DNA of 64,000 nt from Akebia trifoliata (taxonomy: Eukaryota > Streptophyta > Magnoliopsida > Ranunculales > Lardizabalaceae): assembly GCA_017979445.1 (NCBI GenBank), contig JADQWC010000228.1, positions 186,001-250,000 on the forward strand, given 5' to 3'. The notes beneath the pieces were generated by a model. That model had not been told where the DNA came from. It saw nothing but the letters and a program-made list of their open reading frames with translations, and searched no databases. Of the stretch, positions 1 to 64,000 are shown piece after piece. A program made the position numbers and the translations under genes. Position 1 is the stretch's first letter. Every line of letters begins with the position of its first letter.

Positions 1-298
1 AAGGGGACGTTAGCTGCTAAACCCTTGATTTAGGACCTAGATTTTCCCAAATCTCGAAGATAGAGTGAAAAATAAAAAAATCAAAATCAATATCTTCAAA
101 TCTTAAATACGATATGAATTTCTTCAAAATAATTTTCACATAATTTTTCCTAAAAATTAGACTTATGAAAAATTTTCACCTGTAGAAATATACTTGTATA
201 ATCAAAATTCATATATCCACTACATTATAACCATCATATCATAACGAATAAATTACTTTAAAAAAAAAACATAACTATAGTTATAATATAAAAAAATG

Positions 299-1136
299 TA
301 GGGTTGTCAACGAATAAGTATCCCATCAGATAGTACTATATCCGAATTCGAATTGAAAAAAATAGTAATATTCGAATTCGAATTTGAATTCGATCGGATA
401 TTACTGATCAAGATTCGAATTCGAATTTGAAAAGCATATCGAATATCTGATCCGATAAAAATCCTACAAAAATTAGATTCAATCTCTACCATCCTCTTCA
501 ATCTATAAAAAAATCCAATTGATTTTCCTATTTAGGTTTGAGGTTGAAGCCGATCGATTTTTAAAGGAAAAAAAATAAGGTTTTACTTTGAGAGAGAGAG
601 AGAGGTGGGGGGGAAGGGAGATGAAGTATCTACCTGGAAGCGTGGATGCTCACCAACCAGAGAAGATGATGGTCATGGAGCTCGCTGAAAAAAAAAATAA
701 AAAGGTTTTGGCAAAAACCATTTTGCTTTGAGAGAGAGGGAGAGGGGTGGGGGAAGTATTACCTAATGCTCGCCGACCGGAGAAAACGGTGGTTATGGAG
801 ATCGTCCAGTCAAAACCCACCCTCACCATTTTTGTCAATTGCCAACTGGTTCTTGCATTTGAAGTTTTAAGAATATAAAGTTTTAAAATTAAATTTCGTT
901 GTAAAACACGAATACACAAGATTATATATATATAAGTTTTGTGGTATAACATGAATATATAACATATATATTTAAATCATAACGGATATTATCGAATCAG
1001 ATATTGCAACATCTGAATTTGCATCCGAAACTCATTCGAATATTAAAATAACATTCGAATTCAATATCCAAAAATTTTGAATAATATCCGATTTTTTTAA
1101 TCGAATTTTAATTTTCAGATATCTATTGACAGGCTG
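299..1136. mobile_element. hAT-like non-autonomous element (tentative)
   Basis: The left end reads TAGGGTTGTCAA and the right end, reversed, TCAGCCTGTCAA, a short imperfect inverted repeat of hAT style. Each end is flanked by a near-identical 8-mer (AAAAAATG at 291-298, AAAAAATA at 1137-1144), as expected for an 8-bp target duplication, although the A-rich context makes this weak. Subterminal zones (about 310-460 and 975-1130) are full of ATTCGAATT-type palindromes, a common subterminal pattern. No transposase is visible. The reading frames through this stretch are low-complexity and are not called as genes. Confidence 0.4.
571..815. repeat. Diverged direct duplication, ~120-bp unit x2
   Basis: Units at about 571-694 and 691-815 both run from an A-rich start through TTTGAGAGAGAG, a GTGGGGG run and a CTCACCAACCAGAGAA-like block to a GGAGCTCGCT-like end. 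The second copy has small insertions and substitutions. It lies inside the hAT-like element and has no coding signal. Confidence 0.6.
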
Positions 1137-1144
1137 AAAAAATA

Positions 1145-1525
1145 TATATAGATCAACTACACATCTCATATTGATCAACAACTATTCATGTCATAGCATT
1201 AACTCTCATACTCTAAACATATACATATAAATAAATACAATACACTTGATTCTAATATATACAAAGAAATTCAAAACTATATAAAATATTTCCACTAAGC
1301 TCTAATCTCTCACATATAATGAAATAATGTTCATCATCCTAATCTTACAATCCCTCTATATAATGTTCTCAATTAAGTATAGACATCTCAGTAGTTGGGA
1401 CATCTATAATATTTTGTTAGTAGGGTAAATATATTAAAGTTATTCAATAGTAAACTCATATTTCAAATTAATAATCCTAATATGAATAGATAAACAAACT
1501 AATATATTATAAATAATACAAATTT
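1145..1525. other. AT-rich intergenic stretch, nothing recognised
   Basis: I see only AT-rich sequence between the hAT-like element and the solo LTR: no open reading frame of interest, no repeat structure and no RNA gene. Confidence 0.5.
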
Positions 1526-2335
1526 TTAAATGTAAAATCTCGAGTTTTCAATTCGCATCTCAAGAAAAAATAAATAGTAAAATTTTGATAAAATCTTAAA
1601 AGTGGGACTTAGGGGTAAAATCTTAAGATATTTTCGATCATTTTAATAGAATCTAACCTCACCATTAGATTTAAAATGATCGAAAAACATATTTTAGCTT
1701 GCAAGCACGCTCAAATGCGAGTCCGAATATAGAAATTGCAAAATCCTCGATTATCAAGTTGGACCAAACTAAAATAGTAACTTTTTGTTAGACTAAGAAT
1801 TATTAAGATTTTATTATACCATTGGGTTCGTAATGAAAAATTATTGAACATAGACTATTTATTTGTCATTTTTGGAGATCAGGAAGTCGAATTATAGTCA
1901 AAAATAAAAACGACGTCAATTTTATGGGTCACCTCATGTCAAAAATATAAATTTTTGTTAGAGATAGAATTTGTAAAAATTGACCATATCATTAGATCCA
2001 GAACGAAAAATTAAACGAAATAGAATATTCATTTGTTATTTTTGGAGTCTGGACGGTCAAGTTATCGTCGATCAAAACAATATGTAAAATATCGATTTCA
2101 TCCAAAATTTTATATAAATAAAAAATTGTATTCTTCGTTTTCTCCAACCCGTCCAAAACCAGCCAACCCATTTTTTTTCTTCGATTTTTAATCTCGAATT
2201 CGTCGCAAATCGCTCGCTGTCAACTTCCGACGCAGAAGGGAGAAAGGTCTGTAGCCTCGACATCTACAAAAACCTACCAAAGATCTCTTCATCTCATCTC
2301 CTCTTTCACCTTATATCGTCAAAAATCAGTCGTAT

Positions 2336-2337
2336 AT

Positions 2338-2368
<31 letters not shown>

Positions 2369-2389
2369 TATATATATTATATATATATA

Positions 2390-2423
<34 letters not shown>
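2336..2423. repeat. (TA)n microsatellite, left insertion site of the 7.4-kb element
   Basis: About 88 bp of almost pure TA with scattered AT phase breaks abut the GGGTCGC terminus. A shorter TA run (9865-9877) follows the other terminus. Every related foldback element in the window also sits in TA repeats, so TA tracts look like the preferred target. Confidence 0.8.
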
Positions 2424-2424
<1 letters not shown>

Positions 2425-2567
2425 GGTCGCATTCCTAAGACTCATATTGTGACTCACATCGCGACTCACCATTTCAGCCGTTCGATATTCGTTAAATCTA
2501 CGGTCCAGATCGCGACCCATTTTTAAAACGATGAAGTTTCTATATTTACAGCTACCTCCCCGTAACA
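2424..2567 (+). repeat. Left terminal inverted repeat of the Pack-type element
   Basis: It begins GGGTCGCATTCCTAAG and pairs with 9722-9864. It is itself closed by an inverted motif: GGGTCGC at 2424-2430 is answered by GCGACCC at 2512-2518, so the outer ~95 bp could act as a minimal foldback unit. Confidence 0.85.
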
Positions 2568-3085
2568 CAGATCGAACAGAAAACAAGTTCTTCGACTTCA
2601 TCTTCTTCGCTTTGATCTCTGCGTTCGAAGCCCTCTCTACAACATCCTCTTCGACAAAAACAAATCGACAGATCGCAGAGATCGTCTTCTTCCTCGTTCC
2701 TCTTCTCGACAGATTGCAGAGATCTTCTTCGATTTACGACGAAGACGAAGACAACTCTCTCTCTCTCGTCATTTACAGCGATTTACGACTACGACGAAGA
2801 CGAAGACTTCTTCTTCCTCATTGAGATCGATTAGACTCACCTCCCCATAAAAACAAAAACAGATCTCAACTTCGTTCTTCGTTTCTCTGCAACATCGGTT
2901 TACGACTTTTGAAACCGTCAGTTTACGACGAAGACGAAGACATCTTCTTCCTCATCGATTTGGACATTTTCGATTCTCTGTAGATTTGGGCATTTTCGAT
3001 TCTCTGTAGATTTGCAAAACTTCGTCACACTCTTTCTCTCTCTAATTCGTTCCAAAGAAATCACAAATTCGATCTCTCTCAAAGG
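2568..3085 (+). promoter_or_regulatory. Left subterminal leader-like region
   Basis: This stretch is pyrimidine-rich with repeated GACGAAGACGAAGAC blocks (about 2735, 2788 and 2925), CT runs and a final CTCTCTCAAAG followed by GTAAGA at ~3086, which looks like a 5' UTR with an intron donor. It points inward toward the helicase exons. A 97-residue frame across it (2531-2824) is low-complexity and I do not call it a gene. A promoter role is inferred from composition and position only. Confidence 0.35.
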
Positions 3086-3250
3086 TAAGAAATCAGAAAC
3101 CCTTAATTAGTTTTTTAATTTTTTTTTAATTTCATGTTCAGAATTTTATAAGGGATTGGTTAGCTTGTTACTTTAATCCCCAATTGGTTTGCCCAATTGA
3201 TTTAGGCAGATTTTAATCCCCTCATGCAGACTTCACTGTATTTTTATTAG

Positions 3251-4509
3251 TCTCAGCAGCGGAATGGCTTCTGGTTCTGGTCCAAGGAATTAAAAGGTCC
3301 CTCTTTATATGACTGATATAAACAAGCTCTTGTTTTCTTCAATGCAAATGCAGCAGCAAGTTAATTTTGTTTCGCCTTTTAATGTTTGTTATGCAGATTT
3401 GGAGAAGAAATGAGTCCTGTAAAATTGACCACCCGAGTATTTGGTATACATCAATCATTTTCGTGTTTCCCTTTTAGATTATGGTTTCATTTAAAGTGGA
3501 GTTCCTCCATTTGTCCTCATAAAATTAGAAAAGGAACTTTCTTACTAAGATATAAATTGTAGCATCAAGACTTCATTTTATTTAATTCTTTGTTTCATGA
3601 GGATTCAAGCAATATCTAGTGAATAGATAATATCTTAAGTCTCAATCCTATTGTTTCATTTGTTCTCACAATTTCCTTCTCTGCAGGCTATGCTCCAGCA
3701 AAAAATGACTTCTTATTTGAAAGGGTAATTGCTTAAACCTGTCGATATCTTTGGTAATTGTAGTTGAAAATTAGAATTCTGGAAATGTCCTCTTATACCT
3801 TTGTCACTTTCGTCTGACTATTTTAATATCTTGTTTTATTATCCAGCACCTCCAAAACTATGTTTTTGGTAAGCAGGGTTTAAGAGACAGTTATGTTGAT
3901 TTTCTTTTTTTGCATCTTCTCATCTTTTTCACTTCCATTGAATTATGTGCAAAAACTTGGTTGCAGATATTCTTATGCAACACTCAAGAGGAAAATCTGC
4001 CTTGGTTTTCTGTTCCACCAGAAAAGGAGCACAAGAAGCAGCACTACAGCTCTCTCGGACAGCAATGACCTTTGGCCATTTGAATCCATTCATAAAATGC
4101 AAGGAACAACAAGAAAGGCTAAAGGAAGTTTCACTGTCATTCAGCGATAAACAAATGCAATCATGTGTTCTTTTAGCTGGTACATACTAAATGATTATTG
4201 AGTTTCCTTCCTCCTATCATCCATGCCTCTTGTTTTCCTTGTTTGATTAGGGGTGTCTCTTAACCCTTTAGTTGATACTGATAACTCTTGCCCTAGGAAA
4301 TGAGTATTGTTGTACTTTATTTCAAGTTATGTCTTCAATGATAAGCTTGTGTTATTTGCAGTTGGTTATCACAATGGTGGGCTTTGTATGAAGGATCAAA
4401 ACCTCATTGAAGGTCTTTTCCTTAGGGGAGATGTTCAAATTCTATGCACTACTAATACTCTTGCACATGGAATCAACTTACCAACACATACAGTAGTAAT
4501 CAAATCAAC
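3251..4509 (+). pseudogene. MER3: Captured fragment of a MER3/HFM1-type meiotic DNA helicase
   Basis: Six exon pieces can be joined in frame at good GT-AG sites: ~3251-3296, 3397-3443, 3687-3724, 3847-3868, 3967-4179 and 4362-~4509. The joined reading covers the helicase C-terminal RecA region: a QGIKRFGEEM-like join, the motif-IV block ALVFCSTRKG, then VGYHNGG and TTNTLAHGINLP. This strongly resembles plant MER3 (ROCK-N-ROLLERS), the crossover-promoting helicase of meiosis. The piece stops after INLP..VIKSTQ, before the QxxGRAGR motif. The N-terminal ATPase half (Walker A, DEIH-type box) and the Sec63 domain are absent, so it cannot be an active helicase. All splice sites are genomic, so it was copied from DNA, not from mRNA. 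The reading is surprisingly clean, which suggests recent capture. Confidence 0.85.
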
Positions 4510-4601
4510 ACAGTACTAGTATGTTGAACTTCTTTTTTCTTTTCAGGGTTTATTCTTCTAAGGAATGAGTGCTTTAGCATCAACCTGTTTTGTCCATTTA
4601 G

Positions 4602-4730
4602 GTTGTGTGATGCTCGAAAGAAAGGAGTACAAGGATGCCCAACATTGGTTGATGTTCCATGGGAAGGTGCAGGGGAACTATTGGTTGAGCTCCTTCGGAA
4701 ACACGCTCAGCAATGGAGTCAGGCAGACTG
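4602..4730 (+). pseudogene. Unrecognised exon-like fragment
   Basis: After a TTTAG acceptor there is an open stretch of ~43 codons reading CDARKKGVQGCPTLVDVPWE and continuing to a KHAQQWSQ-like end. It is not part of MER3, where motif VI would be expected, so it probably derives from another gene. I do not recognise the source family. Spacing from the helicase piece is ~90 bp. Confidence 0.4.
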
Positions 4731-5516
4731 TTGGTTGCAACTTTACAAATCTAATTCATGCATATATACATGTATGAGTTGTATTATTTTCTTTGTTTTC
4801 TAATATCATGAACAAAAGGCAACAAAGGTTACTAAAGGCAACTCATTGGTCTTTTCAGATAGCAAACTTATTTTCTACCAATGAAGGGTATCATCATATA
4901 CATTTCAGTTTGGAATAACTGAGAAAGAACACAATATATAGATATTGATTGCATGAACCTCTCGTCTTGACCCATGTTCCAAAAATGTTTAAGGTTAAGG
5001 TCTAATTTAATTCCTTCCACCCCAAAATAGTCCCTAACGCGATATCAAACAGTTTTCACGTTGACAAATTTGTCACCTTTTACACTTGTCAAATACTTTT
5101 TGATCAGTTCTTGATCATTAGATAGTGCATATATTTATAAATGGAGGGAGAGGGCCAAGAGTGTGTGAGCAACACCAAGAACAAAAAATATACTTACAGT
5201 TCTTCCATTCCACAAATGGAGGTACCACAAATATTCACCAAAATGTGGTCCAAACACGCTGTGAAAAGGGAAGGGTTCTGCTCCTCCCAAACTGAGGAGG
5301 ACTGACTAAAGTTTGACTGGATTTTGTAACAAAATCAGTTTCACTCGGTCGATATACAGTTAGGCAAAGTATCGACTTTATGATTTTTTTTTTTAAAGGC
5401 AAAAAAAATCAGTCTATTGTGAAGGATAAGTTGTAAATTGTGTTCTTTAATTAAACTTTTGTTGTGTATTAAAAGCCGAAATACAATACAAGCTAATAAG
5501 GGGCAGAAAAAATGAC

Positions 5517-5713
5517 TAGAAGCTAACTCCCCCATATGACACATAATCCAGGTCTCTAATTCCTAGGTCTGGATAAAAACACAGGCAACCACCACCCATG
5601 TTCAAAGGTTGGGCTATGATAGGTTTGTTATACATATCCATCACAAGGTTTTGTATGTTATTGAAAGGGTCCAAACCTGATGCCACACATTGCTTCACTT
5701 TCTCAACAAACAA
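5517..5713 (-). pseudogene. Unrecognised gene fragment
   Basis: A minus-strand frame of 65 codons reads FVEKVKQCVASGLDPFNNIQ and continues through PLNMGGG to CFYPDLGIRDLDYVSYGGVS before a stop. The composition looks like a real protein C-terminus, but I do not recognise the family. The upstream (higher-coordinate) part is repeated in a perfect 140-bp tandem copy (5727-5866), which is out of frame because 140 is not a multiple of three. It sits among captured fragments in the Pack-type element. Confidence 0.4.
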
Positions 5714-5866
5714 ACCTATCCCATAGAACCACCACCCATGTTCAAAGGTTGGGCTATGATAGGTTTGTTATACATATCCATCACAAGGTTTTGTATGTTA
5801 TTGAAAGGGTCCAAACCTGATGCCACACATTGCTTCACTTTCTCAACAAACAAACCTATCCCATAG
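5587..5866. repeat. Perfect tandem duplication, 140-bp unit x2
   Basis: 5587-5726 and 5727-5866 appear identical by eye, starting AACCACCACCCATG and ending CTATCCCATAG. The absence of differences means either a very recent duplication or an assembly artefact. Confidence 0.9.
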
Positions 5867-6229
5867 GACATGGCAAATTATTTGGTTTGGTTTGATCCAG
5901 ACTTCAAACACGCGTAACAACAAACAAGCATTTTGAGAAATCAAGTTAGAGTCACCCATATAGATAATACACTCCACAAGGTGGAGTTAAGTATGTATAG
6001 ACCAACTCCATCATGAGCCTTAAAAACAAGCATTTCATAAGTTTCAGACAATTGGCTTAATAAGTATCCAATTTGTTGTTAGGAGACATTACAAAAACAA
6101 ATAGATATAATCTCAATAGATGGACACTTTACAACCATCACAAAAATAGAGATTTTTCCAACAGATCGATACCCATTTAAAAGAGACCCTCCTAAAACTT
6201 ATCCACACACACGCCATCTTTTAGGACCT

Positions 6230-6461
6230 CATAAGCCTCTCTAGATATCAGCTAGCTTTTCTTTCTCCAGATACCCAGTCACAGTGGTAAAGAAACGCAA
6301 GACAGATGAATCCTTGTACCCGACTTCACATACAGAAGGTATGAATACAGTTAGCTTCTTTGTCTCTTTATTGAACTCGTAGTTGGTGGCATCTCGAGGA
6401 AAGATGCTTACTACCATGTCATATTCCTTTCATAACTCCGGCAGTGGCTTTTGCAATTTCC
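6230..6461 (-). pseudogene. Captured DUF538-family fragment
   Basis: On the minus strand, after a TTTTTACAG acceptor at 6462, the reading runs LPEL-stop-KEYD..SIFPRDATNYEFNKET, then KKLTVFIPSVCEVGYKDSS, and FFTTVTGYLEKES. This matches the plant DUF538 pattern of a ..YE.......L.V.....CEV..KDS.V......V.G.L core; those are small proteins of unclear role. A TGA interrupts the early part and the C-terminal VKTKVLVW-like end is frameshifted or lost. It is a fragment inside the Pack-type element, not a working gene. Confidence 0.6.
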
Positions 6462-6920
6462 CTGTAAAAACCAAATCTCCATTTCATTAAAAAGTTGAAG
6501 AATCCTATTCAGAGAAGAAGAAGAAAAAAAGTTACATGTCAATGCCATCCTACTCGGAAACATGACTCACATTCTCAATTCAATTCCATTAAACTACCAA
6601 AACAGCATAAATAAAACTATTCAAGTAAAAGAACACCTAATCTCCATACCATCTCACAACTGTGTCATAAAGGCTAAAGTGCATTGAACTTGGTATTATA
6701 TTGGCATGCCTTTAGTGTATTGTGGTTCAATTCGTGCAGCTATAGCTTCTTATAACTTACAAGGAATTAATTTTAGTAAATGAACTACAAAGAAAAGGTC
6801 ACCTTTGAATTTATTAACCAGCCATCTGGTTCCTCCTTCTATGGTGTTTGACAATGACTAAAATTATCTAAAACAAATCAGATGCCATTCTCAGAAGAAG
6901 GGGTGGTTTGCTAGGTTTAC

Positions 6921-8385
6921 CATCTGTAAGGAACAGTTGACGACCAGTTCGGCCAACAAAAATTGGAGCTAAAGGTGCAACAAGTTTTTCCAAGATGGGG
7001 ACCCCCAAGAGAAACGGAAGCTGAAACATAACATATTATATTAGAGCAGTCAGTTGTTTGGCAATTTAGGAGAATCACAGTAATAAAATACACCATCAGA
7101 TCATGGTTTATGGTGCATTGATGACTAATCTTTCATAAATTCTTCATTAAGACCTACATATTTGCATTGAAATTCAAAAGGTAAATGTCTGATAAGGATT
7201 CATGGTGATGATTTATAATTCACTAACCCAACTATTTTGGGTCGGGACATGAATCCTGTTTCCCCATTCAATCCTATCCAGAACTAATAACTCATGTTAA
7301 GGCGTGTGTCTTCAAATGTTTTCTTTCCAACTCAATGCAAATCATTTCAGCGTTCTTCCCATCCTTTTGTAGCACACAACATGCACCAAAGATTGCCTCC
7401 AATGGTTCTGTCATTGCATACCTAAACCTTCTCAATCAACTTTCCTGTTTTGTCCCCTACTGGTCCTACTCCTAGATCCCTTGGATGTGCTCTTTTCTTA
7501 TTTTTCCCTTCTAGTCTTTCCACTTGGCCATTTCAATGTTTTCCTAAAATCTTACTGTTGGTTAAATGCAGGACTTAACAACTTTGAAAAAGAATAGATT
7601 CTGAAAGAGAATCAAGTGTTACACATGTAACATGAAATTAATTAACAAGAAAATAAATTGAATAGAAGATATGCAAGAACCAACTTATCAGAAAAATTAT
7701 GCTGCATGCAGTGAGTTTTTTAAATACTCATACCCTTGTTTTCTTCCATAAGAAATAATATTTCCAAATTGAACAGCTAAAAATATATCATAATGGTAAG
7801 ATAACTCAGAGAAATCAAATGCAGCAATGGAGACAAAGTCGACGGAATACAGGATTCTATGATGGCAATAGAACCGACAATTATGTGTGTCAGGAATGCA
7901 CCTGCTTTCTCCCTCTCACTCCGAGATGTGGAGTTGCCAAGGTAATAAAATTGGTTGGCTCCAATCCAGCAATTGTACCCCATTTTGAAGAGCATGAAGA
8001 ATTTTTATTTCTAGAACCAGGGATGTCATCGTGCTGATTGCCAATCAAGGCATTTGGAGAATAAAGAACAGCAATTGCATATCTTGCAAACAAACCACCA
8101 AGGGAATGGGCCAAGAAAGAGATTCTTTTCAAGCTCTCTGTCTTTCGTACAACTTGCTTCACCTGTTTCGAACAAATGTAATCATTTTTTATTTAAAAAA
8201 CGAAAGAAAAGAATTACCCATTTCAACAGATCAAGTCATCATCTTTTTTCTTTTTGAAAGAACCTACATCAAATACTTAGAGAACTTGGAAACAACACAT
8301 TTATCAAGACTCACTTCATCTGCTAATCGTCTCCCAGCTCCATCAATGCCACTGAAGGTTTTAGTGTAGGTATTAGAAGAACTTG
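6921..8385 (-). pseudogene. Captured fragment of a DUF676 putative serine esterase/lipase
   Basis: Three minus-strand exons have good splice sites: 8385-8315, 8162-7902 and 7020-6921. They read TYTKTFSGIDGAGRRLADE, then VVRKTESLKRISFLAHSLGG and on to FITLATPHLGVRG, then LPFLLGVP..APIFVGRTGR. AHSLGG is the GxSxG-like nucleophile elbow of the alpha/beta-hydrolase lipase fold typical of plant DUF676 (ROG1-like) proteins. The start of the protein and the C-terminal portion with the remaining catalytic residues are missing. The exon-intron structure is retained, so capture was from genomic DNA. Confidence 0.8.
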
Positions 8386-8946
8386 CTGTACAAAGTGACA
8401 AAGTCTTAAAAATTATAATGAAGAAAATTTCTTGGCAGTGTATCATTAGAAATAGGTAACTTCTCAATGGATTGCAACCAACTTGACATATCACATCACC
8501 GAAATTTATACATTTGAAAGACAATTTTTAAGACCGTGGAGGAATAGCTTAATCCCAAATAAAAAATGAAAACTTAAAAGTTGATTTAAAAATGTATAAA
8601 AAAGCATTGCCAACATTCCATATGGCCATACCGTAGATTAAAAATTTGCTTCCTAGTCTCCTTTTCAATTCTGCTTCTGCATATGTCCAGTCACTAGGGC
8701 TGTAGTACTTAAAGAATTAGTGTATTGAACAACATTGATTTGGAAGCAGAAGTAACAGAAAACAGAAACATAATTAGGTATTTCTAATTCTCATGCAGGA
8801 GATTGGTCTTAGTGTGAGATGCATCCATCCATATGCTTTAAGTATAAACTAAACACCATACATGACTAATAACTAACCAAAAAAATAAAAAAACTGCATT
8901 TTGTTATTTTATTTTTTGGCAAGGTACAACATTAGAAGAACATAAT

Positions 8947-9190
8947 CTACCAAGTTGAAAAGAGAGCCCAAAGAGCAATTTGAGCAACCTTGATCATGCT
9001 TAGAAGTTGTTTCTGCATTATCCAATTATGAAAGTTGGCCAAATTGTCCAGCTTCTTCTGTGATGAAGGTGGAGCCTTGGGACCATTTGTCATCCCAGGT
9101 GCAGAACCAACCTTCGGAGCTATGAATGGGAGATTTTCTTTTCCTCTATTAGAAACATATGTCACACCACTCGGAGCTGCACTGCTTACA
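8947..9190 (-). pseudogene. Unrecognised captured exon, minus strand
   Basis: An open minus-strand stretch of ~75 codons includes VTYVSNRGKENLPFIAPKVG and continues to QKKLDNLANFHNWIMQKQLL, ending in a stop at 8947. The sequence looks like real protein but I do not know the family. It lies between the leader-like right subterminal region and the lipase exons, so any transcript from the right end would read this first. Confidence 0.4.
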
Positions 9191-9239
9191 CTGTCAACAA
9201 GAAAGTGAAAAAATTGAAAGCCCTAAGTCACCACCCAAC

Positions 9240-9721
9240 AACACACTAAAAATCGAAGAAGAAGAAGACGAAGATGGAGATGGAGATACTCAGCAAAAAA
9301 ATTAAAAAGAAAAATATTAAAAACAAATAAAAGTGCAAAAAAAATTAAAAAACAAGGGTTTGTGATTTGTTACCTTAGGGTTTCTGTCGAGCTCTTCGTT
9401 TGTGTGAGTCGTCGTCTGTTCTAGAGAGAGAGAGAGAGAGAGGGAATAGAGATGAGGAAGAAGCGATGTAAAGAGAAAGAGAAGAGAGGGCAGAAACGAA
9501 GAAGACGAGTTTTCGTTCGTTTTGATTTTCTTTCGTCTTCGTTTCTTTCGATTTTGTTTAGCAAGCAAGTCGGTCGATCTGAAATTTCGTTCAATCGCGA
9601 TGAACACAAGAAGATTTCTCTCAGATTTTGGCTGAAATTTCGTTTGAAATTTGCGAAGAAGACGAAGTTTCGGCTGAGGCTGAAATTTCGTTTTTAGTTT
9701 TTATTTTTTATTTTTTATTTT
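9240..9721 (-). promoter_or_regulatory. Right subterminal leader-like region
   Basis: On the minus strand this reads as CTTCTTCC-rich sequence, a CT run (complement of 9424-9441) and AGAAACCCTAAG followed by GTAACA (about 9375), which resembles a plant 5' UTR and intron donor pointing into the element. It mirrors the left subterminal region in style but not in sequence. The overlapping low-complexity frames are not called as genes. Confidence 0.35.
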
Positions 9722-9864
9722 GTTATCGGGGAGTAGTTGTAAATAATGAAATTTCATCATTTTAAAAATGGGTCGCGATCAGGACCGTAGATTTAACGAA
9801 TATCGAACGGCTGAAATGGTGAGTCGCGATGTGAGTCGCAATATGAGTCTTAGGAACGCGACCC
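9722..9864 (-). repeat. Right terminal inverted repeat of the Pack-type element
   Basis: Reverse complement of 2424-2567, beginning GGGTCGCGTTCCTAAG. Within the first ~117 positions I count five mismatches to the left copy, so the two ends are about 96 per cent identical by eye. Confidence 0.85.
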
Positions 9865-10731
9865 TATATATATATATGGGGATTTTGAAACTTCGACCTC
9901 AGATTTCATTAGTTTCGAGGCCAAATCGCCATTCGCCGTAGAAGGGAGAAAAGACAACGGCATCGAGATATTCGAAACCACCGGGTCAGATTCAAAAATC
10001 AATCGCTTCAAAATTTGATCCATCTCGATTTTCATGTCGTTTGCCTCGATTTCTGCATACGTGCTTCGATTATTTCCTAGATAAATAATAAGGAACTCTC
10101 AATTTCTATTAGTAATCGTAGATTGTGAAAATTGCATTTAGGATTTTATTAAAAATTTGTGGTGAGTTTCCAAAAATATAGAATTTAATCGATTATTTCA
10201 AATTCACGCCAGAACTTGCATATTTGATATGTTTAATTGTATTTTTTAACAAATTATACGTGGGTGGGATATTTCAATGGGTTATTCTGTCAGTTGGGTC
10301 ATGTGCACCATTCGGACTCCGTTTTGATCTAAGTATTGTACTTTTTCAATATTATTGATGAAAATAAATTTTATAATTGAAAAATATGATTTAATATTCA
10401 ATGAACTCATATTGAATTGATGAATATTTTATTTGAGAAATTGAAAATTATAAAAATCGAAAAAAGGGTATGAAACGGTAAAATGTCAGAGTCACACTCG
10501 AGGGGTGATGACTGCATTTTACGTTGTTGTGTTGTGTGTAGGTTGGTGAACGGATATCCAGGGATAATATTACTGGTTACATGTTTATTTACTTTCTGTT
10601 AGCGTGATGCGCTATTTACGTTTCTGTTCCGTTATTTATTTTAGGCCGGCTAGCCACAGTTGCATGGTAGAAAACTGAATATCCATTCTCAACTTTGTAC
10701 TGTTAATTTCTTTTTTTTGCTTTCAAAGGAA

Positions 10732-10735
<4 letters not shown>

Positions 10736-10788
<53 letters not shown>
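10736..10788. repeat. (TA)n microsatellite
   Basis: About 50 bp of TA inside solo LTR A. No element is inserted here. Confidence 0.9.
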
Positions 10789-12057
10789 TGTGAGCTATTA
10801 AAGAGTTTATTAATGTCTGAAGGGATAGTGCGTCATATCATCCGGAGTAGGGTACTATCGTAGGATGTACGGTAGAGACCACCAAGCTCATACGTGGTAT
10901 GGGACACGTATGAGAATGAAGTCACAATTGAATCCGGGTTATTCCTTTCTATCTTTACCAATGAACTTGTAATGTAAAGGTGGTCATATACGAATGATTT
11001 GTATATTTGGGAATCACATGCACACCTAATAGGCATTAACGAAGATGATTATTCAGTGATCACTAACAATCTATAGTAGTCGAACGTTTTGACACATCGA
11101 AAAGAAACTCATTACTTACGGTCACATCAAACGGTCAGCCTGAGTTGGATAAATGGTCAACCAAGTGTGGTAAGTGCAGTGATCGATCACAAAATAAAGA
11201 ACTAAAAGCCAGAGAAGAATTGAAACATTATGTCCCGATTGGGAGCGATCCAGTCGTGAATCCCAACACTCTAATTCCAGTACTCCACCATTGTATATTA
11301 TGTATCTGTTGTCTTATTTTAATATATAAAATGAAATGCATGTTTAATGTTTCTATTTGATTAATTAAATTTGTATAAAAAGATAATGTTATAATAAGTA
11401 TTGCTGATCGATATAATGTTAGGTTTAAAATGTTTAGTTATTTATCATTGGCTATATATACCAGTTAATCGTAGTTTCTTCTGTAAAATTTTGCATATTT
11501 TTAAATAATTCAGTATATTTATTCGTTCATGTTAGGAGAGGTTATTGGTAGAAATTATTTACTTCCTTACTGGGTAATTATTGTTACTCACCCTTTCTTT
11601 CTCCATTTTTTTAGTTTCAGATCCGAAACTTAGCAAGACAGGTGTAAAATAGGAGTAAAAATCATCTGGTGGGTCAGATAGACAATCAAAATCTGTCACT
11701 TGGTGAGTATTGGTGTCACACCCCTTAGTAGTGTCGATTTGTCAAAAAGTATTATAAATTTTATTATGAGCGTTAGGACTTTTGTTAGAGTGAGAAATTT
11801 TAATATAATCCCGTGTATAAATTTCTTCTTCCGCACTCTGATCTATCGTACATTATTAGATGTATATAGGCTTCCACTAGTATTATATTTTGTATGTATA
11901 TATGCAGGATTGTATATTATTTATTAAGTGCAGGTTGAATCACTTTGGAAAGTTAACATAAACAAATGAGACCATGCCGAAATTTTGAGGTGCCATCTAG
12001 TACCTCGAGATCTGACATAAGGATTTGTGTTAACGTTTGGCAGGACGCCATATTAAA

Positions 12058-12223
12058 TAAGTAAATAAAATAAATAACACTCGAAATAGACTAATCTTTA
12101 ATAAAATAATAACAAAATATCTTCATCTCATAATAAAACAAAATAACATAAACATATTATAAGAATATTAATCCTGGTAGTGTATTTGATAAAAATGATG
12201 AAGTACACAATCAATACAAAAGT
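12058..12223. other. Spacer between the two solo LTRs
   Basis: About 166 bp of AT-rich sequence between the two target duplications, with no recognisable feature. Confidence 0.6.
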
Positions 12224-12228
12224 ATTAA

Positions 12229-15200
12229 TGTGACGCCCCGCCAAACGCTAACACAAATCCCAAGGCCAAATCCCAAGGTACTAGGTGGCACCTCGAAATT
12301 TCGGCATGGTCTCATCTGTTTATGTTAGCGTTTCACGGAACTCAAACCTGATAAACCAATTTATAACAAAACCTGTATATAAAAATGTAGATACAGGAAA
12401 ATAACAACGGAAGACTAATTACATCTAACATGTAAGTAGATCAGAGTGCGGAAGATTTATCAATATACAGGCTTACCAAAACACTCTCACTCTAACATAG
12501 GCCTAAACTCTCAATTCAAAAACTAAATACATCCTGGGTGAAACCGACAACACTAAGGGATGTGGCCCTAGTGTTCACCAGGCAATAAACTCTGATCGTC
12601 GATCTGATCGACCAGATACTCCTCCATTATTGACTCTACGCCTGCCTCAGTAGCTGCAAATGCTGAAACTAAAAAAAATAGGAAGGAAAGGGTGAGTAAC
12701 GAAAGTTACCCAGCAAGTCCACAGCCAATTCCTATCAATAACCCTTCCTTAGCATGATCGAATAAAGCATACTGAGTATTTTTAATACATGCAAGGTTTT
12801 ACAAGATAAAATACGATCAACTGGTACATATAGCTAGGGATGAGCAACTAAACAGTTTTAAAAATTACACATAGCATCAATCATCCATACTCATCATACA
12901 TTTTTCATTTTATGCAAATAAGATTGCCAACATTGAAATAATAGACATGCTTCTCATTTATAATTCGAAATATAACAACAGATACATAATACAAATGGTG
13001 GAGTATTGGAATTAAAGAGTTGGGATTCACGACTGGATCGCTCCCAGTCAGGACATGATATTCCCCAATAACATCGTAGTTCCTGATTTTGTGGCTGGTC
13101 GTGTCTACCACCCTTTTGGAACCATTTATCCGGCTCAGGCTGGCCGTTTGACGTGACCGTAAGCAATGGGTCTCTTTTCGATGTGTCAGAACGTTCGACT
13201 ACTACTAGATTGTTAGTGATCACTGACTAATCAACTTCGTCTATGCCTATCAGGCGTGCATGTGATTCCCAAAATGACACTCCACTCGTATACGACCACC
13301 TTTACAATACACGTTCACTGGTAAATATAAGAAAGGAATGGACCCGGATTCCAGTTGTGACTCCACTCTCATACGCGTCCCATACCACGTATGAGTTTGG
13401 TGGTCCCTACCGTACATCCCAGGATAGTGTACCCCTCCGGATGATGTGACACACTATCCCTTCAGGCATTCACAAACCCTTTAACAGCTCACAAAATAAC
13501 TACGTACATATATGATTTTTCATTTAAAACAAAAGAGAAATTAACAGAACAGGGTTGAGAACGGATATCCAGTTCCTACCATGCAACCGTGGCCAACCGG
13601 CCTAAAATAAATAACAGTACTCAGCGCACGCGCTAACATAATCGGAAATAAACATGCAACCCTTTCATTAATAATCTAGATATCCTTTCACCAACCTACA
13701 CACAACATACAATGTAAAAGGCAGACATCACCCCTCGGGTGTGATTCTGACAATTTACCGTTTCATCCCTTTCCCATTCTTTCAACATTCTCATTTTTCG
13801 TCTTTTCAAATCAACCATTCATTTTCAATCTTTCAAAGTCATTCTTTTGGTCTTTCCATTGAAAATCACCGAAGTTTATTCAAAAACAAGGTCCCGATGA
13901 TGCACGGGGCAAAAGCTGTTAAAAATAATGAAAGCTGGTGAAATTTGGCTAAGTGTCGGAAACTCAATTTTTCAAAGTTCTCGAAATTGAAAACGGGTTT
14001 TTCGAAATGAAAGTCTCGATCATGAGATTCGACACCATATAATTTTGTAATCTAATTCAAAGAAACGTGAAAGTTATTTCATTTTGAAAACTTGCCGAAA
14101 ACGTCGAAAATTACGTTTTGTTCTTTAAAACCAAAATTCGGATTTTGATCCTTTGAGATTGGATCTTAAAACCATTCTCATTGTTCCGAAATGGGGGGGG
14201 TAAAAAACCTTAATTTCATTAAAGAACTTAAAGTAAATGGAAAGTAAAAATTAAAGAGGACATTTACTTAAATGTTTTTAATGAAATAAAGGGTGAGAAA
14301 TAGTGTATAAGGTGTGATGAGGTCAAGCCAAGAGTCAGAACACTGTTCTGATCAAAACTGTGTCTGTCGGTGGCAGAATCAGGATTCTGTCGGTGGAACC
14401 GACAGATTGGTCTTCGGCAGATGTCGGTGGGACCGACGGTCCTGCCGACAGCATAAAATTTCATCGCGTTTCGTCGGTGGCAGAAGCTTCATTCTGTCGG
14501 TGGGACCGACAGAATACCTTCGGTAGGTGCCGGTGGCACCGACCCTCCCACCTACAGCCTGAACCTCACTCGCGATTTTTGGGTTTTTCGATCCCTTTTT
14601 CGATTTCCTTTTTCATTCTCGAACCATCCTACCCACCACGATTTTGTTATCAAAATTCGATCAAACATAAGCAAAACACCTACTTCTACCATGAATTTGA
14701 AATCGAACAACAACTTCTACGATTTAAATGCAAACAATAAGTTTTGTTTTAAAACCCTAAATGCACATTTGAAAAATCTAAAGTTACCAATAAGAATTGG
14801 AAGTCCCTTACTTGTTTGTGGACGCCAATGGTGATGAATCAACACTAAGGATCAATGTTAGGCGGCTCGAAGTTCCGAAAGTGGTTGAACTCGGGTGCCA
14901 ACGGAGTGGTTGGTTGTGAAACCCTCTTTGAAGGTGTTCTCCCCGCTTCCTAATACCAACAACGACTCTCCTATGATATGGATGGGTTCCAAGTGATTAT
15001 AAAAAAAACCCACTTGCTGATTCTGTGGGAGACCAAGAGAAAAGAAGAGGAAATGGAGGTTGGATGGGGTGAGGACGTAGAGCTCGACAACGCCGACGAC
15101 TTTGCCTTCTTCGTCGAAGTTCAACTCGGCTTCGTTCGGACTAGAACTTGATGGGAATGGGTTGAAACCCTTGGGTTGAGACGTGGCTACCGTTTGGTTT

Positions 15201-15672
15201 CCTTGGAAAAGAAGAGAAATGAAATGAAATAAAAGAAATAAGATTTCTTTTATAATAAAGCTGATGGCATACTTGTAATTTTCCCATCATTTCTAACTTC
15301 GTTCGTAACTTAACCATTCGGACTCGGAAATTGACAAGTGAATATACCATTTCGAATAATTTTTCGCTACGGACCTAATGGTACCATCAAATCTTTCCGA
15401 TTCTCGCTCTAACAAAATTTTACTATTTTAGGTCCCACTTAACGCGAAATTCGAGGATTTTATAACTTTTTCCTCCGAACTCGAATTCAAACTTGCTTAC
15501 AGGCTAATATATATATTTCGATCCTTTTGAATCTAATGGCGAAGTCGATTTTTCTCAAAATTAATCATAGCAATATTCGAGTATTTTACTCTAAATCTCT
15601 CATTCGACATTTTCCTCCCAATCTCACCATTTAATTTCCTCGAGATATGAGTTGAAAATCCGGGGTGTTACA
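12229..15672 (-). mobile_element. Solo-LTR-like element B, 3.44 kb
   Basis: Read on the minus strand it starts TGTAACACCCCGGATTTTC and ends GGCGGGGCGTCACA, a TG..CA pair with matching TGTRACRCCCC inverted tips. It is flanked by the 5-bp target duplication ATTAA (12224-12228 and 15673-15677). There are no retroelement coding domains, so this is most simply a solo LTR of a plant LTR retrotransposon; the superfamily cannot be told from the LTR alone. The several 60-130-codon frames inside it are not protein-like. It is homologous to element A in inverted orientation. Confidence 0.8.
14340..14560. repeat. Cluster of short palindromic repeats inside LTR B
   Basis: The motif TGTCGGTGG..ACCGACAG recurs about five times in 220 bp (around 14365, 14387, 14423, 14474 and 14497), each copy able to form a small hairpin, with spacers that also repeat (CAGAATCAGGATTC-like, CAGAAGCTTCATTC-like). 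Frames through it are Arg/Cys/Trp-rich by-products of the repeat and are not genes. Confidence 0.7.
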
Positions 15673-15677
15673 ATTAA

Positions 15678-17892
15678 CCTGTATATCGATGCTTCGGTAT
15701 TTAACCAGTGTGTAACTCATTGTTAATTCTTGATTTTATAATTGGTCTGACAATTTACCATAATTGGTTAATCATATTTTTCGGTTCAGGTAGGTCGTTG
15801 ATTACTAATGGAGATTAATCGTTTTACTACTAAAAATTGTAAATGATTATTCAATAAATTAGTTTTATCATTCCATTACGATATGCATGTGTCATCAATC
15901 AATCTAATCATTTACAAATCATTTTTACAATATAATTTGTTATTTTTCAATATATAAAAAGATAAGAATATTTCAAATAGTATATATAATGATATTCTTA
16001 AATGGTATCCCATACTATCGGAGAGAATATCAAACCTTTATTGTTTTAAATTAATTGATTGCTTCGAAGAAGAGCTATATATTAATTATATAGGCATTCA
16101 TTATCCTTTAATGGATAACAAAAATAATATATATAGTAATAAATGTACAAATATGATAACATTTCCAGGTATTTTAGAATTATAAATATGCAATAGTATA
16201 TTGAAATTAGTAAATCATAAAGTAATAAACATGCAAGTATATCATCTCATGGTTATCATCATAATTGCATCACGTATCTATTACACAATATTCAAAAGCA
16301 TTATCAACCTAAAAATTTCTCAATACAAGCACAAATGATCGAGATTCTCATTATTGATTCCAACCAATTGAGAATATCATTCTTAATTATAAATAATCGA
16401 AACTCTCATTCTCAATTTCAAATTTAAACGTAAATATTTTATTATTTTTTTAAGATTAATACCCAACGAAAATACACTTTCAAAACAAGGTGTCTTAACA
16501 ATTTTTAAAATGAGCACTTTACTAAAATTACTATGAAAATAAATTTGTTAAATAAAGTAATTTTTTAGTTACCTTCACCTAAATTCATTTATTTTTATTT
16601 AACAATATTAAAATATCAGAGAAAAGATATAAAATAAATTATTCTACAATTCGATGTATGAATTTTGAATTTAAATAATAATAAATTTGAAATTAACTTT
16701 TAAAATTAAAATAAAATATATTTCATTAAAAATTATATTATAAATTGAAATTATAAGTTTCATACCTTCATAGTTAGGTTTTACGCGTCCCTATAACATT
16801 AAAATGATTTTTTAAACTAATTTTCTTAATAATTTGACAAAACATTCCAGTGACTAAATAAATCTCAACGTTATGAATATTTTATTCTTCAGTGTCTAAT
16901 CTTAATTCATGTTTGAAATATGTTTAAATCTTAATTGAAAGTAATGTACACAACCCATTATCAAAACCTACTTATCTTTATTTTTGTTTCTTCTTGTAAA
17001 TATAAATGAACATCAAGTAAGATTATAATACATAAAATATAATAATACATTATATATTATATTATAATATATAAAATAAACACCTGGTAATCTAAACGGT
17101 TAACACATTTATAACTTATAATATATTATAATATTATATTATATAATAATATAATAATATAATAATATTTATATTTATATTAATTACATCGCACCCTTTA
17201 ACATTTCAATAATTTTAAATCAATCCCTTTTATATAAATAAGTACACTTAAATTAAATTTTATAAAAATAAATTATTTTTTATATTTTAATAATATACAA
17301 AAATAATTAAATAATAATATATTTTTATATATTTTTTTTCTCCATTATGTTTATTACATTAAATCAATTTGAATTGTCGATCTTAGATTTTTGAAATTTC
17401 TCACTAATTTTTCTTTATTGGCCAAAATATCCCTTACGCCCTAAGTTCTCTTGATAAAATTAATATTTTTATAAATTATTATATTAAATTCAAATTTAAG
17501 TATACTTACAGTTTAAATTATGTTTTTTGATGTTTTTGAACTCAACGATAATGTCCATTTGACAAAAAAAAAGTTCTTATAAAATTTTGAGTTTTATCTA
17601 CTTTGACTAAATATTCTAATTTTTTTAATCATAATCATAATAAAAATTTTTGAATTGTATATTTCATTTATCAAATTCTTCTTCTAGCAAATCTTTATTT
17701 TAGATCGATAATATTGTAATTTATTTTAATATATTTATTATGAGGAAAGCAGGTCAATATTTTTTCAATATTTTTTTTTTTCAATAATACTCTTCATCGT
17801 TTTGTCTTTTAGTGAAAAGATAATGGTGTATTGATTTTTTATATTATAAATATTTGTTTATATAATAAATGCTAAGAGCATTTGTGTCTTTT

Positions 17893-17900
<8 letters not shown>
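15678..17900. other. AT-rich intergenic region
   Basis: 2.2 kb of very AT-rich sequence with AT-palindromic stretches (for example 17040-17170). I see no gene, RNA or clear transposon ends. A TA run at ~17900-17922 hosts the next MITE. Confidence 0.5.
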
Positions 17901-17923
<23 letters not shown>

Positions 17924-18302
17924 GAACAGCGTTCCTAAGACTCATATTGGGACTCACATTGCGACACACCGTTTTGTCTTATATGGGCAAAAATATTTGG
18001 AATGGGCTGATTTTTTGTGAGGATGATCTCTATGGTGAGGAGATCATCTTTGCCAAAATCAGCTCATTATGAAACTTCTAGACCGTCCAATTTTGTTGAA
18101 AAATTATAGACCGTCCTATTTTTGTAAATCAATTTTGATGGGGTTAGAAGTTTTGGAATGGGATGATTTTTTGCTAGGATGATCCCCTCATCACAGAGAT
18201 CATCCTCATAAAAAATCAGCTCATTCCAAACATTTTTGCCCATATAAGACAAAACGGTGTGTCGCAATGTGAGTCTCAATATGAGTCTTAGGAACGTGAC
18301 CC
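17924..18302. mobile_element. Foldback MITE in a TA repeat, arm type A
   Basis: About 379 bp that folds back over most of its length. The outer arms carry GTTCCTAAGACTCATATT-type sequence (the same end as the 7.44-kb element). The inner core carries GGAATGGGCTGATTTTTTG and GAGGATGATCTC..GAGATCAT hairpin blocks and a pair of GACCGTCC motifs. It is flanked by TA runs on both sides. The left terminal GGG is degenerate (GAACAGC) while the right end reads GACCC. The 94-codon frame across it is an artefact of the repeat. Confidence 0.8.
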
Positions 18303-18776
18303 TATATATATATATATATTTGTGGTAAATATTTTGAAAATCAATACCCATATAATCAATGCATTTAGTAATAACATAATAAATGTATTTATTATATAAA
18401 AGACTAGCATATCTTTATTTTCTCACTAAAAGATAAAATTAAATGGGTTATTATTGGAATAAAAAAATGTTAGACAATGCTAATATCCCCTTGATATCTT
18501 TAACGTAAGAATTTCTCATACTTAAATTACTTAATCAAAATTTCACCATTAAATCATTAAGAAAAAATAACGTTGACCACAAGTTTAAGGGAGGGGGAGG
18601 GAGTAAAACTAATCTTGCAGTTTGAAAGGGGTAAATCTAATATCACCAATTTTAAAATGGGGTGTTTCTAAAATACGTTAAAAAAATCCCTCCTCGGTAC
18701 TTTTAAGTAATTTTACCCTTTTAAAATAACGAGGGATTTGTCTTATTTGAAAAGCACATAACTAACAACTCCAACA

Positions 18777-19302
18777 ACATATATAAACCCATTTTCAACA
18801 AGGAAGGTCAATTTCATCCTAAACCAACAGACACGGCGGAGAGAATGAATGGCAATCTCGTAAATATCATTCAAACAAGTCAGCATTTCTGTAATTTCCG
18901 TCAGATAAATTGAGGCTTATAAGCTGTAAAGTGTAAAATCTCTTCTCACGTTTCACAGTTCACACAAGCCTCTCGTCAACTTTCCCGTTTTGGCAGTTCA
19001 TTTGCAAAACCTCTTCAACTCTCTCGCTCGCGCTCTTTCGCTCTTTAACCAAATCTTTCTCTTTCTCATTCTATAAAACCCTAATTTTCTTCTCCTTTTC
19101 AAACCCTAACAATTCTCTCTGATTTTTTTTTTCTTTCTCGAGAGAACTCTCTCAAGTCTAAATCGTTGTTTCTAATCGATTTTTTTTTTGTTTCGATCGA
19201 AAGAGAAAAAAACTAGATAGAGAGATTCAAGAATTGTTATTCTTTCTAAGGTTTCTGCGATCTTTTCAAGCTTTTTAGGGGTTTTTTTAGAGGAAATGTG
19301 GG
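18777..19302 (+). promoter_or_regulatory. Putative promoter and 5' UTR of the PP2C gene
   Basis: A TATATAAA box lies at ~18779-18786. From ~18950 to 19290 the sequence is pyrimidine-rich (CTCTCGCTCGCGCTCTTTCGC and similar) in the way of plant leaders. An ATG at 19296, seven bases before the PP2C start and in another frame, opens a short reading frame overlapping the coding start; weak context, possible dampening of translation (inference). Confidence 0.45.
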
Positions 19303-22300
19303 ATGTTTTCGTGGTTGGGAAGAAGTGCTTCCTCATGTTGGCGCCCGGTACGGCAGTACGCCCGTATGAGCAGGGATGATGAAGGAGATGGATTGGACGA
19401 CAGACTTCACTGGGGAAGAGATCTTGATCCACATTTCATGGGCGAGTTCTCCATTTCTGTTGTCCAAGCCAATCATATCCTGGAGGATCACAGCCAAGTC
19501 GAGACTGGACGAGATGGCACCTTTGTTGGTGTTTATGATGGTCATGGCGGTCCTGAAGCTTCTCACTATGTCCGTGATCATCTCTTTCCTCATCTAATGA
19601 GTGAGTTCTTGCGTTTCTTGATTATTTTCTTAATTTTTGTATCAGTTATTGGAGTTTAATTTTAAAGCAGATTTAGTTTCTATTTGGATCGCCAATGTAT
19701 TTGTTGCAAATCATTTATTTTCTGCACAAAAAAGAAATCGATCAACTTATTTATCTTTTGAGTGAGTTCTTGTGTTTCTTGATTATTTTCTTAATCTTTG
19801 TTCCAGTTACTGTAGTTGAATTTTAAAGCACATTAAGTGTTTATTTGGATCGCCTATTTATTCGGTCATATTATTTATTTTTTGGCATAAAAGTAAATCG
19901 ATCAATTAATTTATGTTTGAGTGAGTTCTTGTGTTTCTTGATTATTTTCTTAATCTTTGTATCAGTTATTGTAGTTGAACTTTGAAGATTAAGAATGTTA
20001 AATTAGATTAAGTGTCTATTTGGATCTTCTGTTTGTTGAAGATCTTTCTATCAGTTATCCTTTATGTGTTTTTGTTTTTTGCCAAATTGTGATGGTTAAT
20101 CAATCGATATGTTAGTTCAGTGTTTATTTAGATCTTCTGTTTGTTGAAATTCATTTGTTTTTTGGTACGAAATGGAAATTGATGGATCAATTAGTTTATC
20201 TTTTGTGTTTTTTGTTTTTCTCGCCAAATTGTGATGGTTAATCAATCCATATGTTAGTTCGGTCTGAAGTTATTTGTGAATTATTGTGTTTCTGGAATAT
20301 TTTCTTAATCCTTGTACCAGTTACTGTAGTTGAATTTTAAAGCAGATTAAGGATCTATTTAGATCGCCTATTTATTTGGTGTAAATCATTTATTTTTTGG
20401 CACAAAATGGAAATCGATGAATTGATTTATCTTTTGAGCGAGTTCTTGTGTTTCTTGATTATTTGCTTTATTTTTGTACCAGTTATTGTAGGTGAATTCT
20501 GATGATTAAGAATTTTAAAGCAGATTAAGTGTCTATCTGGATTGTCTGTTTGTTGAAAATCATTTATTTTTTAGCACAAAATGGAATTTAATCAATTAAT
20601 TTATCTTTGATGTGTTTTTTTTTTTTATACTGAATTGTCACTATCAATCAATCAATATGTTAGTTATGCGCAAATCTTTAATTGATTAAGTTTCTATTTG
20701 GATTGTCTTTTTGTTGAAAATCATTTATGTTAGGCACAAAATGGAAATTGATCGATTAATTTATCTTTTATGTGTTCTTGTTTTTTGCCAAATTGTGATG
20801 GCCAATCAATTGATGTATTAGTTCTTTCTCAAGTTCTATGTATAATCTCAAGTTCTTGTGTTTCTTGATTATTTTCTTTATCTTTGTACCAGTTACTGTA
20901 GCTGAATTTTAAAGCAGATTAAGAGTCTATTTGGATCGCCTATGTATTTGGTGCAAATCGTTTATTTTTTGGCACAAAAAAGGAAATCAATCAATTTATT
21001 TATCTTTGATGTGTTTCTGTTTTTCACCAAATTGTCACTGTCAATCAATCGATATGTTAGTTATGTGCAAATTTTTAATTGATAATGCGAACCATTCATC
21101 ATACAGAATTTGAAATTCAAAACTCTCAGGATTTTTTTTGGAACTGAAAATCTCAGGATTTTGATTCTGTTACAGACAATTCCAATATTTGGAAACCTTT
21201 ATCGCCCTTGATGAAGTCTGGCAAGATTTTGTGTCTATTTGGATCACCTGTTTGGTGTGGAAATTGAAAGAATTTGTTTTTTTTCCCATACAATAAGGAA
21301 ATCTATCGATTAATTTATCTTTGTTGTGGTCCTGTTTTCACCACATCATCACTGTCGATAAGTCCATATGTTAGGTCTATATCAAATTCTTTATGCACTC
21401 ACAAGCAAATTTTTAAGTGATAATGCGAGCCATTCTGTGTACAACTGGGTTTGTGCTAAAGTTTGATGAAACTTGAAATTCACAAGATTTTATTTCTATT
21501 TTGGACTATTCAAATATTTTGAGATCTTAATCAGCATTGAAGTGCAGTACATAATTTCCTCTAAAGTTCTGCAAATTCTCTTTAAACATCGTGGTTCTAA
21601 AGTTCTATATTGTGTTCCCTTCTTTCCCTAATTTGCAGGGCTTGCCCGGGAAAATGGAACTATATCTGAAGATGTTGTTAAGAATGCCTTTTCTGCAACG
21701 GAGGAGGACTTTCTTGTTTTCGTGCGTAGAACATTTGAAATAAGACCATTAATTGCTGCTGTTGGATCTTGTTGTTTGGTTGGGGTTATCTGGAACAACA
21801 CACTGTATGTTGCTAACTTGGGCGATTCTCGTGCTATTATAGGCTGTTTAGGTAGGTCAAATAACATTGTTGCAGAACAAATTACTATGGATCATAATGC
21901 AAATAGGGAGGAGATTAGACAAGAATTGAGGTCGCAACATCCGGATGATTCACGCATTGTATTTCTAAGGGATGGGGTATGGCGTGTCAAAGGCATCATT
22001 CAGGTTCATCCCTCGTCTTTAATTACTTTTATTAGTAAGTTTTACTTTCTTAGTTTCTCAAGTTGAAATATTGGCATATCATGTGGTGGCCTGTGATAGT
22101 GTTTTTTTTTTTAAATAAAAATAAAAATTAAAAAAAAAATCTTAATGACGGAGTGAATTAAATATCAGAGATAAAGAATGAACAGAGGATGAGGGGGTCT
22201 CTTATACGAAATAAAAAAAGAAGCATAATACAGAAAGATTCACACAAAAACCCAAAATAAAATGATGCATTAGTGTTAAATATAAGGCTGTGATGTAGAG

Positions 22301-23854
22301 TTCAAAATCCTCCCATACCAGTGTTTCATCTGATGCCCAATAGACCTTCAGATTCCACTCATTAAACACTCCATTAACAGGTGGTTTGATAGGTACTTAT
22401 AATTTCTTTTCTTCCCTCGAGATCTTAGAAACACCAAAAGGTTTTGATGCTCCAGATGATGAGCTTTGTCAAGAAGGGCTTATTAGAGTTGTGCTGACGT
22501 TCCTCAACCAACGATTTCAGAATCAACTGAAATTCTCATCTAGGGACAGGATGATATCCGCCTGCCATGATAGTTGACATTTGTTTCATGCAAATAAGTG
22601 GACTTGCATGGAAAATGAGAGTACAAATGTCACATTAACTAAGTATAACATAAGGATATGCTATATGCAAAGAATACATTAGAATAAAGATACATAAAAG
22701 TATATACATATAATATTATATGTAATTTACATTTCCTTTTTAAAACCAATTTATTATTTTTTGTTATTTTTATAAATTTTTGTCATTATTTTTAGAGTGC
22801 ATTTTTCAAATAAGAATATTTTAGTTGAATTTTGCAGTTGATCAAAATATTTTCACTAACATCTAATATTTTTACACCTGAAATTTGAAGGGGAGGAGCC
22901 CTCGTTAGAAAAGATCATAAGTTTTGAGATTAGTACTGCATGCCCTAAAAAGTTGTATCGATTAATCCAAAACACATTCAATCACCCTCCTAAGTTTTTG
23001 CTGATGGTATAAATCAGATTATGAGGATGCATGTTGTGTCCTTTTTGGTATGAATATATTACCGTGAATCATTCTCTAAGCTTTATGATGGTAGTCTTTC
23101 AATACTTTTAAGAATAAAAAAACACTCCCTTGAACTATTCTAACCTATGTAGTGGTTTTGTTCACAACTTTGAACACTACTGACCATTGACCGATGCTTC
23201 CGCAAAGGCATACTTAAAGGGAAGAAGAAATCTATAGTTATGATTAGTCTATATTGTGGTTTTGGTTCATTTTCAGGTATCAAGATCTATAGGGGACGCC
23301 TACTTGAAGGAGCCAGAATTTGCCCTTGGTCCATCTTTCCCACGTTTCCATCTGGCAGAACCACTTGGCCGGCCTGTTCTATCGGCAGAACCTTCCATAT
23401 ATACAAGAGTCTTACAACCACAAGATAGATTTTTGATATTTGCATCTGATGGGCTTTGGGAGCACATGACGAATCAGGAAGCTGTTGACCTCGTTCATAA
23501 GTACCCACGACCTGTAAGTATTGTTTTTAATCTATTGTGTTTCTTCTTCTAGGGGGATTCTTATTCTGATCTCTTTAATAATAATAATAACTGAAGGGAA
23601 TAGCAAGAAGACTCATTAAAAAAGCAGTAAGTGAGGCAGCTCGTAAGAGTCATATGAAGTACAATGCTATTAAGAAGGTTGGAAGAGGGAGACGGAGGGT
23701 GTACCACGATGATATTACAATTGTTGTCGTCTTCATTGACCACGAAATGCTAGGGAAACGGACATCTGTACCTGAAATATCAGTTAAAGGGTTCATCGAC
23801 ACAGTTGGACCATCTAATTTTTCTGTTTTGGAACAAGGGGCCAATGCGACTTGA
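19303..23854 (+). CDS. Protein phosphatase 2C, clade D type, 385 aa
   Basis: Metal-dependent Ser/Thr phosphatase of the PPM family. Four exons joined at GT-AG sites: 19303-19600, 21639-22003, 23277-23513 and 23597-23854. The joined frame is continuous and ends in TGA. Key motifs: EDHSQVE near residue 61, VYDGHGGPE near 77-85 (metal-binding Asp and Gly), [11 protein letters not shown] near 139-149, NLGDSRA near 159-165, RSIGD near 224, SDGLWE near 278-283 and HDDIT near 337-341, so all the usual metal-site acidic residues are present. Length and layout match plant clade D PP2Cs (the Arabidopsis PP2C.D group, which dephosphorylates plasma-membrane H+-ATPases; role here inferred from family). 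The N-terminus [18 protein letters not shown] is short and basic. Intron 1 is 2.0 kb and internally repetitive, intron 2 is 1.27 kb, intron 3 is 83 bp. The gene converges with actin, 1.4 kb downstream. Confidence 0.92.
19601..20990 (+). repeat. Tandem decayed repeats filling PP2C intron 1
   Basis: Units of ~160 bp and longer start with GTGAGTTCTTGTGTTTCTTG, continue through CTTTGTACCAGTTACTGTAG and ATTTTAAAGCAGATTAAG, then TATTTGGATCGCC and CATTTATTTTTTGGCAC. Clear copies begin at 19601 (the real splice donor), 19762 and 19921; more diverged ones are near 20277, 20440 and 20848, with half-units between. The intron has thus grown by duplication of its own 5' end, donor included. Confidence 0.8.
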
Positions 23855-24111
23855 ATCAGTAGAGGCACATACATACCCTAAAACCTACATTTTTTTTTTT
23901 TTACCTCCACATTTTCTGTTCTGGAGGAAGCGATCAATGTGACTTGAATCAGGCACATACACACCTTTGATCCCCTGGTTCATCTTGGCTTTCTTTTAAT
24001 CCTACATATTTTTTTTTCTCGCATCCAGAAGTCTAACAATTGATGGTTATTTTCTTATATTGCTCAACCAGATCTTTCTTTTTTTTTTTTTGTTTTTTGT
24101 TTTTTTTTTTT

Positions 24112-24141
24112 GGGGGGTGGGGGGGGGGGGGGGGGGGGGGG
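24112..24141. repeat. Poly-G tract after a T-rich tract
   Basis: A run of about 28 G, interrupted once by T, follows ~45 bp of T-rich sequence in the 3' flank of the PP2C gene. The exact length is unreliable in any assembly. Confidence 0.8.
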
Positions 24142-24375
24142 ATAGATAGATGCATGTATTTTTGAACAATACAGTTCCCATTCTTATGCTTTATATGATG
24201 AATAAACTTTCTTGCTTTTGGTAAAAGTGATTTTACTTAAATCACATATTGGAACATGAATTTTGTTAAAAGTTGGTTGATTTGAACCAAATGTGGTACT
24301 ACTTTTGGAAAAAAGAAAGATATCTATTGAGGCATTTTTTGTGAGTCAACACGAGAAATCATCTTGTTCTCTGAG

Positions 24376-24620
24376 ACATTTTTCTTACTTAGTAATGATT
24401 TTAGGCCTTACTAAGAGTTGTTTTGCTTAAATGGATTACCACATCAGCAATCCAACACCACAACCCTTTAAATTTCATTGAAAAACTCATATCTAAGAAA
24501 AAGAAATTTTCAAAATTTATAATTTATAATTGATCCCAAGGTTTTGAAAGTAGATGGTTATTGAACTTTCACTTTAACTCCAAAATTTAAAATTAAAATT
24601 CAACAGTGAAATATATCTTT
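24376..24620 (-). mobile_element. Truncated MITE of the TTACTWAGTAAG family
   Basis: It starts CTTACTTAGTAATGATTTTA and contains the block TGGATTACCACATCAGCAATCC that is the reverse of the 3' part of the copy at 26227-26580. The other end fades out near 24620. It lies in the intergenic space between PP2C and actin. Confidence 0.55.
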
Positions 24621-24639
24621 TTTGAAAATACCCTTTGAA

Positions 24640-25292
24640 AAAGAGATTTTCAGATTCAATCTTAGACGACGCAGCACAAGGACAACTTCTGATTTTATTT
24701 CTTCTCTTCTATTCTTTTCAAAAAAATACCTTTACAACTTTATTATCATCCCTCCACACCACAGGCTAATTCTAGTAAATTTATAAGTTCAAATTAGTAG
24801 AACCCATAGACTGTAGATACCATGAGTTGAGTTTACTAATTACTAACTGCCCCCAAGAAAAATGACAATAGAGAAATAAGATGCAGAATCCTACGTCTCT
24901 AATGAAATGCCACACTTCCATAAGAAACATAATCTCGTCCTCTGGTATTTATTATGGAGGACAACGGGCAGCTGTTCTGTTCATCTTGAAGAGATACGTT
25001 TAAATAATTCTAAATAAGTAATCAGAGAATCTGTCAATTCAAACCAAACTGGAGTAGAGTAATAATAAACACAATTTGTAAGTACAAATGATAATGAAGA
25101 AATTGGATGATAAATTCCCTGCCTTCATTCAACATCATTGTCCATACATAGAAATGAGAGGAAGAACCACATAGAAATGGAGAAGAAAGAAAGAAATGAA
25201 ACGGAAAATGCTTCAATATTTCTAGAAATTCAAAAAAAAAAAAAAAAAAAAATGGTACTTCTCTTCATCCACAACATCATCAGTAAGAAGGA
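24640..25292. other. Convergent intergenic region and actin 3' UTR side
   Basis: No further gene between the two convergent genes. The stretch 25000-25292 is presumably actin 3' UTR (minus strand), with a 20-base A run at 25231-25251. A 60-codon frame at 25034-25216 has no support. Confidence 0.5.
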
Positions 25293-27361
<2,069 letters not shown>

Positions 27362-27465
27362 CTTCTATTGCCTCCTGAAGAAAGGGCAAACATGTTTAAA
27401 TTGAAACAATCAGAAAAATCATGAGAAAACGGTACCAGATTGTCCCACAAATGTATATCACATAC

Positions 27466-27985
27466 AATTTTTTTTTGATAAGCAAAATTTCATTAATAAA
27501 GGAAAGCAAGGTCGGTCGAGGTGGCCAGCCAAGCAAACAACAAGTACGCAAAGTGAATCTCTCACAATACTACACACCCACTCCCAACTCCCTACAAAGT
27601 CCTCAAATAAAACCCCTCTAAACTCCTTATAAGTGTTAGACCACAAAAGCAACAGACCTAGGACCGACAAAATAAGATTGGTACGGTTGAGGACTTGTCG
27701 TTAAAGATCCTAGAATTATGCTCCTTCCACAAACCCCAACAAATTGCAAATTGGGTAACACTCCAAAGCACCCACTTCATTCCGGGGAAATAAAACCAAA
27801 CGGCTAGCCAAGATTCAAATAAGACCCGAGTAGAGCCATGGAGACAACTTGGGACTCCAAACAACTCAAGAAAATGTGACCAGACCTTGTGAGCCACCGA
27901 ACAATGTAACAAAACGTGATCAGCCGACTCCACATCCCTTAAACACATAACACAACCATTATCATCTACCACTATCTTGGTACAT
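27466..27985 (-). mobile_element. 5'-truncated LINE, C-terminal zf-RVT fragment
   Basis: A minus-strand reading of ~104 codons includes CVMCLRDVESADHVLLHCSV and on to SVTQFAICWGLWKEHNSRIF, the Cys-His zinc-binding region that follows reverse transcriptase in plant L1-type LINE ORF2 (zf-RVT). The downstream end reads TTTATTAATGAAATTTTGC then a run of A, the typical 3' tail. Only ~520 bp are left; no reverse transcriptase. It is inserted in the actin leader intron in the same orientation as the gene. Confidence 0.8.
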
Positions 27986-28189
27986 CAGCTTTATTACTAT
28001 GAATTAGTGTCCGGTCCATTTCCCTTTATTCTAGATGGATAGTGTGCTAGTGAGATTGAAACCCATAATATTTTGTAAACATTGATAAGAGCCCATGATG
28101 TAAACAAAATTCAATAGGCTTCCATGCCTATTTACTTTGAATTGGTGTATATAGTTCACAAGCTCAAACAGAAAGAGGATATGGCAACC

Positions 28190-28330
28190 CCGAGGGGTTG
28201 GCTCAACGGCAAATTCGAACCGATAAGCGGTTAATGCCTATAGGTCATGAGTTCAATACCTAGTATGAGCATTGATTCCTTAGGGGCCACCATCACTTAT
28301 CTGGTGCGTGTGATAATATCAAGGGATAAC
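28190..28330 (+). mobile_element. tRNA-derived SINE
   Basis: It has an A-box-like GGTTGGCTCAACGGC and a B-box-like GGTCATGAGTTCAATACC about 45 bp apart, followed by a short tail. It is homologous to the reverse complement of 45740-45898 (shared CTCAAYGGCAA, TTCGAAYC, AGTATGAGCA). It lies in the actin leader intron, opposite to the gene. Too degenerate and without acceptor folding to be a working tRNA. Confidence 0.6.
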
Positions 28331-29864
28331 CAAAAAGAATTTGGAAACAACAATGAGGAGAACCATTCTAAAACATAAAACTAGAAGAATCCAGTATACA
28401 GTGACAAGAAATTCCATCATGGGTTTCATTAAAGTGTAAAGCACCGTATAAATTTTATAATTTTTTTTTTTTTGGATAGATCTTGAACCGAATTCCTCAA
28501 ACCAGTTTTAAATCCTAATTTAGGCTCCTAGACATTTGATAAGCCCATTGCCAACAATTTAGTTCGATCCACACATTTTAATGTTGTCAATTGAAAACTT
28601 AAAGACTACAACAGAATGGCAAGAGGAAAACAAAAAGACCATAATTCAATTAAAAGTGAAATGGGTGCCTAAAATTAGATAAGTCTACATACAAAACAAG
28701 ATGATTGAAATTAATTGAAAAATAAACTGAATCAGGTAGACACTGAGAGATTAGATTATGAAAAAATGAAAAGGACTATAAGAAGCAATCAAGCACCTTT
28801 TAAAATTAATTTTTATATAATATAAGGAGATGTTCAAAATTACAGCAAAAATAATGACTTTCATGGTATCATTTTGATTTTGAGCAAAAAATCATTAAAT
28901 TTAGCAAAAAAAAATATTTGCATTTAACTAGGGTAGATTTTTCTTCTCATCATGAGAAGTGCTCTCGGATCATGAAAAAAATGAGAAATCCTTTTGATTT
29001 CATAAAACTAAACAAAAAATCAATCATTTTTTTTCTCAAATTTCCATATAAAAAAAATCAACAAAACAGATCATCAACAAAATCAGCAACGTTTTATGAT
29101 CAATCTAAACACTCAATTTTACTACTTTCGAACAATAAAACCAACAAGTACAGATCCATTACAAAAACAACAAAAACCATCCAAACATTCTCCACAGATC
29201 GATCAAAATCAGATTGTACATCCAATTCCAAACACATTATCAATCTCAACAACCAAATCGTTAAAAAAAGACTCGATTTTTAAACAATGGACGAAGATTA
29301 TCTACAACAAATTAGATGCCGAAATGGCGATTGGTCATCCATCGATCGATCTATATAGAATCTACAGAAACCTACTATGAAAAATATGGTTGAAGCACAG
29401 AATACCTCTGAAACCCTAGACTTCGCGTTGCAGAGTCTCTCTCTCTCTCTCTCTATATGAGAGCTGCTCGTACGTGCCCGCCCTTGTGTTTAAAAAGGAA
29501 ACTTGTCCAAAACCACAAATGAAATTCGTTTTAAATGAACCACAAATAACAAAGATGCACATTGCATACAGATCATTTGTTCCATTTAGCTTTAATTTAA
29601 CATTTTAAGGACAGTTTTACCCTTGTCATTTTGCAGAATTATGGATTAATCCCCATTTTTTTACCTATTTTTTTATATTATGGTTCAACCCATCAATGAC
29701 ATGGTCACACGTACCCACCCAGAGAGAATTATAAGAAATCGAGTTGACTCAAAACTTGTTTGGACTAATTTGATGAGTCAACTCAAAAATATACTGAGTC
29801 AATTACAAACCCATGACTTATGGAGATGTATTTTGATTATTTATTTTGAAAATAAAATTGAGTC

Positions 29865-30040
29865 GTGTTGGGGTGACACAGGATTTACTGTGATTCTCAT
29901 ACTTCTGACATGGACATGCATACATAACCGTAGATGATTTTTACTCGTATCACGAGGAAATATATCTATGGTTATGTGCACATCCCACGTCAAACTTGTG
30001 AGAATGACAGTACATACCCTGTGTCATTCCAACATTTTCC
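29865..30040. mobile_element. Foldback MITE, CATAGATGATTT core family
   Basis: Inverted tips GGGGTGACACAGG (left) and the reverse GGAATGACACAGGG (right). The core hairpin is CCGTAGATGATTTTTACTC / GAGGAAATATATCTATGG. About 170 bp, no coding. It lies upstream of actin. Confidence 0.6.
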
Positions 30041-30228
30041 AATAACATTTATAATATTTAATATGCATTAATTTGAAACTCCTTAATTGACTCATAAATC
30101 ATCAAGTTGACTCATGCATCTGTTGTTCAGTGTCCAACCACCTACTAACATGTGGGACAAAATACATGAAAAATCATTTTTTTTAAATAATTAAATAATT
30201 AATTAAAGAAGGGAAAAATGTTAAAACG

Positions 30229-30320
30229 AACTTCCTATGATACTGTGTTTAACATTGTGTTGATTGGTCATGTGTACAGAACCATAGATGTTTTCATCGA
30301 CATACAAGTGACACCAATTC
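30229..30320. mobile_element. Half copy of the CATAGATGATTT core family (tentative)
   Basis: Contains ACCATAGATGTTTTCATCG next to TCATGTGTACAGA, matching one arm and the core of the element at 29865. The second arm is not seen. Confidence 0.35.
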
Positions 30321-31084
30321 ATGATGCCACATCTAAGAAGTTAATAATAACGTTTAAGATCTTCCAATCTATAGTTGAAATAAGAGTAAAAACATAGTTT
30401 TCTTATAGAGTAGTAATAGTTTCTAAGGGATTACAACAAATTTCTCGAGATCCATTTTCTTCCCAATATCATGTTAGTTGGATGGAGAAGCTCATACCAT
30501 GTTTGAAATACTGCATTTCCAGCGTGACAAGGTTATTTCAAAAATATCATTGATGGAGATTTATTTATTCGAAGGATGAGTTGGTCTCATTTTATGGGTA
30601 AGAGGGTAAATTAGTCTTTTAACAAGGTAATACCAATTCAGTTAATTATTCAAATCTTAAAGTCCTTTTTCGTAATTTTAGGTTTGGATAAAAAATGGTT
30701 GGAATCCCAAACTTCCATATCCGTTAAGATGATGTCCGCATGTTCTTTCAATCTTTCTAGACGTGCGAGGATTGTCGTTAAGACACGTGCGTCAGATTCC
30801 GCTTTTGAGCTTCCATTAAACACGATCGTTGACCCAATGAAACGGTCAACTTATCCTCCAATGAATCGGTCTGTCAAATGGAGCGGTTCGGGTTAGTCAT
30901 AAATCCAAAGTCAAAAGTTCTCGTGATGCATAAATAAGACATCAAGATTTGTTACGAATCTCGGGGTCTTTCTGATGGAGGATGATGCTTAGTAAGGCTT
31001 TTTTTCCCCCTTATTTTGGTAAGGCTAACGAGACTCGTAATCTTTTATACAATTTTTAGAAGAGTCGTGATGAATGTACATGAT

Positions 31085-31192
31085 CTTGATACGTAGCTGA
31101 CGTGGCAAGAGCACAAAATCATAGATGATTTTCATCGGGATACATAAGAAAAAGATCTGTGATTCTATGCTCTTGCCACATCAGACTGTTGG
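31085..31192. mobile_element. Foldback MITE, CATAGATGATTT core family, second arm type
   Basis: Left arm CTGACGTGGCAAGAGC, right arm GCTCTTGCCACATCAG, with core AATCATAGATGATTTTCATC and AAGATCTGTGATTCTATG between. The arms are unrelated to those of the copy at 29865, while the core is shared. Confidence 0.6.
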
Positions 31193-31199
31193 GCTTTAT

Positions 31200-32340
31200 A
31201 GAGCCTAGTTATGTTTGATCCGATTGACAACCCGACCCGAATGATATTGAGTAGCTTTTTATTATTTTGAGTCAATTTATTATTATTCTTATTATTCTGA
31301 TTGATATTTAGAATAATTGTGTTTTTCTTTATATCTCACTTGGTTTGTAAGGTACTCAAAATCAAACCTTGTTTAAAGTTTGAAATTTCATTTTTAATAA
31401 ATATAGGTATTATCTTTGCTATTATAATGAAAAAAGGTTGGTGGAGTAGAAGTGGTTCGTTACCAAAATTTGAGTGCCCATAAATGCCTTCACTTTTATA
31501 TTTAAATTTAATATAGAGTCATTTTGATAAAAGAAAATAAGAAAATTGCAACCATTGCTTAGTTTTCAAAATCATAAAAATATTATTTTACTATGTAATC
31601 TTCAAAATCACTCTTTAATTAATATTTATTTTAGATTTTGATTCTTGTTAGTTCCAGATCCGGTTCCAAAATAAATGGAACCGAAACCAGAACCACCAAA
31701 AAATACTGGTACCTATCGGTTCTGATTCTAAAGAATCAAATGAGAAAAAATGTATTTCAAATCATTATAAAACTTTTTTCCTTTCAAAAAATTAACATTC
31801 TATCTACAAAATGATTACCTTAGAAATAATTTGTTATTCTAAAAGATACAAATTAATGATTTTTCTCAACAAAAAAAAATTCTTTTAATTAAAAGTAATA
31901 AATTTTTAGAAGAGATAGCTTATTTTAAGCCCCAATTGATAATTTATATGAAAAATTGAAGAATTTTATATAACGTGCATTAATTTTGATATAAGAGAAT
32001 ATCTTAAATCATATAAACTATAAAAAGAAATGACAATATAAATCGATCTTGGGTACTCGCCCACCCATTAAATAGAACTTAACGGTTTTGATTCTTATCG
32101 ATTTAGTTCCATTTTAGATTCGACTCTAATCAATTCCAATAAAAAGGGCACTAGAATTGAGATTTTCAATTTTGGTTCCAGTTCAATTTTGGTTAAATGG
32201 TTATCCATTCACACCCTTACGTAAAATGAGCCATTTTGATGTGTGCAAATAGATCCACCCATGTATCATTGCATGTGGGGGTGTAATGATATTTTAATGG
32301 TGTGGTAATATCACATCCCTTCAAAACCCATGGAACTATT
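31200..32340. other. Intergenic region before the PPR gene
   Basis: AT-rich. Around 31640-31740 and 32080-32220 there are GGTTCCG-type and GGTTTTGATT-type oligonucleotide repeats reminiscent of hAT subterminal regions, but I find no matched termini. No gene seen. Confidence 0.4.
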
Positions 32341-32344
32341 AGTA

Positions 32345-32599
32345 GGGTTTAAGAAAGAATCGTACGCTGTGTCTGGCGAAGTAGATTTTCAGTTTTATCT
32401 CTTCATCAGCTTCAGTGGTTCTCTATTTCCACAGAGAACAAGGTAACCTCTCTTTCTCCATCTCTCTCTTTGGGTTTTTGGAGTTCTAAGGTTTCTGAGA
32501 CTCTGATGAACTTATTGTTGTTCCATTGTATGATACATCACTAAAATGCTGCAAAATTTTCTCTGTAATCGATATTCTCTCCAATTAGTGTAAATTCCT
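32345..32599 (+). promoter_or_regulatory. Probable 5' UTR of the PPR gene
   Basis: A CAGAGAACAAG / GTAACCTC junction at ~32440 looks like a splice donor, and AATTAG at ~32588 could be its acceptor, so a short 5' UTR intron is possible. Not provable from sequence alone; an alternative acceptor (AACATTCAG, 32618) would remove the ATG used here. Confidence 0.35.
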
Positions 32600-35017
32600 A
32601 TGTGGGTTTCAACATTCAGGTTGTTTTCGTATCGAAAATCAATAACCCTTTGTAAATTCTCTCGCTTTTCTTCAATATCTACTGCTGTTCAATTAACCCC
32701 AATCATTGAAGAACAACCTATTTCTGGTTCAAACAAGGAAGCTTCACACCAATACTTGATCGAGTTAGATACTGTTAAGGTTGTTGAAATCTTGAACAAT
32801 TTGAAAAAAGACCCCAATCTTGCCCTATCTTTTTTTCGGCAAGCGAAGGATCGTGGGTTTTATCATGATCTCGAAACTTATTCGACAATCGTTAGGATTC
32901 TGTGTGTTTCGGGTTTGGAGAGGAAGTTGGGTTCTCTGTTTTTGGAGCTCATTGGGTCCAAAAGGGACCATGACCATCCTCCTTTTGAAGTTTCAGCTCT
33001 CTTTGAAACTCTCTCAGAGGAACGTGAGAATGAGAGATCGAGTCCATTGGTCCGGGCATTTGATGTATTGGTCAAGGTCTACATCGACCTTGGCATGTTT
33101 GACGAGGCCGTTGATGTGTTGTTTCAATCGAAAAGGCGGGGATTTGTCCCCCATGTATGGTCCTGCAATTTCTTAATGAATTGTTTGATCGAACGGGGTA
33201 AATCCAATATGGCAATCGCTGTCTATCAGCAGTTGAAGAGGCTAGGATTAAGTCCAAATGTCTACTCTTATGCAATTGTGATCAAGGCATTATGCAGAGG
33301 AGGCAATCTGGAGGAAGCCATTGATGTGTTCAAAGAAATGGAGGAAGCCAGGATTACACCCGATGCCTTCACTTACACGACTTTGATTGATGGATTATGT
33401 TTGCATGGGAAATCAGATTTGGGCTACAAAGTACTTCAAGCAAGGAGGGGTGAAGGAGTCCAGAATGATGCCTTTGGCTACAATGTTGTAATCCGTGGGT
33501 TCTGCGGGGAAACTAGGATGCAAGAAGCCGAGGATGTCTTACACGACATGGGCAAGCACGGGGTGGCGCCTGACGCATATAGTTATGGTAGCCTGATTAA
33601 TGGGTACTGCAAGATTGGTTCTATACTAAAAGCTTTGTCTCTCCACAATGAGATGATGTCAAAGGGTATTAGGACTAATTGTGTTATAGTAAGCTCGATT
33701 CTCCAATGTTTATGTAGAACGGGCCTGACTTCCGAAGTGGTGGATCATTTCAACAGTTTTAAGGACTCAGGACTTTTCCTTGACGAGGTCTCGTATAATA
33801 TTGTGATTGATGCTCTCTGCAAGCTAGGTAAAATGGAAGAAGCCGTGGAGTTGCTTAATGAAATGAAGGGTAAGAAGATGGTTCCGGATGCTATACATTA
33901 TACAATTTTGATAAATGGGTATTGCCTCATTGGAAAACTTGAAGATGCCTTGAATGTTTTTGAGGAAATGAAGGAAATGGGTGTCAAGCCTGACATTGTT
34001 ACCTACAATATAGTTGCTGGTGGGTTCTCTAGAAATGGACTTGCAATGGAGGCAATTGGGCTTCTGGGTTATATGGAGGCAGAAGGTTTGAAGCCCAACA
34101 CGCATACATACTGCTCTATCATCGATGGCCTCTGTAGAGGAGGCAAGGTGAAGGAGGCAAAAAATTTCTTTAATGGGTTGACAGAGAAGTGTGCGGTTAT
34201 TTACAGTGCTATGGTTAATGGTTACTGTGAAGCAAACCATATAGGAGAAGCATACGAACTTTTTGTCCGGTTGACTAAGTGTGGGATTCTCGTGAACAAA
34301 AGTGCTTGCTCAAAACTCCATTGTAGCTTATGTGAGGAGGAAGAAGTGGAGAGTGCTCTTGTAGTTTTTGAGTCAATGTTGGCTTTTGGTGTGGGTATAA
34401 ATGAGATTACTTATAGCAAACTTATAGCTGCTTTTTGTCGAACCAGAAATATGGTTAAGGCTCGATATGTATTTGATATTTTGGTTCAGAGTGGGTTGAC
34501 CCCAGATGTCATCACTTACACTACAATGATGAATGGATACTGCAAGGTGAATTGCTTGAAGGAGGCTTGTGATTTACTCAATAATATGAAAGAAAAGGGA
34601 ATTAAACCCGATGTAATTACTTATACGGTGTTGATTGATGGTCTCCAGAAAAAAAAATTAAGAAAAAGGGGGACAAAGAGCAAGGCATTTGATTCTTCTG
34701 CATTGCAGGGTGAGATGAAAGACATGGAGATCGGACCCGATGTTGTTTTCTACACTGTTTTGATTGATGGACATTGCAAGACAGATAACGTTCAAGATGC
34801 CATTAATCTTTTTGAAGAAATGATGAATAGAGGTTTGGTTCCTGATGCCGTCACCTACACAGCTTTAGTGTCTGGGTATTGTAGTCGGGGAGATGTGGAC
34901 AAGGCTGTAAACCTTGTTGATGAAATGACATTTAAAGGGATAATGCCAAACACTCATACGATATCTGCATTAGAGAATGGGATTGTGAAGGCTAGGAAGG
35001 TAAAATTTCTGCGATAA
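32600..35017 (+). CDS. P-class pentatricopeptide repeat protein, 805 aa, probably mitochondrial
   Basis: Intronless, as is usual for plant PPR genes. The first ~35 residues (MWVSTFRLFSYRKSITLCKF...) are rich in Arg, Ser and aromatic residues and lack acid, like a mitochondrial presequence. From about residue 80 to 790 there are some 17-19 tandem ~35-residue helical hairpin repeats with the P-type pattern (for example VVTYNxxxxGFxxxG, PDVITYTTMMNGYCK, PDAVTYTALVSGYC). No E, E+ or DYW extension, so a role in organelle RNA binding (stability, splicing or translation) is expected rather than editing. It resembles the Arabidopsis At2g26790-type proteins (from memory). A Lys/Arg-rich insertion (KKKLRKRGTKSKAF, near residue 685) interrupts the repeats. 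The C-terminus ends shortly after the last repeat with KVKFLR. Confidence 0.93.
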   Translation: MWVSTFRLFSYRKSITLCKFSRFSSISTAVQLTPIIEEQPISGSNKEASHQYLIELDTVKVVEILNNLKKDPNLALSFFRQAKDRGFYHDLETYSTIVRILCVSGLERKLGSLFLELIGSKRDHDHPPFEVSALFETLSEERENERSSPLVRAFDVLVKVYIDLGMFDEAVDVLFQSKRRGFVPHVWSCNFLMNCLIERGKSNMAIAVYQQLKRLGLSPNVYSYAIVIKALCRGGNLEEAIDVFKEMEEARITPDAFTYTTLIDGLCLHGKSDLGYKVLQARRGEGVQNDAFGYNVVIRGFCGETRMQEAEDVLHDMGKHGVAPDAYSYGSLINGYCKIGSILKALSLHNEMMSKGIRTNCVIVSSILQCLCRTGLTSEVVDHFNSFKDSGLFLDEVSYNIVIDALCKLGKMEEAVELLNEMKGKKMVPDAIHYTILINGYCLIGKLEDALNVFEEMKEMGVKPDIVTYNIVAGGFSRNGLAMEAIGLLGYMEAEGLKPNTHTYCSIIDGLCRGGKVKEAKNFFNGLTEKCAVIYSAMVNGYCEANHIGEAYELFVRLTKCGILVNKSACSKLHCSLCEEEEVESALVVFESMLAFGVGINEITYSKLIAAFCRTRNMVKARYVFDILVQSGLTPDVITYTTMMNGYCKVNCLKEACDLLNNMKEKGIKPDVITYTVLIDGLQKKKLRKRGTKSKAFDSSALQGEMKDMEIGPDVVFYTVLIDGHCKTDNVQDAINLFEEMMNRGLVPDAVTYTALVSGYCSRGDVDKAVNLVDEMTFKGIMPNTHTISALENGIVKARKVKFLR

Positions 35018-35199
35018 ATGCTTTGGTGACTCCCATGGCCTAGCAGATTCAAGCTGCTTAAAGTACTCAACTTATGTTCAGCGGTAAGGGAAGAAAGAAC
35101 ATTAACGTTTTTATTATCATCTTAGTTGGTCCGTTTGGAGAATATTATATGTCTTTTTGTGTTTCTGATGGTAATTTGTTACTCATGAATCTTCCTGCA

Positions 35200-35390
35200 G
35201 GCATGTAAGAAAGGGAAGGTTCACGGTAGAGAAATATTGGAGTCAGATATTTGCAAAGGTAGGAAGGAGTTTTCTAGAAGAAAAGGAAAAACAATGTACC
35301 TCTTTTAGTTATATGATCTTTTTTTTTTTTGTAGTATCATTGATCCATGGAGCTTTAATCTGCATACTTCATATGGGTAATAATCTACAA
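35200..35390 (+). other. Possible spliced 3' UTR of the PPR gene
   Basis: CCTGCAG at ~35201 followed by open purine-rich sequence could be a 3' UTR acceptor. It has no coding value and is speculative. Confidence 0.2.
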
Positions 35391-35391
35391 T

Positions 35392-35813
35392 AGGGTATAT
35401 TACAGTTTGACCCCTATGGCTTAGCATAATTTCATGTTAACCCCTTAACCTTTTGATAATTTCACTCATCTCCCTTACCAGAGATTGTGTTACTGTTCCT
35501 CTAATTTTTTTATCGTAAAAAAATAAATTTTAAAACGACACAAAATCTCAAGTTGAATAAAATTACATTTTGGTGATTCCCCCGTTCTCTACTCCTAATG
35601 AAATTTTGCTGATTCCTCCTTTCTCAACTATTAAAAAGGGTAAAATAGTATTTATAAAAAGTGAAAAAGGCATTTTTAAACAGTTTTATTGATAGAAGGG
35701 GTCTAAGTGAACCTCTTTCATAACTTTAGTGGAGATAAGTGCAATTGTCAAAATGTTAAGGGGTCAACATGGAATTACACCAAACCATAAGGGGTCAAAA
35801 TGTAATTTACCCT
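35392..35813. mobile_element. MITE with ~90-bp inverted repeats (GACCCC type)
   Basis: Left end AGGGTATATTACAGTTTGAC then CCCTATGG; right end reversed AGGGTAAATTACATTTTGAC then CCCTTATGG. The two arms match imperfectly over ~90 bp including a CATGTTRACCCCTTAAC block. The interior is AT-rich and non-coding. This is a common plant MITE style; no clear target duplication found. Confidence 0.75.
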
Positions 35814-35819
35814 TTATAT

Positions 35820-37580
35820 TATGTACTGTATAGTCTGTATCAGATAAATTAACTCTGTTGGTAGATTCTGTGCAAAATATACCCAAGTAGATAAAGATTT
35901 TTAAATATGTTTTCCAAGTTATTTGATATCTTTGTATTCTTCATGGTTTAGGAAACTGAAAAAAGCACCAAGTTGTTGAGAATGTGCTCCGTTAACTTGT
36001 GCAACGTGTTGTGGATTCTCAGCAGATTTGAGGACTAGAAGAAATGATGTGAAAAGTTTCTCTTGAAAATACGAATGTCGAACTCCAAGTTTTTGGGTTT
36101 GTTCCTAATTTTTTAGGTCATATTTTTTTTGTTTTTGGCCCAAACACTATATTGTTCAAATTCTTAATTATTTTCCTTTTGTCCCAAAAACTTGCAATTT
36201 GTAACCTATTTTATGGGCCCATACAAATTACTGCGCAATCCATTGGACATTATTTATCACTCAATTTAGATTTCATTGTAATGTTGCAGGCAGTCTTTGC
36301 ATGGGCTCTATGGAGCTTTCTCATGCATTCTGAATTTTCAATCAAAGCAAGCGCGCTTTATGTGTGGTAAGTCTCTTGTTCACACAAAAACTAATATATT
36401 CATCTTTTGCTAAAAGGGTGTACCACAACCAAAGAATGGTCTCAAAAGTGGGACTTTGTACATGTTGAGGCCCTAAATGTCAAAGATGATGACTTTCCCA
36501 TTTCTTTTATATTGATTTTTGTTTTCTATCTATTACCTATTGTTCTCACTTCAATATGGAAGTCGAACCATTTATGTGCCAAAATTCTTCAGTGGCATTG
36601 AAGCTCTCAACCTCCACTATGTTCCAGATCTTCTAATCCTCTGATATTGTGGTTTTCTCAAATATTCAAAGAGGCACCTCTGGTGTCAAAAGAACCTAAT
36701 ATACATCTTGTTGTTTACAATGGAGTTTCTTATAGTTCTCTTTATATATATATATATATATATATTTAAAACCTCTCTGGTGTAGAGTGGCTTTTTGTGG
36801 AGTGCCGATTTAGTTGAAGCATTCTGGGCCCATTCATAGGGAGAGTGTGTAATTTAAGGAGTCCACGAAATCTATGGCCCATTGGAAGAAGAGAATCAAC
36901 ATGATCTTTGGCACTATTTATTTATTTATTTGTTTTTATAGAAAGCATGTATTACTATATCCCATAAAACATGACAGCATTGATAGAGGAAAGCTTATAT
37001 AGAAATGAAAGGTCCCTCCTAATGTGTCATGAAGCTTAAGCTTGAGTTCACATGAATGGCAGAATGGTCAAATGTTCTTTACTTGAGCTCCTTCTAATTG
37101 TTGATGTGAGGTGTTCATATACCTCCTAAAATATATATTTCTCAACTAAAGTTTTTTTTTCTTTTTTTTCTTTTGAGTATTATATTGTACAAGTTCCTGT
37201 TTCTTGTCATTTTTTATGTGACGGTATCCCCACCCTCTTTGGAAGTGGGACTAATCCCTGCGGATAGGTTTACCATATAAACCTAAATCCCTTACCATAA
37301 TTGCAAAACGTTGTAATTAAATGTTGCAGCCCAAACCCGTTTTAAGTATGCCCTAAACTTTTACGGTAATCCTATTGTAGGCCAAATCCCAAATCAGATT
37401 CCCTACCCTGTAATTCATCTTCTTCCCTGTATGTCCTACATCAGGCGTTGAAGCTCCAAGCTGCCAGCACACTCTGGATCGTCCTATCATCCTATATTTC
37501 AGTTTTCACAAATAGTCAAAATGTCTCCTTCTGGTATCAAAAGAACTTATACTTTTCTTTTTCTTTTTTGGCGAGTATTA
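35820..37580. other. Intergenic region
   Basis: No gene recognised. Short frames at 36152-36370 and 36407-36601 lack codon-level protein character. A TA run at ~36744-36766 is empty. There is a T-rich tract at ~37146-37170. Confidence 0.4.
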
Positions 37581-37582
37581 AA

Positions 37583-37957
37583 GGTGCCTAGCAATTTAGC
37601 TAGGGAACACATGCCATAGCCAAAGATTTTTGTCCTACATGGATTAGAAGTTTCCGAATGACCTGATTTTGGTGAGGATGATCTTTATGGTGAGGAGATC
37701 ATCCTCACCAAAAATCAACCCATTCTGAAACTTCTAACCCCATCAAAACAAGTTGAAGAATCATGGACCATTCATTTTTTTGTAAACCACTTTTGATGGG
37801 GTTAGAAGTTTCAGAATGGGCTAATTTTTGGTAAGGATGATCTCCTCTCCCTGGAGACCATCCTCACCAAAAATCAGCTCATTCCAAAACTTCTAACCCA
37901 TATAGGTAGGACAAAAAACTTTGGCTATGGTGTGGGTGCCCTAGCTAAATTGCCACC
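37583..37957. mobile_element. Foldback MITE sharing the GGAATGGGCTGATTTT core, arm type F
   Basis: The outer arms are GGTGCCTAGCAATTTAGC / (reversed) GGTGGCAATTTAGCTAGGG followed by CCATAGCCAAAG. The inner core is the same as in the 49-52 kb cluster: GGTTAGAAGTTTCAGAATGG, GAGGATGATC hairpins and a TTTGATGGGGTTAGAAGTT block. Unlike the others it is not set in a TA tract. Confidence 0.75.
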
Positions 37958-37984
37958 CGCCTTCTTTCTTCTACTTTTTGCTTT

Positions 37985-38112
37985 TATTTTTGTTTTTTGG
38001 TGATTGGTAAGCCTGTTTTTAATGAGATCAATAACTCGGTGATGGCGGGAATTGAACCGAGGTCTATGTTATCATCACTCCATAGACTTTACCAACTAAG
38101 CTAGCTGGTACC
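37985..38112 (-). mobile_element. tRNA-like SINE (tentative)
   Basis: On the minus strand: CTAGCTTAGTTGGTAAAG (A-box-like), then GGTTCAATTCCCGCC (B-box-like) ~35 bp later, and an A-rich tail toward 37985. The region between them resembles a tRNA anticodon arm. The downstream SINE-like body and A-rich tail argue against a genuine tRNA gene. Confidence 0.5.
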
Positions 38113-38119
38113 TTCAAAA

Positions 38120-39540
38120 GAACTTATACTTTGTTGCCAAATGGAGTTGCTTTGTGTTCTTTGTTCACTGGTCTACCCTTAGAGATGTACAGTGATTTTC
38201 TTACACCTTTCTGGTGTGGAGTGTTCTCTTTTGTGTGTGTGTGTGTGTGAGCTTAGCTGGTTTAGTTGAAGAAGGAAGGCTCTGTTCATAGTGAAAGTTG
38301 ACAACGAGTCCTCCCATGACATTTATGGCCATAGTAAGGAGAGGATCAACACAATATTCAGCAATGAAAGGATTTTTAAAAAAAAAATCTATTATTTGGC
38401 TCCTTGAATAGATTACAAGGCTGTGATGATGATTACAATTTACAAGTGAAGTGATGTTCCACATTCTACTACTTTGATAGTCATTAGCTTACATGGATGG
38501 TTTTTGAATCTTTTTTAAAAATCATGCAGGTTGTTGGACCGAGGATCATTCAAACTTTGTCAGGATGAGGGAGGGTTAAAGTAGATTTTCATGTTCAAAA
38601 TCTACAAGAACTTGATATCTAAGGGATTGTTGTGAGGATGAACCTTGGAGGAGCCCTACCCAAAGGTTTGGATCAATCACCCAACATTTGGTTCAGTATG
38701 AATTTTGTTTTTGTTTCAAATATTTGCGGATGGACACGTATACTAAATGGTGGTTGGGTTTTGCTAGCTACATTCCAAGTCACCGATGATTGGATTATCG
38801 CCCAATTGAAGTAGATAGATTTGTGAGCGGCTCTCCATCCAAGTCAAAACTTTTTGGAGGAAATTCTACAAAAATAGGGTTGGAGTGTGTGCACTGTGAG
38901 TATTTCTTGGGCCTTAGGCTTGGAATGTTAGATTCTGATTATGGAAACTGATTGCTTGAATCTAGAATCTTTGGCTAAAAATTGTTTTGGGGAACTGATT
39001 TGGAATCTTGAATCAGAATCCCCTTTCACTATCCCAATTTCTACCAATTCTGATATGAAATATTAGAAAAAAGAAAAAAAAGAAAGAACAGATTCAAAAA
39101 TCCATTATTATTATTATTTTGTTTTGGTTATGCGAGAATCACTTTTATTATCTCTATCAATCAATTGTAATCTTGTGGACTAGAATCGGAGTCTAAAATT
39201 TGAACCAAATGTATCCATTTTGTCATTTAGGGTGGATTCCATGTTCTAATATAATTGTAGAAATGTTGGGTTCTTAACTACATACATTTACTCCCGTGAT
39301 CAAGAAAAAAAATACTAAATACATTTACATTTGTAAAAATCTATAATAAATAGTATTATTTAACATAATTTTCAATTTTTTATATGAATTAAGTCATTGG
39401 GCTGGGCTATTTGATCCCCCATCTCTTCACCCATTTACTCCTTGTACCTACCCCAAATTTTGAAATACTCTTTTCACCCACTTTTTATGTTTTGTTGCTG
39501 TGCTCTGTGCCCCTACAATCCCAACTGAATCTAATTTTGT
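38120..39540. other. Intergenic region
   Basis: No convincing gene. A 60-codon frame at 38632-38814 and an 87-codon minus frame at 38201-38464 have no recognisable domain. A short GT repeat lies at 38233-38248. Confidence 0.4.
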
Positions 39541-39546
39541 CTTGGT

Positions 39547-39547
<1 letters not shown>

Positions 39548-39593
<46 letters not shown>
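39548..39593. repeat. (CT)n(CA)n microsatellite
   Basis: CT repeats run into about 17 CA units. Overlapping His/Thr-rich and Val/Cys-rich frames are by-products. Confidence 0.95.
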
Positions 39594-39594
<1 letters not shown>

Positions 39595-40083
39595 TCTTCT
39601 TCTTTGTATTTTCGGAAGTTTCAAGAAGGGTTTCAATGAGGATTTCGTGACACAAGAAGTAATACCCTTTGAGGTTGCAAAATAGGTTAAAAATGATCAT
39701 GGAAACCTCTACTCTTAGTCTGGAGGTGGTTGGAAAATCTGGGTAGCAAAAAAGAAAAAAAAAAAATCAAATATTATTTCATTTTGGAAATTTATTGAAT
39801 CTACCTAAAAGGACTTCGTAGGTTCGCACGATTTTTCAATTTGTAGTTTTTTTTACTAAATCACAATGAAATTTTTTGATAACTTCCTACCAAATAAAAA
39901 ATCGACATTATTTATTTGGATGTAAAGAATATTTTTTATTAAGGTTAATTGGGTCGTGTCACCATTTTTTTAATTTGGTCTGAAGGTGGTGCATTGAGCA
40001 CAAACCGTGGGTGTAAATAGTTGCATGTAAAATATTATGTTAGTTCAGTCCAATTGTATAATGAACTGTCCATAAGTTGTTGA

Positions 40084-40247
40084 TCATCCTTTAAAAAGAT
40101 CAAATCATTGTAATATATACTTAAGCTTGTTAAAAGTTACCTTGAATTTAAAAAAAAATTTATATAATAAAATACAATTGTGGTTCTCCTTTTATGTTTC
40201 ATCCTTTAAAAAGATCAAATCATTGTAATATATACTTAAGCTTGTTA
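40084..40247. repeat. 49-bp perfect direct repeat, 115 bp apart
   Basis: TCATCCTTTAAAAAGATCAA and the following bases through CTTAAGCTTGTTA occur identically at 40084-40132 and 40199-40247. A weaker relative (CCTCTAAAAAGATCAACTAA) is at ~40652. At ~40268 the sequence AGCTCCGCTCCTG looks like a hAT right terminus, but no left partner was found. Confidence 0.8.
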
Positions 40248-40934
40248 CCAACGGTGGTTTGCCCCCACTACAAGAAAATCCTAGCTCCGCTCCTGGATAG
40301 GAGATTGATGGGTGGGGATTGAATCGATGACTCGAATCGCCCTTATCAATATGTTAGGGGGCACACTTCCCTTCGTTTGCCAAGAAGAGAGAGTCCAAGC
40401 CGATAAGGGAATAGTTGAATGTCTACCTTGACGAACTACACTTGACGGTGCGGTCATGACGGAACTACACTATAAAGGAGTAGGTTGAAAAGCCAACTTC
40501 ATCCAATTGACTGATTTTTTGTGTGACAAAGATCATGTTTAAAATTTAACTATTCCTATTCCAATTTCTTTACGAATCAAATCAAACCAAAACTCACCTA
40601 ACATATTCATCTAGAATGATTCCAATTATACAATAATCTTCATATTGTACATGTAATCCTCTAAAAAGATCAACTAATTTTAATATTTCTAATTTCATTG
40701 AAAGTTAATCTCTGAATTAAATTTAAAAAAAAAAAAAAAAATCTAATTAAAGAATTGGTTGTAAGTAAAAGTTGGGTGGCAATAGAAGTTCTCTAAATAA
40801 TGGGACAAGGAAACAAATCCATAATTTAATCCCACGTGCGAAATACCTAAGGAAATTATGCCGCCAGTTTAGAGTCAATCGGAACGACGCGTCCAACGTT
40901 TATCTCATCTTCAAATTCAAATCTGGTTTTCTCC

Positions 40935-41085
40935 CCTTTGGTAAAAGGGAAAGAGTCGTGATAACCAGACGTCCGTTATCCCCATCATCACAGATCATTT
41001 GCCTTGAGAGCATTAAAAAAAAAAAAGATTATACGTATCCCGAGGCAAATGATCTATGGTTCTATGAAGAGGGCGTATGTCAGAT
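40935..41085. mobile_element. Foldback MITE, CATAGATGATTT core family, diverged
   Basis: The arms ACAGATCATTTGCCTTGAG and CCGAGGCAAATGATCTATGG are inverted around an A-run loop. The right side (ACGTATCCCGAGGCAAATGA..CTATGGTTCTATG) aligns with the core of the copies at 29865 and 47684. The 174-codon frame at 40772-41296 running through it has no protein character and is rejected. Confidence 0.5.
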
Positions 41086-41299
41086 GGTGCGTCAGAAAAT
41101 CATTATGCTTTTAAAAGATTTCTTCCACGGAAAATGGTCAAGTAACGTGAAAATGAACGATACAATATTTAAACTTGAGACAGAAAATAAACCTGTTGTC
41201 ATTTTTCTAAGGAAATTTTTTTTATTCGTTTTATTGGGAAATGGATTTGTCCGAAAAAATAATTTACATTCCTACAACCAAAATGCAAATGCATAATAT

Positions 41300-43200
41300 C
41301 GTTTGTTTGGTGATTTATCATGTGAAATGCAAGATGAGGACTACTCTTGACTTTTGTTGACCCGGTCAAATCGTTAATATAAAAAAAATCAGATAATAGA
41401 GATGATCAAATGTCAAATATACCTTTATGCATTGAAATTGCGAAAGTATCTTTCAATTAAAGCAACTCAAGTATGCTTGATCTAATCATTCTAAAGACAA
41501 TAATCTTGAGAATTCTAATTATTTTTCAACCAATCTTTTATCGATCTAAATAGTAATTAGTGAGATATGGTAAAATCCTAATTTCATCTAGGTTTTCTTT
41601 TAATCCAATGTGTGTGAAATATTTCAATCCAATTGTTGAGATTTGATTTGAATTTTTTTTTTATAACTAAAACAATGGTATTTTGATAATTTAAATACTA
41701 CAAGGGTAGTTTGGGTATTCAAATCGTAGATTGTCAACAGAATAAACGTTAGTAATGGTTTAACCAAGTCAACAAAAGTTCACGGGGTAGACCTCATTTT
41801 GCATTTATGGAGGGGGGCGGGTGGGGTAATCCTAATTTCGTCTATTTTTCAGGGGTGTTACTAAAATACGCAATTATTTTTAATATGTTTGATGAAAGAG
41901 CAATCATCTTACTCTCCTTAAATAAATAGAATTGAAAGGAATGTACATAGGGTTTTTTTTTTTCAATTTAAAAATTGCAAAAATGATAATTTAGGTTATG
42001 GAAATAAAATTCAAATATAATCAATATGAATACCTTCCTTCGATCACTTTCCCAAATTCTTTTATGTGTGCTTCTCGAAAATCTTGAAACCTTAAGTAAA
42101 GATGACTAAGATGAGGTGCAAACGATGTCGCTCTCTACAAGGCATTTGCATATCTATCAATTTAAAATTTCAATGCATGCATTATCTTTCCTCGTACTTC
42201 TTCGACAATGGAAAGAATGATTAAATCAAACATGAGAATGCTCTGATAGAACTAGAGAGAACACGAACATAAGGAAATATAGAGAAGACGAGGCCAAGAG
42301 CAACACATTTGACATGCTCCTTTGACCTAAGTCTTCTCTAAGAGTCTATCATAAATGACCTAAGTACCCTCATATTCAACTTCTAGCTGATTTTCTTTCC
42401 TAAATCTGTCATATTCAAACTTATGGTAAAGTTTTTTACCTCTTTTTTCAAGTATATAAAATCTTATATTCTCAACCTTCAAACCACAAAAACAAGATAG
42501 GAATTTTAGAGAACTAGAAGACTAATGGAATTTTGATTGAAATATCAAGAGATCCCTTGGAGCATTGAAGATATTAAAAATAGTTTAGCTCAGAGTTTAA
42601 TAGTTTAATTTCATCTTCAATCTTAAGATTCTATCTCTTTCAACTTTTAAATATAAAGACAAGATGAGATTTTTGGAGGAGAATTGGTGGATTTTCTACA
42701 ATACATCGATGAAGATGAGGTTGAATAAGTAAGAGAAAAGGCCATTTAAGTTATTGTTATTAGTCTCTCATAGAAAACCTAGGTCAAGACGGGCATGTCA
42801 TCAGTTTTGAACGCATAGGGTATCGATAATATTGACCACACAACGTGTAAGGAAATTTCTAAATCACCCAAAATGATTTCGTCCCGTATTGTGTTTTTTT
42901 TTGTAATTAAATACAACTGTAGGGGTATTTATCCACTCATAAACCCATGAGACAACACGTTCTCGAACTTAAGTACGAAGAACTTCTCAACCGAGTTACT
43001 TCTCCGCGAAGACTCAAACACCGACTCTAAGAGTCTAAGTACGAACTCTTAATCTCATCCGTCCAATCTCTAAACAGTAAATCCAACTGTTCATCCCATT
43101 TTCTTCCTCTATAAAAATTCCTCTTCAGTTTTTTTTTAGGCCTCACAAGTCACAAAACCGTTTCCATCCTTTCTAATTCGATATTTCGATTCGATCGCCA
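41300..43200. other. Intergenic region upstream of the 43.65-kb gene
   Basis: No gene seen. 43080-43300 has plant-leader-like composition (CTCTATAAAAATTCCTCTTC with a possible TATA at ~43111). A leader intron up to the TTTAG at 43610 is possible. Confidence 0.4.
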
Positions 43201-43649
43201 TTAGAGAAAGAGAGATTTATTACATCGTCGAAACTTGTCTCTCGCTTTTATAAATAGTCTTGTCTTGATGTGTTGTTCTGTCGTTTTTCCCTAAGAAAAA
43301 GAAATTTCTAGGGTTTCTTTAACTTGAATTCTTTCTTCTTTGTTGGAAGAATTACAGATCTATCGATCTTAAAAACTGTTTCTTTGTTTTTTTTTTTTTT
43401 TTTTTTAATCTTTAATCTGAAAATTTTATCTAGGGTTTCTGTAGCTGCAAATCTTTTAATATTCCTTATAAGGATTACATATTTGTTGATCTTAAAAACG
43501 TTTGGATTCTTAATCAGATTAACCGATCTCTTGTGAATCTGAAATCTAATAATCACATCTAGCATTTAGGGTTTCTAGTGCTTGATTTCGTTCTAATTTG
43601 TTTAGTTTAGGTGGAAATTAGGGTTACAAATTTGGAATCTTTATATAAG

Positions 43650-44612
43650 ATGAACGATCAGTCTCGATCGATGAATCAGTCTCAGATGTTGAATCGAAGT
43701 TATGGAGTTTGGCCTCCTCCAGTTCCTCTCCCTCCACCTCCTGAAGATCCGTTAAAATTTCAGAACCGATCTCGGCCTGGTTTCGTTGGAATGAAGCCTG
43801 GGAGGAACAATTGGAAGGGAAAGAAGAGTGCCGATAAGCGTAAAGAGAATCGGAGGATCGAAAATGTTGGAATTGGAGGTTATATTCCTCCAACATTACA
43901 CGAATTGCAATCTAAAAATCGAATGAAGGCCCGAAGATTTTATCCGAAAAAGAAATTCAATCGATTTGCCCCTTTTGCTCCGAGAAACACCACATCGTTT
44001 ATAATCCGAGCAAAGAAATCAGGAGGGATAGCGTCCCTAGTTTCGCCGTGCCCTGTAACACCAGCGATCCTCCCAACTCCAAAATTTTCCCCTTCAAGGG
44101 AAGATCTGGTAGACACTGCGAAGGAAGAGTGGGGACTTGATGGGTACGGATCGATGAATGGTTTGATTCGGCTTCGATCACCAGGGCACGAGATTCATGA
44201 TGATGAGGAAGACGATGAAGGAGGATCGAGTGAGAGTGATGTTGAAGAACACGTCGAGGTTGAGAGGAGATTGGATCATGATTTGAGTCGATTTGAGATG
44301 ATTTACCCTAATTGTGGTGATGAACAAGCTAATATGTTAGAGAATCGAGTGGACGATCAGGATGCCCACATTGCACAGCTTGAAGAGGAGAATTTGACAC
44401 TAAAGGAGAAACTTTTCTTGATGGAAAGAGAGTTGGGGGATCTAAAGATGAGGCTTCAGTGCTTGGAGACGCAGAGAAAGGGAAAGGAGGATGACAATGA
44501 TGAGGCGTCGGATAATGAAGGTGGTGGGGATATCTGCTCAGAGAAGGATAATGAAGGTGGTGGGGGGGATATCTGTTCGGACAAGAGTGTCGGCGATGGT
44601 GATGGTGAGTGA
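43650..44612 (+). CDS. Plant-specific acidic coiled-coil protein of unknown function, 320 aa
   Basis: I chose the ATG at 43650; the frame is open further upstream to 43611 but with no ATG. Residues 1-18 are Ser/Asn/Gln-rich, followed by a proline stretch WPPPVPLPPPPEDP (21-34), a basic Lys/Arg segment (about 50-75), GGYIPPTLHELQ, a basic KARRFYPKKK patch and then a strongly conserved-looking block PRNTTSFIIRAKKSGGIASL with CPVTPAILPTPKFSPSRE. The C-terminal third has an acid run (DDEEDDEGG, near 190-200), a predicted coiled coil (IAQLEEENLTLKEKLFLMER, about 247-275) and a repetitive Asp/Gly tail (two DNEGGG..DICS units). I recall similar plant proteins annotated as PRLI-interacting-factor-like or uncharacterised, but I do not assign a function. 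No introns in the coding part. Confidence 0.8.
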   Translation: MNDQSRSMNQSQMLNRSYGVWPPPVPLPPPPEDPLKFQNRSRPGFVGMKPGRNNWKGKKSADKRKENRRIENVGIGGYIPPTLHELQSKNRMKARRFYPKKKFNRFAPFAPRNTTSFIIRAKKSGGIASLVSPCPVTPAILPTPKFSPSREDLVDTAKEEWGLDGYGSMNGLIRLRSPGHEIHDDEEDDEGGSSESDVEEHVEVERRLDHDLSRFEMIYPNCGDEQANMLENRVDDQDAHIAQLEEENLTLKEKLFLMERELGDLKMRLQCLETQRKGKEDDNDEASDNEGGGDICSEKDNEGGGGDICSDKSVGDGDGE

Positions 44613-45024
44613 ATAATGTCGCCATCGTGTCCTTGTCGATGTAAGTCTCTTCGCTTACAAATCTATCTTGATATTCCCTTCATATGTGCAAATTTCTGTA
44701 TATATAGGTCGTTTGATGGTAGGTTCCTTCTATTTTAGTGCTTTTTTTTTTTTTCTCCTTTTTTTCTTTTTTCTTTTTTGTTTCTGATAATCTGATAGGG
44801 TTCTTGGGGCTTGTAATTAAGCAGCAGAGAAAAAAGGGTGAGCCCATTTTCTAGACTTAATTTGCTCCTCTTTTGTGTTAAAGATTTGTTTTGGGAGATG
44901 GGTTTTAGCTGAAAACTGAGAATTTAATGAATATGTAATGTTTAGTGCTTCATTTGCCTGATAATCTCATGCACAATTATATACTGTTTGGCCTTTGGAT
45001 TTAATTAATAGTGTTTAGCATGTT

Positions 45025-46095
45025 GTTTGCTTAATAATCTTGTGCACAGCTTTCTAGTATATCTGTGGTCGTTGTGTCTTCTTTGAAGAATTAGTTAAGT
45101 TTTGATATTGGGTGTTGGATTTAGAAGATTTTCTTCTTTTTTATTTTGATTGTGGAATCTGGAAGTAATTGTTAATCTGGAATCTGGAAGTAATTGGGGG
45201 TGAGACATTCGACCTTCTCTGGGTTTTCCCATTCATTGTGGATTTAATTATTGTTTGCATGACTGATTTGCTTTGTATTGTTTGAGAAATTTATAGTCAG
45301 TTTGGACTCTGGAGAGCTTCAGTGCGAGCAGGAATGGTGAGTGGTGCGTGTGTCTCACCATCATCGTCTCTCACCTTTTATAATGGAAAAAAGAGGAATC
45401 CATGGCTCCAAACCCAAGAATGGTGGAGAGAATTTACCGGATGTGGATGGAACAACGAAGAGCCCTTTGTACATGGCTAGGGATGGGTTCCTATAATGGT
45501 TTTCAATCTCTAAAACCCTTTATATTTTGTTCATGAACAATACTGTGATGACTTGTCTGAGTCATCTCATTATCTGGAAGATTAGGAGGAAAAGGGTATC
45601 TCGATCTTTCTTTTCTCGTTCATGACTAAACCATGGTTCCGATGGACCCTATTTTTTGTGTTTTTGGATAATGGGGTGTCCGGACTTACATCTAACTAAG
45701 AGGACCAGATGAGTCAGGGCCGGAAACAAGGCATATGGGACCCTCCCCCAGGCAATGCTCGCACATCACACGCACAAGGTAAGTGAGAGGGAACACCCTC
45801 GCGGGTGGGCCCGAGGATATATTGCTCATACTGGGTATCAAACACACAACCTACGGACTTTCACCACTTATTGGATTCGAATTGCCATTGAGCTGATGGA
45901 CATTTGGATTTTGGAAAGAGAAAGGGGAAAGGTTGAAAATATAATAAATTTTAATGTTCTTAAAGCGCATCAGTTATCATTTTATTTAACGTCTTTTTTA
46001 AATTACTAAAGCCTTCCTTAAAAGGAACTTGGGTGTTGAATGTCCTACAGTAATAGAAGGGAGCTTTGGACAAAATTGTAGATATGAACATACTT
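45025..46095 (+). repeat. Direct duplication, copy 1 (partner 47571-48505)
   Basis: The two copies share ordered blocks: GCTTAATAATCTTGTGCACA, then TTGTGTCTTCTTTGAAGAAT; TTCATTGTGGATTTAATTAT; CAGTTTGGACTCTGGAG; CTCTCACCTTTTATAA; GGAATCCATGGCTCC; CATGGCTAGGGATG; and finally CATCAGTTATCATTTTATTT and GAATGTCCTACAGTAATA. Copy 1 contains a SINE. It begins ~400 bp after the 43.65-kb gene. The GGAATCCATGGCTCC..GGTGGAGAGAATTT stretch could be a decayed coding remnant, but neither copy has a long frame. Confidence 0.7.
45740..45898 (-). mobile_element. tRNA-derived SINE, second copy
   Basis: Minus strand: CAGCTCAATGGCAATTCGAA ... AGGTTGTGTGTTTGATACCC ... CAGTATGAGCAATATATCC. Homologous to 28190-28330. 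Inserted into duplication copy 1. The 84-codon frame over it (45755-46009) is rejected as a gene. Confidence 0.6.
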
Positions 46096-46351
46096 AGGCC
46101 AAGTAATAGAGGTTGCTTCGTATGCTCAAACCTTCTTTTGGGCGCATGTCAACCATCCCATCTGCAAAGACTTCCTTTTCTTCTTACTCAAGTTCCCTGG
46201 GAATTTTTTTAATATATTAAACCTATCTTTATTGTATTGACGGCCTTTGGAGCTTAATAAAATATTTTCCTAAAAAAATTATTTTTATAAAAGCTCTTTT
46301 AATAAGTTCTTCCTCGAAATTCCTTTTCTGAAAAATAAGAGTACCCCTTAG

Positions 46352-46714
46352 CCTTACCAAGTTAGTAAGGAATTCACCCTTACCAATGGTCCTTGGGCTT
46401 ACCTCTTGGCATCTAAAAATGTGATCCGATGCTTCAAGGTTATAGAGGATGGAATTTTATGAATTTTGAATTTTAATTTTTCACTGTTTTATTTTATTTT
46501 GAAATTTGGGAGTTTTATAGAAGTTCAGTAGTTGTCCATTTTCAAAACCTTGGATCTACTTGAAAAGAAATTAGTTTTTGAATTATTATATTATTATTTT
46601 TGAATGTGAGTTTTGAATGAAACTGTAGAGCTGTGGTGTTGGATCTCTGATGTTATAATCCATTTGAGCGAAAAGAGCCTTGTTAAGCTTCCAAATCTTA
46701 CTATGATAGTAAGG
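46352..46714 (+). mobile_element. MITE of the TTACTWAGTAAG family
   Basis: It runs from CCTTACCAAGTTAGTAAGG to the inverted ATCTTACTATGATAGTAAGG, and contains GGCATCTAAAAATGTGATCC and GTGGTGTTGGATC blocks shared with the copy at 26227. About 363 bp. Confidence 0.7.
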
Positions 46715-46719
46715 AACTG

Positions 46720-47560
46720 ATTTCATAAAAAACTATCATCTTTAAAAGAATTTTTTACTATTTTAAAATTGTCCTAGACCATAAAATTACGAGCTTTTCC
46801 TATAGACATGTAAAATACCAATTTTTACACACATGTTCAGCGAAGGCCATTTATATTCAATTATAAAAGAAGTAATTCTAGATAGATTTGAACGAGTCTT
46901 TTAAAATTTTGGAATAAAGATTGGATGATAATTATGTTATAGAAAAGAGAGAAAAAAATACCCCTTAGCGCCTCCTGGGAAACATTTTAATGAGTGAAAA
47001 CGCCCTTTAGCATTTCCAAGAGACTTTAAAATAGTGTGTCCAATTGAACTCGCTACATGTAGACCTTTTAGTAAAATTTAAACCTCGCACCCGTTTTCTT
47101 AGTAAAAGTGAAAGTAAAATAATAGAAATTAGGAAAAATTACTTAAAGCTCCCTGGCAGAGGGTTTTCTTTTTTAATAGGTCTTGAATTTTGGACGGTAC
47201 CTTGATAGTCCAATTAGTAAAAAAAATTTCCTTAATGATCCCTCGTTATTGTTGAGCTAACCACTTTTTATTTATTTTCTAAGGTCATTGCTTTTTATTG
47301 TTTTGATCACGAAAATTGTCGAACTTGACATTGTAAAATCCACCTTTTTTTTTTTTCTTAAAATTTTTTCAACTAAAATACATGAGAAAGATCGACTAAG
47401 AACTTGACATAATTACTTGTCTAATAATTTCAAATCAAAAGAGGTTTGTCATAAATATTTATTGTTTTGAAGTTATATCTTGAGGAAAAACATTTATGGT
47501 TGTGACACATATCCATATCAGAAATGTCTCCTATGATGTACATTTCAATGTTACGCCAGC
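46720..47560. other. Intergenic region between the duplicated blocks
   Basis: No gene recognised. At ~47480-47510 there is a half copy of the CATAGATGATTT core family (TCTTGAGGAAAAACATTTAT then GGTTGTGAC). Confidence 0.4.
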
Positions 47561-47570
47561 ACGACTCTTT

Positions 47571-48505
47571 GCTTAATAATCTTATGCACAGCTTTTCTAG
47601 TATATACATGGTCTTCGTGTCTTCTTTGAATAATTAGTTCAATTAGGTATTGGGTTTAGAATATTTTTTATTGAAAAATATTGGAATGACACAAAGGTGA
47701 CAAAAATGATGTGGTGACATGCACATAACTATAGATGATTTTTACTCATATCTCACGGAAAAGCATCTATAGTAATGTGCACGCCACCACAAGTTTTTGT
47801 CACCTTTGTATCACCCCAGCATGACTCTTTTTATTTTGTTTGTGAAATCTTGGAATTATCATTCAAATGAATGGTGTTTTAGTTTTGGATGAGAGAGAGA
47901 GAGAGAGTCCAACTTTCCATTCATTATGGATTTAGTTATTGTCGGCATGAAGCCAATTTGCTTTGAGAATTCTATAATAACCAGTTTGGACTCTGGAGTA
48001 TGGGCAGGAAAAGTGAGTGGTAAGTGTGTGTCACCATCGTATCATCTCTCACCTTTTATAATTGGAAAAAACAGAGAGGAATCCATGGCTCCAAAATCAA
48101 GAGTGGTGGAGAGAATTTATCAAATGTGGATGGATTATCAAGGAAGAAAAGATTGAATTCTCTCGAGTTGCTCTTGCATGATCAATCTTTCATGGCTAGG
48201 GATGATGGGGCTCCTATAATGGATGGTTTTCAATCTCGAAAATCCATTTTATTCCTTTATTCATGGACAATTTCGCAACAACTTGTCCTAAGCTCACTAT
48301 AATCTCACTCATATAGACCGTTGATCATTTGGATTTTGGAAGAAGTTTTAATGTTGTTAAAAGGGCATCAAATATCATTTTATTTTATGTTCTTGTTAAT
48401 AAATTCCTAAAGTCTTCTCTTGAAAGGATCTTGCATGTTTAATGTCCTACAATAATACAAGGGAGGGATTGCTTTGGACATAATTGAAGCTATGAACATA
48501 ATTAT
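47571..48505 (+). repeat. Direct duplication, copy 2 (partner 45025-46095)
   Basis: Same block order as copy 1, including GGAATCCATGGCTCC and CATGGCTAGGGATG. It lacks the SINE of copy 1 and instead carries the MITE at 47684-47826. This shows that both insertions came after the duplication, or that one copy lost them. Two overlapping short frames (47926-48156 and 48024-48302) run through it without a recognisable domain. Confidence 0.7.
47684..47826. mobile_element. Foldback MITE, CATAGATGATTT core family
   Basis: Tips GGAATGACACAAAGGTGACA and (reversed) GGGGTGATACAAAGGTGACA. Core AACTATAGATGATTTTTACT / GGAAAAGCATCTATAGT. About 140 bp, inserted in duplication copy 2. Confidence 0.7.
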
Positions 48506-48509
48506 TAAA

Positions 48510-49284
48510 CCTATACTTCATAAAAAGGCTTTTGCGCTAAGTTCCTTTGCAACCTGCATGTCTTTAAGCAATATAAATAATAACAATTGAACAAAAAAAT
48601 AATGTATTCTCAATCTAGTGTTATTGATTTGTGTCTTTGCTTAAAATATTGTAATTTGATCAAATCCAATTTACAAATCAATTTCCTAGGTCAAACCCAT
48701 TCGACTCATTGAGTCGAGATCAGTGAGTTGGGGTATGTTGCTTATTAACAAATTAGTCCTCCAAATTGGACTCCTATTTATATTGTATGACTTGGCGAGT
48801 AGAATTTGAATTGAAACTTATGTAAATTTACCATTTTAATCATAAGCCCCTTGTCTCGATCGAATTTTTGGGTTACAAATTGAATTATCCGACTTGGTGG
48901 AATCCCCCTACTTGATCAAGTTCTCGAGGAATAATCTATACCACATGAAACCACCGAGTCCCTTGACTCAGTTGAGTTCCTCATAGTTACAACATTAGAC
49001 TGGGGGGAATCCCTCAACTTGGTCAATTCACCAACTAATCAAATTGAGTCGAGTTAAACATCGAATTTGATGCTCACGAATACACCCCCCCACCTTTTGC
49101 CTTTTATTTAAAACACATTCATCATTGTGGCCATAATCGCTCTAAGGTTTCCATAGCGTGCAGTTCTTTGTGACCTTGCTAGTTGCAAGTTGGTATCGCA
49201 GGGACCATTGCTAAGTTAAGTTTACCATTTTTTTACATTGTATTTGTAGGTAAGTTTTTTGACCCGTGGTCAACCTTGTAAACG
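48510..49284. other. Intergenic region
   Basis: Contains many GAGTCGAG/CTCAGTTGAGT and ACTTGG-type short repeats (about 48690-49060), but no gene and no transposon termini that I can pair. Confidence 0.4.
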
Positions 49285-49304
49285 AAGTAATAATATATAT
49301 ATAT

Positions 49305-49684
49305 GGGTCCCGTTCGGCACCCTAAGTTTTACCACACACTTTAACAAACGCGTTTTGTCCTACATGGGTTAGAAGTTTTGGAATGGGCTGATTTTTGGTG
49401 AGGATGATCTCTATGGTGAGGAGATCATCCTCACCAAAAATCAGCTCATTCCAAAACTTCTGACCCCATCAAAAATGATTTACAAAAAATGGACGGTCCA
49501 CGATTTTTCAACTTGTAAACATGGGGCTAAACATTTCGGAATGGGCTGATTTTTGGGGAGGATGATCTTCTATCATAGAGATCATCCTCACCAAAAATCA
49601 GCCCATTCCAAAACTTCTAACCCATGTAGGACAAAAAACGTTTGTTAAAGTGTGTGGTAAAACTTAGGGTGCTGAACATTTCCC
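49305..49684. mobile_element. Foldback MITE 1 of the 49-52 kb cluster
   Basis: The left tip is GGGTCCCGTTCGGCACCC; the right tip reversed is GGGAAATGTTCAGCACCC. The arms continue with TAAGTTTTACCACACACTTT. The core has TGGAATGGGCTGATTTTTGG, GGATGATCTCTATGGTGAGG and the inverse, and TTTACAAAAAATGGACGGTCC. It sits between TA runs. The two tips differ at their first ~11 bases. Confidence 0.85.
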
Positions 49685-49708
49685 TATATATATATAATAT
49701 ATATATAT

Positions 49709-50089
49709 GGGTCCCGTTCGCCACCCTTAGTTTTACCACACACTTTAACAAACGCGTTTTGTCCTACATGGGTTATAAGTTTTGGAATGGGCTGATTTTT
49801 GGTGAGGATGATCTCTATGGTGAGGAGATCATCCTCACCAAAAATCAGCTCATTCCAAAACTTCTGACCCCATCAAAAATGATTTACAAAAAATTGACGG
49901 TCCACGATTTTTCAACGTGTAAACATGGGGCTAAACATTTCGGAATGGGCTGATTTTTGGGGAGGATGATCTTCTAATCATAGAGATCATCCTCACCAAA
50001 AATCAGCCCATTCCAAAACTTCTAACCCATGTAGGACAAAAAACGTTTGTTAAAGTGTGTGGTAAAACTTAGGGTGCTGAACATTTCCC
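49709..50089. mobile_element. Foldback MITE 2, near-identical to MITE 1
   Basis: Almost the same as 49305-49684 base for base, including the flanking TA run and the unlike tips. This indicates tandem duplication of element plus TA spacer (unit ~404 bp) rather than an independent insertion. Confidence 0.85.
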
Positions 50090-50112
50090 TATATATATAT
50101 ATATATATATAT

Positions 50113-50718
50113 GGGTCCCGTTCGCCACCCTTAGTTTTACCACACACTTTAACAAACGCGTTTTGTCTTACATGGGTTAGAAGTTTCGGAATGAGCTGAT
50201 TTTTGGTGAGGATGATCTCTATGGTGAGGAGATCATCCTCACCAAAAATCAGCTCATTCCAAAACTTCTAACCCCATCAAAATTAATTTACAAAAAATTG
50301 ACGGTCCACGATTTTTCAACGTGTAAACATGGGGCTAAACGTTTGTTCAGCACCCTAAGTTTTACCACACACTTTAACAAACGTTTTTTGTCCTACATGG
50401 GTTAGAAGTTTTGGAATGGGCTGATTTTTGGTGAGGATGATCTCTATGATTAGAAGATCATCCTCCCCAAAAATCAGCCCATTCCGAAATGTTTAGCCCC
50501 ATGTTTACACGTTGAAAAATCGTGGACCGTCCATTTTTTGTAAATCAATTTTGATGGGGTCAGAAGTTTTGGAATGAGCTGATTTTTGGTGAGGATGATC
50601 TCCTCACCATAGAGATCATCCTCACCAAAAATCAGCCCATTCCGAAACTTCTAACCCATGTAAGACAAAACGCGTTTGTTAAAGTGTGTGGTAAAACTAA
50701 GGGTGGCGAACGGGACCC
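50113..50718. mobile_element. Foldback element 3, ~606-bp near-perfect palindrome
   Basis: Both tips are GGGTCCCGTTCGCCACCC. The left ~230 bp equals the reverse of the right ~230 bp, with a further inverted MITE-like segment (50340-50500) at the centre that begins GTTTGTTCAGCACCC, the inner arm of MITE type 1. It looks like two elements fused head to head. No coding. Confidence 0.8.
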
Positions 50719-50736
50719 ATATATATATATATATAT

Positions 50737-51115
50737 GGGAAATGTTCAGCAACAAACATTTTGACAAACATTTTGGCAAAACATTTTTGAAAATATGGGT
50801 TACATGTTTTGGAATGGGCTGATTTTTGGTGAGGATGATCTCTACAGGGAATAGATCATCATCACCAAAAATCAGCCCATTCCAAAACTTCTAACCCATC
50901 AAAAATGGTTTACAAAAAATGGACGGTCCACGATTTTTCGACCTGTTAACATGGGGCTAGAAGTTTTGGAATGGGCTGATTTTTTATGAGGATGATCTCC
51001 TCACCGTAGAGATCATCCTCACCAAAAATCAGCCCATTCCAAAACCTCTAACCCATGTTTTGAAAAATGTTTTGCCAAAATGTTTGTCAAAATGTTTTGT
51101 TGCTGAAAGGGACCC
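50737..51115. mobile_element. Foldback MITE 4, arm type C
   Basis: Left tip GGGAAATGTTCAGCAAC, right tip reversed GGGTCCCTTTCAGCAAC; arms AACATTTTGACAAACATTTT. The core is as in the other members. TA runs on both sides. Confidence 0.85.
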
Positions 51116-51133
51116 TATATATATATATATAGA

Positions 51134-51512
51134 GGGTCAGGTTCAAAGGACAACCATTTCTACACACATATAGACAACGTGTTTTATCTTATATGGGCAA
51201 AAATGTTTGGAATGGACTGATTTTTTGTGAGGATGATCTCTGTGATGAGGAGATCATCCTTGCCAAAAATCAGCTCATTATGAAACTTCTAGACCGTCCA
51301 ATTTTTGTTGAAAAATTATAGACCGTCCAATTTTTGTAAATCAATTTTGATGGGATTACAAGTTTTGGAATGGGATGATTTTTTGCCAGGATGATCCCCT
51401 CATCACAGAGATCATCCTCACAAAAAATCAGTCCATTCCTAATATTTTTGCTCATATAAGACAAAACACATTGTCTATATGTGTGTAGAAATGGTTGTCC
51501 TTTGAACCTGAT
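51134..51512. mobile_element. Foldback MITE 5, arm type D
   Basis: Left tip GGGTCAGGTTCAAAGGAC, arms CAACCATTTCTACACACATA and GACAACGTGTTTTATC. The right tip reversed, ATCAGGTTCAAAGGAC, has lost the GGG. The core carries GACCGTCCAATTTTTG twice, like the copy at 17924. Confidence 0.8.
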
Positions 51513-51525
51513 ATATATATATATA

Positions 51526-51864
51526 GGGTAGCGTTCAATGGCCAACAGTTTGGCAAACACATTTTTCAAAACATGGGTTAGAAGTCTTGGAATGGGCTGA
51601 TTTTTTTTGGGGATGATCTCTATGGTGAGGAGATCATCCTCACCAAAAATCAGCCCATTCCAAAACTTCTAACCCCATCAAAAATGGTTTACAAAAAATG
51701 GACGGTTCACGATTTTTCAACTTGTAAACTGGGGCTAGAAGTTTTGGAATGAGTTGATTTTTGGTGAGGATGAGATCATCCTCACCAAAAATCAGCCCAT
51801 TCCAAGACCTCTAACCCATGTTTTGAAAAAGTGTTTGCCAAAATGTTGGCCATTGAACGGGACC
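51526..51864. mobile_element. Foldback MITE 6, arm type E
   Basis: Left tip GGGTAGCGTTCAATGGCC, right tip reversed GGTCCCGTTCAATGGCC; arms AACAGTTTGGCAAACAC. The same GGAATGGGCTGATTTT core, with one hairpin shortened near 51770. Confidence 0.8.
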
Positions 51865-51872
51865 GTGTATAT

Positions 51873-51903
<31 letters not shown>

Positions 51904-52283
51904 GGGTCACGTTCCTAAGACTCATATTGAGACTCACATTGCGACACATCGTTTTGTCTTATATGGGCAAAAATATTTGGAATGAGCTGATTTTTTGTGA
52001 GGATGATCTCTGTGATGAGGGGATCATCCTGGCAAAAAATCATCCCATTCCAAAACTTGTAACCCCATCAAAATTGATTTATAAAAATTGGACGGTCTAT
52101 AATTTTTCAACAAAATTGGACGGTCTAGAAGTTTCATAATGAGCTGATTTTTGGCAAGGATGATCTCCTCATCACAAAGATCATCCTCACAAAAAATCAG
52201 TCCATTCCAAACATTTTTGCCCATATAAGACAAAACACGTTGTCTATATGTGTGTTGAAATGGTTGTCCTTTGAACCTGACCC
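51904..52283. mobile_element. Foldback MITE 7, chimeric arms (A left, D right)
   Basis: The left arm is type A (GGGTCACGTTCCTAAGAC, then TCATATTGAGACTCACATTG), as in the elements at 17924 and 2424. The right arm reversed is type D (GGGTCAGGTTCAAAGGAC, then AACCATTTCAACACACATAT), as in MITE 5. The core is shared. TA runs on both sides. Confidence 0.85.
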
Positions 52284-52299
52284 ATATATATATATATAT

Positions 52300-54319
52300 A
52301 TATATAAATTGATTCGTTGAAGCAAAACTTAATATACTAAATCTGTTGGTATCCATCAAAACTGACCACTCTTAAATATTTGACCCTTAAATATTGGCAT
52401 GTGTCTATTCTGTAGGCATTCTTCCTCTGCACATTTTTTTCCAACACGCACCTCATTCACGCCTTTAATCAACACATGCCCTCACGCGTGTGTAACCAAA
52501 ACTGCCATTAATGGCCGCCTTGTGTCTTTCCTATTCAAACTCAATTCACATATTCAAATTCAATTCACACCTCAAACTCTTCTCAGACTTTTCGTTTGTT
52601 TTCTTCTAAAAACGTGTATATTACTGTCCCCTACACGACTATGACCTATTGTTACACGCACCCCGCTACACACACATGATTCACCTTTATCCTCTATTTC
52701 TTTCATTCTTATTCTCCATTGCGAAACCACACCGAAGCCCAAGATTTGTGAAATTGATTTCGTTGATCTTCTTCCGTCACCGAACAAAGACCTGATCTGA
52801 TGGACAATTTGTAGTTTGTCCCTTGACAAACTCGAATACTAAATCCATGAAAACCCTAGATCAGATCATAAATAAATTGGATCGAAAACCTTAAATCCAT
52901 GAAGGCCAATATTCATGATAGCTCCCTATTTCTCATTGAGACCCCGACCATACTGTGTGATTTTTCGTGGTTCCTTATTAGTTATCACGGATGACGTCAA
53001 ATTGTAGATGCAAAAAACTTGCACTACCTTGAGATTTGTGATGATAACTCGTGATCTCCTCTCCTCATGTCTTTGTGTGCTTAAAATAACACTTCTTCGA
53101 CGTCCAAATTAAAACTTAGTATAAAAATAGTGTAAAATTTAAAGGGGGGAGAGCTTATACCTTTTAGATTCTTTTTGGAAAAGCTGTACGTAAGATTGAT
53201 GATGTTGAATTAAGTTGTTGAAATTGAAAGAAAGTTGTTGTTGATGCTGCTGAAGCAACTTGCTGAATTAAGTATATTGTTTGGTAATATACTGTCTAAT
53301 TGTGATATTAAGATGTTGAACTATGTGGTAATTAACTATTTAAAAATTGTTGGATGAAATTAAAAATAATGTTAAGAAAAAGATTATTTATCTGATATAA
53401 GTACTAATATGTTAACAATAAGTATAAATATAAAATTTAATATTAAAAAATTAAAATTCAATTTTATTTTTTTTGTATTAGCATACTTAATGTCAATCAA
53501 ATAAACAATAAGTAATTAAATAACATTGTACATCATGTATGTATGGCATTATAAATTTGTTGAGCAATCTCATCTCGTACAATATTCATATTAATAATCA
53601 ATTCATTATCAATTTCATTTGGTATCGTATTAGATGCACATCTTCTATCAATGTTAACATTTTCACCCCTTCACATATGTATAACCTTTTAAGTCTTCTA
53701 ATATTTTCTTTACTATTTTTTTTAGAAGGTAATCGTGAAGTTGGATTTTAAGAGAGTCGAATCTAATATGTCAAAACACTTTCCACACATCTTACCAACT
53801 TGCTAAGTTGGCATCTTCATAATTTCTTTACCTTACTTGAAATTGACAACAACTTTTACTGTAGTACAACAAAAAAATAAAGAAAGAAGGGTGATAAAAC
53901 TTGGACTTAGAACTAGGTGTGATGTGAAAGATATTTGAAAATTACATTGTTTCTTCGACATGGAGATTACTTGCAGAAGTGTTTAACAACGAGTCGTCCA
54001 AATACAACTTATGCAATTAATCAAGTTTTTCAATTCATTCATTAACCTACGCATTCTTCGCCATCTCAAGGGTACCTTGGATATTGGTGTAAACTTGAAA
54101 CATAGTTTAGACACGTCTCCATGCTTGCATTAAGCATGTTGAAATTGATTGTCATTTTATTTAGACATGTTGCACGTGGATCTTGAAAGATATCATTTGT
54201 ACCAAGTGTTAAACCATGACAGATCTAAATCTATCCATAGTCTGATGTGTATATTTTTATACTTAATCGGATCTAGATTGAACTAGGATCCTATTATGAC
54301 TGCATTGATCCATTTTGTA
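52300..54319. other. Intergenic region
   Basis: No gene recognised. A few frames of 65-85 codons (52399-52644, 52572-52829, 53539-53751) have no domain and overlap each other or AT-rich sequence. Confidence 0.4.
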
Positions 54320-54327
54320 TTCATAAT

Positions 54328-55125
54328 CAGAGGTGAAGTCAGGATTTTTAGTCAATGAGGGCTAAGTGCTAACAATCAAAATATCATTATCCAACATTGA
54401 AGTGCATGTCATTATTTTGAAAACACGTATATAAAAACAATGCATCACTTAAAAAGGAAAGTTTTTCCAAAATTTTGAAGATAAACAATTTCTTTATTAA
54501 GTAAGAAAAGTTTCTTGATGGCATTACCTTGTGACATCTGAAAACATTATCTGATGCCACAAGGTTGTAGAGCAAAAAATTCAAAGAACTTTGAAAAAAA
54601 AAGTTATTTTTATTTTAAATTTAGGAATTCCACAGCCGTCCATTTTCAACACCTTCGATCAAGCCCCCAAAAGTCTTTATTTTAAAATTTCTATTTTGAA
54701 TTTGAGTTTTTCTATGAAATCTACAATGTTGTGGTGCTCGTTGGAAATTTAGTAATCGATGCGGGTCTAACGACCACCCTTAGTAAGATTTTAAATTTGA
54801 CTAAGTTAGTGAGATTAACCTAACTTATTTTTTTATATGAAAATATGGTCAATTTAATTAACAAAGGGTATCTCTAATATTGATTAAAACCTAGGCATTA
54901 AGTCACAAATTATTATTAATTTATTTAAAGTAGTTTAATGCACATGTGGGTGATGGGTTTGCTCTGCCAAAGATGCATGTTCGTGAGTTTGAAAAACACA
55001 TGGGCTATCTTTAATATCAAGAAATACAATGGGGGGCTAAATCACAAGTTGTTTGTGAGAAAAAAAAAAAAAAAAGTTTAGCGGGAGCTATAGCCCCATT
55101 GGTCCTTAGCTGACTTCACCGCCTG
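54328..55125. mobile_element. hAT-like non-autonomous element with nested MITE
   Basis: Left tip CAGAGGTGAAGTCAGGA, right tip reversed CAGGCGGTGAAGTCAGC. Flanking 8-mers TTCATAAT (54320-54327) and ATCATAAT (55126-55133) agree at 7 of 8 positions. The interior has AGCGGGAGCTATAGCCCC near the right end and no transposase. Confidence 0.7.
54493..54816 (+). mobile_element. Decayed MITE of the TTACTWAGTAAG family, nested
   Basis: Contains TTATTAAGTAAG at the left, GGCATTACCTTGTGACATCT and GATGCCACAAGGTTGTAGAG in the middle, and CTAAGTTAGTGAG at the right, in the same order as the copy at 26227. It lies wholly inside the hAT-like element 54328-55125. Confidence 0.6.
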
Positions 55126-55199
55126 ATCATAATTATATCTGATCTGATCCGATCCAAATTGCTTGATTTGAGTTGGATAAAGTAACTCTTAATGTCAAA

Positions 55200-55380
55200 C
55201 AAGGGCAGATTTACAATGGGAGCAATAGCTCCCACAAGAATTTTCAATCTCTATAATGATTTCTAAGCTATTGTGACAAATAATATCGACGGATAAAAAC
55301 ATCGATCACTATTGCCCTCATAATTTTTTTTTAATATTTAATTGCCCCCCCACTCGATCAAAATCTTGTCATTATCCCTG
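55200..55380. mobile_element. Short hAT MITE, copy 1 (181 bp)
   Basis: Begins CAAGGGCAGATTTACAATGG and ends ATTATCCCTG. Flanked by ATGTCAAA (55192-55199) and ATGTCAGA (55381-55388), 7 of 8 matching, as for hAT. Related to 56969-57146. Confidence 0.75.
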
Positions 55381-55969
55381 ATGTCAGATCAAGTAATTCT
55401 TTATCGTTCGGCTTTTTTACTTCTTATTTTATCATTATAAGTTATTCATTTTATAAGAATTCATGTTGCGAAAAAAAGTAGTAGAATTTTTTTTTTTTTA
55501 GAAATCGAAAAATATAAATATAATTTTCATAACTATATATCCTCTTCTTTGAAGGTATTCAAAAGCAACCCGAATCGGGTCCGGGTCATATATGGATAGG
55601 GCCACTCAGATCCGAATGATATATTATTTAAAATGGAACATTCGGATCCAAATAGATCTATCCATATTGGACCGGCCTTATACAGGCCGTCGATCTACTC
55701 CAATGATCCATATCCGCTAAATTCAATTTTCGGATCACTCGGAAATTTGGTTATAAGTCCGATCCATTTTATGCCCCAGGTAAATAGTAATTCGATAGAG
55801 AGCCGATCTGATCTGATAGTATGTGTGAGATATCAGATAAAGGAGAGGCCATGGCCATAGAGGAGAACCAATCATCAGTTTGATCTAACGGTCCAGCAAA
55901 GCTTGAATTTTCATCTCTCTCTAGGTGTTGGAATGCCTCTGAACTTGTCTAATCTCACTCTGTGTTTGA

Positions 55970-58900
55970 ATGGCAAACATGCTTAGAGTCCTTCAATTTC
56001 TTGTTTCTTCTCCTGGTTTCATTTCATCTCCATTTCAGAAGAGATGGAAACCCTTTAGTAACAATGGCATTTCGTTCTTCTCAATCTGCACCAAATCATC
56101 ATCGTTATCTATCGAAGCAACTCCTCTGGTTTTTCCTCTAGTTTCTACTCCCAGGAACGCTTGTTTCAGATCGTTTCGAATGTCTGCAATTCGTTCTGAA
56201 TCGAGATCAGATGATCTTTTGGCTCCAGCTTCTTCTTCTCCTTCTCCATCATCGACAATTCAAGGTTTGGTGAGTTCTTCTGTTGGCTATTCTGAATTTT
56301 GGATTAAGGAATGGTGCTAGTTTTTTTAATTTCTGTTTTGGACATGTTGGTGGGTTCTATTTTAGTTGAAAGTGACTGGATTTTGGATCGTGTTTTGTTT
56401 GAAAAACAATAATGGACGAATTTGGGGTTTTTTTTTTAATGAATATTTATAATTGGGTTCCTTTTATTTGATGAGTTGGGAAGATTTGGCTTCGAAATAG
56501 AAATGGAATTTGGCTTTGTAGTTACTGAGAAAATTGTTTCTTTGAAAAAGTTCTTACTTTTATTTCTTCTTGTTTCTCCTTTCTTGGTAATCCCTGTTAA
56601 AGTTCCTTTTTTTTTAGCATGTTTTTTTGCCCTATCCATTTGTCTACTTGGCTTCATCTATGGTAGCTCACTTCACAATAAGCTGTTTAACCTATATGAA
56701 CTACCTTAGCTTAGTGTGAAGAAATACAGGGGAAATAAAATAAAACCAACCACAAAATAAAAACAAAAATGATGTACATAGTTCACCTACAATGGGGAAA
56801 CTTCCATGGGCAATTCAGCAGGACATTAAATCCACCAAATAAAGAACCAAGGTTCACAAAAGAATTTGAAGTTTAGCATCCCAAACCATGTGAAATCCAC
56901 CAAATTCTTGTAACCCAACTTTCATTTGACCCCAAACCCCAACACTGTTGCTCTAACGTGCAACCACACAAGGGCAGATTTACATTGGGGTACTAGCCCC
57001 CACAAGAATTTTCAGAGACTATAAGTATTTATGAGCTATTGTGACGGATGACAATGGTGGATAACCAAATCTGCCGCTATTGCCCCCACAAAAAAATTTC
57101 TGCTCTTGGCTTCCCTCACATGGGCAAAATCCTGGCTCTGCCCCTGCAACCACACTATCAATGTCATTCTCACAAAACTAAAACGATAGCGTGATGGCAT
57201 CCCCAACACCTTGGGCTCTAGGGGTTTTGAAGTGGTAGTCAAAGAACAAGAAAGCTTGTAGAGATAACCCTATTACACAAACAAATAAAACCTCTCTGGA
57301 CATACTTCTACTAGACCATGCAAAGTTTTTTTTACCCTATTTATATGATTTAAGGCAAGCTTACCTTACTCCAAAATATACACCCCCCTCCTCACAAAGA
57401 GGAAAATACGGACATGAATAAAAGAATTGATTCTATAACTGAATTATACAATCAAATAAAACATCTTTGAAGAATACTTCTGTAGACCATACAGATATTT
57501 TTATCCCATTTATACAATTTAAAGCAAACTTACCTTACTCCAAAAGATCCCTCACAAAGAGGAAAATAAGAACATGAATATAAGATTTGATTCTATAATA
57601 CACATCAATCATATCTCTGGTTTGAGTTCCTTTTCTTTCTTTCTTTCCTTGTGGGTTCTCAATGACAGGTTTTGTATAAATTAAATTAAATGAGGTAAAT
57701 GGGTCTGTTTTTTTATTTTTAATGATTTCCAAAATTTGGGTTGTGTCAGAAAGAATGGAATTTTATTCCATAGTAATTTTTTAATACTAAATTTAGTAAA
57801 TTTTAGCTTAGCTGACCCTAAATTGTTGTGATAATGCTTTGTTGCTGTGGTAAATTTGAGCCTAGTATTTCGAGTAATTATGTTTTACTAGGTGGATGAA
57901 ATTCTTGAAGACAATTAAAAGTGTTTTGGACGTTTTGATAAATTTGGAGAAGTATAAGTATTTGTAAAATTTGATTAGATTTATACAAACTTTATCAACT
58001 CGGTAATGGAAATATTTCAATTTGTGTAGAAATATTGTAGAAATTTTTTTTATCGATAAATATTGTAGAATTTCAGAAATTATGAAATTATTATTCAGTT
58101 TATACATAAGATAGAAAATACACTTAAAATCTTGGTAAACGATAAAACAAGCTCTAAAGCACACTCCCAATTCATGATATAGTCAAGAACCACTTGGAGT
58201 AAGAAATTTAAAATCAATAGTGTTTGGCACGTGTTGACACAATTGTTAGAGACTTGGACCCTTGATAGTCAAACTTACTCATTTAAATGTTCATAATCAT
58301 TTCATTTGAGTAGATAAAATAAAAAACAACTTTATAATGAACGAAAGAGTTCATGACCACATGAACCTATAAAATATGGGTGAAATACTTTTCAATGATA
58401 GTTATATTATGCAAGTCATTAACCCATTGGAGTTCACACACACACACACACACAACATGTCTTATTTAATTCTAAATTAAATGGAAGTGGGTTTGTCTTC
58501 CAAAGAAGGTAGGCAGTCTTGGGGTGAGGAATTTAAAGAAGATGAATCAAGCTCTCATAGGCAAGTGGCTTTGGAGGTCTGGTACTAAACGAAATATTCT
58601 TTGGAGGATAGTAACTGCAGCAAATTTTGGAGAGGGGTCTTTTGGGTGGGTCAGTGATGCGTCTCGGTTTTCCTATGGTTGCAGAGATTGGAAAGGCATC
58701 CTTAAGATTCTTCTCTTATTTTTGAATTTTGTTAGTTTTAAAGTTGAGAATGAGTTGAGAGTAAGGTTTTGGGAGGATCGTTGGTGTGGGTCGAGTGCTT
58801 TAAGGGGGCAGTTTCCAAGGCTTTTTGAGTTGTCTGTGAAGAAAGGGGCTTTCATTTCCTCGTTCTTGTCTAATACATTCATAGGAGAGTCGTGAGATTT

Positions 58901-60382
58901 TGGATTTAGACGAGATTTCAACGATTGGGAAGTGGATTCGCTGGCTAGTTTCTTCTTGGCAATAGATTTGGTAGTGATCTCTTTCCTTGAGGAGGATTCT
59001 CACATTTGGGACCTAGGTAAAAATGGGATATTTTCTGTCAAATCGTTCTACAATTGGTTGATTGGTTCACATGCTCAGTCTTTCTCCTTGGTGGAGGTGT
59101 GGAGCCCTAAGGACCTTTCTAAAGTTACCTTCTTCATTTGGGTAGCTTCATTGGGGAAAATAGTGACCTTGGATAATGTTATGACAAGAGGGATCATTTC
59201 GGTTAATTTTTGCGGCTTATGTAAGGAGGATGGCGAGTGGATCATATCCTTCTTCATTGCAAGTTGGCCTAAATGATTTGGGTCTTATTTCTTGGGGCTC
59301 TTTGGCTGGCTTGGTGTGCTCCAAGGATGTTTCGAGAGTTTGTAGATGGATAACTAGCTATCGGTGTGGGATTCTCTGACTTTTAAAAGGAGATTTTGGT
59401 TTATTACTCCATTTGCGATTTGTTAGGAGATTTGGAAGGAGACGAAAGTTTATGGAATCATCTTCTCGATCCGCCTTTAGAGTAAGGTCCTTAAGGAATC
59501 TAAGGGGGTCTACTTTGAAGATTTTGTAACAAAGTGGAATTGGGTATGTAGTTTAGAAGAGTAACTCTGGTTTTGGTGCCTTCTTTTTTTTGCTTTTGTA
59601 ACTATTTATGTGGTCATCTCGACCGTACTTTTTAATAACGATCTTTCTCTTATAAAAAAATTAAAATTCTAAATTACATTTTCTATGTGTTATACATAAA
59701 CTAGGGTTTGCTCTTGCTGTAGGCACGAGTATCCTCTTTGGGGTTAAGGGGGTAAAAGAGGAAACACATTAAAGTTGGAGGTTCATTATTGGAAAAGGGG
59801 GGAAGGAGAGAAAAGACAATAAAGTTGGAGGGGTGTTTTGGAAAGGGGAAGTAAAGGAAATAAAATAAAGTTGGAAGGGTATTCTTGGAGAGGAAGAGAA
59901 GAGGAATAACAAAAAAGTCAAAAATTGTCCTCGAGATTCATAGGTAGACTAAATCCCAACCCTTGTTTATGTGGGGGATAAAGGGAGTGGGGTCCATCGT
60001 TATGTTTTATTATATAGATTTAAACATAAAGTATAAAATATATTTGATGAAAATGGACATGTGCCGATGATGTTTCTGTTTGGTCTTTGTGGAATGGAAA
60101 TATTTTTTTGTATATTTTGTAGAAACATGTTGTATTTAATACCGTGATGGAAAGTGAAGAGATAGACGGCAAATTTGAAGTAATTTAACAGTTCGTGTGG
60201 TTTAGTAACACACATCTACTAGTAGGTCCTTTGGTGGAATATTTGTCAAACTAATATGTTCTATCTCCATGTTATCAGTGGATCAAAGTAGAAGATGGGG
60301 CTACTTTTGAAACTCCTTCAACAACTATGTTTTTGCAGCATGTAGAGTTTGAGCAAGTTGAGGGGCAACAGGGGATACAAAG
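55970..60382 (+). CDS. First two exons of an organelle-targeted protein gene (partial, product unknown)
   Basis: Exon 1, 55970-56269 (100 codons), ends at TTG/GTGAG. Exon 2, 60279-60382, begins after TTATCAG and ends AG/GTAATG. Both junctions are in phase 0, so the join reads ...TIQGL-WIKVEDGATFETP..TTMFLQHVEFEQVEGQQG. Exon 1 has a long Ser/Phe/Arg-rich, acid-poor N-terminus (ANMLRVLQFLVSSPGF, then PFQKRWKPFSNNG), as in plastid or mitochondrial transit peptides, with a likely mature start near MSAIRSESRSDDL. I do not recognise the mature protein, and later exons are not found in the window. The 4.0-kb intron holds a hAT MITE, a LINE and a Helitron-like element. The link between exons is inferred from phase and order. 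Confidence 0.5.
56969..57146. mobile_element. Short hAT MITE, copy 2 (178 bp), perfect 8-bp target duplication
   Basis: Tips CAAGGGCAGATTTACA and (reversed) CAGGGGCAGAGCCAGG. Flanked by the exact duplication CAACCACA (56961-56968 and 57147-57154). Internal AAGAATTTTCA and GAGCTATTGTGAC blocks are shared with copy 1. It lies in the intron of the 55.97-kb gene. Confidence 0.9.
57273..57600. repeat. Diverged direct repeat, ~160-bp unit x2
   Basis: Copies at ~57280-57418 and ~57436-57598 share CAAATAAAACMTCTYTG, AGACCATRCA, GCAARCTTACCTTACTCCAAAA, CTCACAAAGAGGAAAATA and GATTCTATAA blocks. Confidence 0.75.
58435..58454. repeat. (CA)n microsatellite
   Basis: About ten CA units immediately 5' of the LINE fragment. 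Confidence 0.9.
58483..59665 (+). mobile_element. LINE (L1-type) ORF2 C-terminal fragment
   Basis: Two plus-strand reading frames (58524-58895 and 58932-59276) read MNQALIGKWLWRSGTKRNIL..RVRFWEDRWCG and FSVKSFYNWLIG..FFIWVASLGKIVTLDNVMTR..CGLCKEDGEWI, the post-reverse-transcriptase region plus zf-RVT of plant LINEs. The 3' end has CTCGACCGTACTTTTTAATA followed by TCTTATAAAAAAATTAAAA. Frameshifts and stops make it inactive; 5' truncated. It lies in the intron of the 55.97-kb gene. Confidence 0.85.
59701..60018 (-). mobile_element. Helitron-like non-autonomous element, copy 1 (318 bp)
   Basis: On the minus strand it starts TCTATATAATAAAACATAAC after a host A and ends CAAACCCTAG before a host T, the Helitron A-TC...CTRR-T rule. 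A decayed hairpin (CTCGTGC..GCAAGAG) precedes the CTAG. No target duplication, as expected. The body consists of AAAGTTGGAGGGGTATTATTGG-like units. Confidence 0.7.
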
Positions 60383-61646
60383 GTAATGAATGATTGGGTG
60401 GTTTACATGTTTTTTAAATATTGGGATATTGTTTGGGGTATCATATGTTTGATGTAATCAATTAAGAAATATTGAAGAAGGTATTGAAAGAAAAATGAAG
60501 AAACTATTTATAAAGGTGGACTATCAAGTGTATAGAAAACTTAGCAAGGAACTTCCAATTAATTGTGGACAATCCTCATTGTTGTTTTTTTGGGAATAGA
60601 CCACATTCAAAACTATGTATTTAATGACTTATGTATTACATTTCCAATAGGAATTATTTAAGATTAAGAAAGGAAGATTAAAAAAACTCTAATACAACCA
60701 CACATAGATTATAATTATATCTTATAATTTGTCTTTTGCTATGATACTATCTGGAGTGAAAGGTAGCAAAGTTGAACACGTTTGGATTGGTTCATAGGGA
60801 AAACATTAAGGAAGGTCTCTTGTCAAATGAAGAGGGTGGACTTGGCATTAGAAAAATCAAGGATTGGCACATAATCGGGGTTATTAAATTATTATTGCAA
60901 GTGGTGAAAAATAAATCTTTGTGGAGTATTCGGGTTCGAGCGAGTTATGTTGGCAATGGAGATATTTGGATGAGCCATAGTCCTTAGGATGCTTCTTGGG
61001 CATGGAGATGCTTGATTAGAGTAAGATTAATGGCTTTAAATCATATTAGAATTCTCATTGGAAATGGAAGGTTGACCTTTTTGTGGAAAGACTTTGGCTG
61101 GAGGTTTCAAAATTTGGAAGTCGAGTTATTTATCAATTTGGGAGTCATCTCAAAGCTCATCTCATTGATATTTCAAATGAGAATGTATGGGTGTTAATGT
61201 CTCCAAGTGCTATAAGTGATGTTCGATGTCATTGATACCCATCCTCCTCCTTATCCGCCTTGAGAATAAATTGGTTTGGGATTTAAATACGAGGGGAAGA
61301 TTCACTCTTAGAAGCGCTTGAAATTTGTAGCCATTTCATGGAGTAAGATAGTCTGGTGCAAAAAACAAAATTCCGAGGCATTCTTTTATGTCGTGGTTGG
61401 CCATTGGTAATAGTCTTTTGATTGTGGAAAATCTTGTAGGAAGGGTTATGCATAGCTCAAGATGTGTGTTATATTTGAATAACTCTGAGGAAAATGACGA
61501 CATAGTTTTCAGATACTCTTTCATATGTTGGTTGTGGAAAACGATGCTTGGTAAGTTTGGTATAAGAAAAAGAAGAGTAGGATTGATGCTTGATGAAGTT
61601 TTGTTTGTAAGGAAGATAAACATTCCAAATTTGTTTATTCATAATA

Positions 61647-61920
61647 TATATATAATAAAAGACAACAATGGACCCCACTCCCTTTATCCCCCTATATAAA
61701 GAGGGGTTGGGATTTAATCTCATTACGAATCTCGATGATAACTTTTACCTTTGTTGTTTTTCCTCTTATCTTTTTTTCCATGAATACCCTTCTAATTTTA
61801 TTTCCTTTCCTCTTCTACCCACTTTCCAATAATGCCCTTCCAACTTTATTGTCTTAGTTTTCTTTTTGAACCCCTTACTCCAAAGAGAATGCTCGTGCCT
61901 ACAGCACGAGCAAACTCTAA
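61647..61920 (+). mobile_element. Helitron-like element, copy 2 (274 bp)
   Basis: The 5' end TATATATAATAAAAGACAAC aligns with the TC start of copy 1. The 3' end has a perfect 8-bp hairpin, GCTCGTGC (61891-61898) / GCACGAGC (61904-61911), nine bases before a terminal CTAA (61917-61920), followed by T. This is the textbook Helitron 3' end. Confidence 0.8.
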
Positions 61921-61921
61921 T

Positions 61922-62240
61922 TATATATAATAATAATAATAATAATAACACAACGAAGGATCCCTCTCCTTTGTCTCAATCTATATTCTCCGCACAGAAC
62001 ATATCTCAAGGATTGCTTTTCCCCCTTTTTTCTTCTTTCCTTTTCCAAGGATATCCCAACTTTATTGACTTTCCTCTTTTCCCCCACTTCCAAGTAAATT
62101 CCTTCAACTTTATCCCCTTTTTTCATTAATAGCCCTTGAACTTTTTTGTCTTTCCTCTTTTCCCCCTTTTTCTACAATACCCCTTCAACTTTACTTTTCT
62201 CTTTTAACATTTTTAATCCCAAGAGGATGCCCATGTTGTA
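61922..62240 (+). mobile_element. Helitron-like element, copy 3, joined tail to tail with copy 4
   Basis: Starts directly after copy 2 with an expanded ATA repeat and an ACACAACGAAGGATCCCTC block that aligns with copy 2. The body carries CCTTCAACTTTATCCCC-type units. Its 3' tip merges with copy 4 in the palindrome GATGCCCATG..GGCATGATC (~62228-62252), so it lacks its own CTRR end. Confidence 0.55.
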
Positions 62241-62555
62241 GGCATGATCATTCTCTTTGGGGTTAAGGAGTTAAAAGAGGAAAGACAATAAAGTTGTAGG
62301 GGTATTATTGGAAAAATGGGTAGAAGGGTAAAGGCAAAAAAGTTGGAGGGGTATTATTGGAAAAGGGAGAGATAAGGAATGAAAATAAAGTTGGAGGGGT
62401 ATTATTGGAAAGGCAATAAAGTTGAAGGGATATTCTTGGAAAGGGAGGAGAATAAAGTTGAAATTGTTCCTTGAGATTTGTGGGAGATTAAATCCAAACC
62501 CCTACTTATGTGGGAGATAAACATTGGGAAGAGACTGTTGTGTTGTATTAAATAT

Positions 62556-62556
<1 letters not shown>
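62240..62556 (-). mobile_element. Helitron-like element, copy 4, inverted
   Basis: Reverse complement arrangement of copies 2 and 3: CTCTTTGGGGTTAAGGAGTT at its 3' side, AAAGTTGGAGGGGTATTATT units, and GTGGGAGATTAAATCCAAAC..TTGTATTAAATATA at the 5' side. Together with copy 3 it forms a ~630-bp inverted repeat. Confidence 0.6.
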
Positions 62557-62601
<45 letters not shown>

Positions 62602-62602
62602 G
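62556..62602. repeat. (CT)n(TA)n microsatellite
   Basis: About eleven CT units followed by about ten TA units, at the junction of Helitron copy 4 and the resumed LINE. Confidence 0.9.
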
Positions 62603-63329
62603 TAAGTTTATTTGGCTGTGCCATTTTCAGCAACTATATATCATGCGTGGCATGAAAGAAATAGAATAATTTTTGAAGATCAAAGGAATTACAGCTCTAT
62701 TATTATGGAGATGATTGTTGCAGATGTATAGGTGTTTTGATAAATCAGAATATATTGAAGATTCTGGTATTACATCCTCTGTTTTGGAAAAATGAGAGTG
62801 TGTGGGGGCAGTTGGACCTTTTAAGTCTTCTTTTTTTGGGGTTCCTCCAAGTGATGAAGAAGTTAAAATCAATACTGAAGGTTCGCTTTCTTTGGATGGA
62901 GATGGGATTGGATTCATTAGAAGAACAACCATGGATGTGCAATGAAGGATAGAATAGTGATTGAGCTTATGGCAATTACATAAGCCCTCAAATTTGCGAG
63001 GGTTCATCAAATTCATATGATCCAGAGAACATCTTCCTTTTGCAATTGTGAATCAGTCAGGAGAGAAACAAATAGAGCTGCAGATTTCTTAGCTAAGTAA
63101 GGTGCTAGGGAGCAAAACTTTGTACTTTTTATAGACCATCCATCAATTCCAAGAGAATATCTGCTATTTTAGTTGATGATCTTACTTGTAATTATTCTTG
63201 GATGTAGCTCTCCATTTGGTTTAATGCAAGGGTGGCGTCCCTTATAGCCCTAGCTTACTGATTTTGAAAAAAAAACTATGGGCAAAATTCTAATTATTGG
63301 TAGTTGGACTGCTTAGGGAACCTTCTTAG

Positions 63330-64000
63330 GTGCCTTGGAGTCAAGTTCTTGAAAGACAATATATTGTGGATTTGGAGCTCGAGGGGTATCTTTTTTATGA
63401 GTTATTTCTACTCTTAAGCTTTCTCCCTCTGGTTTGGAAAATCCCATTTCCTACTATGGTGGCATTCTTTTTGTAGTCAACTACTTTAGCCCAGATTCTT
63501 ATGGTTGATCAAATGGTATATTGAAAAATGAGGACTCTCGATGTGTGTGTTCCATGTGCATGGGTGACTGAATCTGCCTTTACTTCTAATCTAATTTCTA
63601 ATGGAGGAATTACAAGGATATTTAGACATATATAGATGACCTACTATATCCACTTCAGGAGTATATTTATGCATTTTCTCGTAATCATGGTTTAATTTCT
63701 TCTTTTCTTGAGGGAAATTTCAATTTATGTCATCAATATATATCCTGTTCACTAATTTTGTAACATTTAGGTCATCGTTTACGTATATGTTTTTTTTTTT
63801 TTTTTGGCTGTTGAGGTGTGGAGGGTCTTTTCTTATTCTTTACTTTAAAGGATCAGTTGGATCATTCCAAGAAGTGTGCTCGATCTAGTATAAGGGTGGC
63901 ATATGAATGCTTTCTCTTCTAGGGGAAGAACTTGGCAGTAAATTCTGTATTTCACAACTTACTGTTACATTCTGATTCTGGAGTGAGAGTAACTATATAT
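63330..64000 (+). mobile_element. Second decayed LINE fragment, runs off the window
   Basis: Frame-shifted remnants such as VPTMVAFF..TTLAQILMVDQMVY (63450-63520) and WIIPRSVLDLV at ~63858, in the order of the zf-RVT region (KxPTKVAFFxW..L..IL..D, then WxxPRSVxxLL). The middle (63570-63830) is interrupted by AT-rich sequence. No intact frame. Confidence 0.5.

What the first reader, a model, noticed from the sequence alone, without database searches (positions are those of the whole stretch)
49305..52283. Foldback elements with a constant core but interchangeable outer arms
Seven elements here, plus 17924-18302 and 37583-37957, share the same inner hairpins (GGAATGGGCTGATTTT, GGATGATCTC..GAGATCATCC, GGACGGTCC). 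Their outer 40-60 bp fall into at least six unrelated sequence types. Within most elements the two outer arms still match each other. The tips keep only GGG, four variable bases, then GTTC, in TA tracts. A MITE normally diverges from the inside and conserves the ends; here the pattern is reversed. I know of no described family with this organisation; one explanation is arm replacement by templated repair during foldback replication (inference).
Basis: partly seen in the sequence, partly recalled or inferred. Interest (0 to 1): 0.9.

Follow-up and report, generated by a model that had tools for sequence, protein, structure and literature searches.

The report
Hairpin transposons with exchanged ends
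In this plant genome an estimated 24,000 copies of a small hairpin-shaped mobile element keep nearly the same middle while their two ends differ between subfamilies, and one of these end types also caps much larger transposons, one of which carries transposase gene sequence with a stop codon in it; the ends are therefore likely what decides which enzyme can move the element, and they have likely been exchanged one side at a time.

Summary
The constant-core, variable-arm pattern is real: in register, cores are 73-98% identical between elements, arms of different types 27-62%. The core motif gives 70,829 hits in the 652-Mb plant genome, roughly 24,000 copies. The array is a known kind: SaTar/MuTAnT-type TA-microsatellite-targeted Mutator-like elements (MULEs). 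Three points go further. (1) The arms are not unrelated: most are runs of degenerate 12-bp units. (2) On one nearly identical core, left and right arms assort: E/E, E/C, C/C, E16/C, E16/E16; E8 looks recombinant within its core. (3) The E arm's outer ~50 bp also ends 7.4-13.6-kb elements with other interiors. One has 9-bp target duplications, 902-bp inverted repeats and FAR1/MULE/SWIM transposase domains, with an in-frame stop. Ends thus behave as modules, likely transposase-recognition modules. Against free interchange: arm type mostly follows core clade, and only E ends were tied to a transposase. Galileo (Drosophila) already shows one centre with TIRs of three subfamilies. New variant of a known kind.

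The parts
49305..49684 (+). E1, core element, arms A/A, tips GGGTCCC and GGGAAAT
49709..50089 (+). E2, core element, arms A/A
50113..50340 (+). E3, left part of an A element, fused to E4 (right half, TA tract and E4's tip missing)
50341..50718 (-). E4, inverted core element, arms A/A, outer tip of its left end missing
50737..51115 (+). E5, core element, arms B/B; tips GGGAAAT (left) and GGGTCCC (right), reversed relative to type A
51133..51510 (-). E6, core element, arms C/C
51526..51866 (+). E7, core element, arms D/D (one 12-bp unit shorter) with an internal deletion
51904..52283 (+). E8, mosaic element, left arm E and right arm C, looks recombinant within the core
17924..18302 (-). E9, solitary core element in a TA tract, arms E/E
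37584..37957 (-). E10, diverged core element, arms F/F, not in a TA tract, no target duplication seen by eye
2424..9864 (+). BIG: 7.4-kb element in TA tracts, 144-bp inverted repeats (92%) that begin with E-type arms, no hairpin core found; interior carries a DUF676 gene fragment
2333..2423 (.). TA tract at the left end of BIG
9865..9876 (.). TA tract at the right end of BIG
49290..52306 (.). TA-linked array E1-E8

Best explanation
These are copies of a roughly 380-bp TA-microsatellite-associated foldback element with a conserved core and mostly 12-bp-periodic outer arms that differ between subfamilies; the arms are likely transposase-recognition ends of Mutator-like elements (MULEs), likely exchanged one side at a time by recombination within the shared core. 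Shown: the core/arm contrast, the 12-bp units, whole-unit length steps, assortment of left and right arms in one clade, and one arm type (E) also ending 7.4-13.6-kb elements with other interiors, two of which have 9-bp target duplications. One of those two encodes FAR1 and MULE transposase domains, with an in-frame stop between them. Inferred: a FAR1/Jittery-type MULE transposase moves E-armed core copies; the other arm types answer to other, related transposases; a core lineage that gains new ends can be amplified again, so each subfamily has its own arms but nearly the same core. Insertion into TA tracts next to other copies then builds the array.
For: Core 73-98% between elements against arms 27-62% between types. 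In the E/C clade (9 copies, 72 arm comparisons) same-type arms differ by 9.6% at 4.8% core divergence (27 comparisons), different-type arms by 33.8% at 6.4% (45), a jump and not a clock. All four combinations of left arm (E or not E) and right arm (C or not C) occur. E8: the first 23 of 65 informative columns are E9-like (columns 2-5 only reflect E6's missing tip), columns 80-218 are mixed, columns 256-391 are E6-like except column 339. Arms: 12-bp self-match z = 13 over 21 cluster representatives; 12 is the best offset in 15 of 21 clusters and in BIG; whole-unit differences between otherwise alike arms. E arms match BIG's ends at 87-91% over 46-52 bp. BIG's TIR has 46 matches, 15 inverted pairs 7.4-18 kb apart among them; some ends abut core copies. 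L033 and L034 share a ~97.5% identical interior that is not BIG's. 9-bp duplications TTATTTAAA at L034 and TAACTTATT at the C7 element. FAR1, MULE and SWIM domains in the C7 element, which has 902-bp inverted repeats at 98.5%. TA tracts near both ends in 58 of 68 core copies, against 8.1% of random 75-mers.
Against: Arm type mostly follows the core clade: 14 changes for 11 left-arm states (51 rows), 17 for 14 right-arm states (46 rows), 15 for 16 pair states (40 rows), so only 4, 4 and 0 above the minimum; the tree itself is weak (5 of 58 inner branches starred). Of 780 pairs of core elements, none with both arms at 85% or more had cores under 80%; the only like-arm, other-interior case is the E type. 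Of 15 pairs with cores at or above 94% and an arm below 70%, 14 lie in one clade (the other is a B-D pair). No transposase was found for arms A, B, C, D or F (that search did not complete). The 12-bp period is not significant alone in A (p 0.10), C (0.6) or F (0.67 and 0.82), among others, and several clusters that show it are relatives of B. The 9-bp duplication on a core-bearing copy is one of 12 non-TA cases, and cross-pairing gave 2 of 132.
Confidence: 0.66

Rival explanations
1. Fast arm turnover without exchange: the arms are short arrays of 12-bp units that gain, lose and replace units inside each lineage and are then copied to the other arm, while the core is slow.
For: Arm type follows core clade; unit gains and losses are visible, and 7 of 42 elements have arms of different length, by 10-25 nt; hybrid-looking arm at L013:3019 left; in the five B and five E copies an element's own arms are more alike than arms of other copies.
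Against: Left and right arms assort in the E/C clade with a breakpoint inside the core; E arms sit on unrelated interiors; within types A and E the arms diverge only about 1.7 and 2.5 times as much as the core.
Confidence: 0.22
2. Core homogenisation: the ends are the old, diverged lineages, and gene conversion among array neighbours keeps the cores alike.
For: Dense arrays (12 full copies in 9 kb in L012 and in L013) favour conversion; E8 suggests that cores recombine.
Against: Cores do not group by neighbourhood: E9, about 33 kb away, matches E6 and E8 at 94-95%, while their neighbours E5 and E7 match them at 73-77%.
Confidence: 0.07
3. Escape from silencing: hairpin transcripts give small RNAs from the arms, and the arm sequence changes because of that and not because of transposase choice.
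For: The three elements folded form near-perfect 380-nt hairpins (E8 less so at its unlike arms); the general link of hairpins to small RNA is from general knowledge.
Against: The core, equally hairpin-forming, does not change; arm change without loss of the 12-bp architecture fits a binding site better (inference). No small-RNA data here.
Confidence: 0.05

Closest known systems
SaTar elements (guayule, rice; PMC5907723: abstract, Results in full, Discussion part 1 of 2)
   Same: TA-microsatellite-flanked non-autonomous MULEs in modular, non-nested arrays; fused copies; some members with 10-bp duplications; defective autonomous MULEs with like TIRs, flanked by microsatellites
   Different: Families are described by their own TIRs; no shared core with different ends and no 12-bp unit structure in the parts I read
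MuTAnT (Medicago; PMC4486113: abstract, Results and Discussion)
   Same: Foldback MULE, TA-targeted, GGGG tips, 9-nt duplications, Jittery-like transposase in the 4.9-kb relative
   Different: Two subfamilies; no exchange of ends reported in the parts read; sequence relation not tested
Pineapple Ac-mMITEs (PMC8449440, passages)
   Same: Very abundant TA-associated Mutator-like MITEs in non-nested clusters
   Different: Opposite pattern: two families share the distal TIR segments
Galileo (Drosophila; PMC3573991, passages and the section on chimeric copies; PMC3688188, abstract)
   Same: One central region found with TIRs of three subfamilies (98% centre, 77% TIR ends); chimeric copies with unlike TIRs; several transposase-binding sites in TIR tandem repeats
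   Different: P superfamily in flies with 7-bp flanking duplications, long TIRs and far fewer copies (170 studied)
Pack-MULEs and multi-TIR MULEs (PMC3310237, passages; PMC8277862, passages)
   Same: One set of MULE ends with different captured interiors, as BIG and L033/L034 show for E ends
   Different: There the ends stay and the interior changes; the core elements show mainly the reverse

Membership tests
Mutator-like elements (MULE) | 8-11-bp target site duplication | tested here: met
   9 bp at L034 and the C7 element, both with E ends. For a core-bearing copy only L010:5563 of 12 non-TA cases, weak.
Mutator-like elements (MULE) | MULE transposase in a related autonomous-type element | tested here: met
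   C7 element with E ends: PF03101, PF10551, PF04434; one in-frame stop between the two parts. Not tested for A, B, C, D or F ends.
SaTar / microsatellite-targeted MULEs | Flanked by microsatellite | tested here: met
   58 of 68 copies at both ends, 7 at one, 3 at none
SaTar / microsatellite-targeted MULEs | Modular arrays in which no element interrupts another | tested here: inconclusive
   None seen in the window array; one possible split copy (L014) among 32 partial hits, not verified
SaTar / microsatellite-targeted MULEs | Larger MULEs with like TIRs, some in TA tracts beside small copies | tested here: met
   L033 beside an E-armed core copy; ends in L030 and L031 also beside core copies
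MuTAnT | Sequence similarity to Medicago MuTAnT | not tested
   No MuTAnT sequence came from any call
Classical MITE (shared ends, decayed interior) | Ends more conserved than interior | tested here: not met
   Arms 27-62% between types, core 73-98%
Galileo / P superfamily | 7-8-bp duplication and P-type transposase | tested here: not met
   9-bp duplications and a MULE transposase on E-ended elements

The most novel reading that the evidence does not exclude
A foldback core has been handed from one set of MULE ends to another. Short arrays of 12-bp transposase-binding units serve as an exchangeable address, and changing the address lets one core lineage ride successive FAR1/Jittery-type transposases. 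This would be modular end-swapping by a MITE, the mirror image of Pack-MULE capture.
Probability: 0.35. Interest if true: 0.75.

Novelty: new variant of a known kind. Interest (0 to 1): 0.55.

Why it matters
How non-autonomous elements survive when their transposase dies is an open question. A family of some 24,000 copies whose ends change as modules on a near-constant core makes it testable in one genome. It predicts that each arm type is the end of a separate MULE, and that recognition resides in 12-bp units.

Tried and rejected
Rejected: arms are duplicated flanking DNA (the arms lie between tips that adjoin TA tracts, and the same types recur at unlinked loci). Rejected: six unrelated arm families. 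Rejected: the array as tandem duplication only (types A-E and both orientations alternate; duplication remains possible for E1/E2). The first alignment left E6, E9 and E10 unflipped and was replaced.

Led nowhere: plasmid search, viral contigs, Rfam, a helicase-like piece in BIG without a clear relative. Paper searches for exchanged TIRs and for subterminal 12-bp repeats or Jittery-type TA-targeted MULEs listed no plant MITE with one core and several ends; that statement covers the papers shown by these searches only.

Dropped rows: 100 non-overlapping core hits gave 68 full-core copies; 32 partial hits were left out. Of the 68, 26 lacked a located tip on at least one side, so two-arm counts use 42, and 40 where a core score of at least 200 was also asked; the core tree has 62. 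The sample is 10 stretches chosen on C1 for core hits, 10 blind 10-kb stretches (which gave 3 of the 68 copies) and the window (9), so it is not a random draw. Length steps alone do not separate a period of 12 from 13; the sequence autocorrelation does.

Full report
What is there. The window is part of a 652.5-Mb, 878-contig plant genome; its PPR gene's three best matches are from Ranunculales plants (Ranunculus, Kingdonia, Macleaya, 58-59% identity; the order is recalled). At 49304-52284 lie seven near-complete ~380-bp elements and one truncated one, joined by (TA)n tracts except at the E3/E4 fusion, with further copies at 17923-18302 and 37584-37957. The core motif at up to one mismatch occurs 35,599 + 35,230 times genome-wide, against 3 + 2 for the reversed control. 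At 2.9 such hits per full copy this is about 24,000 copies, a rough estimate.

Core against arms. Arm types are named A-F after the window copies; E16 and C13 are clusters T16 and T13. After turning E4, E6, E9 and E10 round, cores agree at 73-98% between elements. Arms agree at 95-100% within type A and at 96-98% for the arms that E8 shares with E6 and E9, but at 27-62% between types. In 40 sampled copies with both arms found and a core score of at least 200 (780 pairs), the 45 pairs with cores at or above 97% had arms at 94% on average. Of the 106 pairs with cores of 94-97%, 15 had at least one arm below 70%: 14 in the E/C clade and one between a B and a D copy. Within the E/C clade, like arms differ by 9.6% at 4.8% core divergence (27 comparisons) and unlike arms by 33.8% at 6.4% (45 comparisons). 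Arms therefore change in jumps.

What the arms are. From tip to core, 102 arms with a located tip fall at lengths of 32-34, 45-47, 57-60 and 67-69 nt. Over 21 cluster representatives the self-match at offset 12 is 0.49, against 0.28 in shuffles (z = 13), with a further peak at 24 (z = 3). Offset 12 is the best offset in 15 of 21 clusters and in BIG; the test over offsets 11-14 gives p < 0.05 in 14 of 21 and in BIG, but not in A, C or the two F arms, and several of the clusters are relatives of B. Some arms differ from otherwise near-identical ones by exactly one unit, for example B with and without TTTTGACAAACA, and D with and without TTTGGCAAACAT. The arm types are thus mostly variants of one architecture. 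At offsets of up to 4, A-B, B-C, B-E and C-E exceed shuffles, A-C and A-E do not.

How arms move. Inside the E/C clade, nearly identical cores carry E/E, E/C, C/C, C13/C (the second arm read as C by eye; the clustering put both in C13), E16/C and E16/E16 arms, so all four combinations of (left E or not) x (right C or not) exist. E8 is E9-like at the first 23 of 65 informative columns, mixed between columns 80 and 218, E6-like from 256 to 391 except column 339, and E9-like again at 393-394 at the outer edge, as expected from an exchange inside the core. Tips tell a similar story: 16 of 42 two-tip copies (18 with one-base variants) are type A with TCCC left and AAAT right, while 4 B copies (5 with a variant) carry the same pair reversed relative to the core. 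Against free interchange, the core tree needs only 14 changes for 11 left-arm states and 17 for 14 right-arm states, though few of its branches are well supported, and no pair with both arms alike had cores under 80% identical. In 18 type A copies an element's own two arms (0.888) are no more alike than left-left (0.901) or right-right (0.947) arms of different copies, so there is no sign of continuing arm-to-arm copying; in five E copies (0.938 against 0.919 and 0.856) and five B copies (0.908 against 0.758 and 0.793) own arms are more alike.

The same ends on other interiors. The element at 2424-9864 lies between TA tracts, has 144-bp inverted repeats (92%) whose outer ~50 bp match E arms at 87-91%, and carries a DUF676 fragment; no full core copy lies in it. 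Its TIR finds 46 places, among them 15 inverted pairs 7.4-18 kb apart (40 of 600 candidates scored). L033 (C3) and L034 (C8) share about 97.5% of their interior, but with BIG only the ends, about 640 bp of its right end and 145 bp of its left. L034 carries a borderline SURF2 match (25.4 bits, cut-off 25) and is flanked by the 9-bp duplication TTATTTAAA, whereas L033 sits in TA tracts next to an E-armed core copy. The ends in L030 (a fragment) and L031 also adjoin core copies. A 13.6-kb relative on C7 has 902-bp inverted repeats (98.5%), the duplication TAACTTATT, and two adjacent open pieces of 219 and 563 aa, split by one in-frame stop, with FAR1 (1.2e-14), MULE (8.4e-33) and SWIM (1.9e-6) domains. 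It also holds a partial core match at 6109-6208. E ends are therefore MULE ends. That the other types are too is inference, supported by shared tips, TA association and unit architecture, and by one core-bearing copy (L010:5563) with a 9-bp duplication (one of 12 non-TA cases, cross-pair control 2 of 132).

Mechanism. Likely: a FAR1/Jittery-type MULE transposase recognises the 12-bp units (PMC3310237 passages cite a ~32-bp transposase-binding motif in maize Mutator TIRs; PMC3688188, abstract, reports several binding sites in Galileo TIR repeats; that Jittery is FAR1-related is recalled). It moves any DNA between such ends, preferably into TA tracts. Recombination between copies through the shared core brings a new arm to one side; a second event or copying makes both sides alike; the new subfamily amplifies. 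The enzyme for A, B, C, D and F ends, the binding, and the direction of the exchanges are not shown.

Known kinds. The array belongs with SaTar elements (PMC5907723) and MuTAnT (PMC4486113, with a Jittery-like transposase and GGGG tips). One centre with the TIRs of three subfamilies is described for Galileo (PMC3573991, section on chimeric copies). What I did not find among the papers listed by my searches is a plant MULE family with a constant foldback core, assorting ends and a 12-bp unit structure.

Noticed in passing
2424-9864: A 7.4-kb Pack-MULE-like element carrying a DUF676 esterase fragment, part of a family of large elements with long inverted repeats and differing interiors.
   Followed up: partly
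5587-5866: Perfect tandem duplication of 140 bp inside that element, so probably recent.
   Followed up: no
L035 6109-6208: A partial foldback-core match lies inside the transposase-bearing element on C7.
   Followed up: no
L013:1760-2045 and L016:378-640: Two diverged core elements with a further arm type (CATATGAGAAAACATATG), one arm longer than the other by 10-11 nt.
   Followed up: no
L011:6863-7125: Diverged core element whose longer arms resemble E10's type F by eye; not in a TA tract.
   Followed up: no
25402-27149: Open reading frames on the minus strand that look like actin by eye (no family search).
   Followed up: no
59770-59918 and 62278-62444: Two sets of 46-48-bp (and 31-bp) tandem repeats with similar units around AATAAAGTTGGAAGGGTATT.
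   Followed up: no
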